Assembly (NCBI RefSeq): GCF_000828085.3
Contig: NZ_JXCA02000022.1
Location: 355,137 to 418,515 of the forward strand
Reading direction: 5' to 3'
Source of the DNA: Scytonema tolypothrichoides VB-61278
GTDB lineage: Bacteria; Cyanobacteriota; Cyanobacteriia; Cyanobacteriales; Nostocaceae
DNA length: 63,379 bases
Shown: positions 1-63,379 of the stretch, one piece after another
Numbering within the stretch: the stretch's first letter is position 1
Layout: each line of letters begins with the position of its first letter
Translations under genes and position numbers: made by a program
Notes under the pieces: model-generated
Seen by the model: only the letters and a program-made list of their open reading frames with translations
The model's database searches: none
Told to the model about the DNA's origin: nothing

Positions 1-1010
1 TCAGTAAGCTAAATGCCGCTTGCCTACGGGTAAATTTAGACTGAGAGTTTTGGATTAACTCAACTAAAACCTTGATTGCAGTTGGGTTATTCTTGTCAAT
101 TTTCAGTAAGCTAAATGCCGCTTGCCTACGGGTAAATTTAGACTGAGAGTTTTGGATTAACTCAACTAAAACCTTGATTGCAGTTGAGTTATTCTTGCCA
201 ATTTTGTCTAAGCTAGATGCCACTTCCCTACGGGTAGATTCAGATTGAGAGTTTTGGATTAACTCAACTAAAGCGTTGATTGCAGTTAGGTTATCCTTAC
301 CAATTTTCCCTAAACTAGATGCTGCTCGCCTACGGGTAGATTCAGACTGAGAGTTTTGAATTAACTCAACCAAAGCGTTTATTGCAGTTGGGTTATCCTT
401 GCCAATTTCCCCTAAGCTAGATGCCGCTCGTCTATGAGTTTCTTCATCTTGAAAGTTTTGGATTAACTCAACCAAAGCGTTGATTGCAGTTGGGTTATCC
501 TTGCCAATTTTCCGTAAGCTAGATGCCGCTCGCCAACGGGTAGATTCAGACTGAGAGTTTTGGATTAACTCAACTAAAGCGTTGATTGCAGTTGGGTTAT
601 TCTTGCCGATTTTTTCTAAGCTAAATGCCGCTCGCCTACGAGTAGATTTAGACTGAGAGTTTTGGATTAACTCAACTAAAAATTTGATTGCAGTTGGGTT
701 ATCTTTGTCAATTTCCCCTAATCTTTCTGCCGCTTGCCTACGGATTTCTTCATCTTGAGAATTTTGGATTAACTCAACTAAAGCCTTGATTGCAGTTGGG
801 TTATCCTGGCCAATTTTTCTTAAGCAATATGCCGCTTGCCGACGGGTAAATTCATCTTGAGAATTTTGGATTAACTCAACTAAAGCCTTGATTGCAGTTG
901 GGTTATCCTTGTCAATTTCCCCTAAGCTTTCTGCCGCTAGCATACGGGTAAATTCAGACTGAGAGTTTTGGATTAACTCAACTAAAGCCTTGATTGCTTT
1001 TGTGCGATCC
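1..1010 (-). repeat. 102-bp tandem repeats encoding HEAT-like units
   Basis: Ten units with an exact 102-base period: the motif gattaactcaa (once aattaactcaa) starts at 53, 155, 257, 359, 461, 563, 665, 767, 869 and 971. Each encodes 34 residues of the type NPTAIKALVELIQNSQ followed by (S/D)xxTRRxAAxSLxKIG. No spacing slip occurs, so the frame is kept. The array continues beyond the left edge. Confidence 0.92.
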
Positions 1011-3026
1011 GTCTGTTGTATTGCTGTTTTGGCTTCTTCTTTTTTTGCAAAATAAAAATTAACACTCCACTTAACGATTTGTGCGACTATTGCATCTGCG
1101 TGGAGATAATCCTTACACTCAGCAATTCCCGCTCCGGCTAAAAAGTAGGCTCGATACCGATAAAAATTGTTGCACCCATCCTCAAACTTTCTCAACGCTT
1201 CAAGAAACAGCTCTTTCTGCTCCCTTTCCACATCCTCTCGCCCCAACCACAGCAAAATCACCTCTTTCCACTGCGGTTCAAAAATGCGGTAAGGCTTGTA
1301 CTTGTCTGAATTCTCTTTATCTTTTACAGGTTTATTTTTGTGTTCACGGGCTAAGAAAAAGTCCCAATCTGGAATTCCACACGCTGCAAAATATTCTTGA
1401 AACGTAGGATGGAAAAAGGCATAAACGGCTTCGTCAGTTTGAGAATCTCGATCTACCAAATTTAGCCAACCCAAATCACCGGCTAATTTGAACAGCTTTT
1501 CGTCTATTTCCTTTGCAAGACTTTCCCGCAAGCGAAATCTTGCTCGGCTGTCTATTCCTGCTACGGCTAATTTCCCCAGATAGACGTGCAATTCCTCCCG
1601 ATTCTTGACATCGTTGTGTTTCCACTCATAGAAATAGCGGCGGAACCTGTCGTATAATCCTGCTTTGGTTTTTGGCAATTCTGCTTGCTTATCCAAATAG
1701 AAAATCTGACACAACAGCGCCAACCTCAGCGGATTTTTGACTAATTCGCGGATGCGTTCTCTTCCAGTTTCTTTTAATTTCGCTTGTAGTTGTTCGCCTC
1801 GTTGTGGATTTTTGGCATCAGCAAACCAGTTCTGAATAAATTCGTCAATTTGCTCTGGCTGAAAATCCTGAGTGCGATATGTGTCAAACCCACTCAGCGG
1901 ATTGTTTACGCTAGCATCCCAGACATTCAGCCGACAAGTTAGCACCACCCGCGCCTGAGTCAGCCAGGAAGTGAGTTGTTTTTGAATTGTATCTAACGCC
2001 CGAACAGGTGAATCAAAACCCATCTCATCCACACCATCCAACAGCAGCCACACCCCACCCTGCTGGAAGCGTTTGATGAACTCTTGCTGAATCTGCGGCT
2101 CAATTTGCGACGTGACAACAACTTCAGGATGAGATAATCTCATCGCTTCTGGGAGCCATGTCTTGAGGAGATATTCTTCTAACGTCCTTTTTTCCAGACT
2201 AGCCAGAGAAATAAAAATGGGGAAGTTTTCAGTTTGTGACTTGATGAAACGAGCGATCGCCCCCAACAAAGTCGTTTTTCCTGCTCCCGGTTCGCCAATA
2301 ATCGCAACGTGCTTGTTTTTTCCTGTGGGAGTTTGCTCAATCACCTGTTGGAGAAACTCGTCATGTTGATAAATTTGGGCGATCGCTTCTTTCTCTACTT
2401 CATACACCTCATTTAGCTGACAATTTTTATCCATCTCCCGGCGAGACTGTTGTTTGCGTTCCACTAATCCCAGTGGTACATGAACATTCACCTCACATCC
2501 CATCTCAGTGACTTTCCGTCTTAGCCTCTGGGATTCTTGCTGCTGTTTCAGCATCGCATCGCAAACTTTGCGCCAGTCAATGGGAGTTAACTTTGTCCGA
2601 TCCTCCCCGTCGGACGACTGCTGTCATATTATCGTCTGGTTAATAGTTTGGTTATTGACTGTGCCTTGATTCACAACCCCAATTTTTTCTGCCAGCTTCG
2701 TCAGATTTTGGATAGTTGGTTGTTCAGACTTGAGGGTATTTTCTACTTCTTCGGCTGTTTGAGCCACTTTTGGATCTGCTTTGGCTGCTGCTTCCACTTC
2801 AACAACCGCTTTGGCAATTTCCGGATCTTTGTCTGCTGCTGCTTTCAGTTCTAGCACCGCTTGTCCATAATTTAATCGCTGCGGTTCATTTCCCTCTACA
2901 GCATCGGTTAGCAATGGCAACTTACTTTTACTGCGGAGTTGTTCGATTAAATTACGACTTTGTACCCATGCCACATCCCCAATATTTTCACCGACTTTCT
3001 CCAGTGATTTAGTCAAAAGTATGGTG

Positions 3027-3055
3027 GCGATACGCCTTTGGCGTCTGCGCCCTGC
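3027..3055. repeat. 29-bp short repeat inserted in NACHT gene
   Basis: GC-rich element starting gcgatacgcctttggcg. Deleting it restores one continuous reading frame through the N terminus of the NACHT gene; 29 is not a multiple of three, so its presence shifts the frame. The exact ends are uncertain by about two bases because GC occurs at both borders. Confidence 0.7.
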
Positions 3056-3215
3056 GCAATCGCAGTAGCAACAGCAGTCAGTGTCACAGGTTCCATAAAT
3101 ATAAATTTAAATCTAAATTTTTGATGTACAAATAACTTCAATGATAACTAATCCAATTTCGCAAAAGCTTCGCGTCGCCTTCCTTCCTCTCTTCTCTTAG
3201 CCTGCGTAGAATTAA

Positions 3216-3245
3216 GTAGGGTGGGCATTGCAATGCCCACCCTAC
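3216..3245. repeat. 30-bp perfect palindrome
   Basis: Fifteen-base arms with no loop, beginning gtagggtgggcattg. It lies between the NACHT gene and the next leftward gene. Its gtagggtg/caccctac ends match those of the repeat at 19488-19561, so the two look related. No credible gene is seen in the surrounding 3097-3381 stretch. Confidence 0.8.
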
Positions 3246-3381
3246 ACCTTTGTTTGTCTCGCCCCAGAATTCCATTCTGAGCCGCTTTTTTTGTAGACTC
3301 AGATCTTGGAAACCTGAGGACATTTTTTGCCGTCTTTTCTTTTCAGATGGCAAAGAAAGTCCTCAGAACTCTTTTGTTAAG

Positions 3382-3867
3382 TTACTCCAGTAAATTTGCA
3401 AACACCTGTTCAACTAATTCTTTGGCTTTATTATCCAAGTTCTGCCAGTCTACATCACCGTTTTCATCAATTAAATCAGTATCAATGTCAGCTGTCTCAT
3501 CCCCGGAAATGTAGTTACTAAAACACACGCGATAACACAATTCCCATAAATCAATACTGACAGTTTGCTCTTGACGCTGTAGAGACAAATGATATCCTGG
3601 ATGGGGTATGGGCAGACGGGAGAGTTTTTCTCTGATTTCTAAAGCTTGCTCCGGTGTTGCAGCTTCTAGCTCTTGCAGGAACTGGGTCACTATTGCTTTC
3701 GTCTCATCAGTAGTGCCAGTAGGCCAAATCAGGACATCTTGATAAGTTCCCGTCCAGGAAGATACATCAAGCAGCTTGCGAATATTATCGATAACGCGAA
3801 TGAAAGCAGGTTGCATGAGCAGTTCCGCCTGATCCCACGCTACTGAGTTGTTAATTTTAGGTGGCAT
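3382..3867 (-). CDS. Conserved hypothetical protein, 161 aa
   Basis: Soluble acidic protein with no signal peptide or membrane segment and no domain I recognise. The C-terminal part is rich in Asp and Glu (GDETADIDTDLIDENGDVDW) and ends in a predicted helix (NKAKELVEQVFANLLE). The middle has a helical Gln/Glu-rich stretch (FLQELEAATPEQALEIREKL). A TTG four codons upstream (3879) could also start it; ATG at 3867 is preferred because the frame has no clear ribosome site at either. It faces away from the kinase at 4032, so the two share an intergenic promoter region of about 160 bases. Function unknown; codon use looks normal for a real gene. Confidence 0.7.
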   Translation of the reverse strand: MPPKINNSVAWDQAELLMQPAFIRVIDNIRKLLDVSSWTGTYQDVLIWPTGTTDETKAIVTQFLQELEAATPEQALEIREKLSRLPIPHPGYHLSLQRQEQTVSIDLWELCYRVCFSNYISGDETADIDTDLIDENGDVDWQNLDNKAKELVEQVFANLLE

Positions 3868-4031
3868 TGGAATTGACAAGGGCTATATGAAAGAAAAATT
3901 AACAATGTGTATTTTTTAAAAAACTGTGTTTTACATTTAAATCTTTTCTCAAGATAGCGGATTTCATTGAGAAATTATTGGAGATATTTATTACCCTTTC
4001 TTAAATTGGGTGTTATCGCTGGGGAGTGAAT

Positions 4032-6041
4032 ATGATAGGCAAGCTACTAGATCATCGTTACCGAGTTATTAGAATCCTTGCTACAGGAGGATTTGGTGAA
4101 ACTTACATCGCTCAAGATACAAAACGACCAGGGAACCCGATTTGCGTTGTCAAGCACCTTAAGCCTGCCAATTCGGAAGCTAAGATGTTTGACACCGCCA
4201 AACGGCTGTTTCAGAGTGAAGCTGAAACGTTAGAACAATTGGGCAATCATGACCAAGTTCCTCGGCTTTTGGCTTATTTTGACGAAAATCAAGAATTTTA
4301 TTTAGTACAAGAGTTTATTGAAGGGCATCCTCTGGGTGACGAATTGGTTCCCAATCACCGGTGGAGTGAAAGCCAAGTTATTGAATTGCTGCTGGAAGTT
4401 CTGGACATCCTGAAATTTGTCCACGGACACAGCGTCATTCATCGCGATATTAAGCCAGATAACATTATCCGTCGCGCCTCAGATAAAAAACTCGTTCTCG
4501 TAGATTTTGGGGCTGTCAAACAATTGCGAGGTGCGGGATATGCTGGGCGATCGCCAATGTTTACGGCAGTTCATCACTCTGCGACTGTAGCCATTGGCAC
4601 TCCTGGCTATATGCCCACGGAACAAGGTCAAGGCAAACCCCGTCCCAACAGTGATATGTACGCTCTAGGCATCATCGCTATTCAAGCGCTCACAGGAGTC
4701 GCACCAGTAGATTTCCAAGAAGATCCTAACACTGGAGAAACCCTCTGGCAGCATTTAGTTCCTGTCAGCGACGGCTTGGAAGCCGTGTTAAGCAAGATGG
4801 TGCGTTATCATTTCAAAGACCGCTTCCAAAGCGCATCAGAAGCACTACAAGCATTACAGTCACTTTCCTCAAGCTACACGCCCAGGGAATATACAAATAC
4901 AACTTCTAGCCACCAACCAATTAAGTCTTCATCTGCCTTATCTCCACTGTCTCGTCAAAAAACCATCGCCGTTGCCCCAGCAAATCCAGTTCTCCAACTA
5001 GCACCAGCAACTCCCAAATCTCCGTCCAAAGGTTCTAATAGACCAGATTTATTACAGTTGATGATTATAGGAATTTTAGTTGGTGGTGGTGCTGCTGTGA
5101 CCCCAGCTGTGGTTAAAAATGTTCAAGGTTTTGCTTCTAATTTTGCTATTAATGACAACACGACCTCAGCAGAAAACTGTTTAGTGGTTGTTCAGGAAAA
5201 TTCTAATATCCGTTCTGAGCCAACTTCTATTAATGATGATTCTATTATCAAAGCTGTTAATAAAGATACTAAATTTGAGGTAACAGGCAGACGAACAAAA
5301 CGCGGTTGGGTAGAGGTTAAACTTGATCCTACACAAACAGCTTGGGCAAACTCAGAAATTATCAAAAACAACGAACAATGGGTCTCTTGCCTGCGAGACA
5401 AGGGGACTGCAGTCAAAACAGTGGATGATACTGACCTTATTGCTGCTCGCCCTGCACCTAAGCCAAAAACAGAACCTATAGTTGATGCAGCAACGTCATC
5501 ATTACCCGAGTCAAAACAATCAGAAACATCAAAAAGTTTATCAGCAAGTAAATCAACGCCTACCACTTTGGATAAAAGTGGTTCCAAGGTTGTGGAACAA
5601 GCAAAACAGAAGTACGAATCGGGAGATTTACAGGGTGCGATCGCCCTGTTAAAAACAATCAATCCAAATCCTAAAGCTGTCAAGGAAACAACAGAAATGA
5701 TATCCCAATGGCAGCAAGATTGGTCTAAAGCGGAAGCTTTATTCAAAGACGTTGACACAGCCCTTGGTGATGGACAATGGGATAAAGTATTAGCTTATAA
5801 AGACCATCCAGAAAAACTACCCAATATTCAGTACTGGCGAAACAAAGTAGAGCCATTATTTCAACAAGCAGCCGACCATATAGCAAAACAAGAGCTTCCT
5901 CAACTAGGCAATCCTAGCAACCAAAAAAAAGCCAAACTGGAACATCAAAATTCTAGTGAGGATTATGGACTTGACACGATAGATGATTTCGATAATATCG
6001 AAACTTCAGAACCACAGGAAACTCCAGAAAATCATCAGTAA
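4032..6041 (+). CDS. Ser/Thr protein kinase with C-terminal SH3-like domain
   Basis: Cyanobacterial Hanks-type kinase. Numbering from an alternative GTG at 4026: glycine loop GGFGETY near residues 20-27, VAIK-type lysine in CVVKHLKP, catalytic loop HRDIKPDN near 139-146, DFG near 158-160, and an activation segment ending GTPGYMPTEQ. A hydrophobic segment (LMIIGILVGGGAAVTPAVV, near 343-362) probably crosses the membrane; a bacterial SH3-like domain follows at about 385-455 (NSNIRSEP, RGWVEVKL, WANSEII). The C terminus is a charged, tetratricopeptide-like helical stretch. Start at ATG 4032 is chosen because GGGGAG sits five bases upstream. The SH3-like part likely lies outside the cytoplasm and may sense cell-wall or other ligands; substrates unknown. 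Confidence 0.93.
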   Translation: MIGKLLDHRYRVIRILATGGFGETYIAQDTKRPGNPICVVKHLKPANSEAKMFDTAKRLFQSEAETLEQLGNHDQVPRLLAYFDENQEFYLVQEFIEGHPLGDELVPNHRWSESQVIELLLEVLDILKFVHGHSVIHRDIKPDNIIRRASDKKLVLVDFGAVKQLRGAGYAGRSPMFTAVHHSATVAIGTPGYMPTEQGQGKPRPNSDMYALGIIAIQALTGVAPVDFQEDPNTGETLWQHLVPVSDGLEAVLSKMVRYHFKDRFQSASEALQALQSLSSSYTPREYTNTTSSHQPIKSSSALSPLSRQKTIAVAPANPVLQLAPATPKSPSKGSNRPDLLQLMIIGILVGGGAAVTPAVVKNVQGFASNFAINDNTTSAENCLVVVQENSNIRSEPTSINDDSIIKAVNKDTKFEVTGRRTKRGWVEVKLDPTQTAWANSEIIKNNEQWVSCLRDKGTAVKTVDDTDLIAARPAPKPKTEPIVDAATSSLPESKQSETSKSLSASKSTPTTLDKSGSKVVEQAKQKYESGDLQGAIALLKTINPNPKAVKETTEMISQWQQDWSKAEALFKDVDTALGDGQWDKVLAYKDHPEKLPNIQYWRNKVEPLFQQAADHIAKQELPQLGNPSNQKKAKLEHQNSSEDYGLDTIDDFDNIETSEPQETPENHQ

Positions 6042-6139
6042 TCAAAGCTATCAATAAACTTTGATTCGTTATTGATAGTCCTTGGTTAGCAGTTAGTGGT
6101 TATACCAATTGTGTATGCCATAGGTGCACATAATAAGAC

Positions 6140-6290
6140 CCCCCTGTAGTCCCACGCCAGATGCTACAAGTCGGCAGAGCCGGACGCCAGATACCTAGGT
6201 CGGGAGACCCTCCTACAGTACTGGCTCCCCAACGCACTGGCTCTCCTTGGCAAGGGGGGACGGCGAAGCCGGGGGGTAAATATGTTGCAA
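6140..6290. repeat. GC-rich intergenic repeat cluster (copy A)
   Basis: Between the kinase and the next gene. About 50 bases (reverse complement of roughly 6172-6240) read nearly the same as 58909-58962 inside the Omp85 gene: both contain ttggggagccagtactg, then aggaggg, then aggtatctggcgtccg. Internal inverted pieces occur (ccagat / atctgg). The rest of 6042-6403 holds no credible gene. Confidence 0.75.
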
Positions 6291-6403
6291 CTTCACAAAC
6301 AAACGGTATTAGTTGTTAGCAAAAAACTAATAACTAACTTATAACTGCTAAAAATTAGCAATTAACAGTCAATCTATCTGTAGATCCCTTGCCGGTTGTC
6401 AAG

Positions 6404-6952
6404 CTATTTTTTCGTTGGTGGGGGAGGAATTGGCCGCTCTAGACCTGCGTTGAAGAAGTAAACTCGATCACAGTATTGGGTTGGACTACTACAAACAGCC
6501 TCTATGGCAACGTTGCTGGCATTATTAACATCAAGCGCCAATGAAGCCTGCTGTGTCGGACTAACAGTGCGTGTTTGTGCTTGGTTGCCATCTAAGTAAA
6601 TCTTAACCTCAACACTTGGACTTTTTGTATCATTGTCACGCATTCCAAAACCCAAATTCAAAGTTTGAAACCCAGGTTTAGTGCTTTTTTCTGGCTTAAT
6701 GTTACAAGTTATTGAGGCAGAGCGGTTGCCAGGTCCGAGGTAAAACCTACTAGTATAAACTGCTCTCCCTATAGAAACATCAAGATCCTGCTGATTAACA
6801 CTGCCGAATCCACTGTTAACACATTTAGTCGTCAGTAGAGAGACGGGACGCGGCGCTCGTTGTGCCTGAGCAATTTTTCCTCCAAAGGATAATAAAGAGG
6901 ATAATAGTAAGGCACCAGTGAGCACCGAACTGATAAGCGGAGTTGTTTGCAT
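6404..6952 (-). CDS. Secreted hypothetical protein, 182 aa
   Basis: The N terminus (MQTTPLISSVLTGALLLSSLLSF, then AQA before QRAPRP) is a clear Sec signal peptide with a likely cut near residue 30. The mature part has four cysteines that could form two disulfides (C44, C83, and the CSSPTQYC pair), suggesting an exported, oxidised fold. Beta-rich appearance with repeated short hydrophobic strands; Pro-rich tail (PIPPPPTKK). No family recognised. It stands alone, flanked by repeat clusters, so no neighbour suggests a role. Likely periplasmic or extracellular. Confidence 0.8.
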   Translation of the reverse strand: MQTTPLISSVLTGALLLSSLLSFGGKIAQAQRAPRPVSLLTTKCVNSGFGSVNQQDLDVSIGRAVYTSRFYLGPGNRSASITCNIKPEKSTKPGFQTLNLGFGMRDNDTKSPSVEVKIYLDGNQAQTRTVSPTQQASLALDVNNASNVAIEAVCSSPTQYCDRVYFFNAGLERPIPPPPTKK

Positions 6953-7298
6953 TGGGATTTGAGAATCTAGTTTTCAGGCAAAAGACGAAAACAAAATAAA
7001 ATAATAATAGCTAATTAGGTGTACAAAGACGGGATGAAGTCTGAATCCCTAAAAGAAGGCAACGCCCCCATACAGAGTCAGTGCGCCCTGGGTCTCGTAA
7101 GCGCGTGCAGTAAATTCAGTGCTATGCAGTCCTTGTTTCCCGACCTGCTAGGCGGCTAGTACCGCTAATACTAAGTTGCGTTCAAAGAGCTAATTATCAA
7201 ATGTGGGAAATAGGTCATGGAACACAGAGGTTCCGGGTTAGATGCAAGGTCTTAAGTCCCTTACAAAGTTCATCTACTACTTTGGATATTGACCAAGA
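6953..7298. other. Intergenic region, no gene seen
   Basis: AT-rich at first, then GC-rich fragments (near 7070-7170) of the same type as the neighbouring repeat clusters. No reading frame here resembles a protein. Confidence 0.6.
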
Positions 7299-7560
7299 AG
7301 GGGTGTAGGGGTGTAGGGGAGCCACTGCCCTTCGGGTATGCCTTCGGCACGTCTTCGACGAACGCAGTCGCCTAGGTCGGGAGACCCTCCTGCAGCGCTG
7401 TCTCACCGTGCGCGCTTTAAGCGTTGAGGAGCCACTGCGGTGCGGAGGTTCCCTCCGTTGTAGACGCCCGGAGGGCGGCTTCCCGCAGGGTAGCATGTGG
7501 CGTGCATGTGGCGTGAGCCAGTACTTGATGAGGGTCTCCCGACCTAGGTATCTGGCGTGA
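7299..7560. repeat. GC-rich intergenic repeat cluster (copy B)
   Basis: A mosaic of short palindromic pieces. Recurrent words: ggagccactg, gtcgggagaccctcc, ttccctccgttgtagacg, and ctaggtatctggcgtg, which recur in the clusters at 6140, 26718, 37925 and 58909. An open frame crosses it on the minus strand, but its product is Arg/Pro-rich repeat translation and not a gene. Confidence 0.75.
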
Positions 7561-7649
7561 AAAGAAGAATCGTGTTTTTTTTAGTACAACGCTACATCCT
7601 TCAAGTTGGCATAGCCGCCCAACGGAGTGGCTCCCCTACCCCCGGAACA

Positions 7650-7723
7650 CTTGGTGTCATAGCCCCCACTGAATCTCTGATTCAGTGGTCCCCAATCAGC
7701 CTTGGTGTCATAGCCCCCACTGA
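7650..7723. repeat. Direct repeat, 23 bp, 51-bp offset
   Basis: The sequence cttggtgtcatagcccccac followed by tga occurs at 7650-7672 and again at 7701-7723. It sits between the repeat cluster and the 8-bp tandem array. Confidence 0.85.
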
Positions 7724-7728
7724 TTGTA

Positions 7729-7792
7729 CCCTTACACCCTTACACCCTTACACCCTTATACCCTTATACCCTTATACCCTTATACCCCTAGT
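7729..7792. repeat. 8-bp tandem repeat array (cccttaca / cccttata)
   Basis: Three units of cccttaca followed by four of cccttata and a partial unit. Similar to the short tandemly repeated repetitive (STRR) arrays known from heterocystous cyanobacteria. It abuts the truncated 3' end of the transposase remnant. Confidence 0.88.
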
Positions 7793-7804
7793 TGTTGACT
7801 TTAA

Positions 7805-8098
7805 TATTCGATTGTAAAAGTAGTTTTCTCTAATGTCCTCCCAGATATGTTCAACTGGCATGAATTCAGGACTATAAGATGGTTGCTCTAACAGGCGAAT
7901 ATTCTCAGGAATCTCCAAGTTTTTCGAGCGATGCCAAGCTGCTTTGTCCACTTGCATAACGATGAAATATTCCGCAAAATCTTGTGAAACTTGTTTGAGG
8001 AATAAATTCATCATTTGTGTGTTGGCATAGGGCAATATCAAACAGGTCATTTTAGCCAATTTTGGAGCTACAGTAACGTAGGCGTAAACGTATTCTCT
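7805..8098 (-). pseudogene. IS630-type transposase remnant
   Basis: The frame reads REYVYAYVTVAPKLAKMTCLILPYANT, then VMQVDKAAWHRSKN, then LEQPSYSPEFMPVEHIWEDIREN. This is the C-terminal half of a DDE_3 transposase: D in MQVDKAAWH and E in PVEHIWE are the second and third catalytic acids. The N-terminal helix-turn-helix and first acid are missing; upstream (8099-8160) the frame breaks. At the 3' end the frame runs into the 8-bp tandem array. It therefore cannot be active. Confidence 0.8.
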
Positions 8099-8758
8099 TT
8101 TTTTATATATAGAACATCTGAAAACTTTTATATTGAGTTGGCTTTCTCTTCAGTAGTGTGATATCCCATCTTCCGCACCCTCAACGGACTGTTAAAGGTT
8201 TTTACTGTTTTTAAAACAGCATCGCAGTAAACAGCTACCTACCCAGTGAACAAGGGGTGGACGAGTCCGTTTCCTACCTGATAACTGGTACTTGATAACT
8301 GATAACTGATAACTAATAACTGTTAAAGATGCAAAGATGCTATTTAAAATACTCAACGTACTGATGAAGTGTATTTTAAAAAAATATTTATCTCAGTATA
8401 AAGGCATAATTAATGACTTTGAAAATGATTTTTTCTAAATAATTATGCTGTTTGACAGTTCAAGGTACGGAACGTGGGTTATACAACAGTCTTGACTTTT
8501 TGTTTTGTATGAATACGACTTACTATGCTCGATAGTAAACATAAAGACGTCGTATTCCTAAAATTAACCAGTCTTATTTGTTTTCCAAATCCAGAGCATT
8601 CTCACGAGGAATGTCACCTTGATAACTCCAAAGCAAGAACGCTGCGATGAAAATAGTTTTTGGTCTGATTACTACAAATTGGTAGACTAATCTAACAGCC
8701 TATGATTAATGACTCTAGGGATTTATGACTCAGTGTTAACTGTTAGTTGCTGAAACTT
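8099..8758. other. Intergenic region with short tandem repeat
   Basis: No gene seen. At 8278-8322 the words gataactg and aataactg repeat in tandem. The segment next to the transposase remnant may hold decayed transposon sequence. The remainder is AT-rich. Confidence 0.6.
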
Positions 8759-9400
8759 TTAATACATATCATCGTATTCTTGTGCTTCAACTCGTCTTTC
8801 GGTACGAGGAGGCAGGAACTCAGCGCGACGTATAGGAGCAAGCGGTGGAGTGGGACCGTTATAAGGATGAATCACTTGTACGGTACGAGTGGGACGGTCT
8901 TTTGGCGAGAATAAAGCCAAGACACCAGCGACCACAATACCACCACCTACCGTGAGAGTCATGCCTCCTACTGCCCAAACAACCGGAGAAGACCACCAAC
9001 GATTTTCAGACTGGTGCTGTAACTGCGCTGCATTTTGTTGTTGGTTTTGCTGATTTAATTGGACTTGGTAGTTATAAACTTGTTGGAGTTGGGACTGGAG
9101 TTGTTGGACTTGGGTTTTAAGACCATTGTTTTCATTTTTCAGTCCTTCATTTTCCATCTTCAGCCGTTCCGTCTGTACGCGCATTTCTTCGTTGTTTGGA
9201 CTGACTGGCGCTGGATTCGGATATGGCTGCCCAGGATAAGTCGCAGTTGGCGGCATCATTCCTGAAGGTGCTACCACAGCTGGTAGTTGTGAGCCAACTG
9301 TGTAGTTAGGTAGAGGGTTTCCTCCTGCACCTTTTAGTAACACGAGAGCCGCAAGCCCAGCCACGGCGACTCCGCCGATAAATGCCATGCTCTCACTCAT
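8759..9400 (-). CDS. Membrane protein with coiled coil, 213 aa
   Basis: Layout visible in the sequence: an N-terminal membrane segment (AFIGGVAVAGLAALVLL, residues 5-22), a Pro-rich linker, a coiled coil with regular heptads (about 74-125, RLKMENEGLKNENNGLK and LQSQLQQ), a Gln-rich stretch, a second membrane segment (VWAVGGMTLTVGGGIVVAGVLALF, about 141-164) and a basic Pro-rich tail. Both ends may thus lie on one side of the membrane with the coiled coil on the other. The family seems conserved in cyanobacteria but I cannot name it. Structural or scaffolding role would be inference. Start ATG is preceded by AGGAGAAAAGGCG, a good ribosome site. Confidence 0.8.
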   Translation of the reverse strand: MSESMAFIGGVAVAGLAALVLLKGAGGNPLPNYTVGSQLPAVVAPSGMMPPTATYPGQPYPNPAPVSPNNEEMRVQTERLKMENEGLKNENNGLKTQVQQLQSQLQQVYNYQVQLNQQNQQQNAAQLQHQSENRWWSSPVVWAVGGMTLTVGGGIVVAGVLALFSPKDRPTRTVQVIHPYNGPTPPLAPIRRAEFLPPRTERRVEAQEYDDMY

Positions 9401-9944
9401 CGCCTTTTCTCCTAGACTGCGACGAAACTACAATGATTAATATCTGACACTCTCTCACACTCATCATAAAACTTTTGCCCTACTGGTTACATCATACATA
9501 CCCAAATTATCAGTCATGAAGTAGAATCGTTTTTTACCATCCCACCACTCGATATCTGCTTTATATATTCAAGACGATATCTATGAAATTGTCTACCAAG
9601 GAAAGTAACAAAACTCGCTTGTTAAACTTTTTTAATCTACCTCGCTTGAGTTAATCAGGTTTAACTTATTAAGCATATATCAAGTTGTCGTCATCGCTGC
9701 TTTGAAACAAATATTTTCTTTACTTGGGAGAGATTCGACGGCACTACCAACTGTCTTCGCCTCGTTGCAAGGGCGGTGTGGTTTGCCAAAGCGTTGGCTC
9801 ACCAATACGCCAGAGGAATCTCAACAGACGCAAATTCCTGCAGAACTTGCGGTACTGATGTTTAAAAGGTTCAAAGGTGGCAAATAGTTGTGATTAGGAG
9901 CCACTACCGGCGCAGTGGCTCCTAATAAAGCACAAAGAACAAAT
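9401..9944. other. Intergenic region ending in a strong hairpin
   Basis: No convincing gene; a short plus-strand frame at 9702-9887 covers repeat-like GC-rich DNA. At 9894-9925 a perfect 12-bp stem (ttaggagccact / agtggctcctaa, 8-base loop) lies just past the 3' end of the leftward DUF3007 gene and may terminate the ndhL operon. Confidence 0.65.
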
Positions 9945-10253
9945 TTACACCTGGGATTGTTCTTGTTCTATCTCGGCTTGAATTTTTGCGAGTTCTTCGG
10001 GAGTGAGTTCTTCCAAGCGCTTCTGCAAATAAGCTTCTTCATATTGTTCCCGTTGTTTGTGGTAGGTCATATTTTTTCCCACCGCACGGAAAGCATAGGT
10101 AAACAACCAGCCAATCAAACCAACAAATAATAAGACTTGGCTCCAAATACCAGCTTTCGAGCTATCTATGCCTACCAGTTTCAGTAAGACATACGCCAAG
10201 CCGCCTGCAACAAAAATGCCAAAGCCAATTCCGATAGCGTCAATGCGTCGCAT
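9945..10253 (-). CDS. DUF3007 family membrane protein
   Basis: Small protein (102 aa) of the cyanobacterial/plastid DUF3007 family. Two membrane segments are visible (IGIGFGIFVAGGLAYVLLKLV near 7-27 and SQVLLFVGLIGWLFTYAF near 38-55), followed by a long charged helix (KQREQYEEAYLQKRLEELTPEELAKI). It follows ndhL by 24 bases on the same strand, so the two are probably co-transcribed; this pairing is known in other cyanobacteria. A link to NDH-1 function is therefore plausible but inferred from position only. Confidence 0.87.
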   Translation of the reverse strand: MRRIDAIGIGFGIFVAGGLAYVLLKLVGIDSSKAGIWSQVLLFVGLIGWLFTYAFRAVGKNMTYHKQREQYEEAYLQKRLEELTPEELAKIQAEIEQEQSQV

Positions 10254-10277
10254 GAGAGTTATGACCTACCAATTTTG

Positions 10278-10490
10278 TTAAACTTCAATTTGTCGCCGTC
10301 GGGGTCGCAGGTTTACAAACGGCGACAGGAGCAACAAACCCGGAAAGAAGAAGAAGACCAAAAAGTACATAAAGGCACGTTCTAGAGAGCTAGCGACATA
10401 CCACCGTAAGTTTAAGTAAAACAGAACAGCCGCTGGTAAGACTAAAAGATAAGCTCCAGCCAAAATCAGATACAGTAGCGCTACAACCAT
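10278..10490 (-). CDS. ndhL: NAD(P)H-quinone oxidoreductase subunit L
   Basis: Subunit of the thylakoid NDH-1 complex involved in respiratory and cyclic electron flow. Two membrane segments ([23 protein letters not shown] and [19 protein letters not shown]) with the family pattern [20 protein letters not shown] between and across them, and an Arg-rich tail (RPRRRQ). From this ATG the protein is 70 aa, the usual family size; earlier ATGs at 10520 and 10529 would add 10-13 residues that are not typical. First gene of a pair with DUF3007. Confidence 0.9.
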
Positions 10491-10960
10491 AATTTCTTGG
10501 TTCTCAGTAGAAAAGACCATGTGGTGCATCTGTTTTCCATAATAGGCTGAATGCCTTGGCTGTTGGAAATATTGTTGCCCTAATATGAGGAACGAAGATT
10601 AAATAATAAACATAGAGAAAATTATTTCTGCCTTTGCTTTTATTTTTTGATCTATTATCTAAAAAATATGCTATAGTAAACAACCAGTGCTGTACAACAC
10701 ACACGAGAAATGCTTGAGCAAGCATCTGTAATGGTGAGCAAGCTGGTTTGAGGATAACTCCGGCGTCAGCGACTAGCAAACCCAAAAGGTGCGGCAACGA
10801 AAGTAACAGAGAAGTTAGGAAAACCTAAAGCCTCAATTTCGACTCAAGAATCTCAAATTTACCAGCGTGCAAGTGCAAAATTGGACAAATAACGCATTTA
10901 ATGCTGGAATAGATGAGGAGGTTATTTTTTACCTCCACAACTGACTCCCAAATATATCAG
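10491..10960. other. Intergenic region upstream of ndhL and tRNA-Leu
   Basis: Promoter regions for leftward ndhL and rightward tRNA-Leu must lie here. GC-rich repeat-like words (ggcgtcagcgactagcaaac near 10762) are present. An open minus-strand frame crosses the region but has no protein-like features. Confidence 0.5.
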
Positions 10961-11345
10961 GGGGGTGTGGCGGAATGGTAGACGCTACGGACTTAGATAA
11001 CTGAGCCTTGATGGAGAAATCCAGCAAGTGACTGCTCTCAAATTCAGGGAAACCTAAATCTGATAACAGATATGGCAATCCTGAGCCAAGCCAAGTTTGT
11101 CTTTTGTCCTTCGTTTTTAGTTAATTGTTACTAGCAAATGACTAACAACAAATGACGAATGATCAATGCGGAAGGTGCAGAGACTCGACGGGAGCTACCC
11201 TAACGTAAAGTCGAGGGTAAAGAGAGAGTCCAATTCTCAAAGCCTTATTGGGTGATTTAACCTACTAGGCAGCAGTGAAAGCTGCGGGAGAATGAAAATC
11301 CGTTGACCCTAAACGGTCGTGTGGGTTCAAGTCCCTCCACCCCCA
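10961..11345 (+). tRNA. trnL-UAA: tRNA-Leu(UAA), split by a group I intron
   Basis: Exon 1 (10961-10994) starts GGGGGTGTGGCGGAATGG and ends ACGGACTT; exon 2 (11295-11345) starts AAAATCCGTTGACC and ends CACCCCC plus discriminator A. The acceptor arms GGGGGTG and CACCCCC pair perfectly; the T arm has GGGTTCAAGTCCC. The break lies after the first base of the UAA anticodon, the conserved position of the cyanobacterial/plastid trnL intron. The CCA end is not encoded. Confidence 0.96.
10995..11294 (+). other. Group I intron in tRNA-Leu(UAA)
   Basis: Three hundred bases from AGATAACTGAGCC to a terminal G. Core elements are visible: GACTCGACGGGAGCTACCC and TAAAGTCGAGGG (the paired core around the guanosine-binding site), and AGAGAGTCCAATTCTCAAAGCC near the 3' end. 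An insert at about 11090-11170 with degenerate repeated words (tttgtcctt, caaatgac, acaaatgacgaatga) looks like the variable P6b arm. No open reading frame for a homing endonuclease. Confidence 0.92.
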
Positions 11346-11351
11346 TTTATA

Positions 11352-11545
11352 AATTCAAAATCACCGATAGCGTTTGCGTAGCGTCCCCTTCGGGGCTAGC
11401 GTGCCCGTTCGCCGCAGGCGAAGGCAGGCATAGGGTATAGATTTGAGTCTCCTCCACCAGACCCGCACGGGACGGAGGAAACCTCCGCTCAAACTTCTCT
11501 CAAAATTCAAAATTCAAAATATGCCCGACGAGCACGCTACGCAAA
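11352..11545. repeat. GC-rich short repeats after tRNA-Leu
   Basis: Words such as gcgtagcgtccccttcggggctagcgt, split here as gcgtagcgtcccc plus ttcggggctagcgt, and cgccgcaggcgaagg form nested hairpins. The region resembles the one at 20670-20757. The phrase aaattcaaaattcaaaat follows. No gene. Confidence 0.65.
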
Positions 11546-11565
11546 GTTCGCAGATCATCCCTTAG

Positions 11566-12045
11566 GATCTGAAGATTCTCGATGCCGATCCTGGGCTTGG
11601 AGTAGAACTTGGAAATTTTCCTGCTCAAACCCATGCTGTTGGTGCAACATTACAATGGCGTTTGGCAAAGAACCTGACCTTTGGTGCTTGGGGAGGTTGG
11701 ACTTTTACTAACTTTCTAGAGGAGATTCCTGAGTTTACAGAACACGGTCGCTTTCCAGGTACTACAAGACTCGCTGGAAAGAAATCCTTTGGCAACACAG
11801 CGACTTACTTGTTTTCTCTCGGTCTCTTTGATCCTTTTGGTCGCGAAGGAGATTTGTTGGCTTTCCTATTTGGTATGGCGCCTAAATTAGTTGATGCTGG
11901 ACCGACAACCCCAGGTCAGTCTGTACCTTTTTTTGAACAGGTGGTAAGAGACGAAGGCTCAGTCCCAGTCACTGATAACGACCCCCGATTTTGCAACAAA
12001 TCTCATCAACAAAGACAGTGCTCGCTTCTGAAAACTCAGGACTGA
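11566..12045 (+). pseudogene. Carbohydrate porin (OprB-like) remnant
   Basis: The frame reads DADPGLGVELGNFPAQ, AVGATLQWRLAKNLTFGAWGGWTFTNF, then TATYLFSLGLFDPFGREGDLLAFLFGM and SVPFFEQVVRDEGSVPVTDNDPRF. This is the C-terminal barrel part of a cyanobacterial OprB/iron-uptake-type outer-membrane porin. A stop (TAG at 11563) closes the frame upstream, so the N-terminal SLH part is missing. After DNDPRF (about 11990) the expected final strands are lost and the frame drifts to a stop at 12045. A broken leftover, not a working porin. Confidence 0.82.
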
Positions 12046-12956
12046 AAAAGGCGTTCGTAAAGCCAAGATAAGCCAGCACCAGCAGTTTCAGCAATAATGC
12101 TCACGAGACGATACAAACCAGTTGTGCCCAAGACGACTGCAGTGGGGAAGTGTTGCTGTAAGAGTGCGATCGCCGTAGCTTCAAACACACCCAACCCACC
12201 AGGTGCACCTGGAACCACTAACCCTAGTAACCACGCGAAACTAAAAGCACCAAGTAATAAAGGAATTTGACTAAAGTTTAAAGGAGTCAAAGCAAGTGAA
12301 GTTAATATAAATCCTGCGCTGCGTAGTCCCAAAAAGCCCAATTCTCCTATCAAAGGTCGTAGGGGATAGCGTTCTAGACTCCAGGGAACTGCTTGCTGGA
12401 TGTTGGAAGCAGACTTTTTTACCTTTATACGCTGCAATAGGTGAGTCGCTTTGTTCAAGAACTTGGGATGTAAAACACAAAGCACTCCTAATAGACCTAG
12501 TAGTTGTACGATGAGTATAATTATGGTGGTTTTTTCAGTTAGAAATTGGCTACTAAGTAAAACAACAATTAAAGCAGCTGCTGCCATCAGTAGAGGTTCT
12601 AGCAATACACTCAGGGTTGCTGCACCAGTAGAAACATTTGCATTTTTTGCTGCTATAATTCTTCCGTAGTAATGCCAGATATTACCTGGTATATATTTAG
12701 CGAGATTTGTTTTGAGGTAAACTTGAATGAACTGGAAAGAGTGGACAGGTTGATTTAATTCTCGAAGAACCCAAGTCCATACCCAACCTGCCCAAGTGTG
12801 TGCGAGTAGTGTGACACCTGTGGCGATCGCCAAAATTGCCCATCCCCCTGCATCAATATGGATACTAGCGACTTCTTGCCAATTATCCTTAAAAGCTTTT
12901 ATCAGAAAAAATAACGTTCCACCTAAAATTAGCCAGCGTAAAATTTTCTTGCTCAT
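12036..12956 (-). CDS. YbhN/LPG-synthase-TM family membrane protein
   Basis: Integral membrane protein (306 aa) of the lysylphosphatidylglycerol synthase transmembrane family (UPF0104/YbhN). Family signatures visible: YLKTNLAKYIPGNIWHYYGR (about 84-103) and a C-terminal VVPGAPGGLGVFEATAIALL (about 246-265). Around seven membrane segments. The catalytic C-terminal acyltransferase part of MprF is absent, so it is more likely a flippase or transporter-like protein than a lysyl-PG synthase. Its 3' end overlaps the porin remnant by ten bases on the opposite strand. Start ATG is the first in frame after the upstream stop. Confidence 0.87.
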   Translation of the reverse strand: MSKKILRWLILGGTLFFLIKAFKDNWQEVASIHIDAGGWAILAIATGVTLLAHTWAGWVWTWVLRELNQPVHSFQFIQVYLKTNLAKYIPGNIWHYYGRIIAAKNANVSTGAATLSVLLEPLLMAAAALIVVLLSSQFLTEKTTIIILIVQLLGLLGVLCVLHPKFLNKATHLLQRIKVKKSASNIQQAVPWSLERYPLRPLIGELGFLGLRSAGFILTSLALTPLNFSQIPLLLGAFSFAWLLGLVVPGAPGGLGVFEATAIALLQQHFPTAVVLGTTGLYRLVSIIAETAGAGLSWLYERLFQS

Positions 12957-13537
12957 TTTGGTAATTAAACTTATAGATTTGCCTACTGACTGACTACATC
13001 AAATCATATGGGATATCAGCCATATATCCCAAGATGACCCGCAAAAATTGTTAATAGATTAGTCAAGTTTCTGTAGCGATTTTGCCAAAAAATATCATGA
13101 AATCAAGAAACTATTTATATTTACTGATGAGTTTCTCTCTCTTGTGTGAATTTATGTAAATATCTCAAATACTACACGAGCGTATGATTCAGCCGGTATT
13201 TTTTATTCGACAAATTAGTTTCAAGAAATATACTAGAAACTCTTAAAATTTCAGGCTTAATATTTTTTACTAGTTGATAATTGTGAGCATAGATAGATAA
13301 CTAAATATTCATACACTACTTAAAATAACCTGAATTAACGTAAGCAAATTAAAAGCTAATTATAGTAACTTATATCTCTCTAAAGTTAGAGAGTAAGAGG
13401 AAATAAGTATAAATCAAAATGTGACCTTTGCTAGAGGCATCCTTTGTTCTTGCCTTTGTAGTGTTAGAAATTGTTGGTCAGATATTTAGAAGATATTGTT
13501 CTTGTTTGTAGTGTTTTGTAGTTGACAGGAGGAATTT
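12957..13537. other. AT-rich intergenic region
   Basis: Divergent promoter region for the YbhN-type gene and the lipoprotein pair. A small hairpin ctctctaaagttagagag occurs at about 13376-13393. A ribosome site AGGAGG stands at 13528-13533 before the GTG of the next gene. No gene seen. Confidence 0.6.
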
Positions 13538-14080
13538 GTGAACGGTTTGACTGCTTTTATAAAAAAACTGCGGCTGCGTCAGATTGTGACAGTCTTTTTA
13601 GCTGGGCTGTTGTTGATAGTAAGCACGGCTTGTGGTAATGCAGCAAATACTCAAGGAGCAAATCCAGATAATCCTGCTGTGCAAGCTGGTGGTGCAAATA
13701 ATCCCTATAAAAGTGGTGGGGATAAATATGTCAACGAGAAGATGTCTAAGTCTGGACACGACCAAGCTAGCTCACAGTTTAATTCGCAATTACTAATTGC
13801 TTCTGGTGTCAACACAGAAGGGATACTTTACCCAGGTGCTGAAACACCAGAAGGGAGAGCTTACAAAGAAGCAGAATTGCCGATCAAAACTAAGGAAAAC
13901 ATAGGGCAGCCTGAACCAGGTGGTTTAAATCAGCGTCAATCTGATGTAGGCAAGCGAATTCAAAACAGACTTGAAACTGTTGGGGAAGCGATTCAGGAAG
14001 CTTCAGGCTTTTTGAAAGACAAGGCAGATGAAGCTAGTGATAGACCTGAATTGACACCCAATCCAGCAGTAAACAAATAG
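13538..14080 (+). CDS. Putative lipoprotein, 180 aa
   Basis: GTG start with ribosome site GACAGGAGG five bases upstream. A basic N terminus (KKLRLRQ), hydrophobic stretch (VTVFLAGLLLIV) and lipobox STAC (Cys32) mark a lipid-anchored exported protein. The mature part is polar, Gly/Asn/Pro-rich, without obvious globular domain; a short amphipathic helix near the C terminus (GKRIQNRLETVGEAIQEASGFLKDKADEA) resembles the helices of the next gene. The two lipoproteins share layout (KK...L...R.I.L...V.AG lead) and lie 106 bases apart, which suggests duplication and divergence. Likely anchored at the membrane facing the periplasm. Function unknown. Confidence 0.82.
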   Translation: MNGLTAFIKKLRLRQIVTVFLAGLLLIVSTACGNAANTQGANPDNPAVQAGGANNPYKSGGDKYVNEKMSKSGHDQASSQFNSQLLIASGVNTEGILYPGAETPEGRAYKEAELPIKTKENIGQPEPGGLNQRQSDVGKRIQNRLETVGEAIQEASGFLKDKADEASDRPELTPNPAVNK

Positions 14081-14186
14081 AAACCGTGTTTCTATTTCAA
14101 ATTTGGAGTAAATCCAAGATATAAAAGTAGTGAGTTAGTTCTTGGTTAATGTTTGACTTTGTCATACAAACAAAAGGAGTCGCACC

Positions 14187-14879
14187 GTGAAAAAAGTTAT
14201 TGCTTTGTTGAAAAACATTCGCCCAATCAAACTTCTAACAGTTGTTGCGGCAGGAATGATCCTGTTTTTTACACAAGCTTGTAGTTCTGTAGCTGCAACA
14301 ACGCCTCGTCAAACTGTAGGGGAGCAATCTGCACCTCCTAATTCTGAAACATACGTTCCAAAAGGAAGTAATGTGCTTTCTCCCAATGAAGGTGGGATGA
14401 ATAACTTTAGTGATGTTGACCCCAGAACCAACAAAGCTAAAGTAAAAGCTCAGGCTGAAGCTCTCAAACAAAATGCAGAACAAAACATTCAGAACAGTTC
14501 GAGTAACCCAGCAGAAAATATTCGCCGCGTGGTTGAAGATAGAGGAGAAATAGGCAGAAATCTTCAAGAAGGTGCTGAAAATATTCAAGAAAAAGCTCAA
14601 GGTACTGCTGAGGATTTGGTTCAAGGAACCAAGCAAGGAATTGAAAATATCAAAGCAAACACCAGCGATGCTGCTCAGAGTACAGCGAAAACTATTCAAC
14701 GTTCTGCTGAAGACGCAAAGATAAGTGCTGAGCGTGCTGTTGAAGACGCTGGCAATTCAGTGAGCACAAACTTAACAGATGCTAAGACCACTGTTGCTGA
14801 GAAAGGTCAAGAGGCGGCTGAAAACACTGAGAACTTGTTGGAAAAGGCTGGTGATGCCATCAAAGATGCTGTTAATTAA
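14187..14879 (+). CDS. LEA-like helical lipoprotein, 230 aa
   Basis: GTG start after AAAAGGAGT. Signal and lipobox: LLTVVAAGMILFFTQAC (Cys32). From about residue 85 onwards the sequence is a long run of 11-residue-like amphipathic repeats rich in Ala, Glu, Lys, Asn and Gln (EGAENIQEKAQGTAEDL, GTKQGIENIKAN, RSAEDAKISAERAVEDAG), typical of LEA/apolipoprotein-like proteins that fold on membranes or on drying. No cysteine after the lipobox. Second gene of a pair and followed by a strong terminator at 14941. A role in desiccation or envelope stress is an inference from composition. Confidence 0.85.
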   Translation: MKKVIALLKNIRPIKLLTVVAAGMILFFTQACSSVAATTPRQTVGEQSAPPNSETYVPKGSNVLSPNEGGMNNFSDVDPRTNKAKVKAQAEALKQNAEQNIQNSSSNPAENIRRVVEDRGEIGRNLQEGAENIQEKAQGTAEDLVQGTKQGIENIKANTSDAAQSTAKTIQRSAEDAKISAERAVEDAGNSVSTNLTDAKTTVAEKGQEAAENTENLLEKAGDAIKDAVN

Positions 14880-14940
14880 CTCACAATAGCATGCTATTAT
14901 ATGCCCACAGACTGGAAGTCTTGGGCTACATTAATACTGA

Positions 14941-14962
14941 GCCCGCCTAGGCGGGCTTTTTT
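14941..14962 (+). terminator. Rho-independent terminator
   Basis: GCCCGCCTAGGCGGGC hairpin followed by TTTTTT. It ends the lipoprotein pair; being nearly symmetrical it may also stop leftward larC transcripts from the other side. Confidence 0.93.
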
Positions 14963-14984
14963 GCTATTTAGTCTGCCAAAGGGA

Positions 14985-16310
14985 TTAGTTGCTCATAGCT
15001 GTCGCTGTTTGCGCGTACCAATTCTGTAGCCCTAGCCGCTGAATTTCTCGCCAAGGAATATTGTGTTTCCGCGCAAGTTCTGCACAGTCTTCGTATTCTG
15101 GTTGGACGTTAGTTATCGCTTTTTCGTTTGCTTGTCCTGTCCATGCGACTTTGACGCGCACAACACCATATTCAGTTTCTACTTGTTGAATTTCCCGTTG
15201 GAGAGTGGCTCGTTGCTCAGTTGAACGACGAATTCCCAAAGTGGTGGTTTCGCGAAACAAAACAGCTTCACAGCTGTGTAGATTTTCTGGATGACAAATC
15301 ACACTCAGCAAAATTCCTGGACGAGATTTTTTCATTCCGACAGACTGAGTAAAAACATCTAAAGCACCAGCAGCAAATAATGCCTCAAACACATAACCTA
15401 TTGCTTGTGGGCTCAAGTCATCAATTTGGGTTTCTAAAACTGAGACAGTTTCCAAAGCTGGACTAGTATCACTAGCAAGAGATTTTGTCGCGGATGAATG
15501 ATGTGTGGAATCCACAGCTAGTTTATCTGTAACATTCGTTGCTTCGCCCAGCCACAGGCGTAGAATATTAGGAATCGGTAGATGACTTGAACCAGCACCC
15601 AGTCCTACTTGTTTGATGGTCATTGGCGGTGGAGAACCAAAGTCTACGGCAAGAGTTGTTGCAATGGCAGCTCCGGTTGGTGTTACCATTTCTCGTTCGA
15701 TACCGTTACTATAGACTGGGCACCCGCGCATTTCCCATAACTTCAAAACTGCTGGTACTGGTACAGCCATCTGACCATGCGCCGCCCGCACTATTCCCCC
15801 ACCAGTAGGTAGCGGTGAACAGAACAATAAAGGTAATCCTTGATGATTGGTCTCGATACCCAACCAATCTAAACTCAAACAAGTGCCAACAATATCCACA
15901 ATGGCATCAACAGCACCCACTTCATGAAAATGAACTTTTTCTGGGGCAATACCGTGTACTGCGCCTTCTGCGACTGCTAGCTGTTGAAATACTGCCAAAC
16001 TCCAAGCTTCTGCTCGTGATGGTAACCCAGCTTTTTGAATCATCCGCTCAATTTCTGGTAAGTGGCGTCCGTGGTGGTGATTGTGTTCATGGTGATGATG
16101 ATGGTGGTCTAGTAAATCCACATGAACTTTGGTAGCCTGTTGAGTATTACGGTGAACAAGTTCTGCTCTCAATTGATACTCATGCTCAATCCCTAACCCA
16201 TTGAGTTTTTCAGTTAAATACTCTAAGGGAACACCCAGACTAACCACAGATCCCAGGCACATATCACCGGAAATACCCGTCGGACATTGAAGATAAGCGA
16301 TTTTCGTCAT
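14985..16310 (-). CDS. larC: Nickel pincer cofactor biosynthesis protein LarC
   Basis: CTP-dependent nickel insertase that puts Ni into the pincer nucleotide cofactor used by lactate racemase-type enzymes. Family N terminus CPTGISGDMCLGSVVSLGVP, then a His-run (LLDHHHHHHEHNHHHGRH, about 65-83) that likely binds nickel, then VHFHEVGAVDAIVDIVGTCL and TPTGAAIATTL; the C-terminal half has VSVLETQIDDLSPQ and the ferredoxin-like part. One continuous 441-aa frame, unlike the Lactobacillus gene that needs a frameshift. larB and larE are not in the window. Convergent with the lipoprotein pair. Confidence 0.93.
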   Translation of the reverse strand: MTKIAYLQCPTGISGDMCLGSVVSLGVPLEYLTEKLNGLGIEHEYQLRAELVHRNTQQATKVHVDLLDHHHHHHEHNHHHGRHLPEIERMIQKAGLPSRAEAWSLAVFQQLAVAEGAVHGIAPEKVHFHEVGAVDAIVDIVGTCLSLDWLGIETNHQGLPLLFCSPLPTGGGIVRAAHGQMAVPVPAVLKLWEMRGCPVYSNGIEREMVTPTGAAIATTLAVDFGSPPPMTIKQVGLGAGSSHLPIPNILRLWLGEATNVTDKLAVDSTHHSSATKSLASDTSPALETVSVLETQIDDLSPQAIGYVFEALFAAGALDVFTQSVGMKKSRPGILLSVICHPENLHSCEAVLFRETTTLGIRRSTEQRATLQREIQQVETEYGVVRVKVAWTGQANEKAITNVQPEYEDCAELARKHNIPWREIQRLGLQNWYAQTATAMSN

Positions 16311-16405
16311 AATGAGTCATTAATTATTAATTGTTTGTTAGTTGCGAGTTGTTAAGTGCTAAAAATACCACTAACTACCAACTACTGACTTTCTTTTTCA
16401 TTTCT

Positions 16406-17068
16406 ATGGCAAAAATTTTCCAAGTTCATCCTGATAATCCCCAAGTCCGGCGTATAGAGGAAATACAAGCAGAACTGCAACGTGGCGCAGTGATGCTTTA
16501 TCCCACGGATACAGTTTATGCTATTGGTTGTGATTTAAATGCTAAATCAGCAGTGGAGCGAGTACGGCAAATCAAACAGTTGGCAAATGACAAACCACTG
16601 ACATTTTTATGTCCTTCGCTCTCTAATGTAGCGACTTATGCTTATGTAAGCGATACTGCTTATCGGATGATGAAAAGCCTAATCCCAGGACCGTATACAT
16701 TTTTGTTACCTGCAACAAAGTTAGTGCCACGACTGGTACAAAGTCCCAAGCGGAAAACAACTGGAATTAGAGTGCCAAATCATACTATGTGTATAGCTTT
16801 ATTGTCAGCGCTGGCAAACCCAATTATTTCGACTTCAGCACATTTACCACCGGATGATGACATAAATGATGAGTATAATGGCAAAGAACCACAAGCTTAC
16901 TTATCCCGAATAGAATTATTTGATCGTTTGGACAAATTGGTAGATGTGATTGTTGACACTGGCGAGGAACCTAAATATGAAGTTTCTACCATTTTGGATA
17001 TGACAGGAGAAAGACCAATGATTGTACGGCAGGGTTTAGGCTGGGAAAAAGTCGCTGCATGGGTATAA
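16406..17068 (+). CDS. Sua5/YciO/YrdC family threonylcarbamoyl-AMP synthase-like
   Basis: 220-aa YrdC-fold protein, the family that makes threonylcarbamoyl-AMP for tRNA t6A37 (or YciO-type relatives of less certain role). Motifs: GAVMLYPTDTVYAIGCDL, KQLANDKPLTFLC, PGPYTFLLPATK, KTTGIRVPNH and the late ISTSAHL. The ending EPKYEVSTILDMTGERPMIVRQGLG is typical. ATG at 16406 is chosen over the upstream extension to 16331 because the extra 25 residues are Phe/Leu-rich and not family-like. Divergent from larC with a short shared upstream region. Confidence 0.9.
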   Translation: MAKIFQVHPDNPQVRRIEEIQAELQRGAVMLYPTDTVYAIGCDLNAKSAVERVRQIKQLANDKPLTFLCPSLSNVATYAYVSDTAYRMMKSLIPGPYTFLLPATKLVPRLVQSPKRKTTGIRVPNHTMCIALLSALANPIISTSAHLPPDDDINDEYNGKEPQAYLSRIELFDRLDKLVDVIVDTGEEPKYEVSTILDMTGERPMIVRQGLGWEKVAAWV

Positions 17069-17457
17069 AAGTATAAATTAAATATTTAACTTCACGCTCC
17101 CAGTCGTCAATTCCACAAAACAGAGTATAAATGACTCCAGTTTTTAGATTGTCATACCTACAACATTGGGGCTAGGTATGATTTAAAGTGTGAAAAATCT
17201 TGGAGCAGTAAGGGTTTGGGGTACTTGGGGATCATGGTGGATATCCATGTATCTGTCGCTTTTGAGTGGCTTGTGAAAAAACCGACACACCGCTAACACT
17301 GTAACTTTTTCGGTTGTTTTACAGTCATATTGTGTGAGCAATGCTGACGGCGACTCTTGATGGATGAAAATCATGAAAGAGATTTGCTTACTGGGGCGTG
17401 CCTTGGTAGTGCTGTCTGAGTATTGTCGTACGGTGCAATACCACTTCTAGAAAAGTC
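17069..17457. promoter_or_regulatory. Region upstream of hetZ-like gene with inverted repeat
   Basis: An 8-bp inverted repeat catacctа-type: CATACCTA at 17153-17160 and TAGGTATG at 17173-17180, spacer 12. It could terminate the Sua5-like gene or act as an operator for the next gene. No other recognisable element; no credible gene. Confidence 0.45.
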
Positions 17458-18675
17458 ATGAAACCAAATCTTCCCAACCTACCCACATCCACACCTTCTT
17501 TCAATCACCACGTTTCGACGGAACAATTGCAAGGTTCTAATAGTGATGCTCTTGTGCAGCTGCTGTGCAACGAAATGCTACCTCAGGTGAAAACAACATC
17601 TACGTCGGTGCAAGCTATAGCAAAGCGCATTGCAAAAGAAGTGGAACGCATCTGCAATAAAAGTTCTCGCATCCAAACATCAGGACAAATTAAATCTTGG
17701 CTGTTAAATTTGGCAAGGCATCGTTCGCAAAAATGCCTACGTTACTATCAATTGGGTTCAAAAAAAGGTCGTGTAGAATTACATAGCCAATTGGGGGCAA
17801 TGGTTTACCGCCACATTATCACATCAGGTTCAGAGTTAGGGTTTGAAGCTCGTTACAACCTGATTGAAGATTTTTTACAAGCATTTTATCTAGAAGCTAT
17901 CAAAGCTTTCCGACGCGAAAACGAACTTCCTGAGGATTATACCCCGCGTACTCAACTTGAACTCGCAGAATATATGGCGTTTACAGAACAATATGCCAAA
18001 CGTCGCATCAATCTGCCTGGGGGTAATCAACAATTGGTTATATTGCGTGCTCAAAGTTTTGCTCGTCGCTTACCTCAAGAAACCACTGTAGATATTGAAC
18101 AAGCTGTTGAGTCTGCTAAAACTGAAGAAGCAGAATCTTATCAGCGTCACTCAGCAGTTCAACAAGTTCGCTCTCAGATGACAGCACAATCTCAGTTTGA
18201 TCCGGCTGAAGATTCTGAGCGCGATCGCGTCATCTCAGAACTAGTAAAATATTTAGAAGCTCACGGTCAATCTGACTGTATAGATTATCTATCTTTAAAA
18301 CTCCAAGATCTCCCAGCACCAGAAATTGACCAAATTCTAGGTTTAACCAGCCGCCAGCGCGATTATCTGCAACAGCGTTTTAAGTATCATGTAGAAAAGT
18401 TTGCCAAGCAACACCAGTGGCAGTTGGTACATCAATGGTTAGGCGCAGGGCTAGAACAGAAATTGGGTTTATCCTCCCAACAGTGGGAAATATTTGTGAG
18501 CCAACTTTCTGAACAGCAACAGCAAATTTTGCACCTCAAAACTGCAAAACAAAGTGATCAAGCAATAGCCAGAACAATTAAATGTACTCCCAAACAGCTA
18601 CAAAAGCGCTGGACTCAAATGTTAGAAATTGCATGGACTATCCGCAACGGTAGCACAGGAGTACAAGCAGGCTAA
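17458..18675 (+). CDS. HetZ-family heterocyst differentiation protein
   Basis: 405 aa, close to the size of HetZ (about 400). Family segments I recognise: QKCLRYYQLGSKKGRVELHSQLGAMVYR, split here as CLRYYQLGSKKGRVELHSQL then GAMVYR; LIEDFLQAFYLEAIKAFRRE; TQLELAEYMAFTEQYAKRRI; PEIDQILGLTSRQRDYLQQRFKYH. The last resembles a sigma-region-4-like helix-turn-helix and fits the DNA-binding role reported for HetZ. HetZ acts early in heterocyst development and with HetR. The usual patU neighbours are absent, so this may be a paralogue (HetZ-related protein) rather than hetZ itself. Start ATG is 4 bases after an AGAAAAGTC stretch; no strong ribosome site. Confidence 0.85.
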   Translation: MKPNLPNLPTSTPSFNHHVSTEQLQGSNSDALVQLLCNEMLPQVKTTSTSVQAIAKRIAKEVERICNKSSRIQTSGQIKSWLLNLARHRSQKCLRYYQLGSKKGRVELHSQLGAMVYRHIITSGSELGFEARYNLIEDFLQAFYLEAIKAFRRENELPEDYTPRTQLELAEYMAFTEQYAKRRINLPGGNQQLVILRAQSFARRLPQETTVDIEQAVESAKTEEAESYQRHSAVQQVRSQMTAQSQFDPAEDSERDRVISELVKYLEAHGQSDCIDYLSLKLQDLPAPEIDQILGLTSRQRDYLQQRFKYHVEKFAKQHQWQLVHQWLGAGLEQKLGLSSQQWEIFVSQLSEQQQQILHLKTAKQSDQAIARTIKCTPKQLQKRWTQMLEIAWTIRNGSTGVQAG

Positions 18676-18967
18676 AGTTATAGTGAATTGTATTAACCAA
18701 GAAGGTAGTTTTATTCAATTTTCTAGAGTTTATCCTATTTATTTAATGTTAAACATAGATAATTTATTCCTTCTTCTCACTCCAAAATCTGCTGTTTTCC
18801 TTCCCTTCTCTTTTCTCCATCTATTGGGGAATAGAGGAGGATAATGGGGGACAAAGGAAGAGTTGTAGAATTCAAGAATTATCAAATGTTGCAACAAAAA
18901 GTGAATTTTTCTTAAAATAAAAGCTATAATTTATAGTCAACTTTTCATTTTCCAGATTTAGAGAGCA
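18676..18967. other. AT-rich intergenic region
   Basis: Contains purine-rich ggaatagaggaggataatgg (18828-18847) similar in tone to tracts at 21825 and 29112. No gene or clear hairpin. Confidence 0.5.
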
Positions 18968-19450
18968 ATGACTCAAGGTGGCAGAGCAAATCAGTCTGGC
19001 AACGTCTTGGAAAGAACTGTAGAAGGAACTTTGTTAGGGCATGGGTATGAGCTAGTTGGTTCTAATCTCCTAAAAAAGAAGCGTTTGGGACATCTTATAA
19101 ACTGCACCAGCCTGACAAAACGATACGCAAGACAGGTTTACATAGGACCAGGAATTTATGGTACTGATATTTATGTAGACTTTTACATCATTGGTTCAAT
19201 AACAATTCCTTCTGGTTTAATCATTGAATGTAAATGGCAGCAAACGAGTGGCTCCGTTGATGAAAAACTTCCTTACGTTAATTTGAATATTCAGAATTGC
19301 TACCCTGCACCAGCTATTGTTTTGATTGATGGAGGAGGAATGAAACCAGGCTCTATTACTTGGTTAAAAAAACAAGTAGCTCATAATCCGAATTTATTAG
19401 CCGTTCATAGTTTAAGTTCTTTTATTGCTTGGACTAACAATAATTTTTAA
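18968..19450 (+). CDS. PD-(D/E)XK nuclease, probable restriction enzyme
   Basis: 160-aa protein with the nuclease core: GIYGTDIYVDFYI supplies the first acid and LIIECKWQ the E-x-K pair, followed by a run that starts GSVDEKLPY and later APAIVLIDGGGMKPG. This order (beta-hairpin acid, then ExK on the next strand, then a helix and strand with hydrophobic end) is the PD-(D/E)XK fold used by many restriction enzymes. It lies tail-to-tail with a Dam-type methyltransferase 177 bases away, which supports a type II restriction-modification pair. Catalytic residues are intact. Ribosome site AGAGAG upstream of ATG. Small size could also fit a nuclease-like defence protein of unknown target. Confidence 0.75.
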   Translation: MTQGGRANQSGNVLERTVEGTLLGHGYELVGSNLLKKKRLGHLINCTSLTKRYARQVYIGPGIYGTDIYVDFYIIGSITIPSGLIIECKWQQTSGSVDEKLPYVNLNIQNCYPAPAIVLIDGGGMKPGSITWLKKQVAHNPNLLAVHSLSSFIAWTNNNF

Positions 19451-19487
19451 TCTAGGACTCATATTTGATTTTTGAAAACGTAGTAGT

Positions 19488-19561
19488 AGGGTGCGTTATG
19501 CCTCTGGCTAACGCACCATCATCAGGCTTTGGTGCGTTATGCACTCTCACACACCCTACTA
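19488..19561. repeat. Intergenic inverted repeat between nuclease and methylase
   Basis: gtagggtg at 19488 and caccctac near 19553 bracket three partly inverted copies of tgcgttatgc / taacgcacc. Likely forms a branched hairpin and may terminate both convergent genes. Confidence 0.65.
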
Positions 19562-19626
19562 CAGGTACTTAGATCTTTTCACCAAATAAAATCGGATTCT
19601 TATATGTATGGGTAACTGTTCACGAT

Positions 19627-20475
19627 CTATTTAGGATTGCTGTACGAAGTAACTAACAATTCATTAATTAATCCACGTTTTTTTGCATTAGAATTTATTG
19701 ATCTCCCAGCCGAGACAGTATGTATTTCAAAATCTTTGTAAAGGTTGCGAATAAATGAAGTGTCTGAATTAGATAGCATCACTTTAACGCCACGTTTTGC
19801 AAGTGCCATGAAAACTTCTGCGAGTTGAATTTGCTCTTTTTCATGAAAACTATAACGACTATATGATGTAAAATTACTGGTGGAACTGACTGGATAATAA
19901 GGTGGATCAAAGTAGACAAAATCATCCTGACTGCTAGCAGAATTTAGCACTTCTTCAAAGCTTCTTACTTCTATCTCTGCTGATTGCAAAGCCCGTGATG
20001 CTAAACGTAAGCCAGATAAATCACAAATGTTAGGTTTTTTGTATCTGCCCATTGGCACATTAAATTCGCCTTTGGAGTTTTCTCTGTAAAGACCGTTAAA
20101 ACAAGTTTTGTTCAAATATATTAAACGCGCTGCTTTTTTTAAGTCACTATCTTCAACAGTCTTTCGCATTTGATAGTAATAATCTTTACTATGTTGTTTT
20201 GTATGAAAAATGAGAAGATTAATTAAGTCATCTAAATGGGTTTTGACGCAATTATAAGTATTAATGAGTTCTGAGTTAATATCAGTTAATATTGCTTGTT
20301 TTGGTCGTTGATTGTACAAATAGAAAAAAACTGCGCCACCTCCGAGAAATGGCTCATAGTAAGTTTTGAAATTCTCAGGAAAAAATGTATGATATTTTGG
20401 AATTAATCTGCTTTTGCCGCCAGCCCATTTTAAAAATGGACGTGGCAATTCTTCTTTAGAAACTTGACTTAACAT
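19627..20475 (-). CDS. DNA adenine methyltransferase, Dam/D12 class
   Basis: Alpha-class N6-adenine methyltransferase. Motif I FLKWAGGK (SAM binding) lies near the N terminus, followed by YYEPFLGGGAVFF; motif IV is DPPY in FVYFDPPYYP; NKTCFNGLYRENSKGEFNVPMG is the D12-type substrate segment. 282 aa from this ATG; an upstream ATG (20505) would add ten hydrophobic residues not usual in the family. The D12/Dam family commonly modifies GATC, which lies at the heart of the HIP1 octamer abundant here; the gene could be the widely kept cyanobacterial GATC methylase (DmtA type) or the partner of the adjacent nuclease. Confidence 0.9.
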   Translation of the reverse strand: MLSQVSKEELPRPFLKWAGGKSRLIPKYHTFFPENFKTYYEPFLGGGAVFFYLYNQRPKQAILTDINSELINTYNCVKTHLDDLINLLIFHTKQHSKDYYYQMRKTVEDSDLKKAARLIYLNKTCFNGLYRENSKGEFNVPMGRYKKPNICDLSGLRLASRALQSAEIEVRSFEEVLNSASSQDDFVYFDPPYYPVSSTSNFTSYSRYSFHEKEQIQLAEVFMALAKRGVKVMLSNSDTSFIRNLYKDFEIHTVSAGRSINSNAKKRGLINELLVTSYSNPK

Positions 20476-20578
20476 TTCAGTAACTAGAATCAATACAATT
20501 GTCATTTTTTTTGTCTTTATATAGAATTATATCCTAGTTAAGTAGAACCACCGAATTAAACATAAAATGCGTGGTGCC

Positions 20579-20611
20579 ATAAACCCGGTTTGTTCAAGAA
20601 ACCGGGTTTAT
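20579..20611. repeat. Strong hairpin, 13-bp stem
   Basis: ataaacccggttt / aaaccgggtttat with a 7-base loop, followed by aaatttt. Lies upstream of both divergent neighbours (methylase and DUF751), so it is not in an obvious terminator position; a dispersed hairpin of a type common in cyanobacteria. Confidence 0.75.
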
Positions 20612-20669
20612 AAATTTTAGTTTTTTTATGTTTATCTACTTATTTTAAATATAAATAAAGAATTTTTAA

Positions 20670-20757
20670 ATGAACCGCGTTAGCGCAGCGTGTCCGTTAG
20701 CGGAGCGTGCCCGCAGGGCATAGGACATAGACGCAAAGTTCGCTAAGAGAAGAAATA
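20670..20757. repeat. GC-rich short repeat block
   Basis: Contains gcgttagcgcagcgtgtccg and gttagcggagcgtgcccgc. The word cgttagcggagcg recurs at 48140 inside the response-regulator gene. The rest of 20506-21001 is AT-rich and shows no gene. Confidence 0.7.
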
Positions 20758-21001
20758 AAAGAGAAGAGTGGAAATTTTTTATTTAAAATGGTGTTTTTTC
20801 GATTCCATTAAGTAGAGAAATATTTCAAAACGTAGAAGAAAGTCTTTGCGATGACTGCGCTTAACAGAGTGCAGATAGCAGAGGACATTTTATGTTTCCT
20901 TAAGTTGAGCAACTGAGTAAGTCTCTCATGTCAGATTACAATGAGAAGAAATAAACCAATCAAAAAAACGTGTCGTCTATAATAAGGTAGTCTAAATTTA
21001 G

Positions 21002-21208
21002 ATGTTTGACGGATTTTGGAAGAATATTGGTCGCTATGCTCGCTACTTCATTACAACACTCTTGGGTGTGGTATTGAATGCCTATGCGCCCTTGATACCT
21101 CTTTTTAAACGCCCAATCACCTTAATACCTATTTTGGGCTTCTTTTTAGGTACTCTGGTTTTCATTACTCTCACGCTACGTGCGATGCTTGGTTTGAGTA
21201 CAATTTAG
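21002..21208 (+). CDS. DUF751 (Ycf33-like) membrane protein
   Basis: 68-aa protein with two membrane segments (YFITTLLGVVLNAYAPLIPLF and LIPILGFFLGTLVFITLTLRAML) and the family start FWKNIGRYARYF. DUF751/Ycf33 proteins occur in cyanobacteria and plastids; role unknown. It precedes rbfA by 86 bases in the same direction, an arrangement seen in other cyanobacteria, so the two are likely in one operon with the GH3 gene perhaps further on. Confidence 0.87.
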   Translation: MFDGFWKNIGRYARYFITTLLGVVLNAYAPLIPLFKRPITLIPILGFFLGTLVFITLTLRAMLGLSTI

Positions 21209-21294
21209 ACTATGACTCTAGTGGGAGGTTTACTCCCCTAATAAAGTCGTATTTATGTATTGTGTAGTAGATCCTCTGTGAGGAGACGAATTTT

Positions 21295-21699
21295 ATGGCT
21301 ACAGATCGCCGCGTTTCCCGCGTTGCTGAGTTGATTAAACGGGAAGTTAGCCAAATGTTACTCAACGGTATCAAAGATGATCGTGTGGGGACAGGAATGG
21401 TGAGTGTTACTGACGTTGATGTATCTGGAGATTTGCAACACGCGAAAATCTTCGTCAGTATTTATGGCACAGAGGAAGCCAAGGCAGAAACAATGGCTGG
21501 CTTGAAGTCGGCGACAGGTTACGTTCGCAGTGAACTTGGTGCACGAGTGCGTCTGCGTCGCACACCAGAAGTGGTGTTTATTGAAGATCGATCTATAGAA
21601 CGCGGTACAAAAGTGCTGTCGCTCTTAAATAAGCTTCAGCTAGAACGTCAACTGGAAAATCCTGCACAAGAAAATGAAGATAATTTCATTGAAGAATAA
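21295..21699 (+). CDS. rbfA: Ribosome-binding factor A
   Basis: Binds the 30S subunit and helps 16S rRNA 5' end maturation, notably in the cold. Single KH-type domain: [18 protein letters not shown] at the start, [25 protein letters not shown] in the middle, [37 protein letters not shown] at the end, all family-typical; 134 aa is the normal length. Ribosome site GAGGAG lies 9 bases before ATG. Confidence 0.96.
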
Positions 21700-21766
21700 A
21701 GATTTGTGTCTGGAGGATTAAGTAACGTAAACAACAATTAATTAAGGTACATCAGCCAAACATTTT

Positions 21767-21790
21767 ACAGACACGACAAGTCGTGTCTGT
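21767..21790. terminator. Palindromic hairpin after rbfA
   Basis: acagacacgac / gtcgtgtctgt, almost no loop, followed by ttt. Possible terminator of the DUF751-rbfA unit; also resembles dispersed palindromes in related genomes. Confidence 0.6.
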
Positions 21791-22239
21791 TTAAATTTGC
21801 TTAATGCAAAGCTCAGGAAGGGAGTGAGGGAAGAAAAGAGGAAAGGAGAGAGGGAGTTATTTTTATGTTTGTTTACTGTTCACTGCGCTGCACTGAGGTT
21901 GTCGAAGTGTTCACTGTTAAGAGTTTGTACTTATTCTAAAAGGCAGAGTAGTTTACAAAACTAAATATCGGCAGGTTAACAGAGGGTTAATTGTGGGGTT
22001 TCGGGTATGGTGCAAATTCTTTTCCCTACATCTAACATAGGGACAATATCTTTCGTCTGATGCAATCGGACTGTTAAAGGTCTATTTTTGCTTAGCAAAC
22101 TCTAAAATGAGATTTTGACTTGACATGCCATGTCTTAGAAAAAAGCCATTGGTTTTTGCTTAGCAAACTAAGATAGCTGTCGGTACTCTTGCTTGTTGCG
22201 CTGGGTTTTCCCTTTTTGAATTTTGAATTGTAACTGCTT
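21791..22239. other. Intergenic region before GH3 gene
   Basis: Holds a purine-rich tract (21818-21866, ggaagggagtgagggaag and following) that ends gggagttattttt, the same ending as a tract near 29125. The word tttttgcttagcaaact occurs twice (about 22085 and 22156). No gene seen. Confidence 0.55.
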
Positions 22240-23838
22240 ATGCTGCCCGATATAGACAAACTCTCCCTGGCTGAACAGGTGGCTCAGATGATCGTTGTTC
22301 GTGCCTCGGGCTTCTTATTTGATCACCAAATTCAGTATCCTGTCTGGGAACCACCAGCAGCAAAACTCCAACACTGGGTGCAAGACTTGGGCGTTGGTGG
22401 AGTGATTTTACTGGGGGGAAGTGCTGGGGAATTAGCTATCAGGACACAACAATTGCAAAAATGGGCGAAAACTCCTCTACTCATTGCTGCTGATATTGAA
22501 GAAGGTGTCGGACAGCGGTTTAGTGGCTCAACTTGGTTTCCGCCACCAATGGCGTTAGCCTCTATCTTCCGTAAGAACCAAAAGTTGGGTTTGGATTATG
22601 CCCAAAAAATGGGAGCCATCACTGCACAAGAAGCTTTAGCCATTGGGATTAACTGGGTACTCGCTCCTGTGGTGGATGTGAACAATAATCCTGATAATCC
22701 TGTGATTAATGTTCGCGCTTTTGGCGAAACGCCTGATGAGGTTAGTCAGTTGGCTTGCGCTTTTATTCGTGGTGCAAAAGGTTATCCTGTCCTGACAACG
22801 GCAAAGCATTTTCCTGGACATGGGGACACTGCTGTTGATTCTCATCTGGATTTACCAGTGATTCCACACTCTTTAGAACGGCTGGCAGAAGTGGAATTAC
22901 CACCTTTTGCTGCGGCGATCGCCTCAGGTGTCGATACAGTCATGAGCGCTCACCTATTAATACCTAGTTTAGATCCAGAACTACCAGCAACCTTGTCACA
23001 CAAGATATTAACAGGGCAGTTGCGGCAAGAATTGGGCTTTGAAGGCTTAATCACGACAGATGCTTTGGTTATGGGCGCTATTGCCAACCGCTATGGGGCT
23101 TCGGTTGCTCCTGTGATGGCTGTGGAAGCTGGTGCTGATATTTTACTGATGCCTGTTGATCCTGAAGAGACTATTAATGCTGTATGTAGCGCTGTTGAAA
23201 GTGGTCGGATTTCGCGATCGCGCATTCGCGAGTCTGTTGAGCGTATTTGGAAAGCAAAGAGCAAAATCTCCTCTGAACCACCAGTAACCACTACAGGTTT
23301 TATCGAGGGCACCGCCCAAAAGGATGCTTTCAACATTGTTGCTGAGATTTTGCAGCAAAGCCAAATCATTCATGGCTCTGCGTTAGCATTAGAGCAACTC
23401 ATAGATTTAATAAAACTTAATGATAAGCCAAAACTGAATTTATACAATATAATCATTGTTGATGATGTCCTAGGGTGTGATTTTTTAAACAAAAATACGC
23501 CAGTAATTACACTGACAAAAAAAGTGGGATATCAGATTCAAATTGTTGATTCTCAAACTCAAAACACTCTTCACTTGGAGGAAAATCATCCGACTTTACT
23601 ACAAGTCTTTATCAGAGGAAATCCATTTCGTGGGAGTGCAGGACTCACCAAGGCAGCAGAAGGCTTATTTAAGAAATTGTTAACAACCAAGGACTTACAA
23701 GCTTTTGTATTGTACGGTAGCCCATATGTATGGCAGCAGTTTATACCTTTACTTCCGAGGGATATTCCTGGTGTATTTTCTTATGGGCAAATGCCAGCAG
23801 CACAAGACAGCGCTCTACGCACCCTCTTTGGTATGTAG
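22240..23838 (+). CDS. Glycoside hydrolase family 3 (beta-hexosaminidase-like)
   Basis: 532 aa. TIM-barrel GH3 domain over about residues 1-340: DLGVGGVILLGG, LLIAADIEEGVGQRF, KHFPGHGDTAVDSH (the NagZ-type KHFPGHGxT motif with the His used as acid/base partner), LGFEGLITTDALVMGAI with the nucleophile Asp in TTDAL. The second part (about 350-532) is a smaller alpha/beta domain. No signal peptide, so likely cytosolic, acting on peptidoglycan-derived GlcNAc-anhydroMurNAc (recycling) if NagZ-like; a beta-glucosidase role cannot be excluded. Follows rbfA as in other cyanobacteria. Confidence 0.9.
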   Translation: MLPDIDKLSLAEQVAQMIVVRASGFLFDHQIQYPVWEPPAAKLQHWVQDLGVGGVILLGGSAGELAIRTQQLQKWAKTPLLIAADIEEGVGQRFSGSTWFPPPMALASIFRKNQKLGLDYAQKMGAITAQEALAIGINWVLAPVVDVNNNPDNPVINVRAFGETPDEVSQLACAFIRGAKGYPVLTTAKHFPGHGDTAVDSHLDLPVIPHSLERLAEVELPPFAAAIASGVDTVMSAHLLIPSLDPELPATLSHKILTGQLRQELGFEGLITTDALVMGAIANRYGASVAPVMAVEAGADILLMPVDPEETINAVCSAVESGRISRSRIRESVERIWKAKSKISSEPPVTTTGFIEGTAQKDAFNIVAEILQQSQIIHGSALALEQLIDLIKLNDKPKLNLYNIIIVDDVLGCDFLNKNTPVITLTKKVGYQIQIVDSQTQNTLHLEENHPTLLQVFIRGNPFRGSAGLTKAAEGLFKKLLTTKDLQAFVLYGSPYVWQQFIPLLPRDIPGVFSYGQMPAAQDSALRTLFGM

Positions 23839-24150
23839 ACAATCTGTCTGGTAGAAACATCTTGCCTTGCTAAACAATCCTTTGTGGCAGTCACTCACAG
23901 CCTCAACAACGTTAGCAAGATGCATCAACTCTCCTATTTTTGTTGTCCTGCAATACAATTTGAGCAAATGTCAGGGTTCGTTGATTTTCTTAATATTTCT
24001 TCATATTTTTTTAGGATGTGTAGCGTCAAAATGAAAATAGTTCCGTATATAAAACTACAAAAGCCAAACGACTAGGTTTGTATATCTATCAACGTTTGTT
24101 CCTAAGGGATTTTGGGAAACCATCTACGTGTTAAATTGTGAGCAAAAACC
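23839..24150. other. Intergenic region, no gene seen
   Basis: A short open frame at 23884-24075 lacks protein-like features. Otherwise AT-rich with no clear repeat or hairpin. Confidence 0.5.
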
Positions 24151-24387
24151 ATGACAGTGAATACGGTGCCTTCTATCAGTTACTACTCTCTAGATGTGAT
24201 ACAAGATGAAGCACGCCGACTGGTGCAAAAAGGCTTGGTAAGCAGACAGCAGCCGATTTATACCCTGTGCCAATACATCCCGGCTAGAGAGTGGGTATGT
24301 ATTGAATGCGAGCTAGAAAAGTGTGATTTCTTGCTGCGCGATCGCATTGCCGATCTGATTGGTCGAGAACAGTGGGAAAACGACTAA
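24151..24387 (+). CDS. DUF4327 family protein
   Basis: 78-aa cyanobacterial protein with family pattern SYYSLDVIQDEARRLVQKGLVSRQQPIYTLCQYI and REWVCIECELE. Three cysteines including the spaced CIECELEKC could bind a metal, but this is only a suggestion. Soluble, acidic C terminus. No operon partner. Function unknown. Confidence 0.85.
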   Translation: MTVNTVPSISYYSLDVIQDEARRLVQKGLVSRQQPIYTLCQYIPAREWVCIECELEKCDFLLRDRIADLIGREQWEND

Positions 24388-24653
24388 TCAGTTTTTCATT
24401 TTTGATTCTGGAGTGGGATATACGAATTGACAAAAAGGATTTAACGCTCAATTTTTAAGGTAATCTCTGCTTTTTATGAACCTTTTCCAGTCCAAAATCT
24501 CAAATATCCCATCTTCCATCGATACAAAAGTGTTTTCTGGAGATTTTTAATCTACATCAGCCTTGCAACCACTCGTCAAAGCAGCGCTAGAAGTGTGGTT
24601 GCACCTTCGGTGTAAGTATTTTAGGGTGTTAATGCAATGTTTACGCGTGTTGA

Positions 24654-24687
24654 TCCGGAGCAGTTCAATTTTAGGAACTACTCCGGA
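24654..24687. terminator. Terminator-like hairpin
   Basis: tccggag-c-agttc / gaact-a-ctccgga stem with a small AT-rich loop, followed by agttttg. It lies about 270 bases past the DUF4327 gene, so it may end a long 3' UTR or a small RNA. Confidence 0.5.
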
Positions 24688-24754
24688 AGTTTTGTATATC
24701 TCTTAAGAAACACAGGGAACAGGGAACTCTTAACAGGCAGAGGAAGAATCAATC

Positions 24755-24860
24755 GACGTTAACTCTTATTTCTCCCGAATATCATTCACACAGCTAACAC
24801 GCAGCTTAAGAAAAAACTACTAGCCGGACGTTAACTCTTATTTCTCCCGAATATCATTCG
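24755..24860. repeat. 33-bp direct repeat, 73-bp offset
   Basis: gacgttaactcttatttctc and the following cccgaatatcattc occur at 24755-24787 and identically at 24828-24860. The spacer is 40 bases. The remainder of 24388-24869 contains no gene; aggg-aac words near 24710 are short tandem-type repeats. Confidence 0.85.
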
Positions 24861-24869
24861 CACCTACCA

Positions 24870-25220
24870 TTATCCGACTTGTTCGAGATACTGGTTAATA
24901 TCTTCTATGACACGCGTCAGTTCAGCTTCTGTTGTCAAGCGAATAGTCGCATCGCGGACAGTTAGCAGGACTTTGGCAGCAAAAGGAGTAGACCATATAT
25001 TAGGATTACAAAAAATTTCTAAAAACACCTCTCCCGTGTAACGATATTCCATTGGACGCTGGGGACTGGGTTTACCACCGGGAGTGGTTTTAGCAGCAAC
25101 AGCTTTAAGGCTTTGCATCAATTCATCTAGCGCTGCTTTCAATTCCCGTGCTGCTTGAGGTGAAAAACTAAAAGAGACAGAACCTTCTACTAGGTTCAGT
25201 GTCAGACGATTTTCGGACAT
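24870..25220 (-). CDS. Conserved hypothetical protein, 116 aa
   Basis: Soluble protein starting [34 protein letters not shown] (beta strand then helix), with a Pro/Lys linker ([12 protein letters not shown]) and ending in a helix [16 protein letters not shown]. No cysteine-rich motif; contains two Trp/Phe-rich strand regions ([22 protein letters not shown]). No family name recognised; appears to be a cyanobacterial conserved protein. It stands alone with its own upstream region. Confidence 0.72.
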
Positions 25221-25398
25221 GAGCTATTTATCAAAACATCTTGCTACATATAACATTCTCCTTGGAATGTGCCACCTCCGTAGCATGGAGGTGGAAACAG
25301 TCTGTAGCATCATTTCTTCACGGACAGCATGGCAATGGAGCTAAAAATCCTATCGAATTCACGTAGTTTTAGCCACTTAATTCGTCTGAATGCATCAA

Positions 25399-25569
25399 TT
25401 ACTCAACTTGTTTGTGTGTCAACGGAGGAATTTCTCTGCTAATAATTTGATTACACAAATCCACACACTCATTGCAGATGTAAATAGGGACATTTCCCCC
25501 CAATAGTGGTGGACCTGCAATCAGTAAATTAACCTCTGACACACCTTCCTTGCTGAACGACTCTACTTA
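25399..25569 (-). pseudogene. ClpX-type zinc-finger fragment
   Basis: The frame reads FSKEGVSEVNLLIAGPPLLGG, then NVPIYICNECVDLCNQII and ends in TAA at 25399. The ICNECVDLC block is the second half of the ClpX C4 zinc finger (consensus LIAGPxVYICxECVDLC). The first C-x2-C pair, expected just before the SKEG part, is missing because a TAA (25572-25570) and altered bases replace it. A GTG at 25542 could start a 47-aa peptide with only two of four zinc ligands. Too short for the usual detection; best read as a decayed stand-alone zinc-finger gene. Confidence 0.6.
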
Positions 25570-25790
25570 ATAGTGGCAAAGTCAAGATCAAAGGTTACTT
25601 GTAGCAACAAGCGGGGGCTAAATGCTGAAAAGTTAGATGCACGCTCGTTGTTAAATGATATGAGTAAAAATTTTGTGCTCTGAGGAGTCAATTCAGAATC
25701 CATAACCTGATTCTGATAAGGAGTTGAAATGTTTTTGTCATGTTTTAAGTTCTACATTAGAAGTCATAGAACTTGATAAAAAAATACTTT

Positions 25791-26678
25791 ATGACTCAGG
25801 ATAACCGCGCTACGGTGCGAAAGGTTTTAATTATTACCTTACTGCTGAACATCTTTGTCATGGTGTTAAAAGCTGTCGTCGGAAACTTGACAGGTTCTCT
25901 GAGTTTGATAGCTGATGCTTTACACAGTGTGACTGATAGCGCTAACAATATCTTAGGATTAATTGCCAGTCGGTTTTCTTCGCCAAGACCAGATCGTGAA
26001 CACCCATATGGACATCTAAAATTTGAAGCAGTGGGGGCTTTGGGAATTTCTGCTTTTTTAGGTATAGCTTGCTTTGAGATTCTGCAAGGCGCAATTGAAC
26101 GAATTATTAATGGTGGTAAACCTGTCAAAATATCACCACCAGAATTGTGGTTATTACTGGTTGTTTTAGGCGTTAATATTTTCGTGGCGTTTTACGAACG
26201 TGCTGTAGGACAACGAGTCAAAAGCCCAATTTTGATTGCTGACGCCAAGCACACTATGAGCGATATCTGGGTAACAATTTCTGTGATTGCTGGTTTGATT
26301 GGTGTGTGGCTGGGTTTTCAGTGGCTAGATTTGATTTTGGCTTTTCCGGTGGCTTTGTTGGTATTTTGGAGTGGCTGGACAGTTTTGAAAGAAAATTTAC
26401 CTTGGCTTGTTGATCAGATGGCGATCGCCCCAGAAGTCATTCATGGAATCGCCCTTTCTGTTCCCGGTGTCGTTAACTGTCATGATATTGCCTCTCGTGG
26501 TGTTGTTGGTCGTCAAGTCTTCATCGAAATGCATTTAATAGTCGATGCACCTGACGTCGAAACTGCCCACCATATCACCGAGGAAGTCGAAAAGCGACTA
26601 GAAGAACGTTTCAGCCCAGTTAGAATTTTGATTCATGTCGAACCACCTGCCTACCAGTCGAACCATGTTTCTTTCTAG
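25791..26678 (+). CDS. Cation diffusion facilitator transporter
   Basis: 295-aa CDF metal exporter. Six membrane segments; the two metal-binding HxxxD motifs are intact: ADALHSVTD (TM2, near 46-54) and ADAKHTMSD (TM5, near 149-157). A cytosolic C-terminal ferredoxin-like domain follows (VVNCHDIASRGVVGRQVFIEMHLIVD, ending RILIHVEPP). Exports Zn, Fe, Mn or similar cations in exchange for protons; the metal cannot be fixed from sequence. Start ATG 25791 is preferred to TTG 25773. Confidence 0.93.
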   Translation: MTQDNRATVRKVLIITLLLNIFVMVLKAVVGNLTGSLSLIADALHSVTDSANNILGLIASRFSSPRPDREHPYGHLKFEAVGALGISAFLGIACFEILQGAIERIINGGKPVKISPPELWLLLVVLGVNIFVAFYERAVGQRVKSPILIADAKHTMSDIWVTISVIAGLIGVWLGFQWLDLILAFPVALLVFWSGWTVLKENLPWLVDQMAIAPEVIHGIALSVPGVVNCHDIASRGVVGRQVFIEMHLIVDAPDVETAHHITEEVEKRLEERFSPVRILIHVEPPAYQSNHVSF

Positions 26679-26717
26679 CCTTTATTGATGTGTAAAAATT
26701 TTTCCCTCTCCTTCATA

Positions 26718-26845
26718 AGGAGAGCCAGTGCGTTGCGGAGAGCAGCGCCGTGCCGGGGTTCCCCCCGTTGTGGCGACTGCGGAGGGTTCCCCTGAGGGTG
26801 CCACCTGGCGTGAGGGATGCCCGACAGGGCAGGGTGAGGTTTTAC
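26718..26845. repeat. GC-rich intergenic repeat cluster (copy C)
   Basis: Contains ccgttgtggcgactgcggag followed by ggttcccc; the same run (with one base different) is found inside the histidine kinase gene near 38224-38250. Also ggagagccagtgcgttg as in copies at 6210 and 39235. Convergent gap between the CDF gene and guaA. Confidence 0.8.
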
Positions 26846-26862
26846 ACTTGGCTAGTTGCTAA

Positions 26863-28485
26863 TTACTCCCACTCAATAGTTCCAGGTGGCTTGGAGGTGA
26901 TATCATAAACAACTCGGTTAACACCTTTGACTTCATTCACAATCCGATTAGAAATCACTTCCAGGACATCGTAAGGTACACGCGCCCAGTCAGCAGTCAT
27001 ACCATCTTCACTTGTGATAATCCGCAAAACGATGGGGTAAGCATAAGTACGCTGGTCGCCCATAACACCAACACTACGAACTGGCAACAATACAGCAAAT
27101 GCTTGCCAGTAGTCGTGATACAAGCCGCGTTTGTTAATTTCTTGACGCACAATCAAGTCTGCGTCGCGTAATATATTTAACTTTTCCCCAGTTATTTCAC
27201 CTAGAATTCGAATCGCTAAGCCTGGTCCGGGGAAAGGATGCCGTTGGACAATTTCTTCTGGCAAACCAATAGAACGCCCGACTTTGCGGACTTCATCTTT
27301 AAACAGTTTGCGTAAGGGTTCCACCAGTTTGAATCGCAAGTCTTTGGGCAATCCACCAACATTGTGATGGCTTTTGATTTTCACTGCCACCCGTTCTCCA
27401 GTTTGGGGATCAACATTGGTATTAGCAGATTCAATAACGTCTGGATAAAGCGTACCTTGAGCGAGATAATCAAAAGGTCCGAGGCGTCTGGATGTTTCCT
27501 CAAAAGCAGTGATAAACTCGCGCCCAATAATACGACGTTTTTCTTCGGGGTCAGTGATACCAGAGAGTGAAGACAGGAACCTTTCCCTAGCGTTGACATA
27601 TTCTACCGGAATATGAAACTGTTCTTGGAACAGTTTAAGCAATCGTTCTGGCTCATACTTTCGCATAAAGCCTTGGTCGATAAACACACAAGTCAACTGG
27701 TCCCCAATTGCTTTATGTAATAAAAAAGCCAAGGTTGAAGAATCGACTCCTCCAGAAAGCGCCAACAGCACTCGTTTCTCGCCGACTCTCGCGCGAATTT
27801 CTCGAATGGCTTCTTCGACAAAAGCAGCAGTTGTCCAGGTCGGTTCACACTCACAGATATGGTATACAAAATTACGGATTAAAGCTATACCACCAACAGA
27901 ATGCACCACTTCTGGATGGAATTGGACGCCGTAAAGTTTCTTGTCGTGATGAGCAATAGCTGCACAAGGGGTATTTTCTGTATGTGCCAGTAATTCAAAT
28001 TGTTCTGGCATTTGAATCACAGAGTCTCCGTGACTCATCCACATCGTCGTACCATCTTCAACATTAGTGAACAAATCTGTGGGATCATCTATGTAGAGTG
28101 ATGCTTTACCATACTCACCTCTATCAGCCTTTGCCACTTCCCCGCCTAGCTGTTGCACCATTAGTTGCATACCGTAGCATACACCTAAAATCGGAAGTCC
28201 CATATTCCAGATTTCTGGATCACACCGGGGAGCACCAGTGTCGTAAACTGAATTAGGACCTCCAGAAAGGATGATCCCTTTAGGATTAAGTTGACGTAAT
28301 TGTTCAGCTGTGGTGCGATAAGAAAGGACTTCAGAATAGACTTGAGTTTCACGAATTCGGCGGGCAATCAGTTCAGAATACTGAGAACCGAAATCGAGAA
28401 TTACAATCATTTGACGATTAAGCTGCCCTAAAGATTCAACTTTTTCAGGCGCTTGTTCTGTTGGTAGAGTCACCGCAGTGTTCAT
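26863..28485 (-). CDS. guaA: GMP synthase (glutamine-hydrolysing)
   Basis: Converts XMP to GMP using glutamine and ATP. N-terminal class I amidotransferase: catalytic Cys in [11 protein letters not shown], His and Glu in [14 protein letters not shown]-pyrophosphatase P-loop [16 protein letters not shown], then the C-terminal dimerisation domain with [13 protein letters not shown] and the family end [14 protein letters not shown]. 540 aa, usual length. No purine riboswitch-like structure is evident in the 250 bases upstream. Confidence 0.97.
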
Positions 28486-28735
28486 GGCAGGGGAGGTATG
28501 AGTGTAAGAAGAAATTGTCGCTCGTCAGGTTCAGAACAATACCATTTCTCTGCGTTGTCAGGCTGTGATGGTAATATAAACCCTCTGCACACGCGAGTTT
28601 GAATGCGTCTGCTTAGCCGATAGTTATGTGTAAATGGTATTAAGAAGAAAAACTTACCCTAGATTGGTAAAATATTATAGCTTGATTGGTGAATCTTAAG
28701 ATTATTTATAATAACTTAACATAATTTTGCTATTA

Positions 28736-29035
28736 TCAAACTTCCATTTGTGACAATAAGACTTGCATATTGTCCCAAGAAAGTCCTTGTTCGATGTAGC
28801 GGGGTGCTTCAGGATTGTAAGGACTGGCTACCCGGTCAATTTTGGTAATTTTTGCTTCATCTTGCAGTACAGGAACATCGGGATCAAAAGCGGTTGGGCG
28901 CGTCAAAGAACTGGAAAAGCCTTTAAAAATAGCAATTTCGTCTGACTCACCCGCAATTTCCACACTGACAAGTAGGACTTCTTGAGGACGTTTGACAGTA
29001 TATTGTTCCAAGCGCTTGCTGATAGAATTGTTCAT
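28736..29035 (-). CDS. Conserved hypothetical protein, 99 aa
   Basis: Soluble acidic protein: RLEQYTVKRPQEVLLVSVEIAGESDEIAIFKGFSSSL, then TRPTAFDPDVPVL and an ending with SWDNMQVLLSQMEV. No membrane segment or metal motif. Looks like a cyanobacterial/plastid conserved family of unknown function. It has the same direction as the DUF3177 gene behind it (140 bases), but a purine-rich tract lies between them. Confidence 0.75.
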   Translation of the reverse strand: MNNSISKRLEQYTVKRPQEVLLVSVEIAGESDEIAIFKGFSSSLTRPTAFDPDVPVLQDEAKITKIDRVASPYNPEAPRYIEQGLSWDNMQVLLSQMEV

Positions 29036-29175
29036 TTTAAATTTGTTTCTTGTCTTCGTTGATTTTCAACTTAGGACGCGTAATTAATGTTTCTCTTATA
29101 CCCCTAAAAGTAGGGAGTGAAGGAGTGAGGGAGTTATTTTTCTCCCTGTTCCCTGTTAAGCGCGTTTTTTGAAAG

Positions 29176-29772
29176 CTACTGCGGTGTTGCTGAGCGTCCC
29201 TGCTTACCTAGTTTAACGACGACGAAGTAACTTAAGTAAACCACATAGATAATTAAACCAACAATACCTAGAAAGCCAAGAAATCCAGGTTTGGAGTTGG
29301 GATGGAAATATTCTTTAAACAGTAATGGGGCTTCAAGCCAGACGCGACAGTAGGGAGTTGCGATCGCGCTTTCAGAAAAAGCACAACCCACAAAAGGTAT
29401 AAAAGCAATTGCGTTCAAAATACAATACACTGTCGTAGCCCAGCGCCAGGAGGTGAAAAGCAACTTTAGAGATCCATTTGACTGATATTCAATTTCATCG
29501 TTGAGATCCACCCAGAACCACAGAGAAATGGGAATCAGAATCAGACCCATCAGCCCTGAGATAAAACTCACTCCAAAGCCAGCAATCATCAAATAGATGG
29601 TGATAGCCAATAAACTCGCGACTCGCCAGTAAATCTTGAGCAAGCGTTGTATCGCTTCGGCTTTTTCTACATATGCCCAAATTAATAAAACGATGGGGAT
29701 AATCACCGCGAATAATACTGCTAATCGGTAGTCCATCCAGACAAGCGGACGAAACCAGACTTCATTATTCAT
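29176..29772 (-). CDS. DUF3177 family membrane protein
   Basis: 198 aa, five likely membrane segments (LAVLFAVIIPIVLLIWAYV, VASLLAITIYLMIAGFGVSF, LMGLILIPISLWFWVDL, VYCILNAIAFIPFVGCAF and FLGIVGLIIYVVYLSYFVVV). N terminus WFRPLVWMDYRLAVLF and the WRVASLL and FWVDLNDEI segments match the cyanobacterial DUF3177 family. Function unknown. Preceded by AAAAAAATT only, so the ribosome site is weak. Confidence 0.83.
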   Translation of the reverse strand: MNNEVWFRPLVWMDYRLAVLFAVIIPIVLLIWAYVEKAEAIQRLLKIYWRVASLLAITIYLMIAGFGVSFISGLMGLILIPISLWFWVDLNDEIEYQSNGSLKLLFTSWRWATTVYCILNAIAFIPFVGCAFSESAIATPYCRVWLEAPLLFKEYFHPNSKPGFLGFLGIVGLIIYVVYLSYFVVVKLGKQGRSATPQ

Positions 29773-29890
29773 AATTTTTTTGATGATAAATCAACAATTA
29801 TAGTGAATAGTCAATTAGTATATGATATTACTCATTAATCTTGTACTCTTGTCTTTAAAAAGAAACAGTCAACTCAATCAAGGATGATAA

Positions 29891-29961
29891 GAAAATCTCA
29901 CCCCTGTACACATTTCCAGTTTTCTACAGAAAATGGAATGAGGTTGGAGTGAGATTTTTTA
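29891..29961. terminator. Nested hairpin after cp12
   Basis: Outer arms aaatctcac / gtgagattt and inner arms catttccagtttt / aaaatggaatg enclose a small loop. Lies past the 3' end of leftward cp12; the plus strand ends in tttttt, the minus strand in ttttc, so a two-way terminator is plausible. Confidence 0.65.
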
Positions 29962-30052
29962 CAACGAAATATTTAAAACAGAAGATAGGCAGTAAACAGA
30001 TTCTGCTTACTTGCAAACCTACCATCAACAAAAGTGCTGGACGAATCACTTT

Positions 30053-30277
30053 TTAATCTTCGTAAAGCCTGCACTCATCTGCTTCTGGATTATCATCACA
30101 GTACTTTTCTAGAGAGTTTTTGGGTTTAGACTGCTTTTGGTGGGAGGCTGCTGCTTGCACTTCTTCTACTGCGTCCCAAGCAGCAGCACACTCAGGAGAG
30201 TTGCTACCTGATACATCACAGGTAGCACGAGCTTGTTCACGTTCTTGTTCGATTATGTCTTGTATGTTGTTGCTCAT
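30053..30277 (-). CDS. Calvin cycle regulator CP12
   Basis: Small intrinsically flexible protein (74 aa) that, when oxidised in the dark, links GAPDH and phosphoribulokinase and shuts off the Calvin cycle. Both cysteine pairs are present: CDVSGSNSPEC (N-terminal loop) and YCDDNPEADECRLYED (C-terminal GAPDH-binding tail). The core AAAWDAVEEVQAAASHQ contains the conserved AWDAVEE motif for PRK binding. Ribosome site not strong; the upstream region carries a 10-bp inverted repeat (30357-30424). Confidence 0.96.
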   Translation of the reverse strand: MSNNIQDIIEQEREQARATCDVSGSNSPECAAAWDAVEEVQAAASHQKQSKPKNSLEKYCDDNPEADECRLYED

Positions 30278-30356
30278 CTTCCTAGTCTTGTTGTGTTTTC
30301 AATACAAGTATAGAAAAAATTGAAAAATGACAGTTTTTTGCACTATACTTTCCATC

Positions 30357-30424
30357 TTACTGTAATTGACCAAAAGTCGTCTCACCAGTAAGTGAGGGAA
30401 TGTACTCCATAACTATTACAGTAA
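30357..30424. promoter_or_regulatory. Inverted repeat upstream of cp12
   Basis: TTACTGTAAT at 30357-30366 and ATTACAGTAA at 30415-30424 are exact inverses, 48 bases apart. Each half is itself close to a palindrome (TTACTGTAA), so this may be two operator sites for one dimeric regulator of cp12. The rest of 30278-30643 has no gene; 30540-30590 has GC-rich repeat-like words. Confidence 0.5.
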
Positions 30425-30643
30425 ACCGTACTAATAATTTTGTATTCGTCTTTATCTTTTAAGATTTTACAGAATTTTAGCTCATAGACTAATTATACAA
30501 TTTATTTTGACCGTCAATTCACCACATCGGCAACCTATGGCTTGTGCCAGGCTCCGCTATCAGCGTAGCAGAAGTCCTATCGTCGGTTCTTGATAGGATA
30601 AAAATAAAAACCCATTAGCCTCGAAAATAAGAGTGGAAAACTC

Positions 30644-31870
30644 ATGGCAGACCAAATACAATGGGCAAACGCCCTATCAACCCGTCCTTCTTTGGAGGCA
30701 GCTGTTGCAAATGTAGTACAACAAGCTGTCTCGTCGTTAACAGTACCTGCTGATTTAGGGCTGGTATTCATTTCGTCTGCTTTTACAAGTGAGTATTCCC
30801 GGCTTTTACCTTTACTTGCGGAACGACTTTCTGTACCTGTGCTGATTGGTTGTAGCGGTGGTGGTGTGATTGGGACCACTGGGCGCGGACAAACCCAAGA
30901 GTTAGAAGCAGAACCTGCCCTCAGTTTGACTTTAGCGCATCTGCCCCAAGTGAATGTTAAAGGTTTTCATATTGTTCCTGAAAAATTACCTGATCTAGAT
31001 AGTCCACCAGATGATTGGATTGATTTGATAGGTATGCCATCAACACCCGCGCCACAGTTCATATTGCTGTCTAGTTCGTTCTCATCTGGAATTAACGATT
31101 TACTTCAAGGGATAGACTTTGCTTATCCTGGATCGGTGACGGTGGGAGGACAGGCAAGTGGCGGCGGTTTGGGAGGTCGTATCGCCTTATTTTACAATGA
31201 TAATGTGTATAATGAGGGGACAATTGGCGTCGCTTTGAGTGGTAATATTGTCTTAGAAACGATTGTGGCACAAGGATGCCGACCGATTGGTAAACCGCTG
31301 CAAGTCACCTCAAGTGATCGCAATATCATCCTAGAACTCAATGAGCGAATACCACTGCTTGTCTTACGAGATCTCATTGCCAATTTGAGTGAACAAGACC
31401 GAATCCTGGCACAAAATTCTCTGTTTGTTGGGTTGGCGATGGATGGATTCAAGCAAGATTTACACCAAGGAGACTTTTTGATTCGCAGCATCCTTGGAGT
31501 TGATCCAACAGGAGGAGCAATTGCTATTGCAGATTATATTCGACCTGGACAACGTTTACAATTTCACCTGCGCGATGCTCAAACTTCTGCTGAAGACTTG
31601 GAATTCCTTTTAGAAAGTTATCATAGAAAACAAGTCGCACAACCGTCTGCAGTTGGCGCGCTGATGTTTTCCTGTGTAGGACGTGGTGAAGGACTCTACC
31701 GAAAACCTAATTTTGATTCTGAGCTTTTTAGGCGCTACCTCAAAGATATCCCTTTAACAGGCTTCTTTTGTGGCGGTGAAATCGGTCCTGTGGGTGGCAG
31801 TACTTTGCTACACAATTACACCTCTGTTTTTGGAATTTGCCGTGCGATCAACGACTCAGAGATAAGTTAA
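30644..31870 (+). CDS. FIST N- and C-domain sensory protein
   Basis: 408 aa. FIST_N (about 20-220): LGLVFISSAFTSEYSRLLPLLAERL, PVLIGCSGGGVIG, FILLSSSFSSGINDLLQGID and TVGGQASGGGLGG. FIST_C (about 225-395): PLLVLRDLIANL, LFVGLAMDGF, GDFLIRSILGVDPTGGAIAIAD, and GALMFSCVGRGEGLY followed by LTGFFCGGEIGPV. FIST domains are thought to bind small ligands such as amino acids and often precede kinases or cyclases; here the protein stands alone and must act on a partner in trans. No signal peptide. Confidence 0.93.
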   Translation: MADQIQWANALSTRPSLEAAVANVVQQAVSSLTVPADLGLVFISSAFTSEYSRLLPLLAERLSVPVLIGCSGGGVIGTTGRGQTQELEAEPALSLTLAHLPQVNVKGFHIVPEKLPDLDSPPDDWIDLIGMPSTPAPQFILLSSSFSSGINDLLQGIDFAYPGSVTVGGQASGGGLGGRIALFYNDNVYNEGTIGVALSGNIVLETIVAQGCRPIGKPLQVTSSDRNIILELNERIPLLVLRDLIANLSEQDRILAQNSLFVGLAMDGFKQDLHQGDFLIRSILGVDPTGGAIAIADYIRPGQRLQFHLRDAQTSAEDLEFLLESYHRKQVAQPSAVGALMFSCVGRGEGLYRKPNFDSELFRRYLKDIPLTGFFCGGEIGPVGGSTLLHNYTSVFGICRAINDSEIS

Positions 31871-31887
31871 AGATTTTTCCTTGTTTG

Positions 31888-32988
31888 CTAAAGCAACAAT
31901 GTAGTGTTGTTATCAATGAAAGATGGACTTCCGCTAGGGGCTACAGCACCATACTTCTCAAAGTAGCGACGCAGTTCTGGTGGAAAGTTAGGATAATCAA
32001 ACACAGCATCTCCATTAGCCATATCTGCCCAAAACTCGCGTAAACTGGGAGCTAATTCTGTTGCCTGCGACATTGGCAGGTTTAAAGGAGGTAGAGTTAG
32101 GAACTTAACAAGAAAGGAAAAACTGCGATCGCCCATCCACTTCTTAGATGTCTGTTGCAAATTCGGGAACTCAGGCACTGATTTCACGCGATATGATAAA
32201 ATTTGCAACCATTGCTTACCGTATTTATCCTGGTGACATTCTAATATTCGATAAGGATGTGGGTAGCTGACTAAAGAACCTGTTGTTATATCATATACAC
32301 CGTCTGAATCGGCAACATCTTGAATGTGCAAGTGTCCTGTGAACACCAGCCGAACGCCGTACCGTTTCAGGATCTGCAATAATTCTGGTGCATTTCCTAA
32401 CATATAGCGATTTGCCATTGGGTGGCGTGATTGATTAGGCAGGTGTTCAACAACATTGTGATGCACCATGACTAACACAAAGTCATCAGCAGCCCCTGCT
32501 AAAACTTCTTCTAACCACCGTAGCTGTTGGGTATCTAAGCGTCCTACCTGCTGTCCTTGATCGTCAAAACAGTTAGAATTTAAACCGATGAGCCTAACAC
32601 CTGGCAGTAACTGACAAGTATAGTAAAGTTCGTCAGTATCCTCGTAGCCAAACTTACGATAATAGTGCGGAAAATCCAAGGCAGCAATGGATTGCTCATT
32701 CGCCTTCACAACGGGAACATCATGATTACCAGGAATAACATAAGTAGGAAAGGGAAGCTGTGCTAAGCGTTCTTGCAACCAAGCATGATTTTCTGGTTCA
32801 CCGTGCTGAGTTAAATCACCAGGAAGCAAAAGAAAATCTATATTAAGTTGTGTTAAATGTTCTAGTACACTTTCAAACGCAGGAATGCTAACTTCCACCA
32901 AATGAAAACGACTGGGATGATTCCAGATTGTATGGGAAAGCGCAAGGTGCAAGTCGCTGACCACAGCAAAGCGAAAATTTGAAATCAT
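31888..32988 (-). CDS. Calcineurin-like metallophosphoesterase
   Basis: 366 aa. All five metal-binding blocks visible: VSDLHLAL, LLPGDLTQHG, PGNHDVP, MVHHNVVEH and FTGHLHIQD. The first 270 residues form the phosphoesterase; the C-terminal 90 residues (SFSFLVKFLTLPPLNLP to the end) have no motif I know. This layout resembles cyanobacterial phosphodiesterase family proteins of the cAMP-PDE/Icc type, but the substrate cannot be fixed. Convergent with the FIST gene, 17 bases between stops. Confidence 0.92.
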   Translation of the reverse strand: MISNFRFAVVSDLHLALSHTIWNHPSRFHLVEVSIPAFESVLEHLTQLNIDFLLLPGDLTQHGEPENHAWLQERLAQLPFPTYVIPGNHDVPVVKANEQSIAALDFPHYYRKFGYEDTDELYYTCQLLPGVRLIGLNSNCFDDQGQQVGRLDTQQLRWLEEVLAGAADDFVLVMVHHNVVEHLPNQSRHPMANRYMLGNAPELLQILKRYGVRLVFTGHLHIQDVADSDGVYDITTGSLVSYPHPYRILECHQDKYGKQWLQILSYRVKSVPEFPNLQQTSKKWMGDRSFSFLVKFLTLPPLNLPMSQATELAPSLREFWADMANGDAVFDYPNFPPELRRYFEKYGAVAPSGSPSFIDNNTTLLL

Positions 32989-33227
32989 TGATTTAATGAC
33001 AATCTCAAAAGTAGGGTGTAAAAACTCTTTTTAAAAAGAGTATAACCCTTGCTTCGCTACGCTGCTTGGCAGTGATCTCACTTAACATTTGTACATAAAA
33101 TCTGTCAGTTTTTCTCGTTGATCAAGAAGAACGTAGAATTTGAACGAAATATTGGCGCTTTTTCTGGTGTGTTGCGAGTATCCAAGGAAAAAATATACAA
33201 AGCACTTTTTGGAGCAATTCCTTTTTC

Positions 33228-33542
33228 TTACTTGACATTAGCAATCACCTGTCCAATGTCTTGAGGCGTTGCACCTGTTGCGAGGATTGCCCGAATTAAT
33301 AGCTCAATAGAGACTGAAGCATCTCCATTTTCAGCTTTTGCAATCCGGGATTGGCTAGAGCTAATTTTAGAGGCAAGTTCAGCTTGGGTCATCAGTTGTT
33401 GCCGACGTTCCTTCAAGCTTCGACTAAGAGCTAACTTAATTTCGACAAAGATAGTTTCTTTAGGTGTTAACTGCAAAAAATCTGAGACTGTCCCAATCTT
33501 CCAGCCTTTAGATTCTAAGGGTTTCTTCTTTGCTTGATCCAT
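33228..33542 (-). CDS. HigA-type antitoxin (XRE helix-turn-helix)
   Basis: 104 aa. Starts MDQAKKKPLESKGWKIGTVSDFL, the typical cyanobacterial HigA lead, then the helix-turn-helix: LALSRSLKERRQQLMTQAELASKISSSQSRIAKAENGDASVSIELLIRAIL, where AELASKISSSQSRIAKAE is the DNA-binding pair of helices. ATG 33542 has AGGAGT six bases upstream. The longer in-frame start at 33614 belongs to a toxin stub. HigA normally binds and neutralises HigB and represses the operon; here the toxin is almost gone, so it is an orphan antitoxin. Confidence 0.87.
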   Translation of the reverse strand: MDQAKKKPLESKGWKIGTVSDFLQLTPKETIFVEIKLALSRSLKERRQQLMTQAELASKISSSQSRIAKAENGDASVSIELLIRAILATGATPQDIGQVIANVK

Positions 33543-33614
33543 CACATGACTCCTGTTAGGTGGAGTTTTTACCTCATCGTGCAGCCAAACCAAAGGTTTA
33601 CTTGGTTGTTGCAT
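33543..33614 (-). pseudogene. HigB-like toxin stub
   Basis: MQQPSKPLVWLHDEVKTPP matches the start of phage-derived HigB/RelE-like toxins (consensus KPLVWLHGEIKTPPFS). After these 19 residues the rest of the toxin (about 80-100 aa) is missing and the frame runs straight into the antitoxin start. A large internal deletion is the simple explanation. Confidence 0.72.
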
Positions 33615-33622
33615 CCCATCTT

Positions 33623-33640
33623 TATATCATATCTGATATA
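33623..33640. promoter_or_regulatory. Palindrome upstream of toxin stub/antitoxin
   Basis: TATATCA-TATC-TGATATA, 7-base arms. Sits 8 bases before the toxin-stub start, where the operator of a higBA operon would be expected, and within the divergent region shared with padR. Confidence 0.55.
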
Positions 33641-33698
33641 TTGCTCTGCCTCTGTCGTCTAAAAAATCCGTTGCAGCGGACAAACGTATTTGAATTTA

Positions 33699-33710
33699 GC
33701 GATATATCGC
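33699..33710. promoter_or_regulatory. Palindrome upstream of padR
   Basis: GCGATATATCGC, perfect 12-base palindrome, followed by GATACTATAAAAAT. PadR regulators often repress themselves through short AT-rich palindromes close to the start; this one is 15 bases before the chosen ATG. Confidence 0.5.
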
Positions 33711-33724
33711 GATACTATAAAAAT

Positions 33725-34453
33725 ATGTTGAACAAAAGAAAAAATTATCCTATGCGTGACCGAATAAGATCACATCATCCAGAGGGCGGACACCATGCCC
33801 ATAGACACGGACCTCATTTCCATAGAGAAGAAGGTGGACGCAGAGGAGGACCTCCCAATCCAGAGGGCGAATACTATGATCACAGACACGGACACCATCC
33901 TCATAGAGGAGAAGGTGGACGCAGAGGCAGAGGAGGACCTCCCAGAAGAGGGGAGGGCAAAGTCCGGCGTGGTGAGGCGCGTTACCTGCTTCTTGACGCG
34001 CTTCGCGATGAACCCAAACACGGCTATGAGATTATTAAGGCGCTGGAGGAGCGATCGTCTGGACAGTACGCCCCTAGCCCTGGCACAGTCTATCCAACCC
34101 TGCAATATCTAGAAGATATGGGGCTGGTGCGTGCCGATCAAGAAGCAGCGCGGCGCGTTTATCATCTAACCGAGAAAGGACGAACCGAGTTAGACGCCCA
34201 CGCGGAGGAAGTAAATGCTTTTTGGGCGCGATTTACTGAACCCCATACATCTGCCGCCATTCAAGCCGAAATCGGTTTTCTGGAGGACGAATTGGAACAC
34301 TTGATGCGGACAGTATGGGGCGGATTACGAAATGCCCTGAACCGAGATGATCAAAAGACAATCCGTCGTGTCCGGGAAGTGATTGAACACTCCCAGAATG
34401 AAGTGCGGCGCATCCTGACAGAACCCGACAGCTTTAGAGATAATCAGGAATAA
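33725..34453 (+). CDS. PadR-family regulator with His-rich N terminus
   Basis: 242 aa from ATG 33725. The PadR winged helix starts near residue 90: ARYLLLDALRDEPKHGYEIIKALEERSSGQYAPSPGTVYPTLQYLEDMGLVRADQ, with the family motif SPGTVYPTL and the wing region RRVYHLTEKGRTELD. A Vir-type C-terminal helical dimer domain follows. In front lies an unusual 75-residue tail, two copies of a His/Gly/Arg unit (DRIRSHHPEGGHHAHRHGPHFHREEGGRRGG and EYYDHRHGHHPHRGEGGRRGRGG) that could bind Ni, Zn or Cu. A second ATG at 33752 is possible. Divergent from the antitoxin gene. Confidence 0.88.
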   Translation: MLNKRKNYPMRDRIRSHHPEGGHHAHRHGPHFHREEGGRRGGPPNPEGEYYDHRHGHHPHRGEGGRRGRGGPPRRGEGKVRRGEARYLLLDALRDEPKHGYEIIKALEERSSGQYAPSPGTVYPTLQYLEDMGLVRADQEAARRVYHLTEKGRTELDAHAEEVNAFWARFTEPHTSAAIQAEIGFLEDELEHLMRTVWGGLRNALNRDDQKTIRRVREVIEHSQNEVRRILTEPDSFRDNQE

Positions 34454-34514
34454 CCATATTTTTTGATTGTTTCTGGTTGACAGATATAGGGTTTGGTGAA
34501 AAGGAGAGTCAATT

Positions 34515-35153
34515 TTGGCATTTGTTAGAGTCCGTCAACACGTTAACCCGCTTGCGCAAAAGTATCAAACACTGATCGATCCCCTAGACTGGGAAAAAGT
34601 GTACGCCAAGCCAAAAGCGCCCTTACATCTGGATATTGGAGCTGCACGAGGACGCTTTTTGTTAAGCATGGCAAAAATTGAACCAGACTGGAATTTTCTG
34701 GGTTTAGAAATTCGGGAACCTCTGGTGGTGGACGCGAACAAGTGGCGCGATGAGTTGGGACTAACAAATCTCCACTATGTGTTTTGCAATGTGAATAACT
34801 CATTGCGATCGCTTTTCTCTTGCCTTCCTAAAGGAAGTTTACAACGCGTCACAATTCAATTTCCCGACCCCTGGTTTAAAAACCGCCATGCAAAACGGCG
34901 AGTCGTCCAACCAGAATTAGTTGCAGAACTGGCAGAATTTCTCATACCAGGGGGTATTGTATTTTTGCAATCGGATATTGAGTTTGTGGCGGAGGAAATG
35001 TGCGATCGCTTTACCTCACATCCCGCTTTTCAAAGACTTGGTAGAGAACAATGGCTAGCAGAAAATCCGCTACCAGTTCCCACAGAACGGGAGATAGCGA
35101 CAATGAACAAAGGTGAACCTGTTTATCGTGCTTTGTTTGAAACAGTGAGATGA
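34515..35153 (+). CDS. trmB: tRNA (guanine-N7-)-methyltransferase
   Basis: Makes m7G46 in tRNA with SAM. 212 aa; motifs [14 protein letters not shown] (SAM loop), [20 protein letters not shown] and [18 protein letters not shown] (the family PDPWxKxRHxKRR signature), then [17 protein letters not shown] start 34515 is chosen because AAGGAGA lies 8 bases upstream and no ATG is better placed. Follows padR by 61 bases in the same direction; co-transcription possible but no functional link. Confidence 0.95.
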
Positions 35154-35163
35154 ACGGCGAGAA

Positions 35164-35191
35164 GTAGAGACATAGCATGCTACGTCTCTAC
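35164..35191. terminator. Hairpin between trmB and cysteine synthase
   Basis: gtagagac and gtctctac arms around atagcatgcta; convergent-gene position suggests a two-way terminator. T run is weak (attattt). Similar gtagagac...gtctctac palindromes are common dispersed repeats in related genomes. Confidence 0.6.
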
Positions 35192-35246
35192 ATTATTTGT
35201 GGTGGTGTATGTGATTCAAATGAGAACCGCTATAATCTTTAATTAA

Positions 35247-36257
35247 TCATTTTGAATTTATAATTCCTTCAGAGGGAGTTAACTCATCTGGAGAAAGACC
35301 TTTTGATTCTAACCATTCATAATTGAAGATGCGCGACTGGTAACGAGAACCGCTGTCACACAAGATAGTGACAATGGTGTGTCCTGGTCCCATTTGTTTT
35401 GCTAAAGCAACTGCTGCAGCAACATTTATACCTGTGGAACCACCCATGAATAAGCCATCCTTCCGTAGTAACTGATAAACAACCTTTATGGCTTCCTTGT
35501 CATCAATCACAATAGCGTCATCACTAGGCGCGCCTTCCATATTGGCGGTAATACGACTATTGCCAATGCCTTCAGTAATAGAATTGCCTTCAATTTTGAT
35601 TTCGCCTGTTTTTATGTAGCTGTAAAGTCCGCTACCTTTTGGATCAGCGACAACGCATTTAATTGCTGGATTTTTTTCTTTCAAATACATTGCTACACCA
35701 GCAAAAGTTCCACCAGTTCCTGTTGAAGTGACCCAAGCGTCAACTTTACCATCTGTCTGTGCCCAAATTTCTGGTCCTGTAGTTTCGTAATGGGCGTGGC
35801 GGTTTGCTAAGTTATCAAACTGATTTGCCCAAATAGCATTTTCCATCTCGCCAGCTACTCTACCAGAGAGTTTGACATAATTATTGGGGTCTTTATAGGG
35901 TACAGCAGGGACAGGGCGAACTTCTGCACCTAATGCCCTCAAAGCATCCATTTTCTCTTGGGATTGAGTGTCAGGAATTATAATCAGGCATTTATAACCT
36001 TTAGCGTTGCATATATGTGCCAATCCAATGCCAGTATTACCAGCTGTTCCTTCTACGACTGTGCCACCAGGTTTGAGTAAACGTTTTTCCTCGGCATCTT
36101 GAATAATATAAAGTGCTGCCCTATCTTTAACGGAACCACCAGGGTTGAGAAATTCTGCTTTACCAAGAATTTCACACCCAGTTTCGTCACTAAAGCTGTT
36201 TAAACGAATAAGTGGTGTATGACCTACAGTATCTACAAAACCGTTTCTGATATCCAT
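35247..36257 (-). CDS. cysK: Cysteine synthase (PLP-dependent)
   Basis: O-acetylserine sulfhydrylase family, 336 aa. PLP lysine in NPGGSVKDRAALYI, cofactor phosphate loop TSTGTGGTFAG, substrate loop EGTAGNTGIGLAHI, and GGSTGINVAAAVALA. The C-terminal extension (RYQSRIFNYEWLESKGLSPDEL) is typical of the cyanobacterial/eukaryotic-type branch. The paralogue number in the genome is unknown, so another OAS-sulfhydrylase name is possible. Upstream region 36258-36688 has no operator I recognise. Confidence 0.93.
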   Translation of the reverse strand: MDIRNGFVDTVGHTPLIRLNSFSDETGCEILGKAEFLNPGGSVKDRAALYIIQDAEEKRLLKPGGTVVEGTAGNTGIGLAHICNAKGYKCLIIIPDTQSQEKMDALRALGAEVRPVPAVPYKDPNNYVKLSGRVAGEMENAIWANQFDNLANRHAHYETTGPEIWAQTDGKVDAWVTSTGTGGTFAGVAMYLKEKNPAIKCVVADPKGSGLYSYIKTGEIKIEGNSITEGIGNSRITANMEGAPSDDAIVIDDKEAIKVVYQLLRKDGLFMGGSTGINVAAAVALAKQMGPGHTIVTILCDSGSRYQSRIFNYEWLESKGLSPDELTPSEGIINSK

Positions 36258-36688
36258 GTTTAAACTTCTTGGTGGAGACTATGCTTTTGGTCATCAGGCG
36301 TGAGGCCTTATTGACTCTATACTGATTTTAGAGAGGTCTTAGTTCTAAGGATAAGATTTTGCCATACACACTCAAAAATTTTCAAACGTCAACCACCAAG
36401 TGCAGTGTAGTGCTAAATTCTATGGCTAAAGTGCAGCAGCAGTAGAATGCTTAAATTTTTATAAAAATTATTCTTAGAGTTTCTATCTTATGATTTCACA
36501 ATTTAGGAAACAAAATATGAACGTAAACAAGTGTAATTACTGAGCAAAAAAAATCTTGTTTATATCTTCAATATTAGCCCAGATTTCTAGAACTTTCACA
36601 GGAGATGATAGAAAAGGTGTGAGACTTCACTATTGAACTAAAATTTACACTTAAATTTTTAGCTTACGTTTTGTAAATAGCAAACATC
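36258..36688. other. AT-rich divergent promoter region
   Basis: Between cysK and the hybrid kinase. No gene, repeat or convincing operator; several poly-A/T runs. Confidence 0.5.
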
Positions 36689-39172
36689 ATGCTTCGCATA
36701 CTCCTAATTGATGACAACTTTGATGTGCACCTGTCGATAACACGGCAACTCAAGCAAGAATTTTCCCCAATAGAAGTTACCTCAATTATTCATGCTAAGA
36801 GTTTTGAGGAAGCGCTAGCAATAGGTGATTTTGATATTGCAATTACTGACTACTCTCTGTACTGGACTAATGGCTTAGAGGTTTTAAAAACCATTAAAGC
36901 AAGATATCCAAACTGTCCTGTCATTATGTACACTGATAGCGGCAACGAAGAAATTGCTGTTTTAGGGATGAAGTCTGGGCTAAGTGATTATGTATTAAAG
37001 GGAAGGCTAGAACTGCTTGTCATCGCAATTCGGGAAAGTTTAGAAAAGCAAACATCACTTGACGAGTATGCTGTTGCTGTTGAGCAATTGCGAATCAGTG
37101 AAGAGCGTTTAGACGTGGCAATGGAAGCTGCTCATCTGGGTACTTGGGACTGGAACATGATCACAAATCAAGTAATTTGGTCAAAAAATCATGAACAATT
37201 ATTTGGTTTAACTTCAGGAGGCTTTCTCGGAAGTTATGAATCATTTCTTTCCTGCGTTCATCCACAAGACAGAGAACAAGTTTCTGAAAATATAACCCAT
37301 GCCTTAGAAACAAAAACTGAGTACAACGGTGAATTTCGCGTGGTTTGGCCTGATCAAAGTATCCATTGGATTTTATCAAGAGGTAACTTTTATTACAACG
37401 ATGCGGGTGAACCTATACGAATGATTGGAGTCGTGTCGGACTTGACTGAGCGCAAGCAGCGGGAAGAAGAACTGGAGCGAGCAAATCGCTTAAAGGATGA
37501 ATTTCTTGCGATTGTCTCCCACGAACTTCGCACTCCTTTAAACGCAATTTTAGGTTGGGCACAGTTACTACGTAGCCGCAACTTTGATGAAGCAACTAGA
37601 AATCATAGTTTAGAAATTATTGAGCGCAGTGCCCTTCAACAGAACCAGTTAATTAATGATATTCTTGATACCTCTCGCTTAATGCGAGGGCAAATGCAGC
37701 TGTCTATATCTCCTATCAATTTAGTCAGTGTGATTGAGAACACGCTTAATACTCTACAGTTATCAGCAGAAGGAAAATCAATTACTTTGGAATCGGTACT
37801 AGAGCACTCAGTCGCGGTAGTGATGGGAGATGAAAATCGCTTGTATCAAATTGTTTGGAATTTACTTTCCAATGCAATTAAGTTCACCCCTGTGGGAGGA
37901 CGAGTGGAAGTGAGGCTGTCAATTAGCGCCTCGTCAAACTCCTGTGACTCACAACTCAACACTCAAGAACCCCAATCCTACGACACTTACGACAATGGGG
38001 GAGTTCGGGCTTCCCACGTCCAAGCGAGTCGCATGTGCGGGTTCCGCGACTTGAACCGACTGGCGTTGGGGTTGGGGAACTTCGGGCTTTCCACTCCTAG
38101 GGGTTGGGGGGCTTCGGGGTGCCTACTTCCAGGAGAACTCGAAGCCCCCACCCAGAAGCCAGCGCCCGGGGGTTCCCCACGCCAGTCCGCTCAAGTCGGG
38201 AAACCCGCCCACGCGGCTGGTTCCCGTTGTGGCGACTGCGGAGGGCTCCCCCCGTTGAAGCACCTGGTGTGGAGTCCCTCTAGTTCTGGCGATTGGCGTT
38301 GGGGATTAGGGGTCGAGGGGAACAGGGGACAAGACCCCCCTCTGGGTATCTCCTCCAAAGACGTTACGCGAGCACAGTCTCCTAGGACGGGAAATCCACT
38401 TGCTGGGCTGCCTCACCCCAACGCAGTGGCTTCTCAACGCTCACAACCTTTTGAAGTTCTAAGCGCAGAAAACTTCGGCTCAGACAACTGTTGGCAAAGC
38501 GCGGGCTTCTGGGCAGTCATTCAAGTCAGCGATACTGGTGAGGGCATCAATTCTGAGTTTCTACCCCATGTGTTTGAACACTTTCGTCAAGCTGATAGTA
38601 CAACAACACGTTCTAATAATGGACTTGGTTTGGGATTAGCAATTGTTCGACATCTCGTGGAATTGCACACAGGCATAGTTACGGCAGAAAGTCAAGGAAA
38701 AGGAAAAGGAGCAACCTTTACTGTCAAGCTGCCACTTATACAAGAGAATACACCACAGCCAAAAGTCAGTCGCGAAAGAACTTTTCATCACTCACAACTA
38801 AATGACGTACAAATCCTCGTGGTTGATGATGATACTGATACTTTGGATTTACTGCAAGAAATTTTGCAAGGCGCAGGCGCAAAGGTGACAACTGTTTCAT
38901 CCGCCAATGCAGCTTTACAAGTTTTGCAAGAATTCAAATTTGATGTACTCATTAGTGACATTGGCATGCCACAAACGAGTGGTTACGCTTTGATTCGTCA
39001 AGTCAGGGTCAAGGAGGTGGGGCAAACTCAGAAGATTGCGGCTGTTGCACTCACTGGGTATAGCACAGAAGAAGACAAATTTAAAGCACTGGAGGCAGGA
39101 TTCCACATTTTCTTGTCCAAGCCAGTTAATCCTGTAGATTTAATCGGTGCAATATCTAGCCTTTTGGAATGA
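36689..39172 (+). CDS. Hybrid histidine kinase (REC-PAS-HisKA-HATPase-REC)
   Basis: 827 aa. N-terminal receiver (RILLIDDNFDVHLS, Asp near 55 in ITDYSL, Lys in VLKGR), PAS/PAC (RLDVAMEAAHLGTWDWN to GVVSDLTERKQ), HisKA with the phospho-His in FLAIVSHELRTPLNAILGWAQLL, HATPase with N box NLLSNAIKFTP, then about 195 extra residues (413-607), then DTGEGI (G1) and GLGLGLAI (G2), and a C-terminal receiver (ILVVDDDTDT, ISDIGMP, SKPVNP). The extra part is Pro/Gly/Arg/Cys-rich and matches intergenic repeats, so it is an insertion between N box and G1. The frame is kept. Whether the kinase still folds is unclear; the loop position may tolerate it. Confidence 0.9.
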   Translation: MLRILLIDDNFDVHLSITRQLKQEFSPIEVTSIIHAKSFEEALAIGDFDIAITDYSLYWTNGLEVLKTIKARYPNCPVIMYTDSGNEEIAVLGMKSGLSDYVLKGRLELLVIAIRESLEKQTSLDEYAVAVEQLRISEERLDVAMEAAHLGTWDWNMITNQVIWSKNHEQLFGLTSGGFLGSYESFLSCVHPQDREQVSENITHALETKTEYNGEFRVVWPDQSIHWILSRGNFYYNDAGEPIRMIGVVSDLTERKQREEELERANRLKDEFLAIVSHELRTPLNAILGWAQLLRSRNFDEATRNHSLEIIERSALQQNQLINDILDTSRLMRGQMQLSISPINLVSVIENTLNTLQLSAEGKSITLESVLEHSVAVVMGDENRLYQIVWNLLSNAIKFTPVGGRVEVRLSISASSNSCDSQLNTQEPQSYDTYDNGGVRASHVQASRMCGFRDLNRLALGLGNFGLSTPRGWGASGCLLPGELEAPTQKPAPGGSPRQSAQVGKPAHAAGSRCGDCGGLPPLKHLVWSPSSSGDWRWGLGVEGNRGQDPPLGISSKDVTRAQSPRTGNPLAGLPHPNAVASQRSQPFEVLSAENFGSDNCWQSAGFWAVIQVSDTGEGINSEFLPHVFEHFRQADSTTTRSNNGLGLGLAIVRHLVELHTGIVTAESQGKGKGATFTVKLPLIQENTPQPKVSRERTFHHSQLNDVQILVVDDDTDTLDLLQEILQGAGAKVTTVSSANAALQVLQEFKFDVLISDIGMPQTSGYALIRQVRVKEVGQTQKIAAVALTGYSTEEDKFKALEAGFHIFLSKPVNPVDLIGAISSLLE
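37925..38509. repeat. Repeat-derived insertion in kinase ATPase domain
   Basis: About 585 bases, much GC-richer than the flanking gene. Contains ccgttgtggcgactgcggag and ggctcccc (match copy C at 26760-26790), gcgcccgggggttccccacg, and agtcgggaaacccgc; also several ggg-g-ttgggg words near 38060-38110. Length is a multiple of three. Confidence 0.8.
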
Positions 39173-39227
39173 GAAGAGAAAACTCAACAACTCCACAGCA
39201 GTTTGCATATAGTTCGGGAAATCTAAC

Positions 39228-39380
39228 GCCCAACGGGAGAGCCAGTTGAGGAGGTTGGAAACGTCGGTGCGGGACTGCATTCACTCGGCAGGGGTTCGGC
39301 AGCACAGCTTTACCCGACACTTCACCGACGAAGGGTTTCGTTGGGAAAGCTTACCTCCCCAAGGCAGTGACTCCTCATCT
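39228..39380. repeat. GC-rich intergenic repeat cluster (copy E)
   Basis: Starts acgcccaacgggagagccag, then ggaggttgg and ctccccaaggcagtgactcc. Shares the agagccag / gcagtgactcc word set with copies A-C. Lies between the kinase and dedA, which point toward each other. Confidence 0.7.
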
Positions 39381-40007
39381 CCGTATCTCCTCACCTTCCT
39401 TTTGCCGTGACTCCAACCATATGGGGACAGCAATCACAGCAGCTAGAATCACCAATGCTAAAATAGCAAATTGACTCACCCAAGTAACTAATTGTTCGAG
39501 GGAAACAATTCTTCCAGCAAAGAAAGCAAGTGTCACCATAACACTAGCCCAAGCGATCGCTCCTGCCAGGTTGTATATCAAGAATTTACCGAAGGGCATC
39601 TCAACAATTCCAGCAAGTGGTGCCGCCAAAATTCGCAGCAAAGCAAGAAAGCGTCCAAAAAACACTGCTTTAGAAGCATTTTCCGTAAATTGTTCTTTTA
39701 TAGTCAAAAGTCTAGCTTCGGAAATTCTAAACAACTTACCTAGGCGCACAAGCAAAGACCAGCCGCCAGTTCTACCAATCCAATAACCACAGATACCTCC
39801 CACGACAGCACCTGCAATCGCGTCAGCCAGAACGAGCCAGTAACTAAGTTCCTTACTACCAGCAAGAAACCCACCAACTAAGGTAACGGTTTCACCTGGA
39901 AGAGGAATGCCTAGATTCTCCAACAATATTCCCAAAAAAATTGCCCAATATCCATATTCATGAGCAACTTTCTGGATGTTTTCTAGTGATATGAACTCAA
40001 GAGACAT
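39375..40007 (-). CDS. DedA family membrane protein
   Basis: 210 aa, the VTT/DedA fold now linked to lipid carrier recycling. Family motifs: FLGILLENLGIPLPGETVTLVGGFLAG (re-entrant loop with the E and P), GAVVGGICGYWIGRTGG, FFGRFLALLRILAAPLAGI (the FxxRxxPxxR-type segment) and MPFGKFLIYNLAGAIAWASV. About five membrane helices. Ends in a short charged tail (SRQKEGEEIRR). Single gene. Confidence 0.92.
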   Translation of the reverse strand: MSLEFISLENIQKVAHEYGYWAIFLGILLENLGIPLPGETVTLVGGFLAGSKELSYWLVLADAIAGAVVGGICGYWIGRTGGWSLLVRLGKLFRISEARLLTIKEQFTENASKAVFFGRFLALLRILAAPLAGIVEMPFGKFLIYNLAGAIAWASVMVTLAFFAGRIVSLEQLVTWVSQFAILALVILAAVIAVPIWLESRQKEGEEIRR

Positions 40008-40464
40008 CCAGCACCGTTACCTTTACAAATTTTTACTTTTCTTCTATGTTGACTCTTTTTTAGGCCTGGTGTCAATTGCGTCGTTCTACAAGAACCACAA
40101 TTCATAGTCAAAAATCAATAGTAACTATTGATTTTTGACTATGTCATGCCTAAAATACCACATCCGTACACTTACTAGACTCAAACAATTTCTTTTTATA
40201 TAAAATTTATAATTTCATGAGGAAATTGTAAAAATTTTGTAAAGTATACGGTGATTACCGAAATTAGCATGTGGTTATGCCTATATTGGGTAAAGTCAGG
40301 ACAAATTATACGGCATAAATACTGAAGATCTCTGTCTTAAGCCCATGGCTGCCAGTTCTTAGATAACTGAATGGAGCAGCATTTTTGACTGTTCACAGAA
40401 AATCAGTAGCTGTGTCTGTTTTTTGCATTTTTGTAATTAATGTTTCAACTACCCAGTAAAATTC
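40008..40464. other. Intergenic region with large inverted repeat
   Basis: Divergent promoter region of dedA and the STAS gene. Apart from the hairpin at 40103-40143 it is AT-rich with no gene. Confidence 0.55.
40103..40143. repeat. Perfect 19-bp inverted repeat, 3-base loop
   Basis: catagtcaaaaatcaatag, taa, ctattgatttttgactatg: 41 bases with full pairing. Could be a dispersed palindrome, a small-RNA hairpin or a terminator for an unseen transcript. Confidence 0.9.
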
Positions 40465-40818
40465 ATGACTATCACATCAAAATTTCAAGTCATTTTGTTT
40501 CAACCTGAAGAACGTATAGATTTACAGGGTGGTATTGCTCTGAGCGAAAAGATGTCCGCCATAGTTCCTCAGCGCAATCAACTCTGGGTTATTGACCTAG
40601 CCAAAGTTGATTTCATGGATAGTTCTGGGTTAGTTTCCCTAGTTAAAAGCTTAAAGTTGGCACGTCAAAGCGGTTGTCGCCTTGTTCTTTGCAACGTTCA
40701 AGCCCCTGTCAGATTAGTTTTGGAACTGACTCAACTAGATTCAGTATTTGAAATATTTGACACTTACGAAGACATTTTCACCGTTGTTGAAGAAAAAAGT
40801 TTAGTTACCGTCGCTTGA
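40465..40818 (+). CDS. STAS-domain anti-sigma factor antagonist-like
   Basis: 117 aa single STAS domain: FQPEERIDLQGGIALSEKM, WVIDLAKVDFMDSSGLVSLVKSLKLAR and CRLVLCNVQAPVRLVLELTQLDSVFEIFD. The phosphorylatable Ser is in MDSSGL, as in SpoIIAA/RsbV proteins. In cyanobacteria such proteins work in partner switching with RsbW-type kinases and PP2C phosphatases; no such partner gene is nearby. ATG start; no strong ribosome site. Confidence 0.92.
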   Translation: MTITSKFQVILFQPEERIDLQGGIALSEKMSAIVPQRNQLWVIDLAKVDFMDSSGLVSLVKSLKLARQSGCRLVLCNVQAPVRLVLELTQLDSVFEIFDTYEDIFTVVEEKSLVTVA

Positions 40819-40825
40819 AACCTGA

Positions 40826-41572
40826 TTAGGGGACGGGAATAATGTTCAAGTCGAGTACTGGCTTTGCTGTCAGACAATACCAATGGCAGGTGAATAAATC
40901 TGGCTTTTGAACACCAACGCTAGCCAAAGCAGGTGCAGTAGGAAATGGCCAAAGACGGTCAAAACAAATTTCACTTTTTTCCAGTCCAAACTGTACCAAA
41001 TATGTCGCCGGTGGTGCTAATAAAAATTGCAGGAGATTATGTGCCATGTGATACAAGCTTTGACGCAACACATCTGATAAATGCAGGGGCTGGTAATAAG
41101 TTAAGTCAGACTGTAGTAAATTGTCTGGTAACTTTTTTCCATTGGATTCCTCTGCTAAAGTAATAGCCTCACCATAGAGAGGTCCTTTAGCGGTCAAGAC
41201 CACTGGCAACCAATAACTACCATCGCCAATGGGTACTTGTATGTGTTGTGCTAATTTGTGACGTAACCCAGCAATATCCCGACAAGCTTTAATAATTCCT
41301 TCAAACGGCACTACCAGATTTTCCGGCAAACAGAGGGTTAAAGGGCAATAAATAATCTCCTGCAATTCGGAAGATGTTTGTAAATTCCGGGGTTGGAATC
41401 CTACTCCTTGGTCAATAGAAGTCAGATTGTTCACAGCAACCACTTGTACCGAGGTTGTTTGCGTCGTGTCTTCAGCAATTGCCATCTCTATTGCAGATAA
41501 CATCCTGCTTACGGTGGGAGATTGTATTATTTCTCTCCCATCGGACTCGATCACTACTAACACTTTACGCAT
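40826..41572 (-). CDS. Conserved hypothetical protein, 248 aa
   Basis: Soluble; starts with a beta-strand (MRKVLVVIESDGREI), has LPVVLTAKGPLYGEAITLAEE in the middle and LYHMAHNLLQFLLAPPATYLVQFGL towards the end, with an aromatic C terminus (DRLWPFPTAPALASVG). No catalytic motif recognised. It overlaps the preceding coiled-coil gene by 8 bases (41565-41572), so the two are one operon and probably translationally coupled. Appears cyanobacterium-specific; function unknown. Confidence 0.8.
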   Translation of the reverse strand: MRKVLVVIESDGREIIQSPTVSRMLSAIEMAIAEDTTQTTSVQVVAVNNLTSIDQGVGFQPRNLQTSSELQEIIYCPLTLCLPENLVVPFEGIIKACRDIAGLRHKLAQHIQVPIGDGSYWLPVVLTAKGPLYGEAITLAEESNGKKLPDNLLQSDLTYYQPLHLSDVLRQSLYHMAHNLLQFLLAPPATYLVQFGLEKSEICFDRLWPFPTAPALASVGVQKPDLFTCHWYCLTAKPVLDLNIIPVP

Positions 41573-42119
41573 TGCTCGTGGAAATATTATTTTGAGGGGA
41601 TGCTGTCCGGGGAAAATTTGGCAAATCTATGCCACCGTGAGAAGCAGTGCGGGTTTTCAGCGCCAGACGGTAACTCACACTCTGAAGTTCTGCCTGGAGT
41701 TGGCGATTTTCGCGTTGTAGAATTGCTACTTTTTCTCTGACAGGAGTCATGCGCTCCTCGAACTTACGACGATAGATTTGAGGCAACTCTTGTACGACTT
41801 GCTCAAGCATCCGACTGCGATCACTCAGTTCTTGCACAGATTGCCGCAGTTGATAAATCTCAGCGTCACGCGCTGAGATTTGCTCTTGATAAAAGGTCAC
41901 CTGCTGCTCTACAGCTTGTAGTTGTTCTCGTAATTCTTGCAGCTGAGTGTGATAACGGTCAGATGCTTCTGGTTGGGGCATAAAGTTAGTGTTGCCTTTC
42001 ACCAGTCGGAAGAGTTCTTGAGACAGTTGTTGTACGAGCTGATCCCGAAACTGCAATTCTTGGCGTAGATTCGAGGCTTCTGCGGAGAGAGCTTGAATCG
42101 AGGTATCATTTTGGCTCAC
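41565..42119 (-). CDS. Coiled-coil protein, 184 aa
   Basis: Almost wholly coiled coil from about 8 to 155: SNLRQELQFRDQLVQQLSQELFRL, LQELREQLQAVEQQVTFYQEQISARDAEIYQLRQSVQEL, and VREKVAILQRENRQLQAELQSVSYRL. No membrane segment. C terminus is low-complexity (RTASPQNNISTSNA). First gene of a two-gene operon with the 248-aa protein; likely a structural or scaffold partner of it (inference). Confidence 0.83.
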   Translation of the reverse strand: MSQNDTSIQALSAEASNLRQELQFRDQLVQQLSQELFRLVKGNTNFMPQPEASDRYHTQLQELREQLQAVEQQVTFYQEQISARDAEIYQLRQSVQELSDRSRMLEQVVQELPQIYRRKFEERMTPVREKVAILQRENRQLQAELQSVSYRLALKTRTASHGGIDLPNFPRTASPQNNISTSNA

Positions 42120-42337
42120 AGTGGCTTATAGCTCCCATTCAGAACTTTTGGTTTTTCATGCGCGACTGCGGCAATTAGACATTTGTCAATTGACATATTT
42201 TTATCAGTAAAATTAGCGAGATTATTTTGCGGAATCCGCTTCATTTGAGTTGTCTATACGGTCGTGTTATGCGCTAACTATTATACTATTACTTTCAGAT
42301 TGTGTTGAAAAAAATCCCAGGTATCTCAGATACACTG

Positions 42338-42392
42338 ACGCGGCTCATTTCCTCTCACTTGATCACCAAACTTGAGGGCAACAGAGCCGCGT
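42338..42392. terminator. Inverted repeat after rpsF
   Basis: ACGCGGCTC at 42338-42346 and GAGCCGCGT at 42384-42392, 37-base spacer, just past the 3' end of leftward rpsF. No T run, so it may stabilise the 3' end rather than terminate. The rest of 42120-42416 shows no gene; gtatctcagatac is a small palindrome. Confidence 0.5.
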
Positions 42393-42416
42393 GAAGAATT
42401 AATGAATCAAAAGCCT

Positions 42417-42743
42417 CTAGGCTGCTGGAGTTGTTGCCTCAGCTTGTGCCTCTTTGATCTCTTGCTTCATTGTCAGGTAGCGAATCACTTCCTCGCTCAG
42501 ACGCATGGAGCGCTCCAAAATAGCAATCATATTGCCAGGTCCAGTGTAATTCATTTGTATGTAAATGCCATCTCTTTGCCTATTAATTTCATAAGCAAGA
42601 CGACGTTTACCTCGATTTTGAATCTGGATATTGTCTGCTCCGTGTTCCCGCAGCAAGTTCTCATATTTAGCGATCGCTTGCTCTACCTGTTCATCAGTCA
42701 GATCAGGACGGAGGATGTACATTGTTTCGTAAACGATTTGCAT
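42417..42743 (-). CDS. rpsF: 30S ribosomal protein S6
   Basis: 108 aa. [78 protein letters not shown] are family-typical. ATG 42743 is chosen because AGGAG lies upstream with good spacing (ATGAGGAGATTAGAATC before ATG) and the extra 28 residues of a longer frame are not S6-like. Single gene, as in many cyanobacteria. Confidence 0.96.
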
Positions 42744-43112
42744 GATTCTAATCTCCTCATGGACTATGGCTGCCGATGTTAACTTGTGTTGATAGTCGCG
42801 AGTTACGATATCAACACCAATCAACATTACAAAGCAACAAGGGACTTTTTGACGCTCTCTCGTGCAATGGACTTGCCGGGATACTTGCTCGCTTTTAGGA
42901 ATTGTTTATCCTTATTTCCGAGCGAGCTGTACGGATTGCTTGGGGGATGTGTCTCCCAACTACTATATCTTTATCTTTGGTAAAAGATATGGTTTTTGTA
43001 CTTTCCCCTCAGGTCTTATAATCTTACCAGCTTTTCATTTTTATGCTTAGCTAAATCGCTGATTGAAATATTGCACACTAGCGGTTTGATTGCACAACAA
43101 GGATACTCATCA
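42744..43112. other. Divergent promoter region rpsF / FAH gene
   Basis: Several open frames cross it but none looks like a protein. A ribosome-site-like AAGGA lies at 43100 before the next gene. No repeat seen. Confidence 0.5.
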
Positions 43113-43937
43113 ATGGTTATGGCGCAGCGGTATGTGCGAGTTCAAAATCCACAAGGGCAAGTATACTATGGCTTGCTACAACCATCTCTAATGGTGCATG
43201 TGTTAGACGCTGCACCTTGGCTACAAGGGCAACTCACTGATTTAATTTTGGAACCAGAAAGTTATCAAATTTTGGCTCCCTGCACTCCTTCCAAAATTAT
43301 AGCGGTAGGCAAGAATTATGCAGAGCATGCGGCAGAAATGGGAACAGAAGTACCCACCGAGCCTTTGCTCTTTCTGAAGCCGCCGACATCTATCATTGCT
43401 TCACTCGAAGAAATTCAGTATCCGCCGCAATCGCAGCGAGTGGATTATGAGGGAGAATTAGCGCTAGTGATTGGCGATCGCACTATAAACTGTACACCAG
43501 AGGAGGCTCAAACAAAGATTTGGGGTTACACCATTGCTAATGACGTGACAGCGCGGGATTTACAAAAACGGGATAGTCAATGGACGCGAGCCAAGGGTTT
43601 CGATACGTTCTGCCCTTTGGGACCGTGGATTGTCCGAGAAATCAACCCCGGAGCCAAATTGCAGACTTTTTTGAATGAGGAGGCAACTCCTGTACAATCT
43701 GCCTGTATTGATCAGATGGTGTTTCCCCCAGATTTTCTCGTCTCCTACATCTCTGGAGTGATGACGCTACTACCAGGGGACGTTGTACTGACGGGTACAC
43801 CATTGGGGGTAGGACCATTAAATCCTGGCGATCGCCTTCGTGTGGAAATTGAAGGTATTGGTCGCTTAGAAAATACCGTCACACTTAGGCAAAGCGTACA
43901 AAATCAGACACCAGAAACTCAAGAAACTCAGAACTAG
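43113..43937 (+). CDS. Fumarylacetoacetate hydrolase family protein
   Basis: 274 aa. C-C bond hydrolase/decarboxylase family (acylpyruvase, fumarylacetoacetase, hydratase-isomerase). Motifs: KIIAVGKNYAEHAAEMG, LFLKPPTSII, VDYEGELALVIGDR (metal-binding E-x-E), GYTIANDVTARDLQKRD, KGFDTFCPLGPWIV, and TLLPGDVVLTGTPLGVGPLNPGD. All three metal acids are present. Likely acylpyruvase or oxaloacetate-related activity; substrate not decided by sequence. Start at 43113 or 43119 (MAQRYV); an upstream extension to 42996 is not family-like. Confidence 0.92.
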   Translation: MVMAQRYVRVQNPQGQVYYGLLQPSLMVHVLDAAPWLQGQLTDLILEPESYQILAPCTPSKIIAVGKNYAEHAAEMGTEVPTEPLLFLKPPTSIIASLEEIQYPPQSQRVDYEGELALVIGDRTINCTPEEAQTKIWGYTIANDVTARDLQKRDSQWTRAKGFDTFCPLGPWIVREINPGAKLQTFLNEEATPVQSACIDQMVFPPDFLVSYISGVMTLLPGDVVLTGTPLGVGPLNPGDRLRVEIEGIGRLENTVTLRQSVQNQTPETQETQN

Positions 43938-44033
43938 TATCGAATGGCACGCTCGATCAACGAAAACATTTCACTTAAGACAAAATCGGGACTGTTTCAG
44001 GTTAGGAGGGCTGAAAACAGTTGATCAGAGCTT

Positions 44034-44690
44034 TTACTTATCCTGAGAGAGTACACCGTTTAAAACCAAGTTGATAGCCGCTTGGGTATACTGCTCAATC
44101 ATTTGAGAACTTAGCAATTCGACATCAGGGGTCAGATGTTTTAGGTTTTCGTAAGCATTTGCATAAAAAACGCACACGCCAGCAATACTAAGTGTTGTCA
44201 TATATGGATCTAACTTACAGAAAACTCCTTCTTGCATCCCCTTTTCTAAAATTTGAGTGATGTAGCCAATTGGTTGTTGCCAACTTGTTAACTGGAAATA
44301 CTTTCCTTGATTTTGATTCGCTTCTTGAAATAACAACATCCCTCGGTAGCGGTGGGAAATTTCATAAGCGATTATTGTCCGCAAAAATACTCTTAGCGCT
44401 TCTGGTGCTGGTAACTGCTCCAAATTTAGCTGGTCTAGTATTTGTTGAAATTGGGTTGCAGGTCGTTGCAACACCGCTTGGTATAATCCTTCTTTACTTT
44501 GGAAGTAGTAGTAAATCATTCTGGGAGCAACGCTAGCGCTGTTTGCGATCGCCTCAGTTCGCGCCCCAAACAGTCCATGCTTGGCAAACTCTACCTCCGC
44601 AGCATCGAGAATCTGCTGCTTTGTCGCCTCTGCATCGCGTATTGCTCGTTTGGTTTTAGATGAAGATTTGGTGTTTGCTGTTCGATCCAC
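44034..44690 (-). CDS. TetR-family transcriptional regulator
   Basis: 218 aa. N-terminal helix-turn-helix: RDAEATKQQILDAAEVEFAKHGLFGARTEAIANSASVAPRMIYYYFQSKEGLYQAVL, the standard TetR pattern (IYYYFxSKExLY). The C-terminal ligand domain is helical (LRVFLRTIIAYEISHRYRGMLLFQEANQN). Divergent from a P450-glycosyltransferase pair with 177 bases between, so it probably controls them and senses a substrate or product. The mid-region inverted repeat at 44772-44791 is a candidate operator. Confidence 0.93.
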   Translation of the reverse strand: MDRTANTKSSSKTKRAIRDAEATKQQILDAAEVEFAKHGLFGARTEAIANSASVAPRMIYYYFQSKEGLYQAVLQRPATQFQQILDQLNLEQLPAPEALRVFLRTIIAYEISHRYRGMLLFQEANQNQGKYFQLTSWQQPIGYITQILEKGMQEGVFCKLDPYMTTLSIAGVCVFYANAYENLKHLTPDVELLSSQMIEQYTQAAINLVLNGVLSQDK

Positions 44691-44771
44691 GACAGTAAAA
44701 AATGAATTTTATTTGCAACAGACAAGCCTCTATAGATAGATTTTACAAGCATCTAAGCTTTTTTACTAGAT

Positions 44772-44791
44772 AATGAACTAAAAATTTCATT
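44772..44791. promoter_or_regulatory. Candidate TetR operator and promoter
   Basis: AATGAA-N8-TTCATT inverted repeat between the divergent tetR and P450 genes, followed by TTGACA at 44797-44802. TetR operators are commonly such 15-20-base palindromes overlapping the promoter. No footprint is implied by sequence alone. Confidence 0.5.
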
Positions 44792-44867
44792 CACTCTTGA
44801 CAGATAAGCTATGAGTATTTCATGCTGATATTTATGAAATAAATTTTTAATTAATTGAAGCTAGGCT

Positions 44868-46202
44868 ATGCAACGACTTAAATCGGCTCTGGAAATGCCG
44901 GGTGATTTCGGCGTGCCAATTTTGAGTGACCTTCAATTTGCAGCAACTGAAGGTTACTGTTTGCTGCAAGGGTGGCAAAAGTACGGTTCTGCCTTTAAAA
45001 TGCGACTTTTGGGTCAAAAGTGTGCGGTTTTGATTGGTCCTGAGGCAAACAGACTCGTGCTTGGGCAGCAGGCAGACTGCTTGTCTTCATATTTGGGTTG
45101 GCGATATTTTGTAGAACCTGCCTTCGGGCGAACCTTGATGATTCAAGATGGACAAGAACACTCAAACACGCGCCGGCTAATGATGCCTGCGTTTCATAGT
45201 ACGGCAATAGCGAGTTACTTTGAAACAATGCAGGAAATTGTGCAAGCCAGCCTCGAAACCTTGGCGACTCAGGGTGAAGTTCCTTTAATGGATGCGCTGC
45301 GGAGGATGACTTTGCTGGTTGGGGTGCGACTGTTATTAGGCGTCCCTAAAAATCAGGAAATTGATGAAATTGAGCAGTGGTATGAAGCACAGCTTAAAGC
45401 TTCGTTAACCCTGTTTCGGCTAAATCTGCCATTCACCACATTTGGAAAGGGACAAATTGCACGCCAAAAGTTGAAACGACAACTCCAAGGAATCATTGCC
45501 CAAAGACGACAGGCGTTAAGACTGCTTACTTCACAGGATGCCTTGGAGTTATTTTTGGCAGCCGTTGATGCAGAAGGGAAGACATTACCTGATGAGCAAA
45601 TTATCGATGAAGTGGTGCATTTAGTAAATGCTTCGCACTTTACAACGGCGGGTGTATTATCTTGGGCAATGTTCGAGTTGGCGGCGCGTCCAAAGTGGTG
45701 CCAACGCCTGCGCTGCGAACTTGAACAAGTTGTTGGCAGTGGTGATTTAAATCTTGAGCAACTGCGACAATTGCCACAAATGACTCATTTTTTGAAAGAG
45801 ATTGAGCGACTCTACCCACCAACTTCTTTAATTGTGCGGGGTGTGGTTAAGGACATTGAATTTGCAGGATATCAAATTCCCCCAGGTTGGACGATTATGA
45901 TTTCGCAATTTGTGACGCATCGGCTGTCTTCTATATATACAAATCCAGAAGAATTTGACCCAGATCGCTTTGCCCCACCACGCGAAGAAGATAAAAAAGT
46001 ACCGTTCTCGTTGCTTGGTTTTGGTGGTGGTGCCCACGTTTGCATCGGTCGAGAATTTGCATTGATGGAAATCAAGATTTTTCTGGCTTCATTGCTACGT
46101 AAATATCATTGGGTGATAACGCCACAGTATTCTGTTGTTGCACCCGTGCTAGTTCCTCCTAAAGCCCAGAATAAACTACGGGTACGCTTAACAACTGCTT
46201 AA
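44868..46202 (+). CDS. Cytochrome P450, CYP120-like
   Basis: 444 aa. Haem loop FGGGAHVCIGREFA (Cys near 392), K-helix KEIERLYPP with E-x-x-R, PERF-type DPDRFAPPRE. Closest in style to the CYP120 / retinoid-type and CYP26-like bacterial P450s. The I-helix reads NASHFTTAG where the family normally has AGHETT: Phe replaces the acid of the acid-alcohol pair and Ser the Gly. This may alter oxygen activation (see finding). Followed by a glycosyltransferase 90 bases on; the pair likely hydroxylates then glycosylates a lipid or terpenoid. Confidence 0.93.
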   Translation: MQRLKSALEMPGDFGVPILSDLQFAATEGYCLLQGWQKYGSAFKMRLLGQKCAVLIGPEANRLVLGQQADCLSSYLGWRYFVEPAFGRTLMIQDGQEHSNTRRLMMPAFHSTAIASYFETMQEIVQASLETLATQGEVPLMDALRRMTLLVGVRLLLGVPKNQEIDEIEQWYEAQLKASLTLFRLNLPFTTFGKGQIARQKLKRQLQGIIAQRRQALRLLTSQDALELFLAAVDAEGKTLPDEQIIDEVVHLVNASHFTTAGVLSWAMFELAARPKWCQRLRCELEQVVGSGDLNLEQLRQLPQMTHFLKEIERLYPPTSLIVRGVVKDIEFAGYQIPPGWTIMISQFVTHRLSSIYTNPEEFDPDRFAPPREEDKKVPFSLLGFGGGAHVCIGREFALMEIKIFLASLLRKYHWVITPQYSVVAPVLVPPKAQNKLRVRLTTA

Positions 46203-46292
46203 ATCAAGGAAAGACTGAAACTGGGGGCGGGGATTAATCCTTATTTAGAAATTTGCACAAATCTTCCAAAATTATCAACTTTTTTTAGCTAT

Positions 46293-47603
46293 ATGGCTCG
46301 TTTTCTCATTGGTACAATTGCTGCAACCGGACACGTTAACCCCGCTTTACCAATTGCCCAAAAGCTTGTAGAAAGTGGTCACAAAGTATGGTGGTATACA
46401 GGAATTGGGTTTAAGGATAAAATTGAAGCTACTGGCGCACATCATGTTCCAATTCGCATAGGTATAGATTTAACAGACACCAGCACCATTCCCCAATCTT
46501 GGTTAGAGCAAAAAGATGCGCTCAAGGGATTAGATCAGTTTAAGTTTTATCTCAAGCACGGCTTTATTGATTCAGCAGTTACACAGCTGGAGGATCTAAC
46601 TCAAATATTGCGGGAATATCCAGCAGATGTTTTGCTGTGTGATGTCTTCTTCCTTGGTATGTCTTGGTTACATGAAAAAACTGACTTGCCGTGGGCAGCA
46701 TTCGGTATGTCAGCATTACCTTTTAGTAGCCGTGATGTGGCACCTTTTGGACTTGGAATGCAGCCAAATAATTCAAATATCGGAAGATTACGAAATACAT
46801 TTTTAAATTGGTTATCACAAAATTTTTTAATGCGTGATGTAACGGTTCATCTCGACAGTGTTCGAGCAAAAGTTGGATTACCAGTCAAGTCGCAGGATTT
46901 TTTCACCGCTGCATTGTCACCATTTCTTTATTTACAAGGAACGACACCATCTTTTGAGTATCCCCGCAGTGACATTGCGCCTCAAGTCCATTTCATCGGA
47001 ACTTTTTTGCCTAGTGCTTCATCAGACTTTACGCCTCCACCTTGGTGGGATGATCTCAAATGTGGAAAACCTATTATTCATGTCACACAAGGTACAGTTG
47101 CAACTGAAGCAGGAGATTTAATTATCCCCACAATTCAGGCTCTTGCAAACGAGGATATATTACTGGTTGTGACAACAGGAGGACAACCAGTAGAAAATTT
47201 ACAACTCACTTCAATTCCTCATAATGTCAGAGTGGAAAAATTTCTTCCTCACGCGCATCTTTTGCCCTACGTTGATGTCATGGTGACAAACGGTGGGTTC
47301 AATGGTGTACAAATTGCCTTAGCAAATGGTGTGCCAATGGTGACTGCTGGTCAGACAGAAGAGAAGCCAGAAATTTGTGCCCGAGTGCAATGGGCTGGTG
47401 TGGGAATTGACCTGAAAACAAGTACACCTACACCTAAACAAATTCGAGAAGCTGTGATGAAAATTGTGAGTTCATCTCAGTATCGGCAAAGGGCAAAGAA
47501 CTTTAAAACTGAGATGAGTCACTATGATGCACCAACTCTTGCCACAAAGCTATTAGAGCAATTGACATCAACAAACTTGCCTGTTTTTAGAACTTTTCAG
47601 TAA
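46293..47603 (+). CDS. Glycosyltransferase, MGT/UGT (GT1) family
   Basis: 436 aa. GT-B fold: N-terminal acceptor half with GTIAATGHVNPALPIAQKLVESGHKVWWYT, and nucleotide-sugar half with VHFIGTFLPS, IIHVTQGTVATE, RVEKFLPHAHLLPYVDVMVTNGGFNGVQIALANGVPMVTAGQTEEKPEICAR (the PSPG-like donor region). The conserved early His (TGHVNP) is present. Same direction as the P450; likely co-transcribed and controlled by the TetR gene. Adds a sugar to a small lipophilic molecule; candidates include carotenoid, sterol/hopanoid or macrolide type. Confidence 0.93.
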   Translation: MARFLIGTIAATGHVNPALPIAQKLVESGHKVWWYTGIGFKDKIEATGAHHVPIRIGIDLTDTSTIPQSWLEQKDALKGLDQFKFYLKHGFIDSAVTQLEDLTQILREYPADVLLCDVFFLGMSWLHEKTDLPWAAFGMSALPFSSRDVAPFGLGMQPNNSNIGRLRNTFLNWLSQNFLMRDVTVHLDSVRAKVGLPVKSQDFFTAALSPFLYLQGTTPSFEYPRSDIAPQVHFIGTFLPSASSDFTPPPWWDDLKCGKPIIHVTQGTVATEAGDLIIPTIQALANEDILLVVTTGGQPVENLQLTSIPHNVRVEKFLPHAHLLPYVDVMVTNGGFNGVQIALANGVPMVTAGQTEEKPEICARVQWAGVGIDLKTSTPTPKQIREAVMKIVSSSQYRQRAKNFKTEMSHYDAPTLATKLLEQLTSTNLPVFRTFQ

Positions 47604-47777
47604 AGTAGAAAGTTACAGTCGTCTACATCAATCCAAGATGACCGCTTGCCCCTTGTGTGAATTACAATTTTGTAATTGATGAAAATATGGCTATTCTGGC
47701 TTTGGCAAAAATCTTAGTCTTTATGTGGTTAACACATAGTTCAAAACATCAAAGTTTTGGATGACCATCAAAAAACC

Positions 47778-48479
47778 ATGCATATCCTGTTCGTCGAAGA
47801 TGAATCAAGAATAGCAAACTTCGTCCGAGCCGGACTGAAGGAACAGGGATTTGTCGTTGATTATTGCGACAACGGCGATGATGGATACATCCGAGCAATG
47901 GAAAATGAGTATGATGCAATCGTGCTCGACATCATGATTCCAGGGAAGGATGGGCTGTTTATTCTCAAACACCTGCGACGAGAAGGGCGTAATGTGCCAG
48001 TGATTTTGTTGACTGCTCGCAATGAACTGGATGATCGACTTGAAGGTTTGAATCTTGGGGCGGACGACTATATCGCCAAACCGTTTTTTGTTGAGGAGTT
48101 GGTTGCCCGGATTCATGCTGTGCTGCGTCGGAGTATGGGCGTTAGCGGAGCGACTCCGCAGGAGTATCGCCAAAACCTATTATGTGTCGGACCGCTCAAA
48201 TTGGATCGTATCAGGCGGTTCGTCACCTGCAATCAGCAGGTAGTGGAACTCACCACCCGCGAGTTTAATCTCCTGGAATACCTGATGCGCTCTCCCGGAC
48301 GAGTCTTTACCCGTATGCAAATCCTGGAACATGTGTGGGGTTATGATTTCAACCCCAATACCAACGTTGTTGATGTATGCATCCAAAGGATTCGCAAAAA
48401 GATTGACCCAATTAGTGGAACGGCTTGGATTGAGAGTGTACGGGGAGTTGGATATCGTTTTTGTAAGCCAGAGTCTTGA
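47778..48479 (+). CDS. OmpR-family response regulator (orphan)
   Basis: 233 aa from ATG 47778. Receiver: ILFVEDESRIANFVRAGL, phospho-Asp in AIVLDIMIPGKDG, Thr in LLTARNE, Lys in YIAKPF. Winged-helix output: VELTTREFNLLEYLMRSPGRVFTRMQILEHVWGYDFNPNTNVVDVCIQRIRKKID, ending GVGYRF. The linker (MGVSGATPQEYRQNLL) is encoded by a repeat element. No histidine kinase lies next to it, so it must be served by a kinase elsewhere. Sequence style is close to copper/heavy-metal or redox regulators (CopR, RppA). Confidence 0.94.
   Translation: MHILFVEDESRIANFVRAGLKEQGFVVDYCDNGDDGYIRAMENEYDAIVLDIMIPGKDGLFILKHLRREGRNVPVILLTARNELDDRLEGLNLGADDYIAKPFFVEELVARIHAVLRRSMGVSGATPQEYRQNLLCVGPLKLDRIRRFVTCNQQVVELTTREFNLLEYLMRSPGRVFTRMQILEHVWGYDFNPNTNVVDVCIQRIRKKIDPISGTAWIESVRGVGYRFCKPES
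48139..48172. repeat. Short repeat inside response-regulator linker
   Basis: gcgttagcggagcgactccg and caggagtatcgcc. The word cgttagcggagcg is shared with the intergenic block at 20696. It encodes VSGATPQEYRQ between the two domains, in frame. Confidence 0.65.
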
Positions 48480-48490
48480 TTGTGACTATT

Positions 48491-49003
48491 CTAGTCACGA
48501 GTTCCACTGTAAGCAGCTTGGGAGATTAGAGGAATTTCAGCGTAAAGTCCTCGTACGGCTTGAACAATACTATATATTGATGCACCTACAACTGCCAGGA
48601 AAATCAAGGTAAATACCACATTTTCAAACAAAGGTGCTGATATTGATGCACCCTTTTGCACAATACCTATAAGTTTGAAAACTTCCATACACAAATAAGC
48701 AAATATAGACAGCAAAAGGGCTTGCAAAGTGTGGAACCGAATAAAGTGTTGCACTTTTTCGTTTCTGACCACAAGAAGATACAGAGCAAAGAAAATGATA
48801 AAATCTGCACCGAGAAATGGTATCAATTGATTCAAGTATTGAAACAGTTGCATAACAGGAATCAGAGGCACATACAGGAATTGCAGAAAGGGGAACTGTA
48901 AAAATAAGAAGATACCAAATGCATAAACTTGAATTAATGGCAAAATGTAAGGCAAGCAAGATAAAAGGCGATCTTGAACTGTGCTACCTCCGCGCCAAGC
49001 CAT
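48491..49003 (-). CDS. Tic20 family protein
   Basis: 170 aa, four membrane segments. RLLSCLPYILPLIQVYAFG at the start, LFQYLNQLIPFLGADFIIFFALYLLVVRNEKVQHFIRFHTLQALLL (the family core) and IGIVQKGASISAPLFENVVFTLIFLAVVGASIYSIVQ near the end. Homologous to Tic20 of the plastid inner envelope import machinery; role in cyanobacteria unclear. ATG 49003. Its gene is 101 bases past the small Cys protein on the same strand. Confidence 0.92.
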   Translation of the reverse strand: MAWRGGSTVQDRLLSCLPYILPLIQVYAFGIFLFLQFPFLQFLYVPLIPVMQLFQYLNQLIPFLGADFIIFFALYLLVVRNEKVQHFIRFHTLQALLLSIFAYLCMEVFKLIGIVQKGASISAPLFENVVFTLIFLAVVGASIYSIVQAVRGLYAEIPLISQAAYSGTRD

Positions 49004-49104
49004 TTTGATTTCTCCTGTTGTTAAACGTTGATCTTACTATGCCAAGGATAACGCAGTTGATTAGGCAGGGAAAAAAAGTCACTACCATCAAACACAGCTA
49101 TTGG

Positions 49105-49287
49105 TCATTCAATATTAGCAACTCGAAAACCCATGACACACTCATACTGGTCTGGCTGCTGTTCAGTCAGTTTGCGAATAGCTTGACCACAATGGAGTTT
49201 ACCTTGACGCCACCGGGGTTGACCACTTCCATCAGCAAGTAAACAAGATTGGCATACTTGTTGAGGAGCAAAAATTTGGTTATCCAT
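49105..49287 (-). CDS. Small cysteine-containing protein, 60 aa
   Basis: MDNQIFAPQQVCQSCLLADGSGQPRW then QGKLHCGQAIRKLTEQQPDQYECVMGFRVANIE. Cys residues as C-x2-C and two further single Cys suggest a zinc- or redox-active fold. ATG 49287 is chosen over the frame's earlier start because the extra residues (MWVILRIDRRNWMLVIL) are unlike the rest. Conserved in cyanobacteria as far as I can tell; function unknown. Upstream of Tic20, maybe one operon. Confidence 0.72.
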   Translation of the reverse strand: MDNQIFAPQQVCQSCLLADGSGQPRWRQGKLHCGQAIRKLTEQQPDQYECVMGFRVANIE

Positions 49288-50325
49288 GAGAATTACTAGC
49301 ATCCAATTTCTCCTGTCAATCCTGAGGATGACCCACATATACCCAGGGGGAGAAAACTGCTAAGGATGGCAATAAATGCTGTAGCGGATGGTTTGTCCGT
49401 TATACTGGACGTTGTCACATCCGTTACATTTTTGTCTGTCTTCCTTTGCCCAACCTCCCATGCTCACCTTGGAAGAATGTGGGTCATGAGAATCTCATCA
49501 AAATTTTTATGTTGAGTTTAGTTTATTGTACGTTGGTTGTTTCGGTTTGTAGTTAAAAGTAATACAGAAATTCATTTATGAATTCTTTGACCAAAGCTAA
49601 GTATATAGGGGTGTAAAGGGAAACAAAGAACGATAGTTTTGTACAAGAAAGCCCCGGAAGCAATAAAGACAGGGAATTCTTGCTAAGCCCTAGTACGTCG
49701 GGCGCGTAAATAAAGCAACCATTTAAAATCCCTAAAAAGCCAATTCCATAATAGTTTTGACTTGTTACCTTCAATGCGTGACTTCCGCCTTGCAGTACTA
49801 GTACTCGACCAACCCAAAATTGCCGGGTTAGGGTAAGTAGGGGGAGCAGGGGAAGTTGGGGAAGCAGGGGGAGAAAGAGATTTTTCTTGCTGCTGTTAAC
49901 CCATCAAAGTTGCTTTGGCAGACTACTAGCCTACCCTCCGCTTTTCGGTTGTCGCTACACTGCTTTATACTTGTTGATAAAAATTATTATTGACACTAAC
50001 AACTATGACTACAAAAATCATGAGGATGTGTTGGTCAGGGTAAAGACCGAATTTCTGGACGGCAAACTGCTCGCAACTCTGGCAGGTTACCAAATAACCA
50101 AACAAAACCTCATGCACTCACACAAAGGTTTTCAGCTTAAATTGACACCAATGAGTACACACCCGCCCAGAACTTCTAAGTTTTGCATAACGATTTCTTG
50201 GACAAGCGATAATTAAATAAGTCGGGTTAAATAAATGTCATCAGTTATGAGAACTCTTAGACAATAGACTCATGCCTCTTGACAATTACCGACTGTTGTG
50301 TAGATTTCCATAAGGATAGCGATTA
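49288..50325. other. Long intergenic region with no clear gene
   Basis: About 1 kb. Holds purine-rich tracts (gggggagcaggggaagttgg near 49838), and an unlikely plus-strand frame at 49887-50216. The 3' part is the glyA promoter region. No tRNA, riboswitch or repeat cluster recognised. Confidence 0.55.
50279..50306 (+). promoter_or_regulatory. Candidate promoter of glyA
   Basis: TTGACA at 50279-50284 and TAGATT at 50301-50306 with a 16-base spacer, about 20 bases before the start codon; AAGGA (50312) is the ribosome site. Confidence 0.5.
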
Positions 50326-51609
50326 GTGACTTTGAGCAACTCAGATTTTCTTGCTTCCTCCGATCCTGCGGTGGCGGAGTTAATCAACCAAGAACTACAA
50401 CGCCAACGCGATCACTTGGAGTTGATTGCAAGTGAAAACTTTACCTCGGCTGCTGTCCTAGCAGCTCAAGGTTCTGTACTGACAAATAAGTATGCAGAGG
50501 GATTGCCTGGTAAACGTTACTACGGTGGCTGTGAGTTCATAGACAAAATAGAGCAACTGGCAATTGACCGTGCTAAACAGTTGTTTGGTGCTGCTCATGC
50601 CAACGTGCAACCCCATTCTGGCGCACAGGCAAATTTTGCAGTGTTTCTGACGCTGCTGGAACCAGGAGATAAATTCATGGGCATGGATTTGTCTCACGGA
50701 GGACATTTAACACACGGTTCACCTGTCAACGTATCTGGAAAGTGGTTCCAGGCTTGCCACTACGGTGTTGATAAAGAAACAGAACAACTAAACTATGACC
50801 AAATTCGAGAGCTGGCGCTTAGGGAGCGTCCAAAGCTCTTGATTTGCGGTTATTCGGCATATCCCCGCTTGATTGATTTTGAAAAATTCCGTAGTATTGC
50901 TGATGAAGTCGGTGCGTACTTATTGGCAGATATTGCCCACATTGCCGGATTGGTTGCTAGCGGTCTTCACCCTGACCCTATTCCCTATTGTGATGTTGTA
51001 ACTACAACGACACACAAAACTTTACGTGGTCCAAGGGCTGGGTTAATCTTAACCCGTGACCCTGAATTGGGTAAAAAGCTTGATAAATCAGTTTTCCCTG
51101 GTAATCAGGGTGGACCATTGGAACACGTTATTGCTGCTAAAGCAGTTGCTTTCGCTGAAGCCCTCAAGCCAGAGTTTAAAGCATATTCCGCTCAGGTGAT
51201 TGACAATGCTCGCGCTTTAGCTACCCAACTTCAAAACCGAGGTTTAAAGTTGGTGTCAAATGGAACTGATAATCATCTAATGCTAGTAGACCTACGGTCG
51301 ATTGGTATGACAGGTAAGCAAGCGGATCAGTTGGTCAGTGATGTGAATATTACTGCCAACAAGAATACAGTACCGTTTGACCCAGAGTCACCATTTGTAA
51401 CAAGCGGTCTAAGGTTGGGTTCTCCAGCAATGACAACGCGTGGCTTGGGAGTTGAAGAGTTTACGGAGATTGGCAATATTATTGCAGATCGCCTATTAAA
51501 TCCAGATTCAGCAGACATTGCTGAAGATTGTCGGCGACGAGTAAAAGCGTTGTGCGATCGCTTCCCCTTGTATTCTCACATCATGATTCCTGTACCAGCA
51601 TTAGCATGA
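50326..51609 (+). CDS. glyA: Serine hydroxymethyltransferase
   Basis: PLP enzyme interconverting serine and glycine with tetrahydrofolate; also part of photorespiratory metabolism. 427 aa. [56 protein letters not shown], and the PLP lysine in [20 protein letters not shown] start with AAGGA 9 bases upstream. Single gene. Confidence 0.97.
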
Positions 51610-51952
51610 CATTAAGCTCAGGTTAAGGTACTTCACCGAATCAGTTCACAATTCATTTGGAATTGTTATAGTTAGAAGTTATGAGTTAGGAATTTTTCAT
51701 TAATCATCTCTAATTCATAACTTTTTTGTCTCTATTCAGCAATATAGCGGTTTGCATTTGAGTGCAATACATTAAAGAGTTAAGGAACCGCAGATGCACG
51801 CAGATAAACGCAGATGAATATGTATTTTATCAGGATGAGAATCGCTATAGTTTTTTGATGTTTTTTAGCCAATATGAGACTATAATGATGCAGAGAAAAA
51901 GCTATAAACGTTTTCCATAAAAGAAGTAACAATTAATCACAGGAGTTATCCA
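51610..51952. other. AT-rich region upstream of cynS
   Basis: GTAACAATTAATCAC (51927-51941) resembles half of an NtcA-type GTA-N8-TAC site but lacks the final TAC. aaccgcagatgcacgcagat repeats (cgcagatgcacgcagataaacgcagatg) at about 51787. No gene. Confidence 0.45.
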
Positions 51953-52393
51953 GTGTCCATCCCAGAAATAACTCAAACGCTTTTGGCTGCGAAAAAAGAA
52001 AAGGGACTAACCTTTGCTAATTTAGAAAAGATTTTGGGACGTGACGAAGTATGGATTGCATCTGTTTTCTACCGTCAAGCCAGTGCTTCTGAGGAAGAGG
52101 CGAAGTTACTGGTTGAAGCATTAGGGCTTGATACGATTTATGTTAGGGAATTAAGTGAGTACCCTGTCAAAGGTTTGGGACCTGTTGTTCCCACAGATCC
52201 CCTTATTTATCGTTTCTACGAAATTATGCAGGTTTATGGAATGCCGATAAAAGAGGTTATTCACGAGAAGTTTGGTGATGGAATTATGAGCGCGATAGAC
52301 TTTACTTTGAATATTGAGAAAGAAGAAGATTCTAAAGGCGATCGCGTGAAAGTCACCATGTCTGGAAAATTTCTACCATACAAAAAGTGGTGA
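51953..52393 (+). CDS. cynS: Cyanate hydratase (cyanase)
   Basis: 146 aa. Converts cyanate and bicarbonate to ammonia and CO2. Catalytic Arg and Glu in [11 protein letters not shown] and the Ser in [10 protein letters not shown] are present; C terminus [14 protein letters not shown] matches the family. GTG start with ribosome site ACAGGAG. In cyanobacteria cynS is often under NtcA control as part of nitrogen use; no clear site here. Followed by a DNA methyltransferase with no metabolic link. Confidence 0.96.
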
Positions 52394-52515
52394 TATTTCA
52401 TTCATGCTGAGGAGTTTTTCATCTTTGGGGGTTAGTCCCTTGTAGACGTGCAGAAAGTTCTCAGTCAATCTTTCTAGAAGTATGCTTACGCTTTAGCATA
52501 AAAACGTTCTAACTC

Positions 52516-53424
52516 TTGACACAAGAACAGCAAACACCACAAAAAACGTCAGATTTGACACCTTACTACTCTCAAAAAAATGGAGCAATATATTTAGGTG
52601 ACAGCCTAAAACTACTTACATTTCTTGAGGATAGCAGTATTAACTTAATCCTGACCTCACCTCCATTTGCACTCACACGTAAAAAAGAATACGGGAACGA
52701 AAGTGCAGAAAAATATATAGAATGGTTTCTCCCTTTTGCCTACGAATTTAAAAGAGTTTTAGCAGATAATGGCTCTTTTGTTTTAGATTTGGGTGGTGCT
52801 TATCTGCCAGGTTCTCCAGTCAGGAGTATTTACCAATATGAACTTTTAGTGAGATTGTGTAAAGAAGTTGGCTTTTTTCTCGCCCAAGAATTCTATCACT
52901 ATAATCCAGCACGACTACCAACTCCTGCTGAGTGGGTCACAATCAGACGAATTCGTGTAAAAGATTCAGTGAATGTAGTTTGGTGGTTGTCTAAAACGCC
53001 TCACCCCAAAGCCGATAATAGAAAAGTTCTAAAGCCTTATAGTCAAAGTATGAAACAATTACTGAAAAATGGCTATAAAGCAAAAATCCGCCCCAGCGGT
53101 CATGATATTTCTGACAAATTTCAAAAGGATAATAAGGGTGCTATTCCACCAAACTTACTAGAAATTGCCAATACAGAATCTAATAGTGTTTATCTGCGGC
53201 GTTGTAAAGCAGCAGGAATTAAACCTCATCCGGCACGTTTTCCTCAAAGTTTTGCAGAATTCTTCATTAACTTTTTGACTGATGAAGGTGATTTTGTTTT
53301 AGATTCATTCGCGGGTTCCAACACAACAGGTTTTGTTGCAGAAATGCTACAACGCCGATGGATTTCTTTTGAAATAGCTGAGAATTATATCATCGGTAGT
53401 CGATATAGATTTGAAGATTTATAA
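52516..53424 (+). CDS. DNA methyltransferase, beta class (N4/N6)
   Basis: 302 aa. Motif IV TSPPF (near 48) comes first, motif I DSFAGSNTTGFVAEML (near 264) last: the beta-class order. YYSQKNGAIYLGDSLKLLTFLEDSSINLILTSPPFALT and HPARFPQSFAEFFINFLTDEGDFVLD are typical of Type II N4-cytosine or N6-adenine enzymes. TSPPF rather than DPPY favours N4-cytosine; a GGCC-type cyanobacterial methylase (DmtB type) is a possibility. No nuclease gene nearby. Start at TTG 52516 (the sequence before it has no ATG); ribosome site weak. Confidence 0.9.
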   Translation: MTQEQQTPQKTSDLTPYYSQKNGAIYLGDSLKLLTFLEDSSINLILTSPPFALTRKKEYGNESAEKYIEWFLPFAYEFKRVLADNGSFVLDLGGAYLPGSPVRSIYQYELLVRLCKEVGFFLAQEFYHYNPARLPTPAEWVTIRRIRVKDSVNVVWWLSKTPHPKADNRKVLKPYSQSMKQLLKNGYKAKIRPSGHDISDKFQKDNKGAIPPNLLEIANTESNSVYLRRCKAAGIKPHPARFPQSFAEFFINFLTDEGDFVLDSFAGSNTTGFVAEMLQRRWISFEIAENYIIGSRYRFEDL

Positions 53425-53937
53425 ATTTTTCTGAACTGGTGAGAATACAGGGAACAGGGAACAGAGAACTTTTAATGCTTAACATAAACTGTACCTAGCT
53501 GAGCAAATATAAAATATGAATTTTATATTTCTATAATTGACTGGACAAGTCATGGTATCGTATCACTTTATTTTCCAATTGAAAAAAGATCTCACCTATA
53601 TAATATCGCTTATTCAAAGGCGATAAACACTTAAGTTGAAATTTTGGGTGAATAACTTAAGCCTTGAAAAGGCAATAGGCTTAATGGAATTTATGCTGTG
53701 CATACAAGCATTGCATTTTAATTCCTATTACCGCTTCACAAAAGCAGACTTTTTTCAGATGAACAACGATATTTAATGATCTGAACAGTTTTCGACAAAA
53801 ATGAAAACTGCTAAAAGCAATATGGAAAAATTTTGAAGAGATGGTAAATATCATCTCGCAATGCTTTACAGAAATATGTACAAAAATGAAAAATAATGAA
53901 ATAGTTATTTAAAATTTTTCTTGAATTCGACAAGTTA
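53425..53937. other. AT-rich intergenic region
   Basis: Contains ggcttaatgg / cttaagcc type hairpin near 53655-53690 and a run agggaacagggaacagagaac at 53450. No gene or other element. Confidence 0.5.
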
Positions 53938-54963
53938 ATGCTGTCAGTTAGAAAAAGTGCTTCGGCAAGGAGAAATGTAAAGATGAGAAATCTTTGTCTG
54001 TTGACAGCAGGTCTGTTGACAGGATTGGTAATACCAGCATTAACTCTTGTGCATCTGTCCAATGTCTATTTAGAAAATAGCAGAGTCTTTTGGAATTTCA
54101 AATATGTTTCAAAGGCAAATCTCACTCAGAAAATATTCTCTAGTGCCGAAATAAATTCACCAGAGTTGAGTCACTCTTGGTTGCCAAAGCCAATAGTATC
54201 GTATAGCAATCTAAACACTCAAGTCGTTTCCCACAAAATTACATCTGGAAACCAACTTTACCACCTAAGATTAGCCGCACTGAAAGCTGGTCACATTTAT
54301 CCAAGTTTACCTAAACAGAGGACAGAGTCATCGTTGATATCTACGACGAAAACTCAACTCACCTATGAAGATTGGAAAAGCTTATTGGCGATGGAAGCCA
54401 AAGCAATGACTCAAAGTCAAGGCGATCATCGTCTAGGAATTTTACTGGGTGATTCTTTAAGTTTGTGGTTTCCTCAAGAAAAATTGCCTCTAGATAGATT
54501 GTGGCTGAATCAGGGAATATCTGGAGATACTTGCGGTGGTGTTTTAAAAAGGATGTCCGTTTTTAGTGAAACCAGACCGGATTTCATTTATATCATGGTT
54601 GGAATTAATGATTTGCGAAAGGGTACGACAGATGAAATTATTTTACACAATCACCGCCAAATTGTTCGCAAGTTGCGACAAACTCACCCAAAAACCATAA
54701 TTTTTCTCCAATCGATTTTGCCAACTCGTTTATCTGCAATCTCAAATACCCGGATTCGTCACCTGAATGATCAACTTTCCCTTATTGCTAGACAAGAAGG
54801 GGTTTATTATTTAAATCTTTATGATTGGTTTGCAGATTTTCAAGGTAACTTGCGTTTAGAGTTGACTACAGACGGGCTTCATTTGAACACACAAGCCTAC
54901 GATGTATGGCGATCTGCAATAGATGAAGCTGAACATGGCACGATAAGAATGGCTGGAAGCTGA
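53938..54963 (+). CDS. SGNH/GDSL hydrolase-like protein
   Basis: 341 aa. Signal/anchor MRNLCLLTAGLLTGLVIPALTL (from ATG 53983, which has AAGGAG 10 bases upstream and may be the true start). SGNH blocks: GDSL in LLGDSLSLW (near 171), G in SGDTCGGVL, N in VGINDLRKG, and H in TDGLHLN. All four are intact. Probably an exported esterase or acyltransferase acting on envelope or extracellular polysaccharide. About 160 residues of polar sequence precede the catalytic part. Confidence 0.88.
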   Translation: MLSVRKSASARRNVKMRNLCLLTAGLLTGLVIPALTLVHLSNVYLENSRVFWNFKYVSKANLTQKIFSSAEINSPELSHSWLPKPIVSYSNLNTQVVSHKITSGNQLYHLRLAALKAGHIYPSLPKQRTESSLISTTKTQLTYEDWKSLLAMEAKAMTQSQGDHRLGILLGDSLSLWFPQEKLPLDRLWLNQGISGDTCGGVLKRMSVFSETRPDFIYIMVGINDLRKGTTDEIILHNHRQIVRKLRQTHPKTIIFLQSILPTRLSAISNTRIRHLNDQLSLIARQEGVYYLNLYDWFADFQGNLRLELTTDGLHLNTQAYDVWRSAIDEAEHGTIRMAGS

Positions 54964-55175
54964 ACAGAAATCGCTAAAATTCTATCTTACGTTTTTCAAT
55001 GTTGATCTGACTTGAAAATAGGGAACTCTTAACAGGGAACAGGGAGAAAATGTTTCATCGGTTCTGGTATATGCAGTTCATGACGGCTACTGATTGATGA
55101 GTACACAATCCCCTGCCTTTTGGTGTAATTATCGCTATCGCTTGAGTACACGAAAAACCAGGGGAGTGTTTATAA

Positions 55176-56939
55176 CTAATTATCATCAGTTTGTGAATTT
55201 TCCAATGCCTTGTCTTGTGTAGGAACGACAATATCAGGAGAATCAAACTGCTTTGGTTCCGCAACAGATGGCTGTTCTGGTACAACAACAGAAGAATTAT
55301 TTGTCTGGGTCACTGGTTGCGATGATTCAGACGCACCACGAGAAGATGGTCGGTTATTTCCTGAAGATTCTGAGGAAGTCTTGCGAGATTCGCGGATTGC
55401 TCGTAGTCGTTCTGTCAGTGAAGGTGATGAAGTAATCTTAGGCCCAGAAGCTTCCTGTTGTGAATCTTGTCGGTATCGGCGACGTTGGGATTTTCTGGAG
55501 TAGGTTTGAGACGATTCTCTTGTCACATTGCTGCTATCAGAATCTCTTGTCACATCGCTGCTATCGGAATCTCTTGTCGCATTCCTCCTATAGGATTCTC
55601 TTGTCGCATTTCTCCTATAGGATTGTCTTGTCGTATTGCTGCTATCAGGAGTTTCTTCAGTTGAAACACGACGGATACGCCGACGGCGTGTTGGAGTAGA
55701 AGCAGCTGCAGATTTGACTTGCGAGGAAGTATTATCTTGTTTCTGTGCACTGCTAGTTTCTTTAACAGTATTAGTTTCTTTAATGACAGGCGATGGTGTT
55801 AGGATGACTGTAGCTTTTTCCTCGTTAGGATCATTCTTTTCGACGACTGATTGTGGAACTGATGAGCTTGGTTGAGTTTTACTCAACAAACTTGTGATAC
55901 CAAAACCACTCGTAACACCCAAAAGCGCTATACCCGTTGCAATGAGTACTTTAGGTGATGAGAGAATTTTCTTGAATTTGGCATTACCTGAAGGTGGTAG
56001 GGTTGGCGTGTTCACAGCTGCCACTTCTTGTGGCAAATCTGGCAACTCTGGCAACTCTGGGGATGGCTGATTAGATAAATTGATAGTTGGCACGACTGAT
56101 GTCACGAGTGATTGGTGTACACCACTTTGCCTATTATCAGGTAATAGCAGTAACCACTCTTGCACTGACTGAGGACGAAAGCGAGCGTCAGTTGCCATAC
56201 CACGAATGATTGCTTGATTAATAGCAGCACTTAAATGGGGTTGTAACTCGCGGGGGGAAGGCATTTGCTCGCGATCGCGCAGAAGTGCTGGTATCGGCAC
56301 TTGTGCCGTCAACAATGCATACAGTGTTGCTGCTAAACCATAAACATCAGTTGCAGGACTGCGGGTTGCTTGCGACAGATACTGCTCAATTGGAGAATAA
56401 CCCTCAGAAACAATTCCCGTGTGAGTTTGCTTGACGCCATTGTGAAATTCTCGTGCAATTCCAAAATCAATGAGTATGACCTCTTGCGTTCCTTCACGAA
56501 GAATGATATTATCCGGTTTCACATCCCGGTGAAGCAAGCCATTTTGATGCACGACCTGCAATGCAGCTGCTATTTGGCTGATGTAATGAATTGCTTTATC
56601 CTCTGGCAAAGGTATCCCTGGCATGACATATGCCTCAGCTAGAGTTTCACCAGGAATATATTCCATCACCATGTAGGGTAGTCTGTCTTCGACAAAAAAG
56701 TCGCTCACCCGGACAATATTCGGATGGATACAAGTTGCTAGTCGTCTTGCCTCATCTTGAAATTGACGCTCAAACTTAACATAATCAGGATGCTGTCGCA
56801 GCTTTTCATTGAGAGTTTTAATCACCACGACCTGATTGAGGAAATTGTGAGTTGCTTTGAACGTAATGCCAAAGCCACCTCGACCGATTTCCTGGTTTAT
56901 GGTATATTTACCACTCTGCAAAGTTTTAGTAACTAGCAT
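55176..56939 (-). CDS. Ser/Thr protein kinase with C-terminal repeat tail
   Basis: 587 aa. Kinase domain about 10-275: GRGGFGITF, VVIKTL, MEYIPGETL, LLHRDVKPDNIIL, LIDFGIARE and the activation loop ending SEGYSPIEQYL. One membrane segment (KVLIATGIALLGVTSGFGITSLL, near 329-351). The outer tail is low-complexity Ser/Thr/Arg-rich, with 9-residue repeats near 428-478 (RRNATRESY, RNATRDSDS types; encoded by 27-base repeats at 55505-55640). Likely anchored with the tail outside the cytoplasm. No partner phosphatase nearby. Confidence 0.92.
   Translation of the reverse strand: MLVTKTLQSGKYTINQEIGRGGFGITFKATHNFLNQVVVIKTLNEKLRQHPDYVKFERQFQDEARRLATCIHPNIVRVSDFFVEDRLPYMVMEYIPGETLAEAYVMPGIPLPEDKAIHYISQIAAALQVVHQNGLLHRDVKPDNIILREGTQEVILIDFGIAREFHNGVKQTHTGIVSEGYSPIEQYLSQATRSPATDVYGLAATLYALLTAQVPIPALLRDREQMPSPRELQPHLSAAINQAIIRGMATDARFRPQSVQEWLLLLPDNRQSGVHQSLVTSVVPTINLSNQPSPELPELPDLPQEVAAVNTPTLPPSGNAKFKKILSSPKVLIATGIALLGVTSGFGITSLLSKTQPSSSVPQSVVEKNDPNEEKATVILTPSPVIKETNTVKETSSAQKQDNTSSQVKSAAASTPTRRRRIRRVSTEETPDSSNTTRQSYRRNATRESYRRNATRDSDSSDVTRDSDSSNVTRESSQTYSRKSQRRRYRQDSQQEASGPKITSSPSLTERLRAIRESRKTSSESSGNNRPSSRGASESSQPVTQTNNSSVVVPEQPSVAEPKQFDSPDIVVPTQDKALENSQTDDN
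55505..55640 (-). repeat. 27-bp tandem repeats in kinase tail
   Basis: About five units. Each begins with a tct-tgtc word and varies at (c/t)tgctgctat or cctcctat. Encodes the 9-residue repeats NATRESYRR / DVTRDSDSS of the kinase tail. Confidence 0.85.
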
Positions 56940-57139
56940 AGAGAGTCCTGATTAGTAAATATGATTACTACTGCTTTTTTTATAGAAAACCAGGAACTGT
57001 AAAAGTTCCGGTTTTGACTCCTGAGTCTAACCTGAATTTTGAGGAATATCAAACCATGTTCAATACTGAGCCCACAGAATAGTCTTATTTTTCTTCGTTA
57101 TTCCTTAATAGTATACTTATCACTTATAACTCAGCATTT

Positions 57140-59356
57140 CTAAAAGCGGTGACCGACACCAAAATGAACTCGGCTTTCTCCCTGGTCATTCAGCCCAAAA
57201 TCAGCCCGAATCAAACCTAGAGGCGAGTCAAAGCGCACTCCCGCACCATAACCAAAACCAGTACCAGGTTTGCCACGATCTCCTGCAGGGTTGCCTAATA
57301 CAGCCTCACCAGTACCTAAGTCTGAAGCAAAATCAGCAAAGAAGACGCCTCCTAGTGCTTGGACAATCGGGAAGCGATATTCTGCCGACGCCAACACATA
57401 AGTGCGACCACTACCCACATCACCGCCACCATAACCGCGTACTGAATTGGGACCACCCAAGTTAAAACTTTCATAAGGCGGTAAATCACCAAGGACTGTA
57501 CCAGCTTGGAGATTCAGGGCGAAGACTTGTGGTTTTTTGGATTCAAATAACTTTACAGGCATAAACTGGCTATAATCTGCCTTTATGCGGTTCATAGAAA
57601 TTTGTCCTTCCCCAAGAGGGATGGATTGTTCGGTGCTGAGTTTGAGAATAGAACCATTCGTTGGATTGAAGGGATTATCTCGCTCGTCTTTGGTGGCGCT
57701 TAAGGATACAGTTGTCAGGTCATCAATACCAGTTCCACTAAAAGACAAAGGATTTCCCTTTTCATCAGTTGGGGTAACTTTACCGTCGCGATCGCGAAGA
57801 CTAACACGACTATAATTGAACCCCAAGGAAGTATTCCAACCGTCTATCGGGCGCTGCAAGCTAACACCACCCCCAACTCGACCTTCCCGCACTCTATCGC
57901 CATTTGCCAATTTGATGTCTCCATCAAAAGTTTCAGAAAGTCCTCGCTTGCGGAACGCACTCACACTATAACCAAAGGCGTCTGGATTGGTTTCCCGATA
58001 AGGACTTGTAAATTTAGTATCAAATTGAAAATCACGCGCACCAACTTCAAGATTAAGACCGAAAATATCGTTAACGCCACCAACATTTTGATCTCGGTAA
58101 GTTAATGTACCAACTATCCCCTGATCAGCGTTATAGTTACCACCCAAATTAATAGAACGCGCCCCTATTTCCTTAACTTCGTAAACGACATCCAGCTTTG
58201 TCGCATCTCCTTCAAAAGCAACGTTGACATTCTCAAATAACCCTGTCCTATACAGTTGCTGTAAATCTTGTTTGACTAAGTTTTCTTGATAAACCTGTCC
58301 AGGCTTAAACTTAAGCTGTTGCTGCAAGAAATCTGTTTTTGTGCGCCCTTGCACTGGCTTACCTTTGTTATCAACTATTTTGCCTTCATCGTTCACAAAA
58401 CGAAACTTGATATTGTTGACAACACCTTCAGCAACATTCAAAGTCAGGATTCCTTCAGCGCTGGGTCTAATTGATATAACTCTTGCAACTTTATAACCCT
58501 TATCAGCGTACCATTTATTAATTTCTTGGACTGCTTGTTTCAAACCACTGGGACTGATGACTTTTCCTATTTGAGGTTGCAAGCGTTCTCTTGCGACTTC
58601 ATAACTCAACACGTTTGCCCCGGAAAGTTGTAGAGAACGCACAATGATTGGTTGTACTTGGAACTCTACACTTAAGCCAGTTGGCGTCGGACGGCTATTA
58701 ATACGAGCACCCGTAAATAAACCAGTCTCTAAAATTGCTTTGACATCTTTTTGTAACTGACTTTGACTGGTTTGTGCACCGACTTGAGTGTTGATGACAC
58801 TGCGAATCGCCTGCTGCAATTCCTCATTCGCCCCGACTATGTTCACTTCACTTGCAGTAACTACTAAATCATTACTAGTAGCTGGAGGAGACGATGAGTC
58901 CCCAGCGCCTTGGGGAGCCAGTACTGCAGGAGGGTTTCCCTCCGTAGGTATCTGGCGTCCGGGTTTCCCGACTTGAGGCGACTGGCGTGCAGATGAGGGA
59001 GATGAAAAAGTTATTTCCCTTGTCTCCTTCTCCTTTTGAGGACTTATCACCACTGATTTAGGACTACCGCCACTTTGCACATTACCGGATTTTTGAGAGA
59101 ATTGTCCAATAACTACTGTCTCTGGGGGTGCAATCGTTTCTATCCGAGCAGGCGTTTCTTCGGTCACTGGCACCACAACGTTATCAGGTTTTTCAGCTTG
59201 CTCAGAAGTATTCGAGGGTGCAGCAAATGCTTGCTGATGAGCATTGCCAGTTGCCAAAGTCACTAAAGTAAAAATCGCCGCAGAAGAAACTCGCATAATA
59301 AATAGTAGTCTAATGAACTGGGAGTTAGTTCGTACTTTCGTACTGAGGTTTGGCAA
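57140..59356 (-). CDS. Omp85/BamA-family outer membrane protein
   Basis: 738 aa. Signal peptide ending NAHQQAFA; a Pro-rich linker (about 40-150, in part repeat-encoded); POTRA domains about 160-400 (VVTASEVNIVGANEELQQAI, SLQLSGANVLSYEVARERL, GVVNNIKFRFV); C-terminal barrel with the conserved loop GGPNSVRGYGGGDVGSG and final RVHFGVGHRF ending in Phe. Inserts beta-barrels (or exports proteins) at the outer membrane. Two or more Omp85 copies are usual in cyanobacteria, so this may be a paralogue rather than the essential one. Divergent, 95 bases, from the LpxB-like gene. Confidence 0.92.
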   Translation of the reverse strand: MPNLSTKVRTNSQFIRLLFIMRVSSAAIFTLVTLATGNAHQQAFAAPSNTSEQAEKPDNVVVPVTEETPARIETIAPPETVVIGQFSQKSGNVQSGGSPKSVVISPQKEKETREITFSSPSSARQSPQVGKPGRQIPTEGNPPAVLAPQGAGDSSSPPATSNDLVVTASEVNIVGANEELQQAIRSVINTQVGAQTSQSQLQKDVKAILETGLFTGARINSRPTPTGLSVEFQVQPIIVRSLQLSGANVLSYEVARERLQPQIGKVISPSGLKQAVQEINKWYADKGYKVARVISIRPSAEGILTLNVAEGVVNNIKFRFVNDEGKIVDNKGKPVQGRTKTDFLQQQLKFKPGQVYQENLVKQDLQQLYRTGLFENVNVAFEGDATKLDVVYEVKEIGARSINLGGNYNADQGIVGTLTYRDQNVGGVNDIFGLNLEVGARDFQFDTKFTSPYRETNPDAFGYSVSAFRKRGLSETFDGDIKLANGDRVREGRVGGGVSLQRPIDGWNTSLGFNYSRVSLRDRDGKVTPTDEKGNPLSFSGTGIDDLTTVSLSATKDERDNPFNPTNGSILKLSTEQSIPLGEGQISMNRIKADYSQFMPVKLFESKKPQVFALNLQAGTVLGDLPPYESFNLGGPNSVRGYGGGDVGSGRTYVLASAEYRFPIVQALGGVFFADFASDLGTGEAVLGNPAGDRGKPGTGFGYGAGVRFDSPLGLIRADFGLNDQGESRVHFGVGHRF
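58909..58995. repeat. Repeat-derived segment in Omp85 linker
   Basis: ttggggagccagtactgcag, then gagggtttccctccg, then taggtatctggcgtccgg. Nearly the same as the reverse complement of 6172-6240 between genes. It encodes PSSARQSPQVGKPGRQIPTE and following residues of the linker before POTRA 1, in frame. Confidence 0.82.
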
Positions 59357-59451
59357 TGGGCATAGTACTAACTTCCAGCTGCGTTGCCGATTTATACCCC
59401 CATTGATTCCTCTTATGCCAAACGACAGTTATTTTTAAATTTTTGTTTCTC

Positions 59452-60825
59452 ATGAGTGATTCATCACTATCATCGCTAACTTCTAACATCGAAAAGGATA
59501 CTCCAATCTTACGGTTACTTGTTTTAAGCAACGGACATGGGGAAGATATTATTGCTGTCCGTATCTTGCAAGAACTTCAGCAACAACCAAACCCACCGGA
59601 AATCTTTGCTTTGCCCTTGGTGGGAGAAGGATACGCTTACCAAGGTTTGGATATTCGCCTCATCGGTTCCGTACGCACAATGCCGTCGGGCGGTTTTATT
59701 TACATGGATGGACGCCAATTAATACGAGATGTCAATGGTGGTTTGTTACAACTCACCGTCAGTCAAATTAACTCTATACGTCACTGGGTAAATACTCAAA
59801 AAAAATCAGGTCACAGGATCGCTATATTAGCAGTGGGCGATATCGTACCACTGATATTTGCGTGGTTGAGTGGTGTTAACTACGGCTTCGTCGGCACAGC
59901 AAAATCTGAGTACTATGTACGAGATGACGTGAATTTATTAAAACGCAAAGATAAAGGGGCATGGTGGGAAAATTTTTCTGGCTCAATTTACCATCCTTGG
60001 GAACGTTGGTTGATGAGTCAGCAGCGTTGCAAGGCTGTGTTTCCCAGAGACTCGCTGACAGCAGAGATATTAAAAAAGTGGCCTATTCCGGCTTTTGATT
60101 TGGGTAACCCGATGATGGATGCTTTGGAACCAACAATTCCACGTCCAAGATTTTATAGTGCTCATATAGAAAAGCAAGAATTAGCTCGACCTTTAGTTGT
60201 GACTCTCCTCCCCGGTTCTCGTCCGCCAGAAGCATACACTAATTGGCAGCAAATGATGATTGCTGTCTCTGCATTGATGGCGCTTTGGAAAGAGCAAAGG
60301 TTTGTGGGATACAGTTCTGGAACTGTGGTCTTTTTGGGTGCGATCGCCCCCAGTTTACACATCGAAAGTATACGCCAAATTCTCGAATCTCAAGGCTGGC
60401 AGTCCCACGCTCAACCTCCAATTCAAATCCCCGATAAGGATTCCTTGACATTTCAGCAAAATAATGCATTCTTTATATTATCGCAGAATGCTTATAACGA
60501 CTGCTTGCATCAGGGAGATTTGGCGATCGCAATGGCAGGAACAGCAACAGAGCAATTTGTGGGTTTAGGCAAACCTGCGATTACTATGCCTGGACATGGT
60601 CCCCAATTTACCTATGGTTTTGCGGAAGCACAAAGCCGTCATTTGGGACCATCTGTGATTTTAGTAGAACAACCCACAGAAGTCGCTCAGGTGGTTAAGT
60701 CACTATTTGCTAACCCGGATATGTTGCAAGCTATTGCAGAAAATGGCGTACGACGAATGGGTAAAGCAGGTGCAGCCGAACGAATAGCTGAGTGTTCGAT
60801 GAAGTTGTTGTGGAATGAAGATTGA
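59452..60825 (+). CDS. Lipid-A-disaccharide synthase-related protein
   Basis: 457 aa, distant relative of LpxB (cyanobacterial TIGR03492-type family). VLSNGHGEDIIAVRILQEL opens the GT-B fold, LPLVGEGYAYQGLDIRLIG follows, then GDIVPLIFAWLSGVNYGFVGTAKSEYYVRDD; the donor half has LLPGSRPPEAYTNW and the ending AMAGTATEQFVGLGKPAITMPGHGPQFT. Probably glycosylates an outer-membrane or envelope lipid; not proven to be the lipid-A enzyme. ATG 59452 is used; the in-frame TTG 59443 is three codons earlier. Next to an Omp85 gene, fitting envelope biogenesis. Confidence 0.9.
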   Translation: MSDSSLSSLTSNIEKDTPILRLLVLSNGHGEDIIAVRILQELQQQPNPPEIFALPLVGEGYAYQGLDIRLIGSVRTMPSGGFIYMDGRQLIRDVNGGLLQLTVSQINSIRHWVNTQKKSGHRIAILAVGDIVPLIFAWLSGVNYGFVGTAKSEYYVRDDVNLLKRKDKGAWWENFSGSIYHPWERWLMSQQRCKAVFPRDSLTAEILKKWPIPAFDLGNPMMDALEPTIPRPRFYSAHIEKQELARPLVVTLLPGSRPPEAYTNWQQMMIAVSALMALWKEQRFVGYSSGTVVFLGAIAPSLHIESIRQILESQGWQSHAQPPIQIPDKDSLTFQQNNAFFILSQNAYNDCLHQGDLAIAMAGTATEQFVGLGKPAITMPGHGPQFTYGFAEAQSRHLGPSVILVEQPTEVAQVVKSLFANPDMLQAIAENGVRRMGKAGAAERIAECSMKLLWNED

Positions 60826-60840
60826 TTTTTAATAGAAGGG

Positions 60841-60912
60841 GAATTCAAAGTTCAAAATTCAAAAAAAAGAATTCTTAATTTTGAATTTTGAATTTATAAT
60901 TTTGAATTTGAG
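60841..60912. repeat. Inverted-repeat AT-rich segment
   Basis: aattcaaagttcaaaattcaaa pieces (written attcaaagttcaaaattc) and attttgaattttgaattt. These complementary words form a long imperfect hairpin. It follows the LpxB-like gene and may terminate it. No gene in 60826-61082. Confidence 0.6.
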
Positions 60913-61082
60913 CGAAGCGAGTGGGGTGGGGTAAAGCCCGAATCGTGGGTAGTATGACAACACTTTGTCACAAAAAATTACAAACAAGCACTATGAGCCT
61001 ACAAACCTGATATTAGTACTACTGAGCCATAATTTGACTTATTTTAAAGTATTTTTATCTACCGAATATCCACACTCCTAAA

Positions 61083-63379
61083 ATGCAGAGCAAACTACAG
61101 GTGCGTCACCCATTCTTGTTCCTCGCCTTGCCCCTTGCAACCCTAGCAAGCCTTAGCTACTTCACCGTCGCAAAAGCACAAATCACTCCTGATAACAGTC
61201 TCGGTGCAGAAAATTCTGTAGTCACGCCCAACGTCCAAATTAATGGCACCCCTAGCGATAGGATTGATGGGGGTGCAACTCGTGGGGCAAACCTGTTCCA
61301 CAGTTTTCAGGAATTTAATATAAACGCTGGTAGAGGAGCTTATTTTTCCAATCCGGCAGGAATTGCAAACATACTCACCAGAGTGACTGGGGGTAATATC
61401 TCAAACATTCAGGGTGTTTTGGGTGTGTTGGGCAGTGCAAATCTGTTCTTGATCAACCCCAATGGAATTCTCTTTGGACCAAATGCCCGGTTGGATGTGG
61501 GTGGTTCTTTTTTGGGAAGTACGGCAAATAGTTTGCTGTTTAAGGATGGGTTTGAGTTTAGCGCCACGAATCCGCAAGCACCGCCATTGTTAACAATAAC
61601 TGCTCCGGTTGGGTTGGGATTTCGGAATAATCCGGGAAGTATTCAGGTACAGGGAAATGGTCAGGGAATCAGGTCAAGAACATCGAAGTTGATAGATACT
61701 ACAGATGCGCTGCGGGTACCATCTGATAAAACTTTGGCTTTAATAGGTGGTGATGTCAGTTTGCAGGGAGCAACACTCAAGACTGCTGGTGGAAGAATTG
61801 AACTGGGCAGTGTCGGCGGTTCTGAGCTAGTTAGCATTACGCCTATCAACAATGGTTTTGCTTTAGGCTACGGTACTGTACAAAACTTTGGCAATATTCA
61901 ACTATCTCAACAGACGGCAGTTGATGCTAGCGGCTTAGGCGGTGGTGATATACAAGTCCGGGGTAGGCGTATCACCTTCAGCGATGGTTCCCAGATTGAG
62001 ACAGCTACTCTGGGATCACAGAAAGGTGGAGCTTTAGTAGTAAATGCAACTGAGCAGGTAGAAGCAGTTGGTAGCTCGTTCGATGGAAACTTTCCCAGTG
62101 GCTTGTTTGCTCGTGTTTACGAAGGCGCAACTGGGGCTGGAGGAGATATAACCGTTAACACTAATAAGTTATCCATCCGGGATGGTGCGCAAGTGCTTGC
62201 CGACACCAGTGGACAAGGAAATGCAGGCAATGTCACTGTTAATGCCACTGGACCAGTAACAATTGCTGGGGTTGGAAGGATATTTTCCAGTGCGATTTTC
62301 ACCTCTGTGAACACGGGGGCGACGGGTAATGGAGGGAATATTACGATTTCTTCTAGTTCCTTCTCTTTAACCGATGATGCTGGACTGCTAACCGACACAG
62401 CTGGAAAAGGGAATGCAGGCAGTGTGTTTTTGCAAGCAAAAGATTCTGTTTCGATAATAGGTAAGGGTACTATCATCACTACTGGTGTGAATACTGGTGG
62501 TGTTGGTAAAGCAGGCGATATCAATATCCGCGCGGCTTCACTCTCCATCAAAGATGGTGCTCAACTGATAAGCGCAATTTTTTATAATCCTGTCATCCAG
62601 AGCGAACGAACGGATGCGGGAAATGTCAATATTGATGTTACAGGTCCTGTGACAATTGCTGGAGTCAATGATCAATTACAAAGTGGGATTTTTAGCTTGG
62701 TGTCACCGGGGGGAGTAGGTAATGGGGGAAATATTGCGATTTCTTCTGGTTACTTCTCTTTAAGCGATGGTGCAGTACTGTCCACCGACACTTCTGGACA
62801 AGGAAATGCAGGCAATGTGTCGGTGCGAGCATTGGGTGGAGTTGAGCTTGCAGGCAGTGACACTAGCATCTCCAGCACTGTGGGACGAATAGGTGTGGGC
62901 AATGGTGGCAACATCAATATCAACGCTCCAAGAGTATCCCTCAATGATGGCGCTCAAATCACTGCTAGCAGTTTTGGCAATGGTGCTGCTGGCGACATAG
63001 AAGTTGCTGCTCGCTCTATACGTCTGGATCATGGCTCAACTATCAGCGCTAACACTGTAGCAGGGCAAGGAAATATCAAACTGGGCGCGAGTGATTATGT
63101 GCTCTTGCGTGGTGGTAGTAACATAACGACCAATGCCAGAGGAGAAAACGTTATTGGCGGCAACATCAATATTAATACCGATGTTCTGGTTGGTTTTGAC
63201 AATAGCGATATCACTGCTAACTCTGCTAATTCCCGTGGCGGTAATGTTCAAATCAATACCCAAGGTATTTTTGGCTTTCAGTCTCAGAATCCAGCTTCCC
63301 CAAATACAAGTGATATCACCGCCACAGGAGTAAATAGCCAGTCGAGTGGTAATGTGCAAATTAATGTAGTTGATGTTGA
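61083..63379 (+). CDS. FHA-type TpsA exoprotein (partial, runs off right edge)
   Basis: Open from ATG 61083 to the end (765 codons, no stop). Signal peptide MQSKLQVRHPFLFLALPLATL ... VAKAQ, then the TPS domain: NSVVTPNVQINGTPSDRIDGG, ANLFHSFQEFNINAGRGAYFSNP, VTGGNISNIQGVLG, NANLFLINPNG-like LFLINPNGILFGPNARLDVGGSFLGSTAN. From about 350 on, repeats of the type SGQGNAGNVTVNATGPVTIAG and GNGGNITI form a right-handed beta-helix. A secreted adhesin/haemagglutinin-like protein exported by a TpsB pore, which may lie past the right edge. Confidence 0.92.
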   Translation, partial: MQSKLQVRHPFLFLALPLATLASLSYFTVAKAQITPDNSLGAENSVVTPNVQINGTPSDRIDGGATRGANLFHSFQEFNINAGRGAYFSNPAGIANILTRVTGGNISNIQGVLGVLGSANLFLINPNGILFGPNARLDVGGSFLGSTANSLLFKDGFEFSATNPQAPPLLTITAPVGLGFRNNPGSIQVQGNGQGIRSRTSKLIDTTDALRVPSDKTLALIGGDVSLQGATLKTAGGRIELGSVGGSELVSITPINNGFALGYGTVQNFGNIQLSQQTAVDASGLGGGDIQVRGRRITFSDGSQIETATLGSQKGGALVVNATEQVEAVGSSFDGNFPSGLFARVYEGATGAGGDITVNTNKLSIRDGAQVLADTSGQGNAGNVTVNATGPVTIAGVGRIFSSAIFTSVNTGATGNGGNITISSSSFSLTDDAGLLTDTAGKGNAGSVFLQAKDSVSIIGKGTIITTGVNTGGVGKAGDINIRAASLSIKDGAQLISAIFYNPVIQSERTDAGNVNIDVTGPVTIAGVNDQLQSGIFSLVSPGGVGNGGNIAISSGYFSLSDGAVLSTDTSGQGNAGNVSVRALGGVELAGSDTSISSTVGRIGVGNGGNININAPRVSLNDGAQITASSFGNGAAGDIEVAARSIRLDHGSTISANTVAGQGNIKLGASDYVLLRGGSNITTNARGENVIGGNININTDVLVGFDNSDITANSANSRGGNVQINTQGIFGFQSQNPASPNTSDITATGVNSQSSGNVQINVVDV

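Follow-up and report, generated by a model that had tools for sequence, protein, structure and literature searches.

A loop probably grown largely from dispersed repeats in the ATPase domain of a cyanobacterial hybrid histidine kinase that is probably active

The 63,379-nucleotide stretch of Scytonema tolypothrichoides DNA analyzed here (the window) encodes a hybrid histidine kinase with a greatly expanded loop inside its ATPase domain. We think it likely that this loop is translated, tolerated and probably disordered, and that it has grown stepwise, largely from the dispersed repeats of the genome, on a kinase that is probably active. The window lies in a 7.9-Mb genome, and the nearest orthologues of the kinase are found in Brasilonema, a filamentous cyanobacterium. 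The gene (36689-39172, plus strand) was delineated by its open reading frame and by Pfam, and encodes 827 amino acids in the order REC-PAS-HisKA-HATPase_c-REC; the HisKA, HATPase_c and Response_reg matches all lie above the Pfam cut-off. Together with these domains, the motifs HELRTPL, NLLSNAIKF, DTGEGI and GLGLGL mark the predicted product as a hybrid histidine kinase. The N box of the ATPase domain (NLLSNAIKFTP, 37859-37891, plus strand) and the G1 motif (DTGEGI, 38531-38548, plus strand) are both intact. Searched with Pfam, the whole genome gave 127 matches to histidine-kinase ATPase domains, and the domain of this kinase appears in two partial matches, covering profile positions 1-33 and 35-109.

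The N box and G1 are separated by 214 residues, which is about 190 amino acids more than the usual spacing of roughly 23-25. A regular-expression search of the genome stretches examined found 42 ATPase domains, compared with the 127 genome-wide Pfam matches, and in the 41 others the spacing is 22-44 residues. By frame and GC counts, the expanded hairpin loop spans 197 codons (37919-38509, plus strand) and has a GC content of 0.60, versus 0.41 in the remainder of the gene. The initial annotation had stated that the frame is kept, and the reading frame is indeed open through the entire region and into an undamaged G1. The kinase frame has no stop codon within the 197 codons, and each of the five other frames has between four and eight. 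Alignment of the loop DNA with that of three orthologues (G001, G003 and G004) shows three indels, of 3, 3 and 204 nt. In the orthologues from Hassallia and Spirirestis, further frames of the loop are also stop-free, so the frame test is silent for those two. Pfam detected no domain within the loop and no intein in the kinase, and Rfam gave no match at E 0.1 or better inside the insert. Two candidate identities were rejected: a conserved inserted domain, as the loop sequence varies among lineages and Pfam is empty there; and a known structured RNA, as the sole Rfam match at E 0.1 or better in 36000-40000, to a microRNA model, falls beyond the insert at 37192-37244, scores far under the gathering score of that model and was taken as chance.

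The initial annotation had also matched this GC-rich sequence to intergenic repeats, and the match was borne out. The 19-mer it quoted matches window positions 26764-26792 (29 nt, 96.6%), and at least 44 further sites in the genome match the 585-nt loop stretch (best E 2.1e-16); this is a lower bound because scoring covered 40 of the 149 first-look candidates. Within a 1.48-Mb sample, which consists of 71 stretches picked around ATPase-domain genes plus the window and is therefore not random, the same 585 nt has eight matches to predicted intergenic DNA and four to predicted genes. As controls we used 300 random coding stretches of equal length, 289 of which had no intergenic match and two of which had eight or more, so the loop matches intergenic DNA beyond what chance would give. 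Gene predictions came from a home-made hexamer method, by which 76% of the sample is predicted to be coding. A repeat profile was built from a single intergenic copy while the kinase was masked; it produced a 49-nt GC-rich module with 50 matches in the sample at E 1e-3 or better. Only nine of these fall in predicted genes (two overrun a gene end and one is in a weak 80-codon prediction); thus, by the home-made gene calls, the family is dispersed and mainly intergenic. Ten close pairs of modules comprise four inverted and six direct pairs. Repeat and profile searches placed further relatives in the window, with no strand assigned: one intergenic copy at 6153-6255, two inverted modules spanning 198 nt in all at 7361-7558 and counted as intergenic, and an intergenic relative of the repeat units at 26710-26792. 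Separately, a tandem repeat with a 102-nt period occupies window positions 1-1116, within a predicted minus-strand gene.

The repeat-derived sequence in the loop is layered (all features on the plus strand). DNA alignment delimits a 204-nt (68-codon) block at 38134-38337 that has no counterpart in G001, G003 or G004 and that carries the strongest matches to genome repeats. Within the block lie a GC-rich module identified by repeat search (38178-38224, read as RQSAQVGKP...) and a second repeat unit recognized from its genome matches (38222-38271, gttgtggcgactgcggagg...), the intergenic copy of which is the one at 26764-26792. Directly downstream, at 38338-38417, repeat search and alignment reveal an older GC-rich copy common to G001, G003, G004 and B. 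bromeliae; it matches the module profile at only E 0.013, and its G003 counterpart does so at 5.1e-6 in a far smaller search. A repeat search also showed a long imperfect palindrome (38023-38222), the left arm of which sits in the part of the loop common to the orthologues, whereas the right arm belongs to the 204-nt block. The palindrome is predicted to form a long stem-loop: folded as RNA, 38020-38230 reaches -119.1 kcal/mol (z -5.24), with none of 200 shuffles equally stable, whereas the fold of the entire 585 nt is ordinary (z -1.27; 7 of 100 shuffles equally stable). B. bromeliae (G002), whose contigs break within the loop, also has the right end of the block. In a tree of the kinase minus its loop, the window clusters with G001, G003 and G004 (98/94), and G005 and G006 join this cluster (100/100); the block may be an acquisition of the window and B. 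bromeliae, or the others may have lost it. The initial annotation had described a single insertion of about 195 residues. The extra, repeat-derived sequence is there, but not as one event, given the layers and the 145-146 residues between the same motifs in G001, G003 and G004. Much of the loop is shared within the genus and is older than had been assumed, with the 204-nt block setting the window apart.

By alignment and a weak structural model, the insert appears to occupy the hairpin turn between the strand that follows the N box and the strand that leads to G1. In the ATPase fold of histidine kinases this turn lies away from the bound ATP. Among 124 ATPase-domain rows from this genome, the hairpin (profile positions 51-63) holds 27 of the 35 insertions of at least five residues, a count that merges overlapping loci and leaves out the present kinase and a few other domains divided by a long insert. 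When ten orthologous pieces were modelled with AlphaFold, the folded piece had predicted strands at residues 156-161 and 359-365, flanking a low-confidence stretch, with block-mean pLDDT values of 25-44 across residues 171-350; one short helix and two strands are drawn within the loop. The model is weak overall (mean pLDDT 50.4, pTM 0.26), and residues 370-396, a part of the core after G1, likewise fall below 50, so the probable disorder and the placement of the loop lean on the alignment. A Foldseek search with the model found histidine kinases at low TM-scores. PDB chain 7p8e_A, which we take to be a plant receptor kinase, has 59 unaligned residues between two matched parts, from the N-box strand to G1, indicating a long insert near this place in another kinase; the likeness is one of position alone and does not imply a repeat origin.

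Orthologues of the kinase differ widely at this turn. The distance from the N box to G1 is 25 residues in G027, 41 in Spirirestis, 60 in G045, 81 in G005, 89 in G006 and 94 in Hassallia, and rises to 145 in both G001 and G004 and 146 in G003, short of the 214 in the window. The N box, G1 and HELRTPL are kept in the window kinase and nine orthologues, as is G2 in the alignment; these ten rows were picked via the first three motifs and cover every genome with an orthologue match except the split G002. No orthologue match contains a stop codon. The initial annotation had considered that unrelated genera might carry the same conserved loop, which was not what we found: the loops of Hassallia, Spirirestis, G045 and G027 differ or are short. 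The Hassallia loop (231 nt) is made of a different dispersed repeat: the Hassallia genome holds 63 further matches to it, some adjacent to one another, and the G000 sample has four short ones; the loop does not match the GC-rich module model. The G045 loop (129 nt) terminates in a short common repeat, and nearly all of its 57 other matches fall in its last 40 nt. For the G006 loop there are six matches of 27-34 nt. Judged from these matches, the window and Hassallia show clear repeat capture; for G045 it is partial, for G006 weak. At E 1 or better, the DNA of the window loop does not match that of the Hassallia, Spirirestis or G045 loops, which argues that the fillings are independent. The loop of G003 has eight other matches in G005, which has a different kinase loop of its own, five in G006 and none in G045. 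As a proxy for the shared older part of the window loop, it has only two other matches in each of G001, G003 and G004, which counts against a largely repeat-derived origin. A separate feature of the G045 orthologue (L038) is an extra insertion of about 34 residues just ahead of the kinase N box.

Selection on the two parts of the gene was compared in ten orthologue pairs, three of them covering part of the gene; the 204-nt block is almost absent from this comparison and is without a complete partner in it. The dN/dS ratio ranges from 0.44 to 0.78 for the loop, against 0.22-0.52 for the remaining gene, and both dN and dN/dS are greater in the loop in every pair. We read this as a loop that is probably translated and loosely constrained on a kinase that is itself kept. 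Alternatively, the loop could be a selected element, for instance a docking or regulatory arm, which is more than mere tolerance. Its dN/dS is below one in 10 of 10 pairs, and the window, G001, G003, G004 and B. bromeliae have some conserved segments close to the ends of the loop (e.g., NFGSxN), as expected of such an arm. We nevertheless consider it unlikely, since both sequence and length vary by lineage, the turn of G027 is short and normal, and the loop evolves faster than the remainder in all pairs. Decay of the kinase, with the open frame a leftover, is less probable still. The insertion does fall within the catalytic domain and splits the Pfam ATPase match in two; however, purifying selection appears to act beyond the loop, the motifs are kept, and long open loops occur in several species. 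Thus, of the possibilities raised in the initial annotation, a damaged kinase is not supported, with dN/dS low outside the loop, and a tolerated loop agrees with the kinase frame alone being open and the catalytic motifs kept.

Two further explanations are highly improbable. Removal of the insert at the RNA or protein level, or its skipping by the ribosome, would be in keeping with the strong predicted RNA hairpin at 38020-38230, but the insert has neither an Rfam match at the threshold above nor a Pfam intein, and a removed insert would need no open frame. An assembly artefact is suggested by the break inside the B. bromeliae loop, which indicates that the region is hard to assemble, but the contig that holds the window is 650,664 bases long, B. 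bromeliae has the right end of the 204-nt block, and G001, G003, G004, G005 and G006 carry long loops of their own.

The observed repeat content, open frame, layering, kept motifs and differing fillings in relatives are consistent with our preferred reading of a tolerated loop that grew in steps. Repeats would land in the turn between the strand that follows the N box and the strand toward G1. Elements that are in frame and stop-free would displace neither of the two strands nor the catalytic motifs and so would survive, and out-of-frame insertions would be lost. The kinase, probably still active, would thereby have come to carry a long arm that is probably disordered.

Other genes also carry the GC-rich repeat family in frame, and the relatives examined lack it there, in line with the suggestion of the initial annotation that this is a mobile repeat with protein-compatible frames. 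A profile search and Pfam place one copy (58911-58988, minus strand) in the N-terminal linker of an Omp85 gene (57143-59356, minus strand), where it sits in a Ser/Pro-rich segment ahead of the POTRA domains and reads RQSPQVGKP, compared with RQSAQVGKP in the kinase block. The orthologues of G001-G004, the four in which the N-terminal region is whole, all lack this copy; the G005 and G006 proteins start too late for full comparison. A second hybrid histidine kinase (L098:15172-18339, minus strand) has two repeat modules in the linker between its ATPase and receiver domains. No such module was seen in this linker of G003 or G004, and the G006 frame stops early. Relatives that lack the element and keep the frame were therefore found for Omp85, for the second kinase and for the 204-nt block of the window kinase. 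The module is also in frame in an FAD-binding oxidoreductase with an N-terminal extension, a DDE-type protein and two TnpB-type proteins (OrfB_IS605; L130:695-1936 and L155:14257-15426), and a CheA-like protein contains a repeat match of unassigned family. In-gene copies fall either beyond the best Pfam stretches or at their margins, with an edge overlap of about two residues in the two TnpB-type proteins. When nine in-gene copies (E up to 0.034) were sorted by frame, three were in the sense, stop-free frame RQMPREGNPPAALAH (two of them in one Omp85 gene), three were antisense in one stop-free frame, and three were in frames with a consensus stop. A strong frame bias of the repeat was rejected given this even split; any bias is weak at best.

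That palindromic repeats can occur in frame in proteins is already established. The available part of PMC2229807 describes Rickettsia palindromic elements (RPE), which are also intergenic and occur in frame in conserved protein genes, with 19 reading frames containing them; an RPE-bearing guanylate kinase is translated and active, with altered substrate affinity. The likeness to RPE, which come from another phylum, is one of description and not of sequence. Unlike RPE as described in that part of the source, the case reported here involves a single hairpin with layers of repeats, unrelated fillings in different lineages and up to 214 residues. According to the available part of PMC3733652, clusters of GTAG- or CGTC-tagged REPs within ORFs encode 43 to 82 amino acids in Thauera and R. 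conorii, the recB genes of two Xanthomonas species hold different REPs at about one site, and tagged REPs are present in cyanobacteria; a histidine kinase, the host protein here, is not named in that part of the account. Inspection by eye of both strands of our 49-nt consensus found neither GTAG nor CGTC, although the true ends of the element may differ from those of the consensus. In open-licence literature surveyed at the level of titles and abstract openings, we found no cyanobacterial or histidine-kinase case of an in-frame palindromic repeat. What is new here is the untagged cyanobacterial family, the site in a catalytic domain, and one hairpin refilled across lineages.

Because some relatives hold other repeats at the turn, it looks like a spot where repeat DNA turns into protein with the enzyme not obviously destroyed. 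The orthologues form a graded natural series, from 25 to 214 residues, of repeat DNA becoming protein within a catalytic domain. Comparing those with short and long loops could show how non-coding repeats become protein and whether the resulting arms stay neutral. A bolder proposal, which we regard as doubtful, is that in cyanobacterial histidine kinases the turn is a standing acceptor site for repeats, filled independently by each lineage from its own repeat families, and that the arms tune kinase output or partner choice; if so, selfish repeats would be a source of variation in signalling proteins. Repeats of another kind, the heptamer type (TAACTGA- and GGGAACA-like), are very abundant in the G000 sample, for example at L132:19243-19415 and L119:15813-15976, and those in L119 adjoin GC-rich modules.
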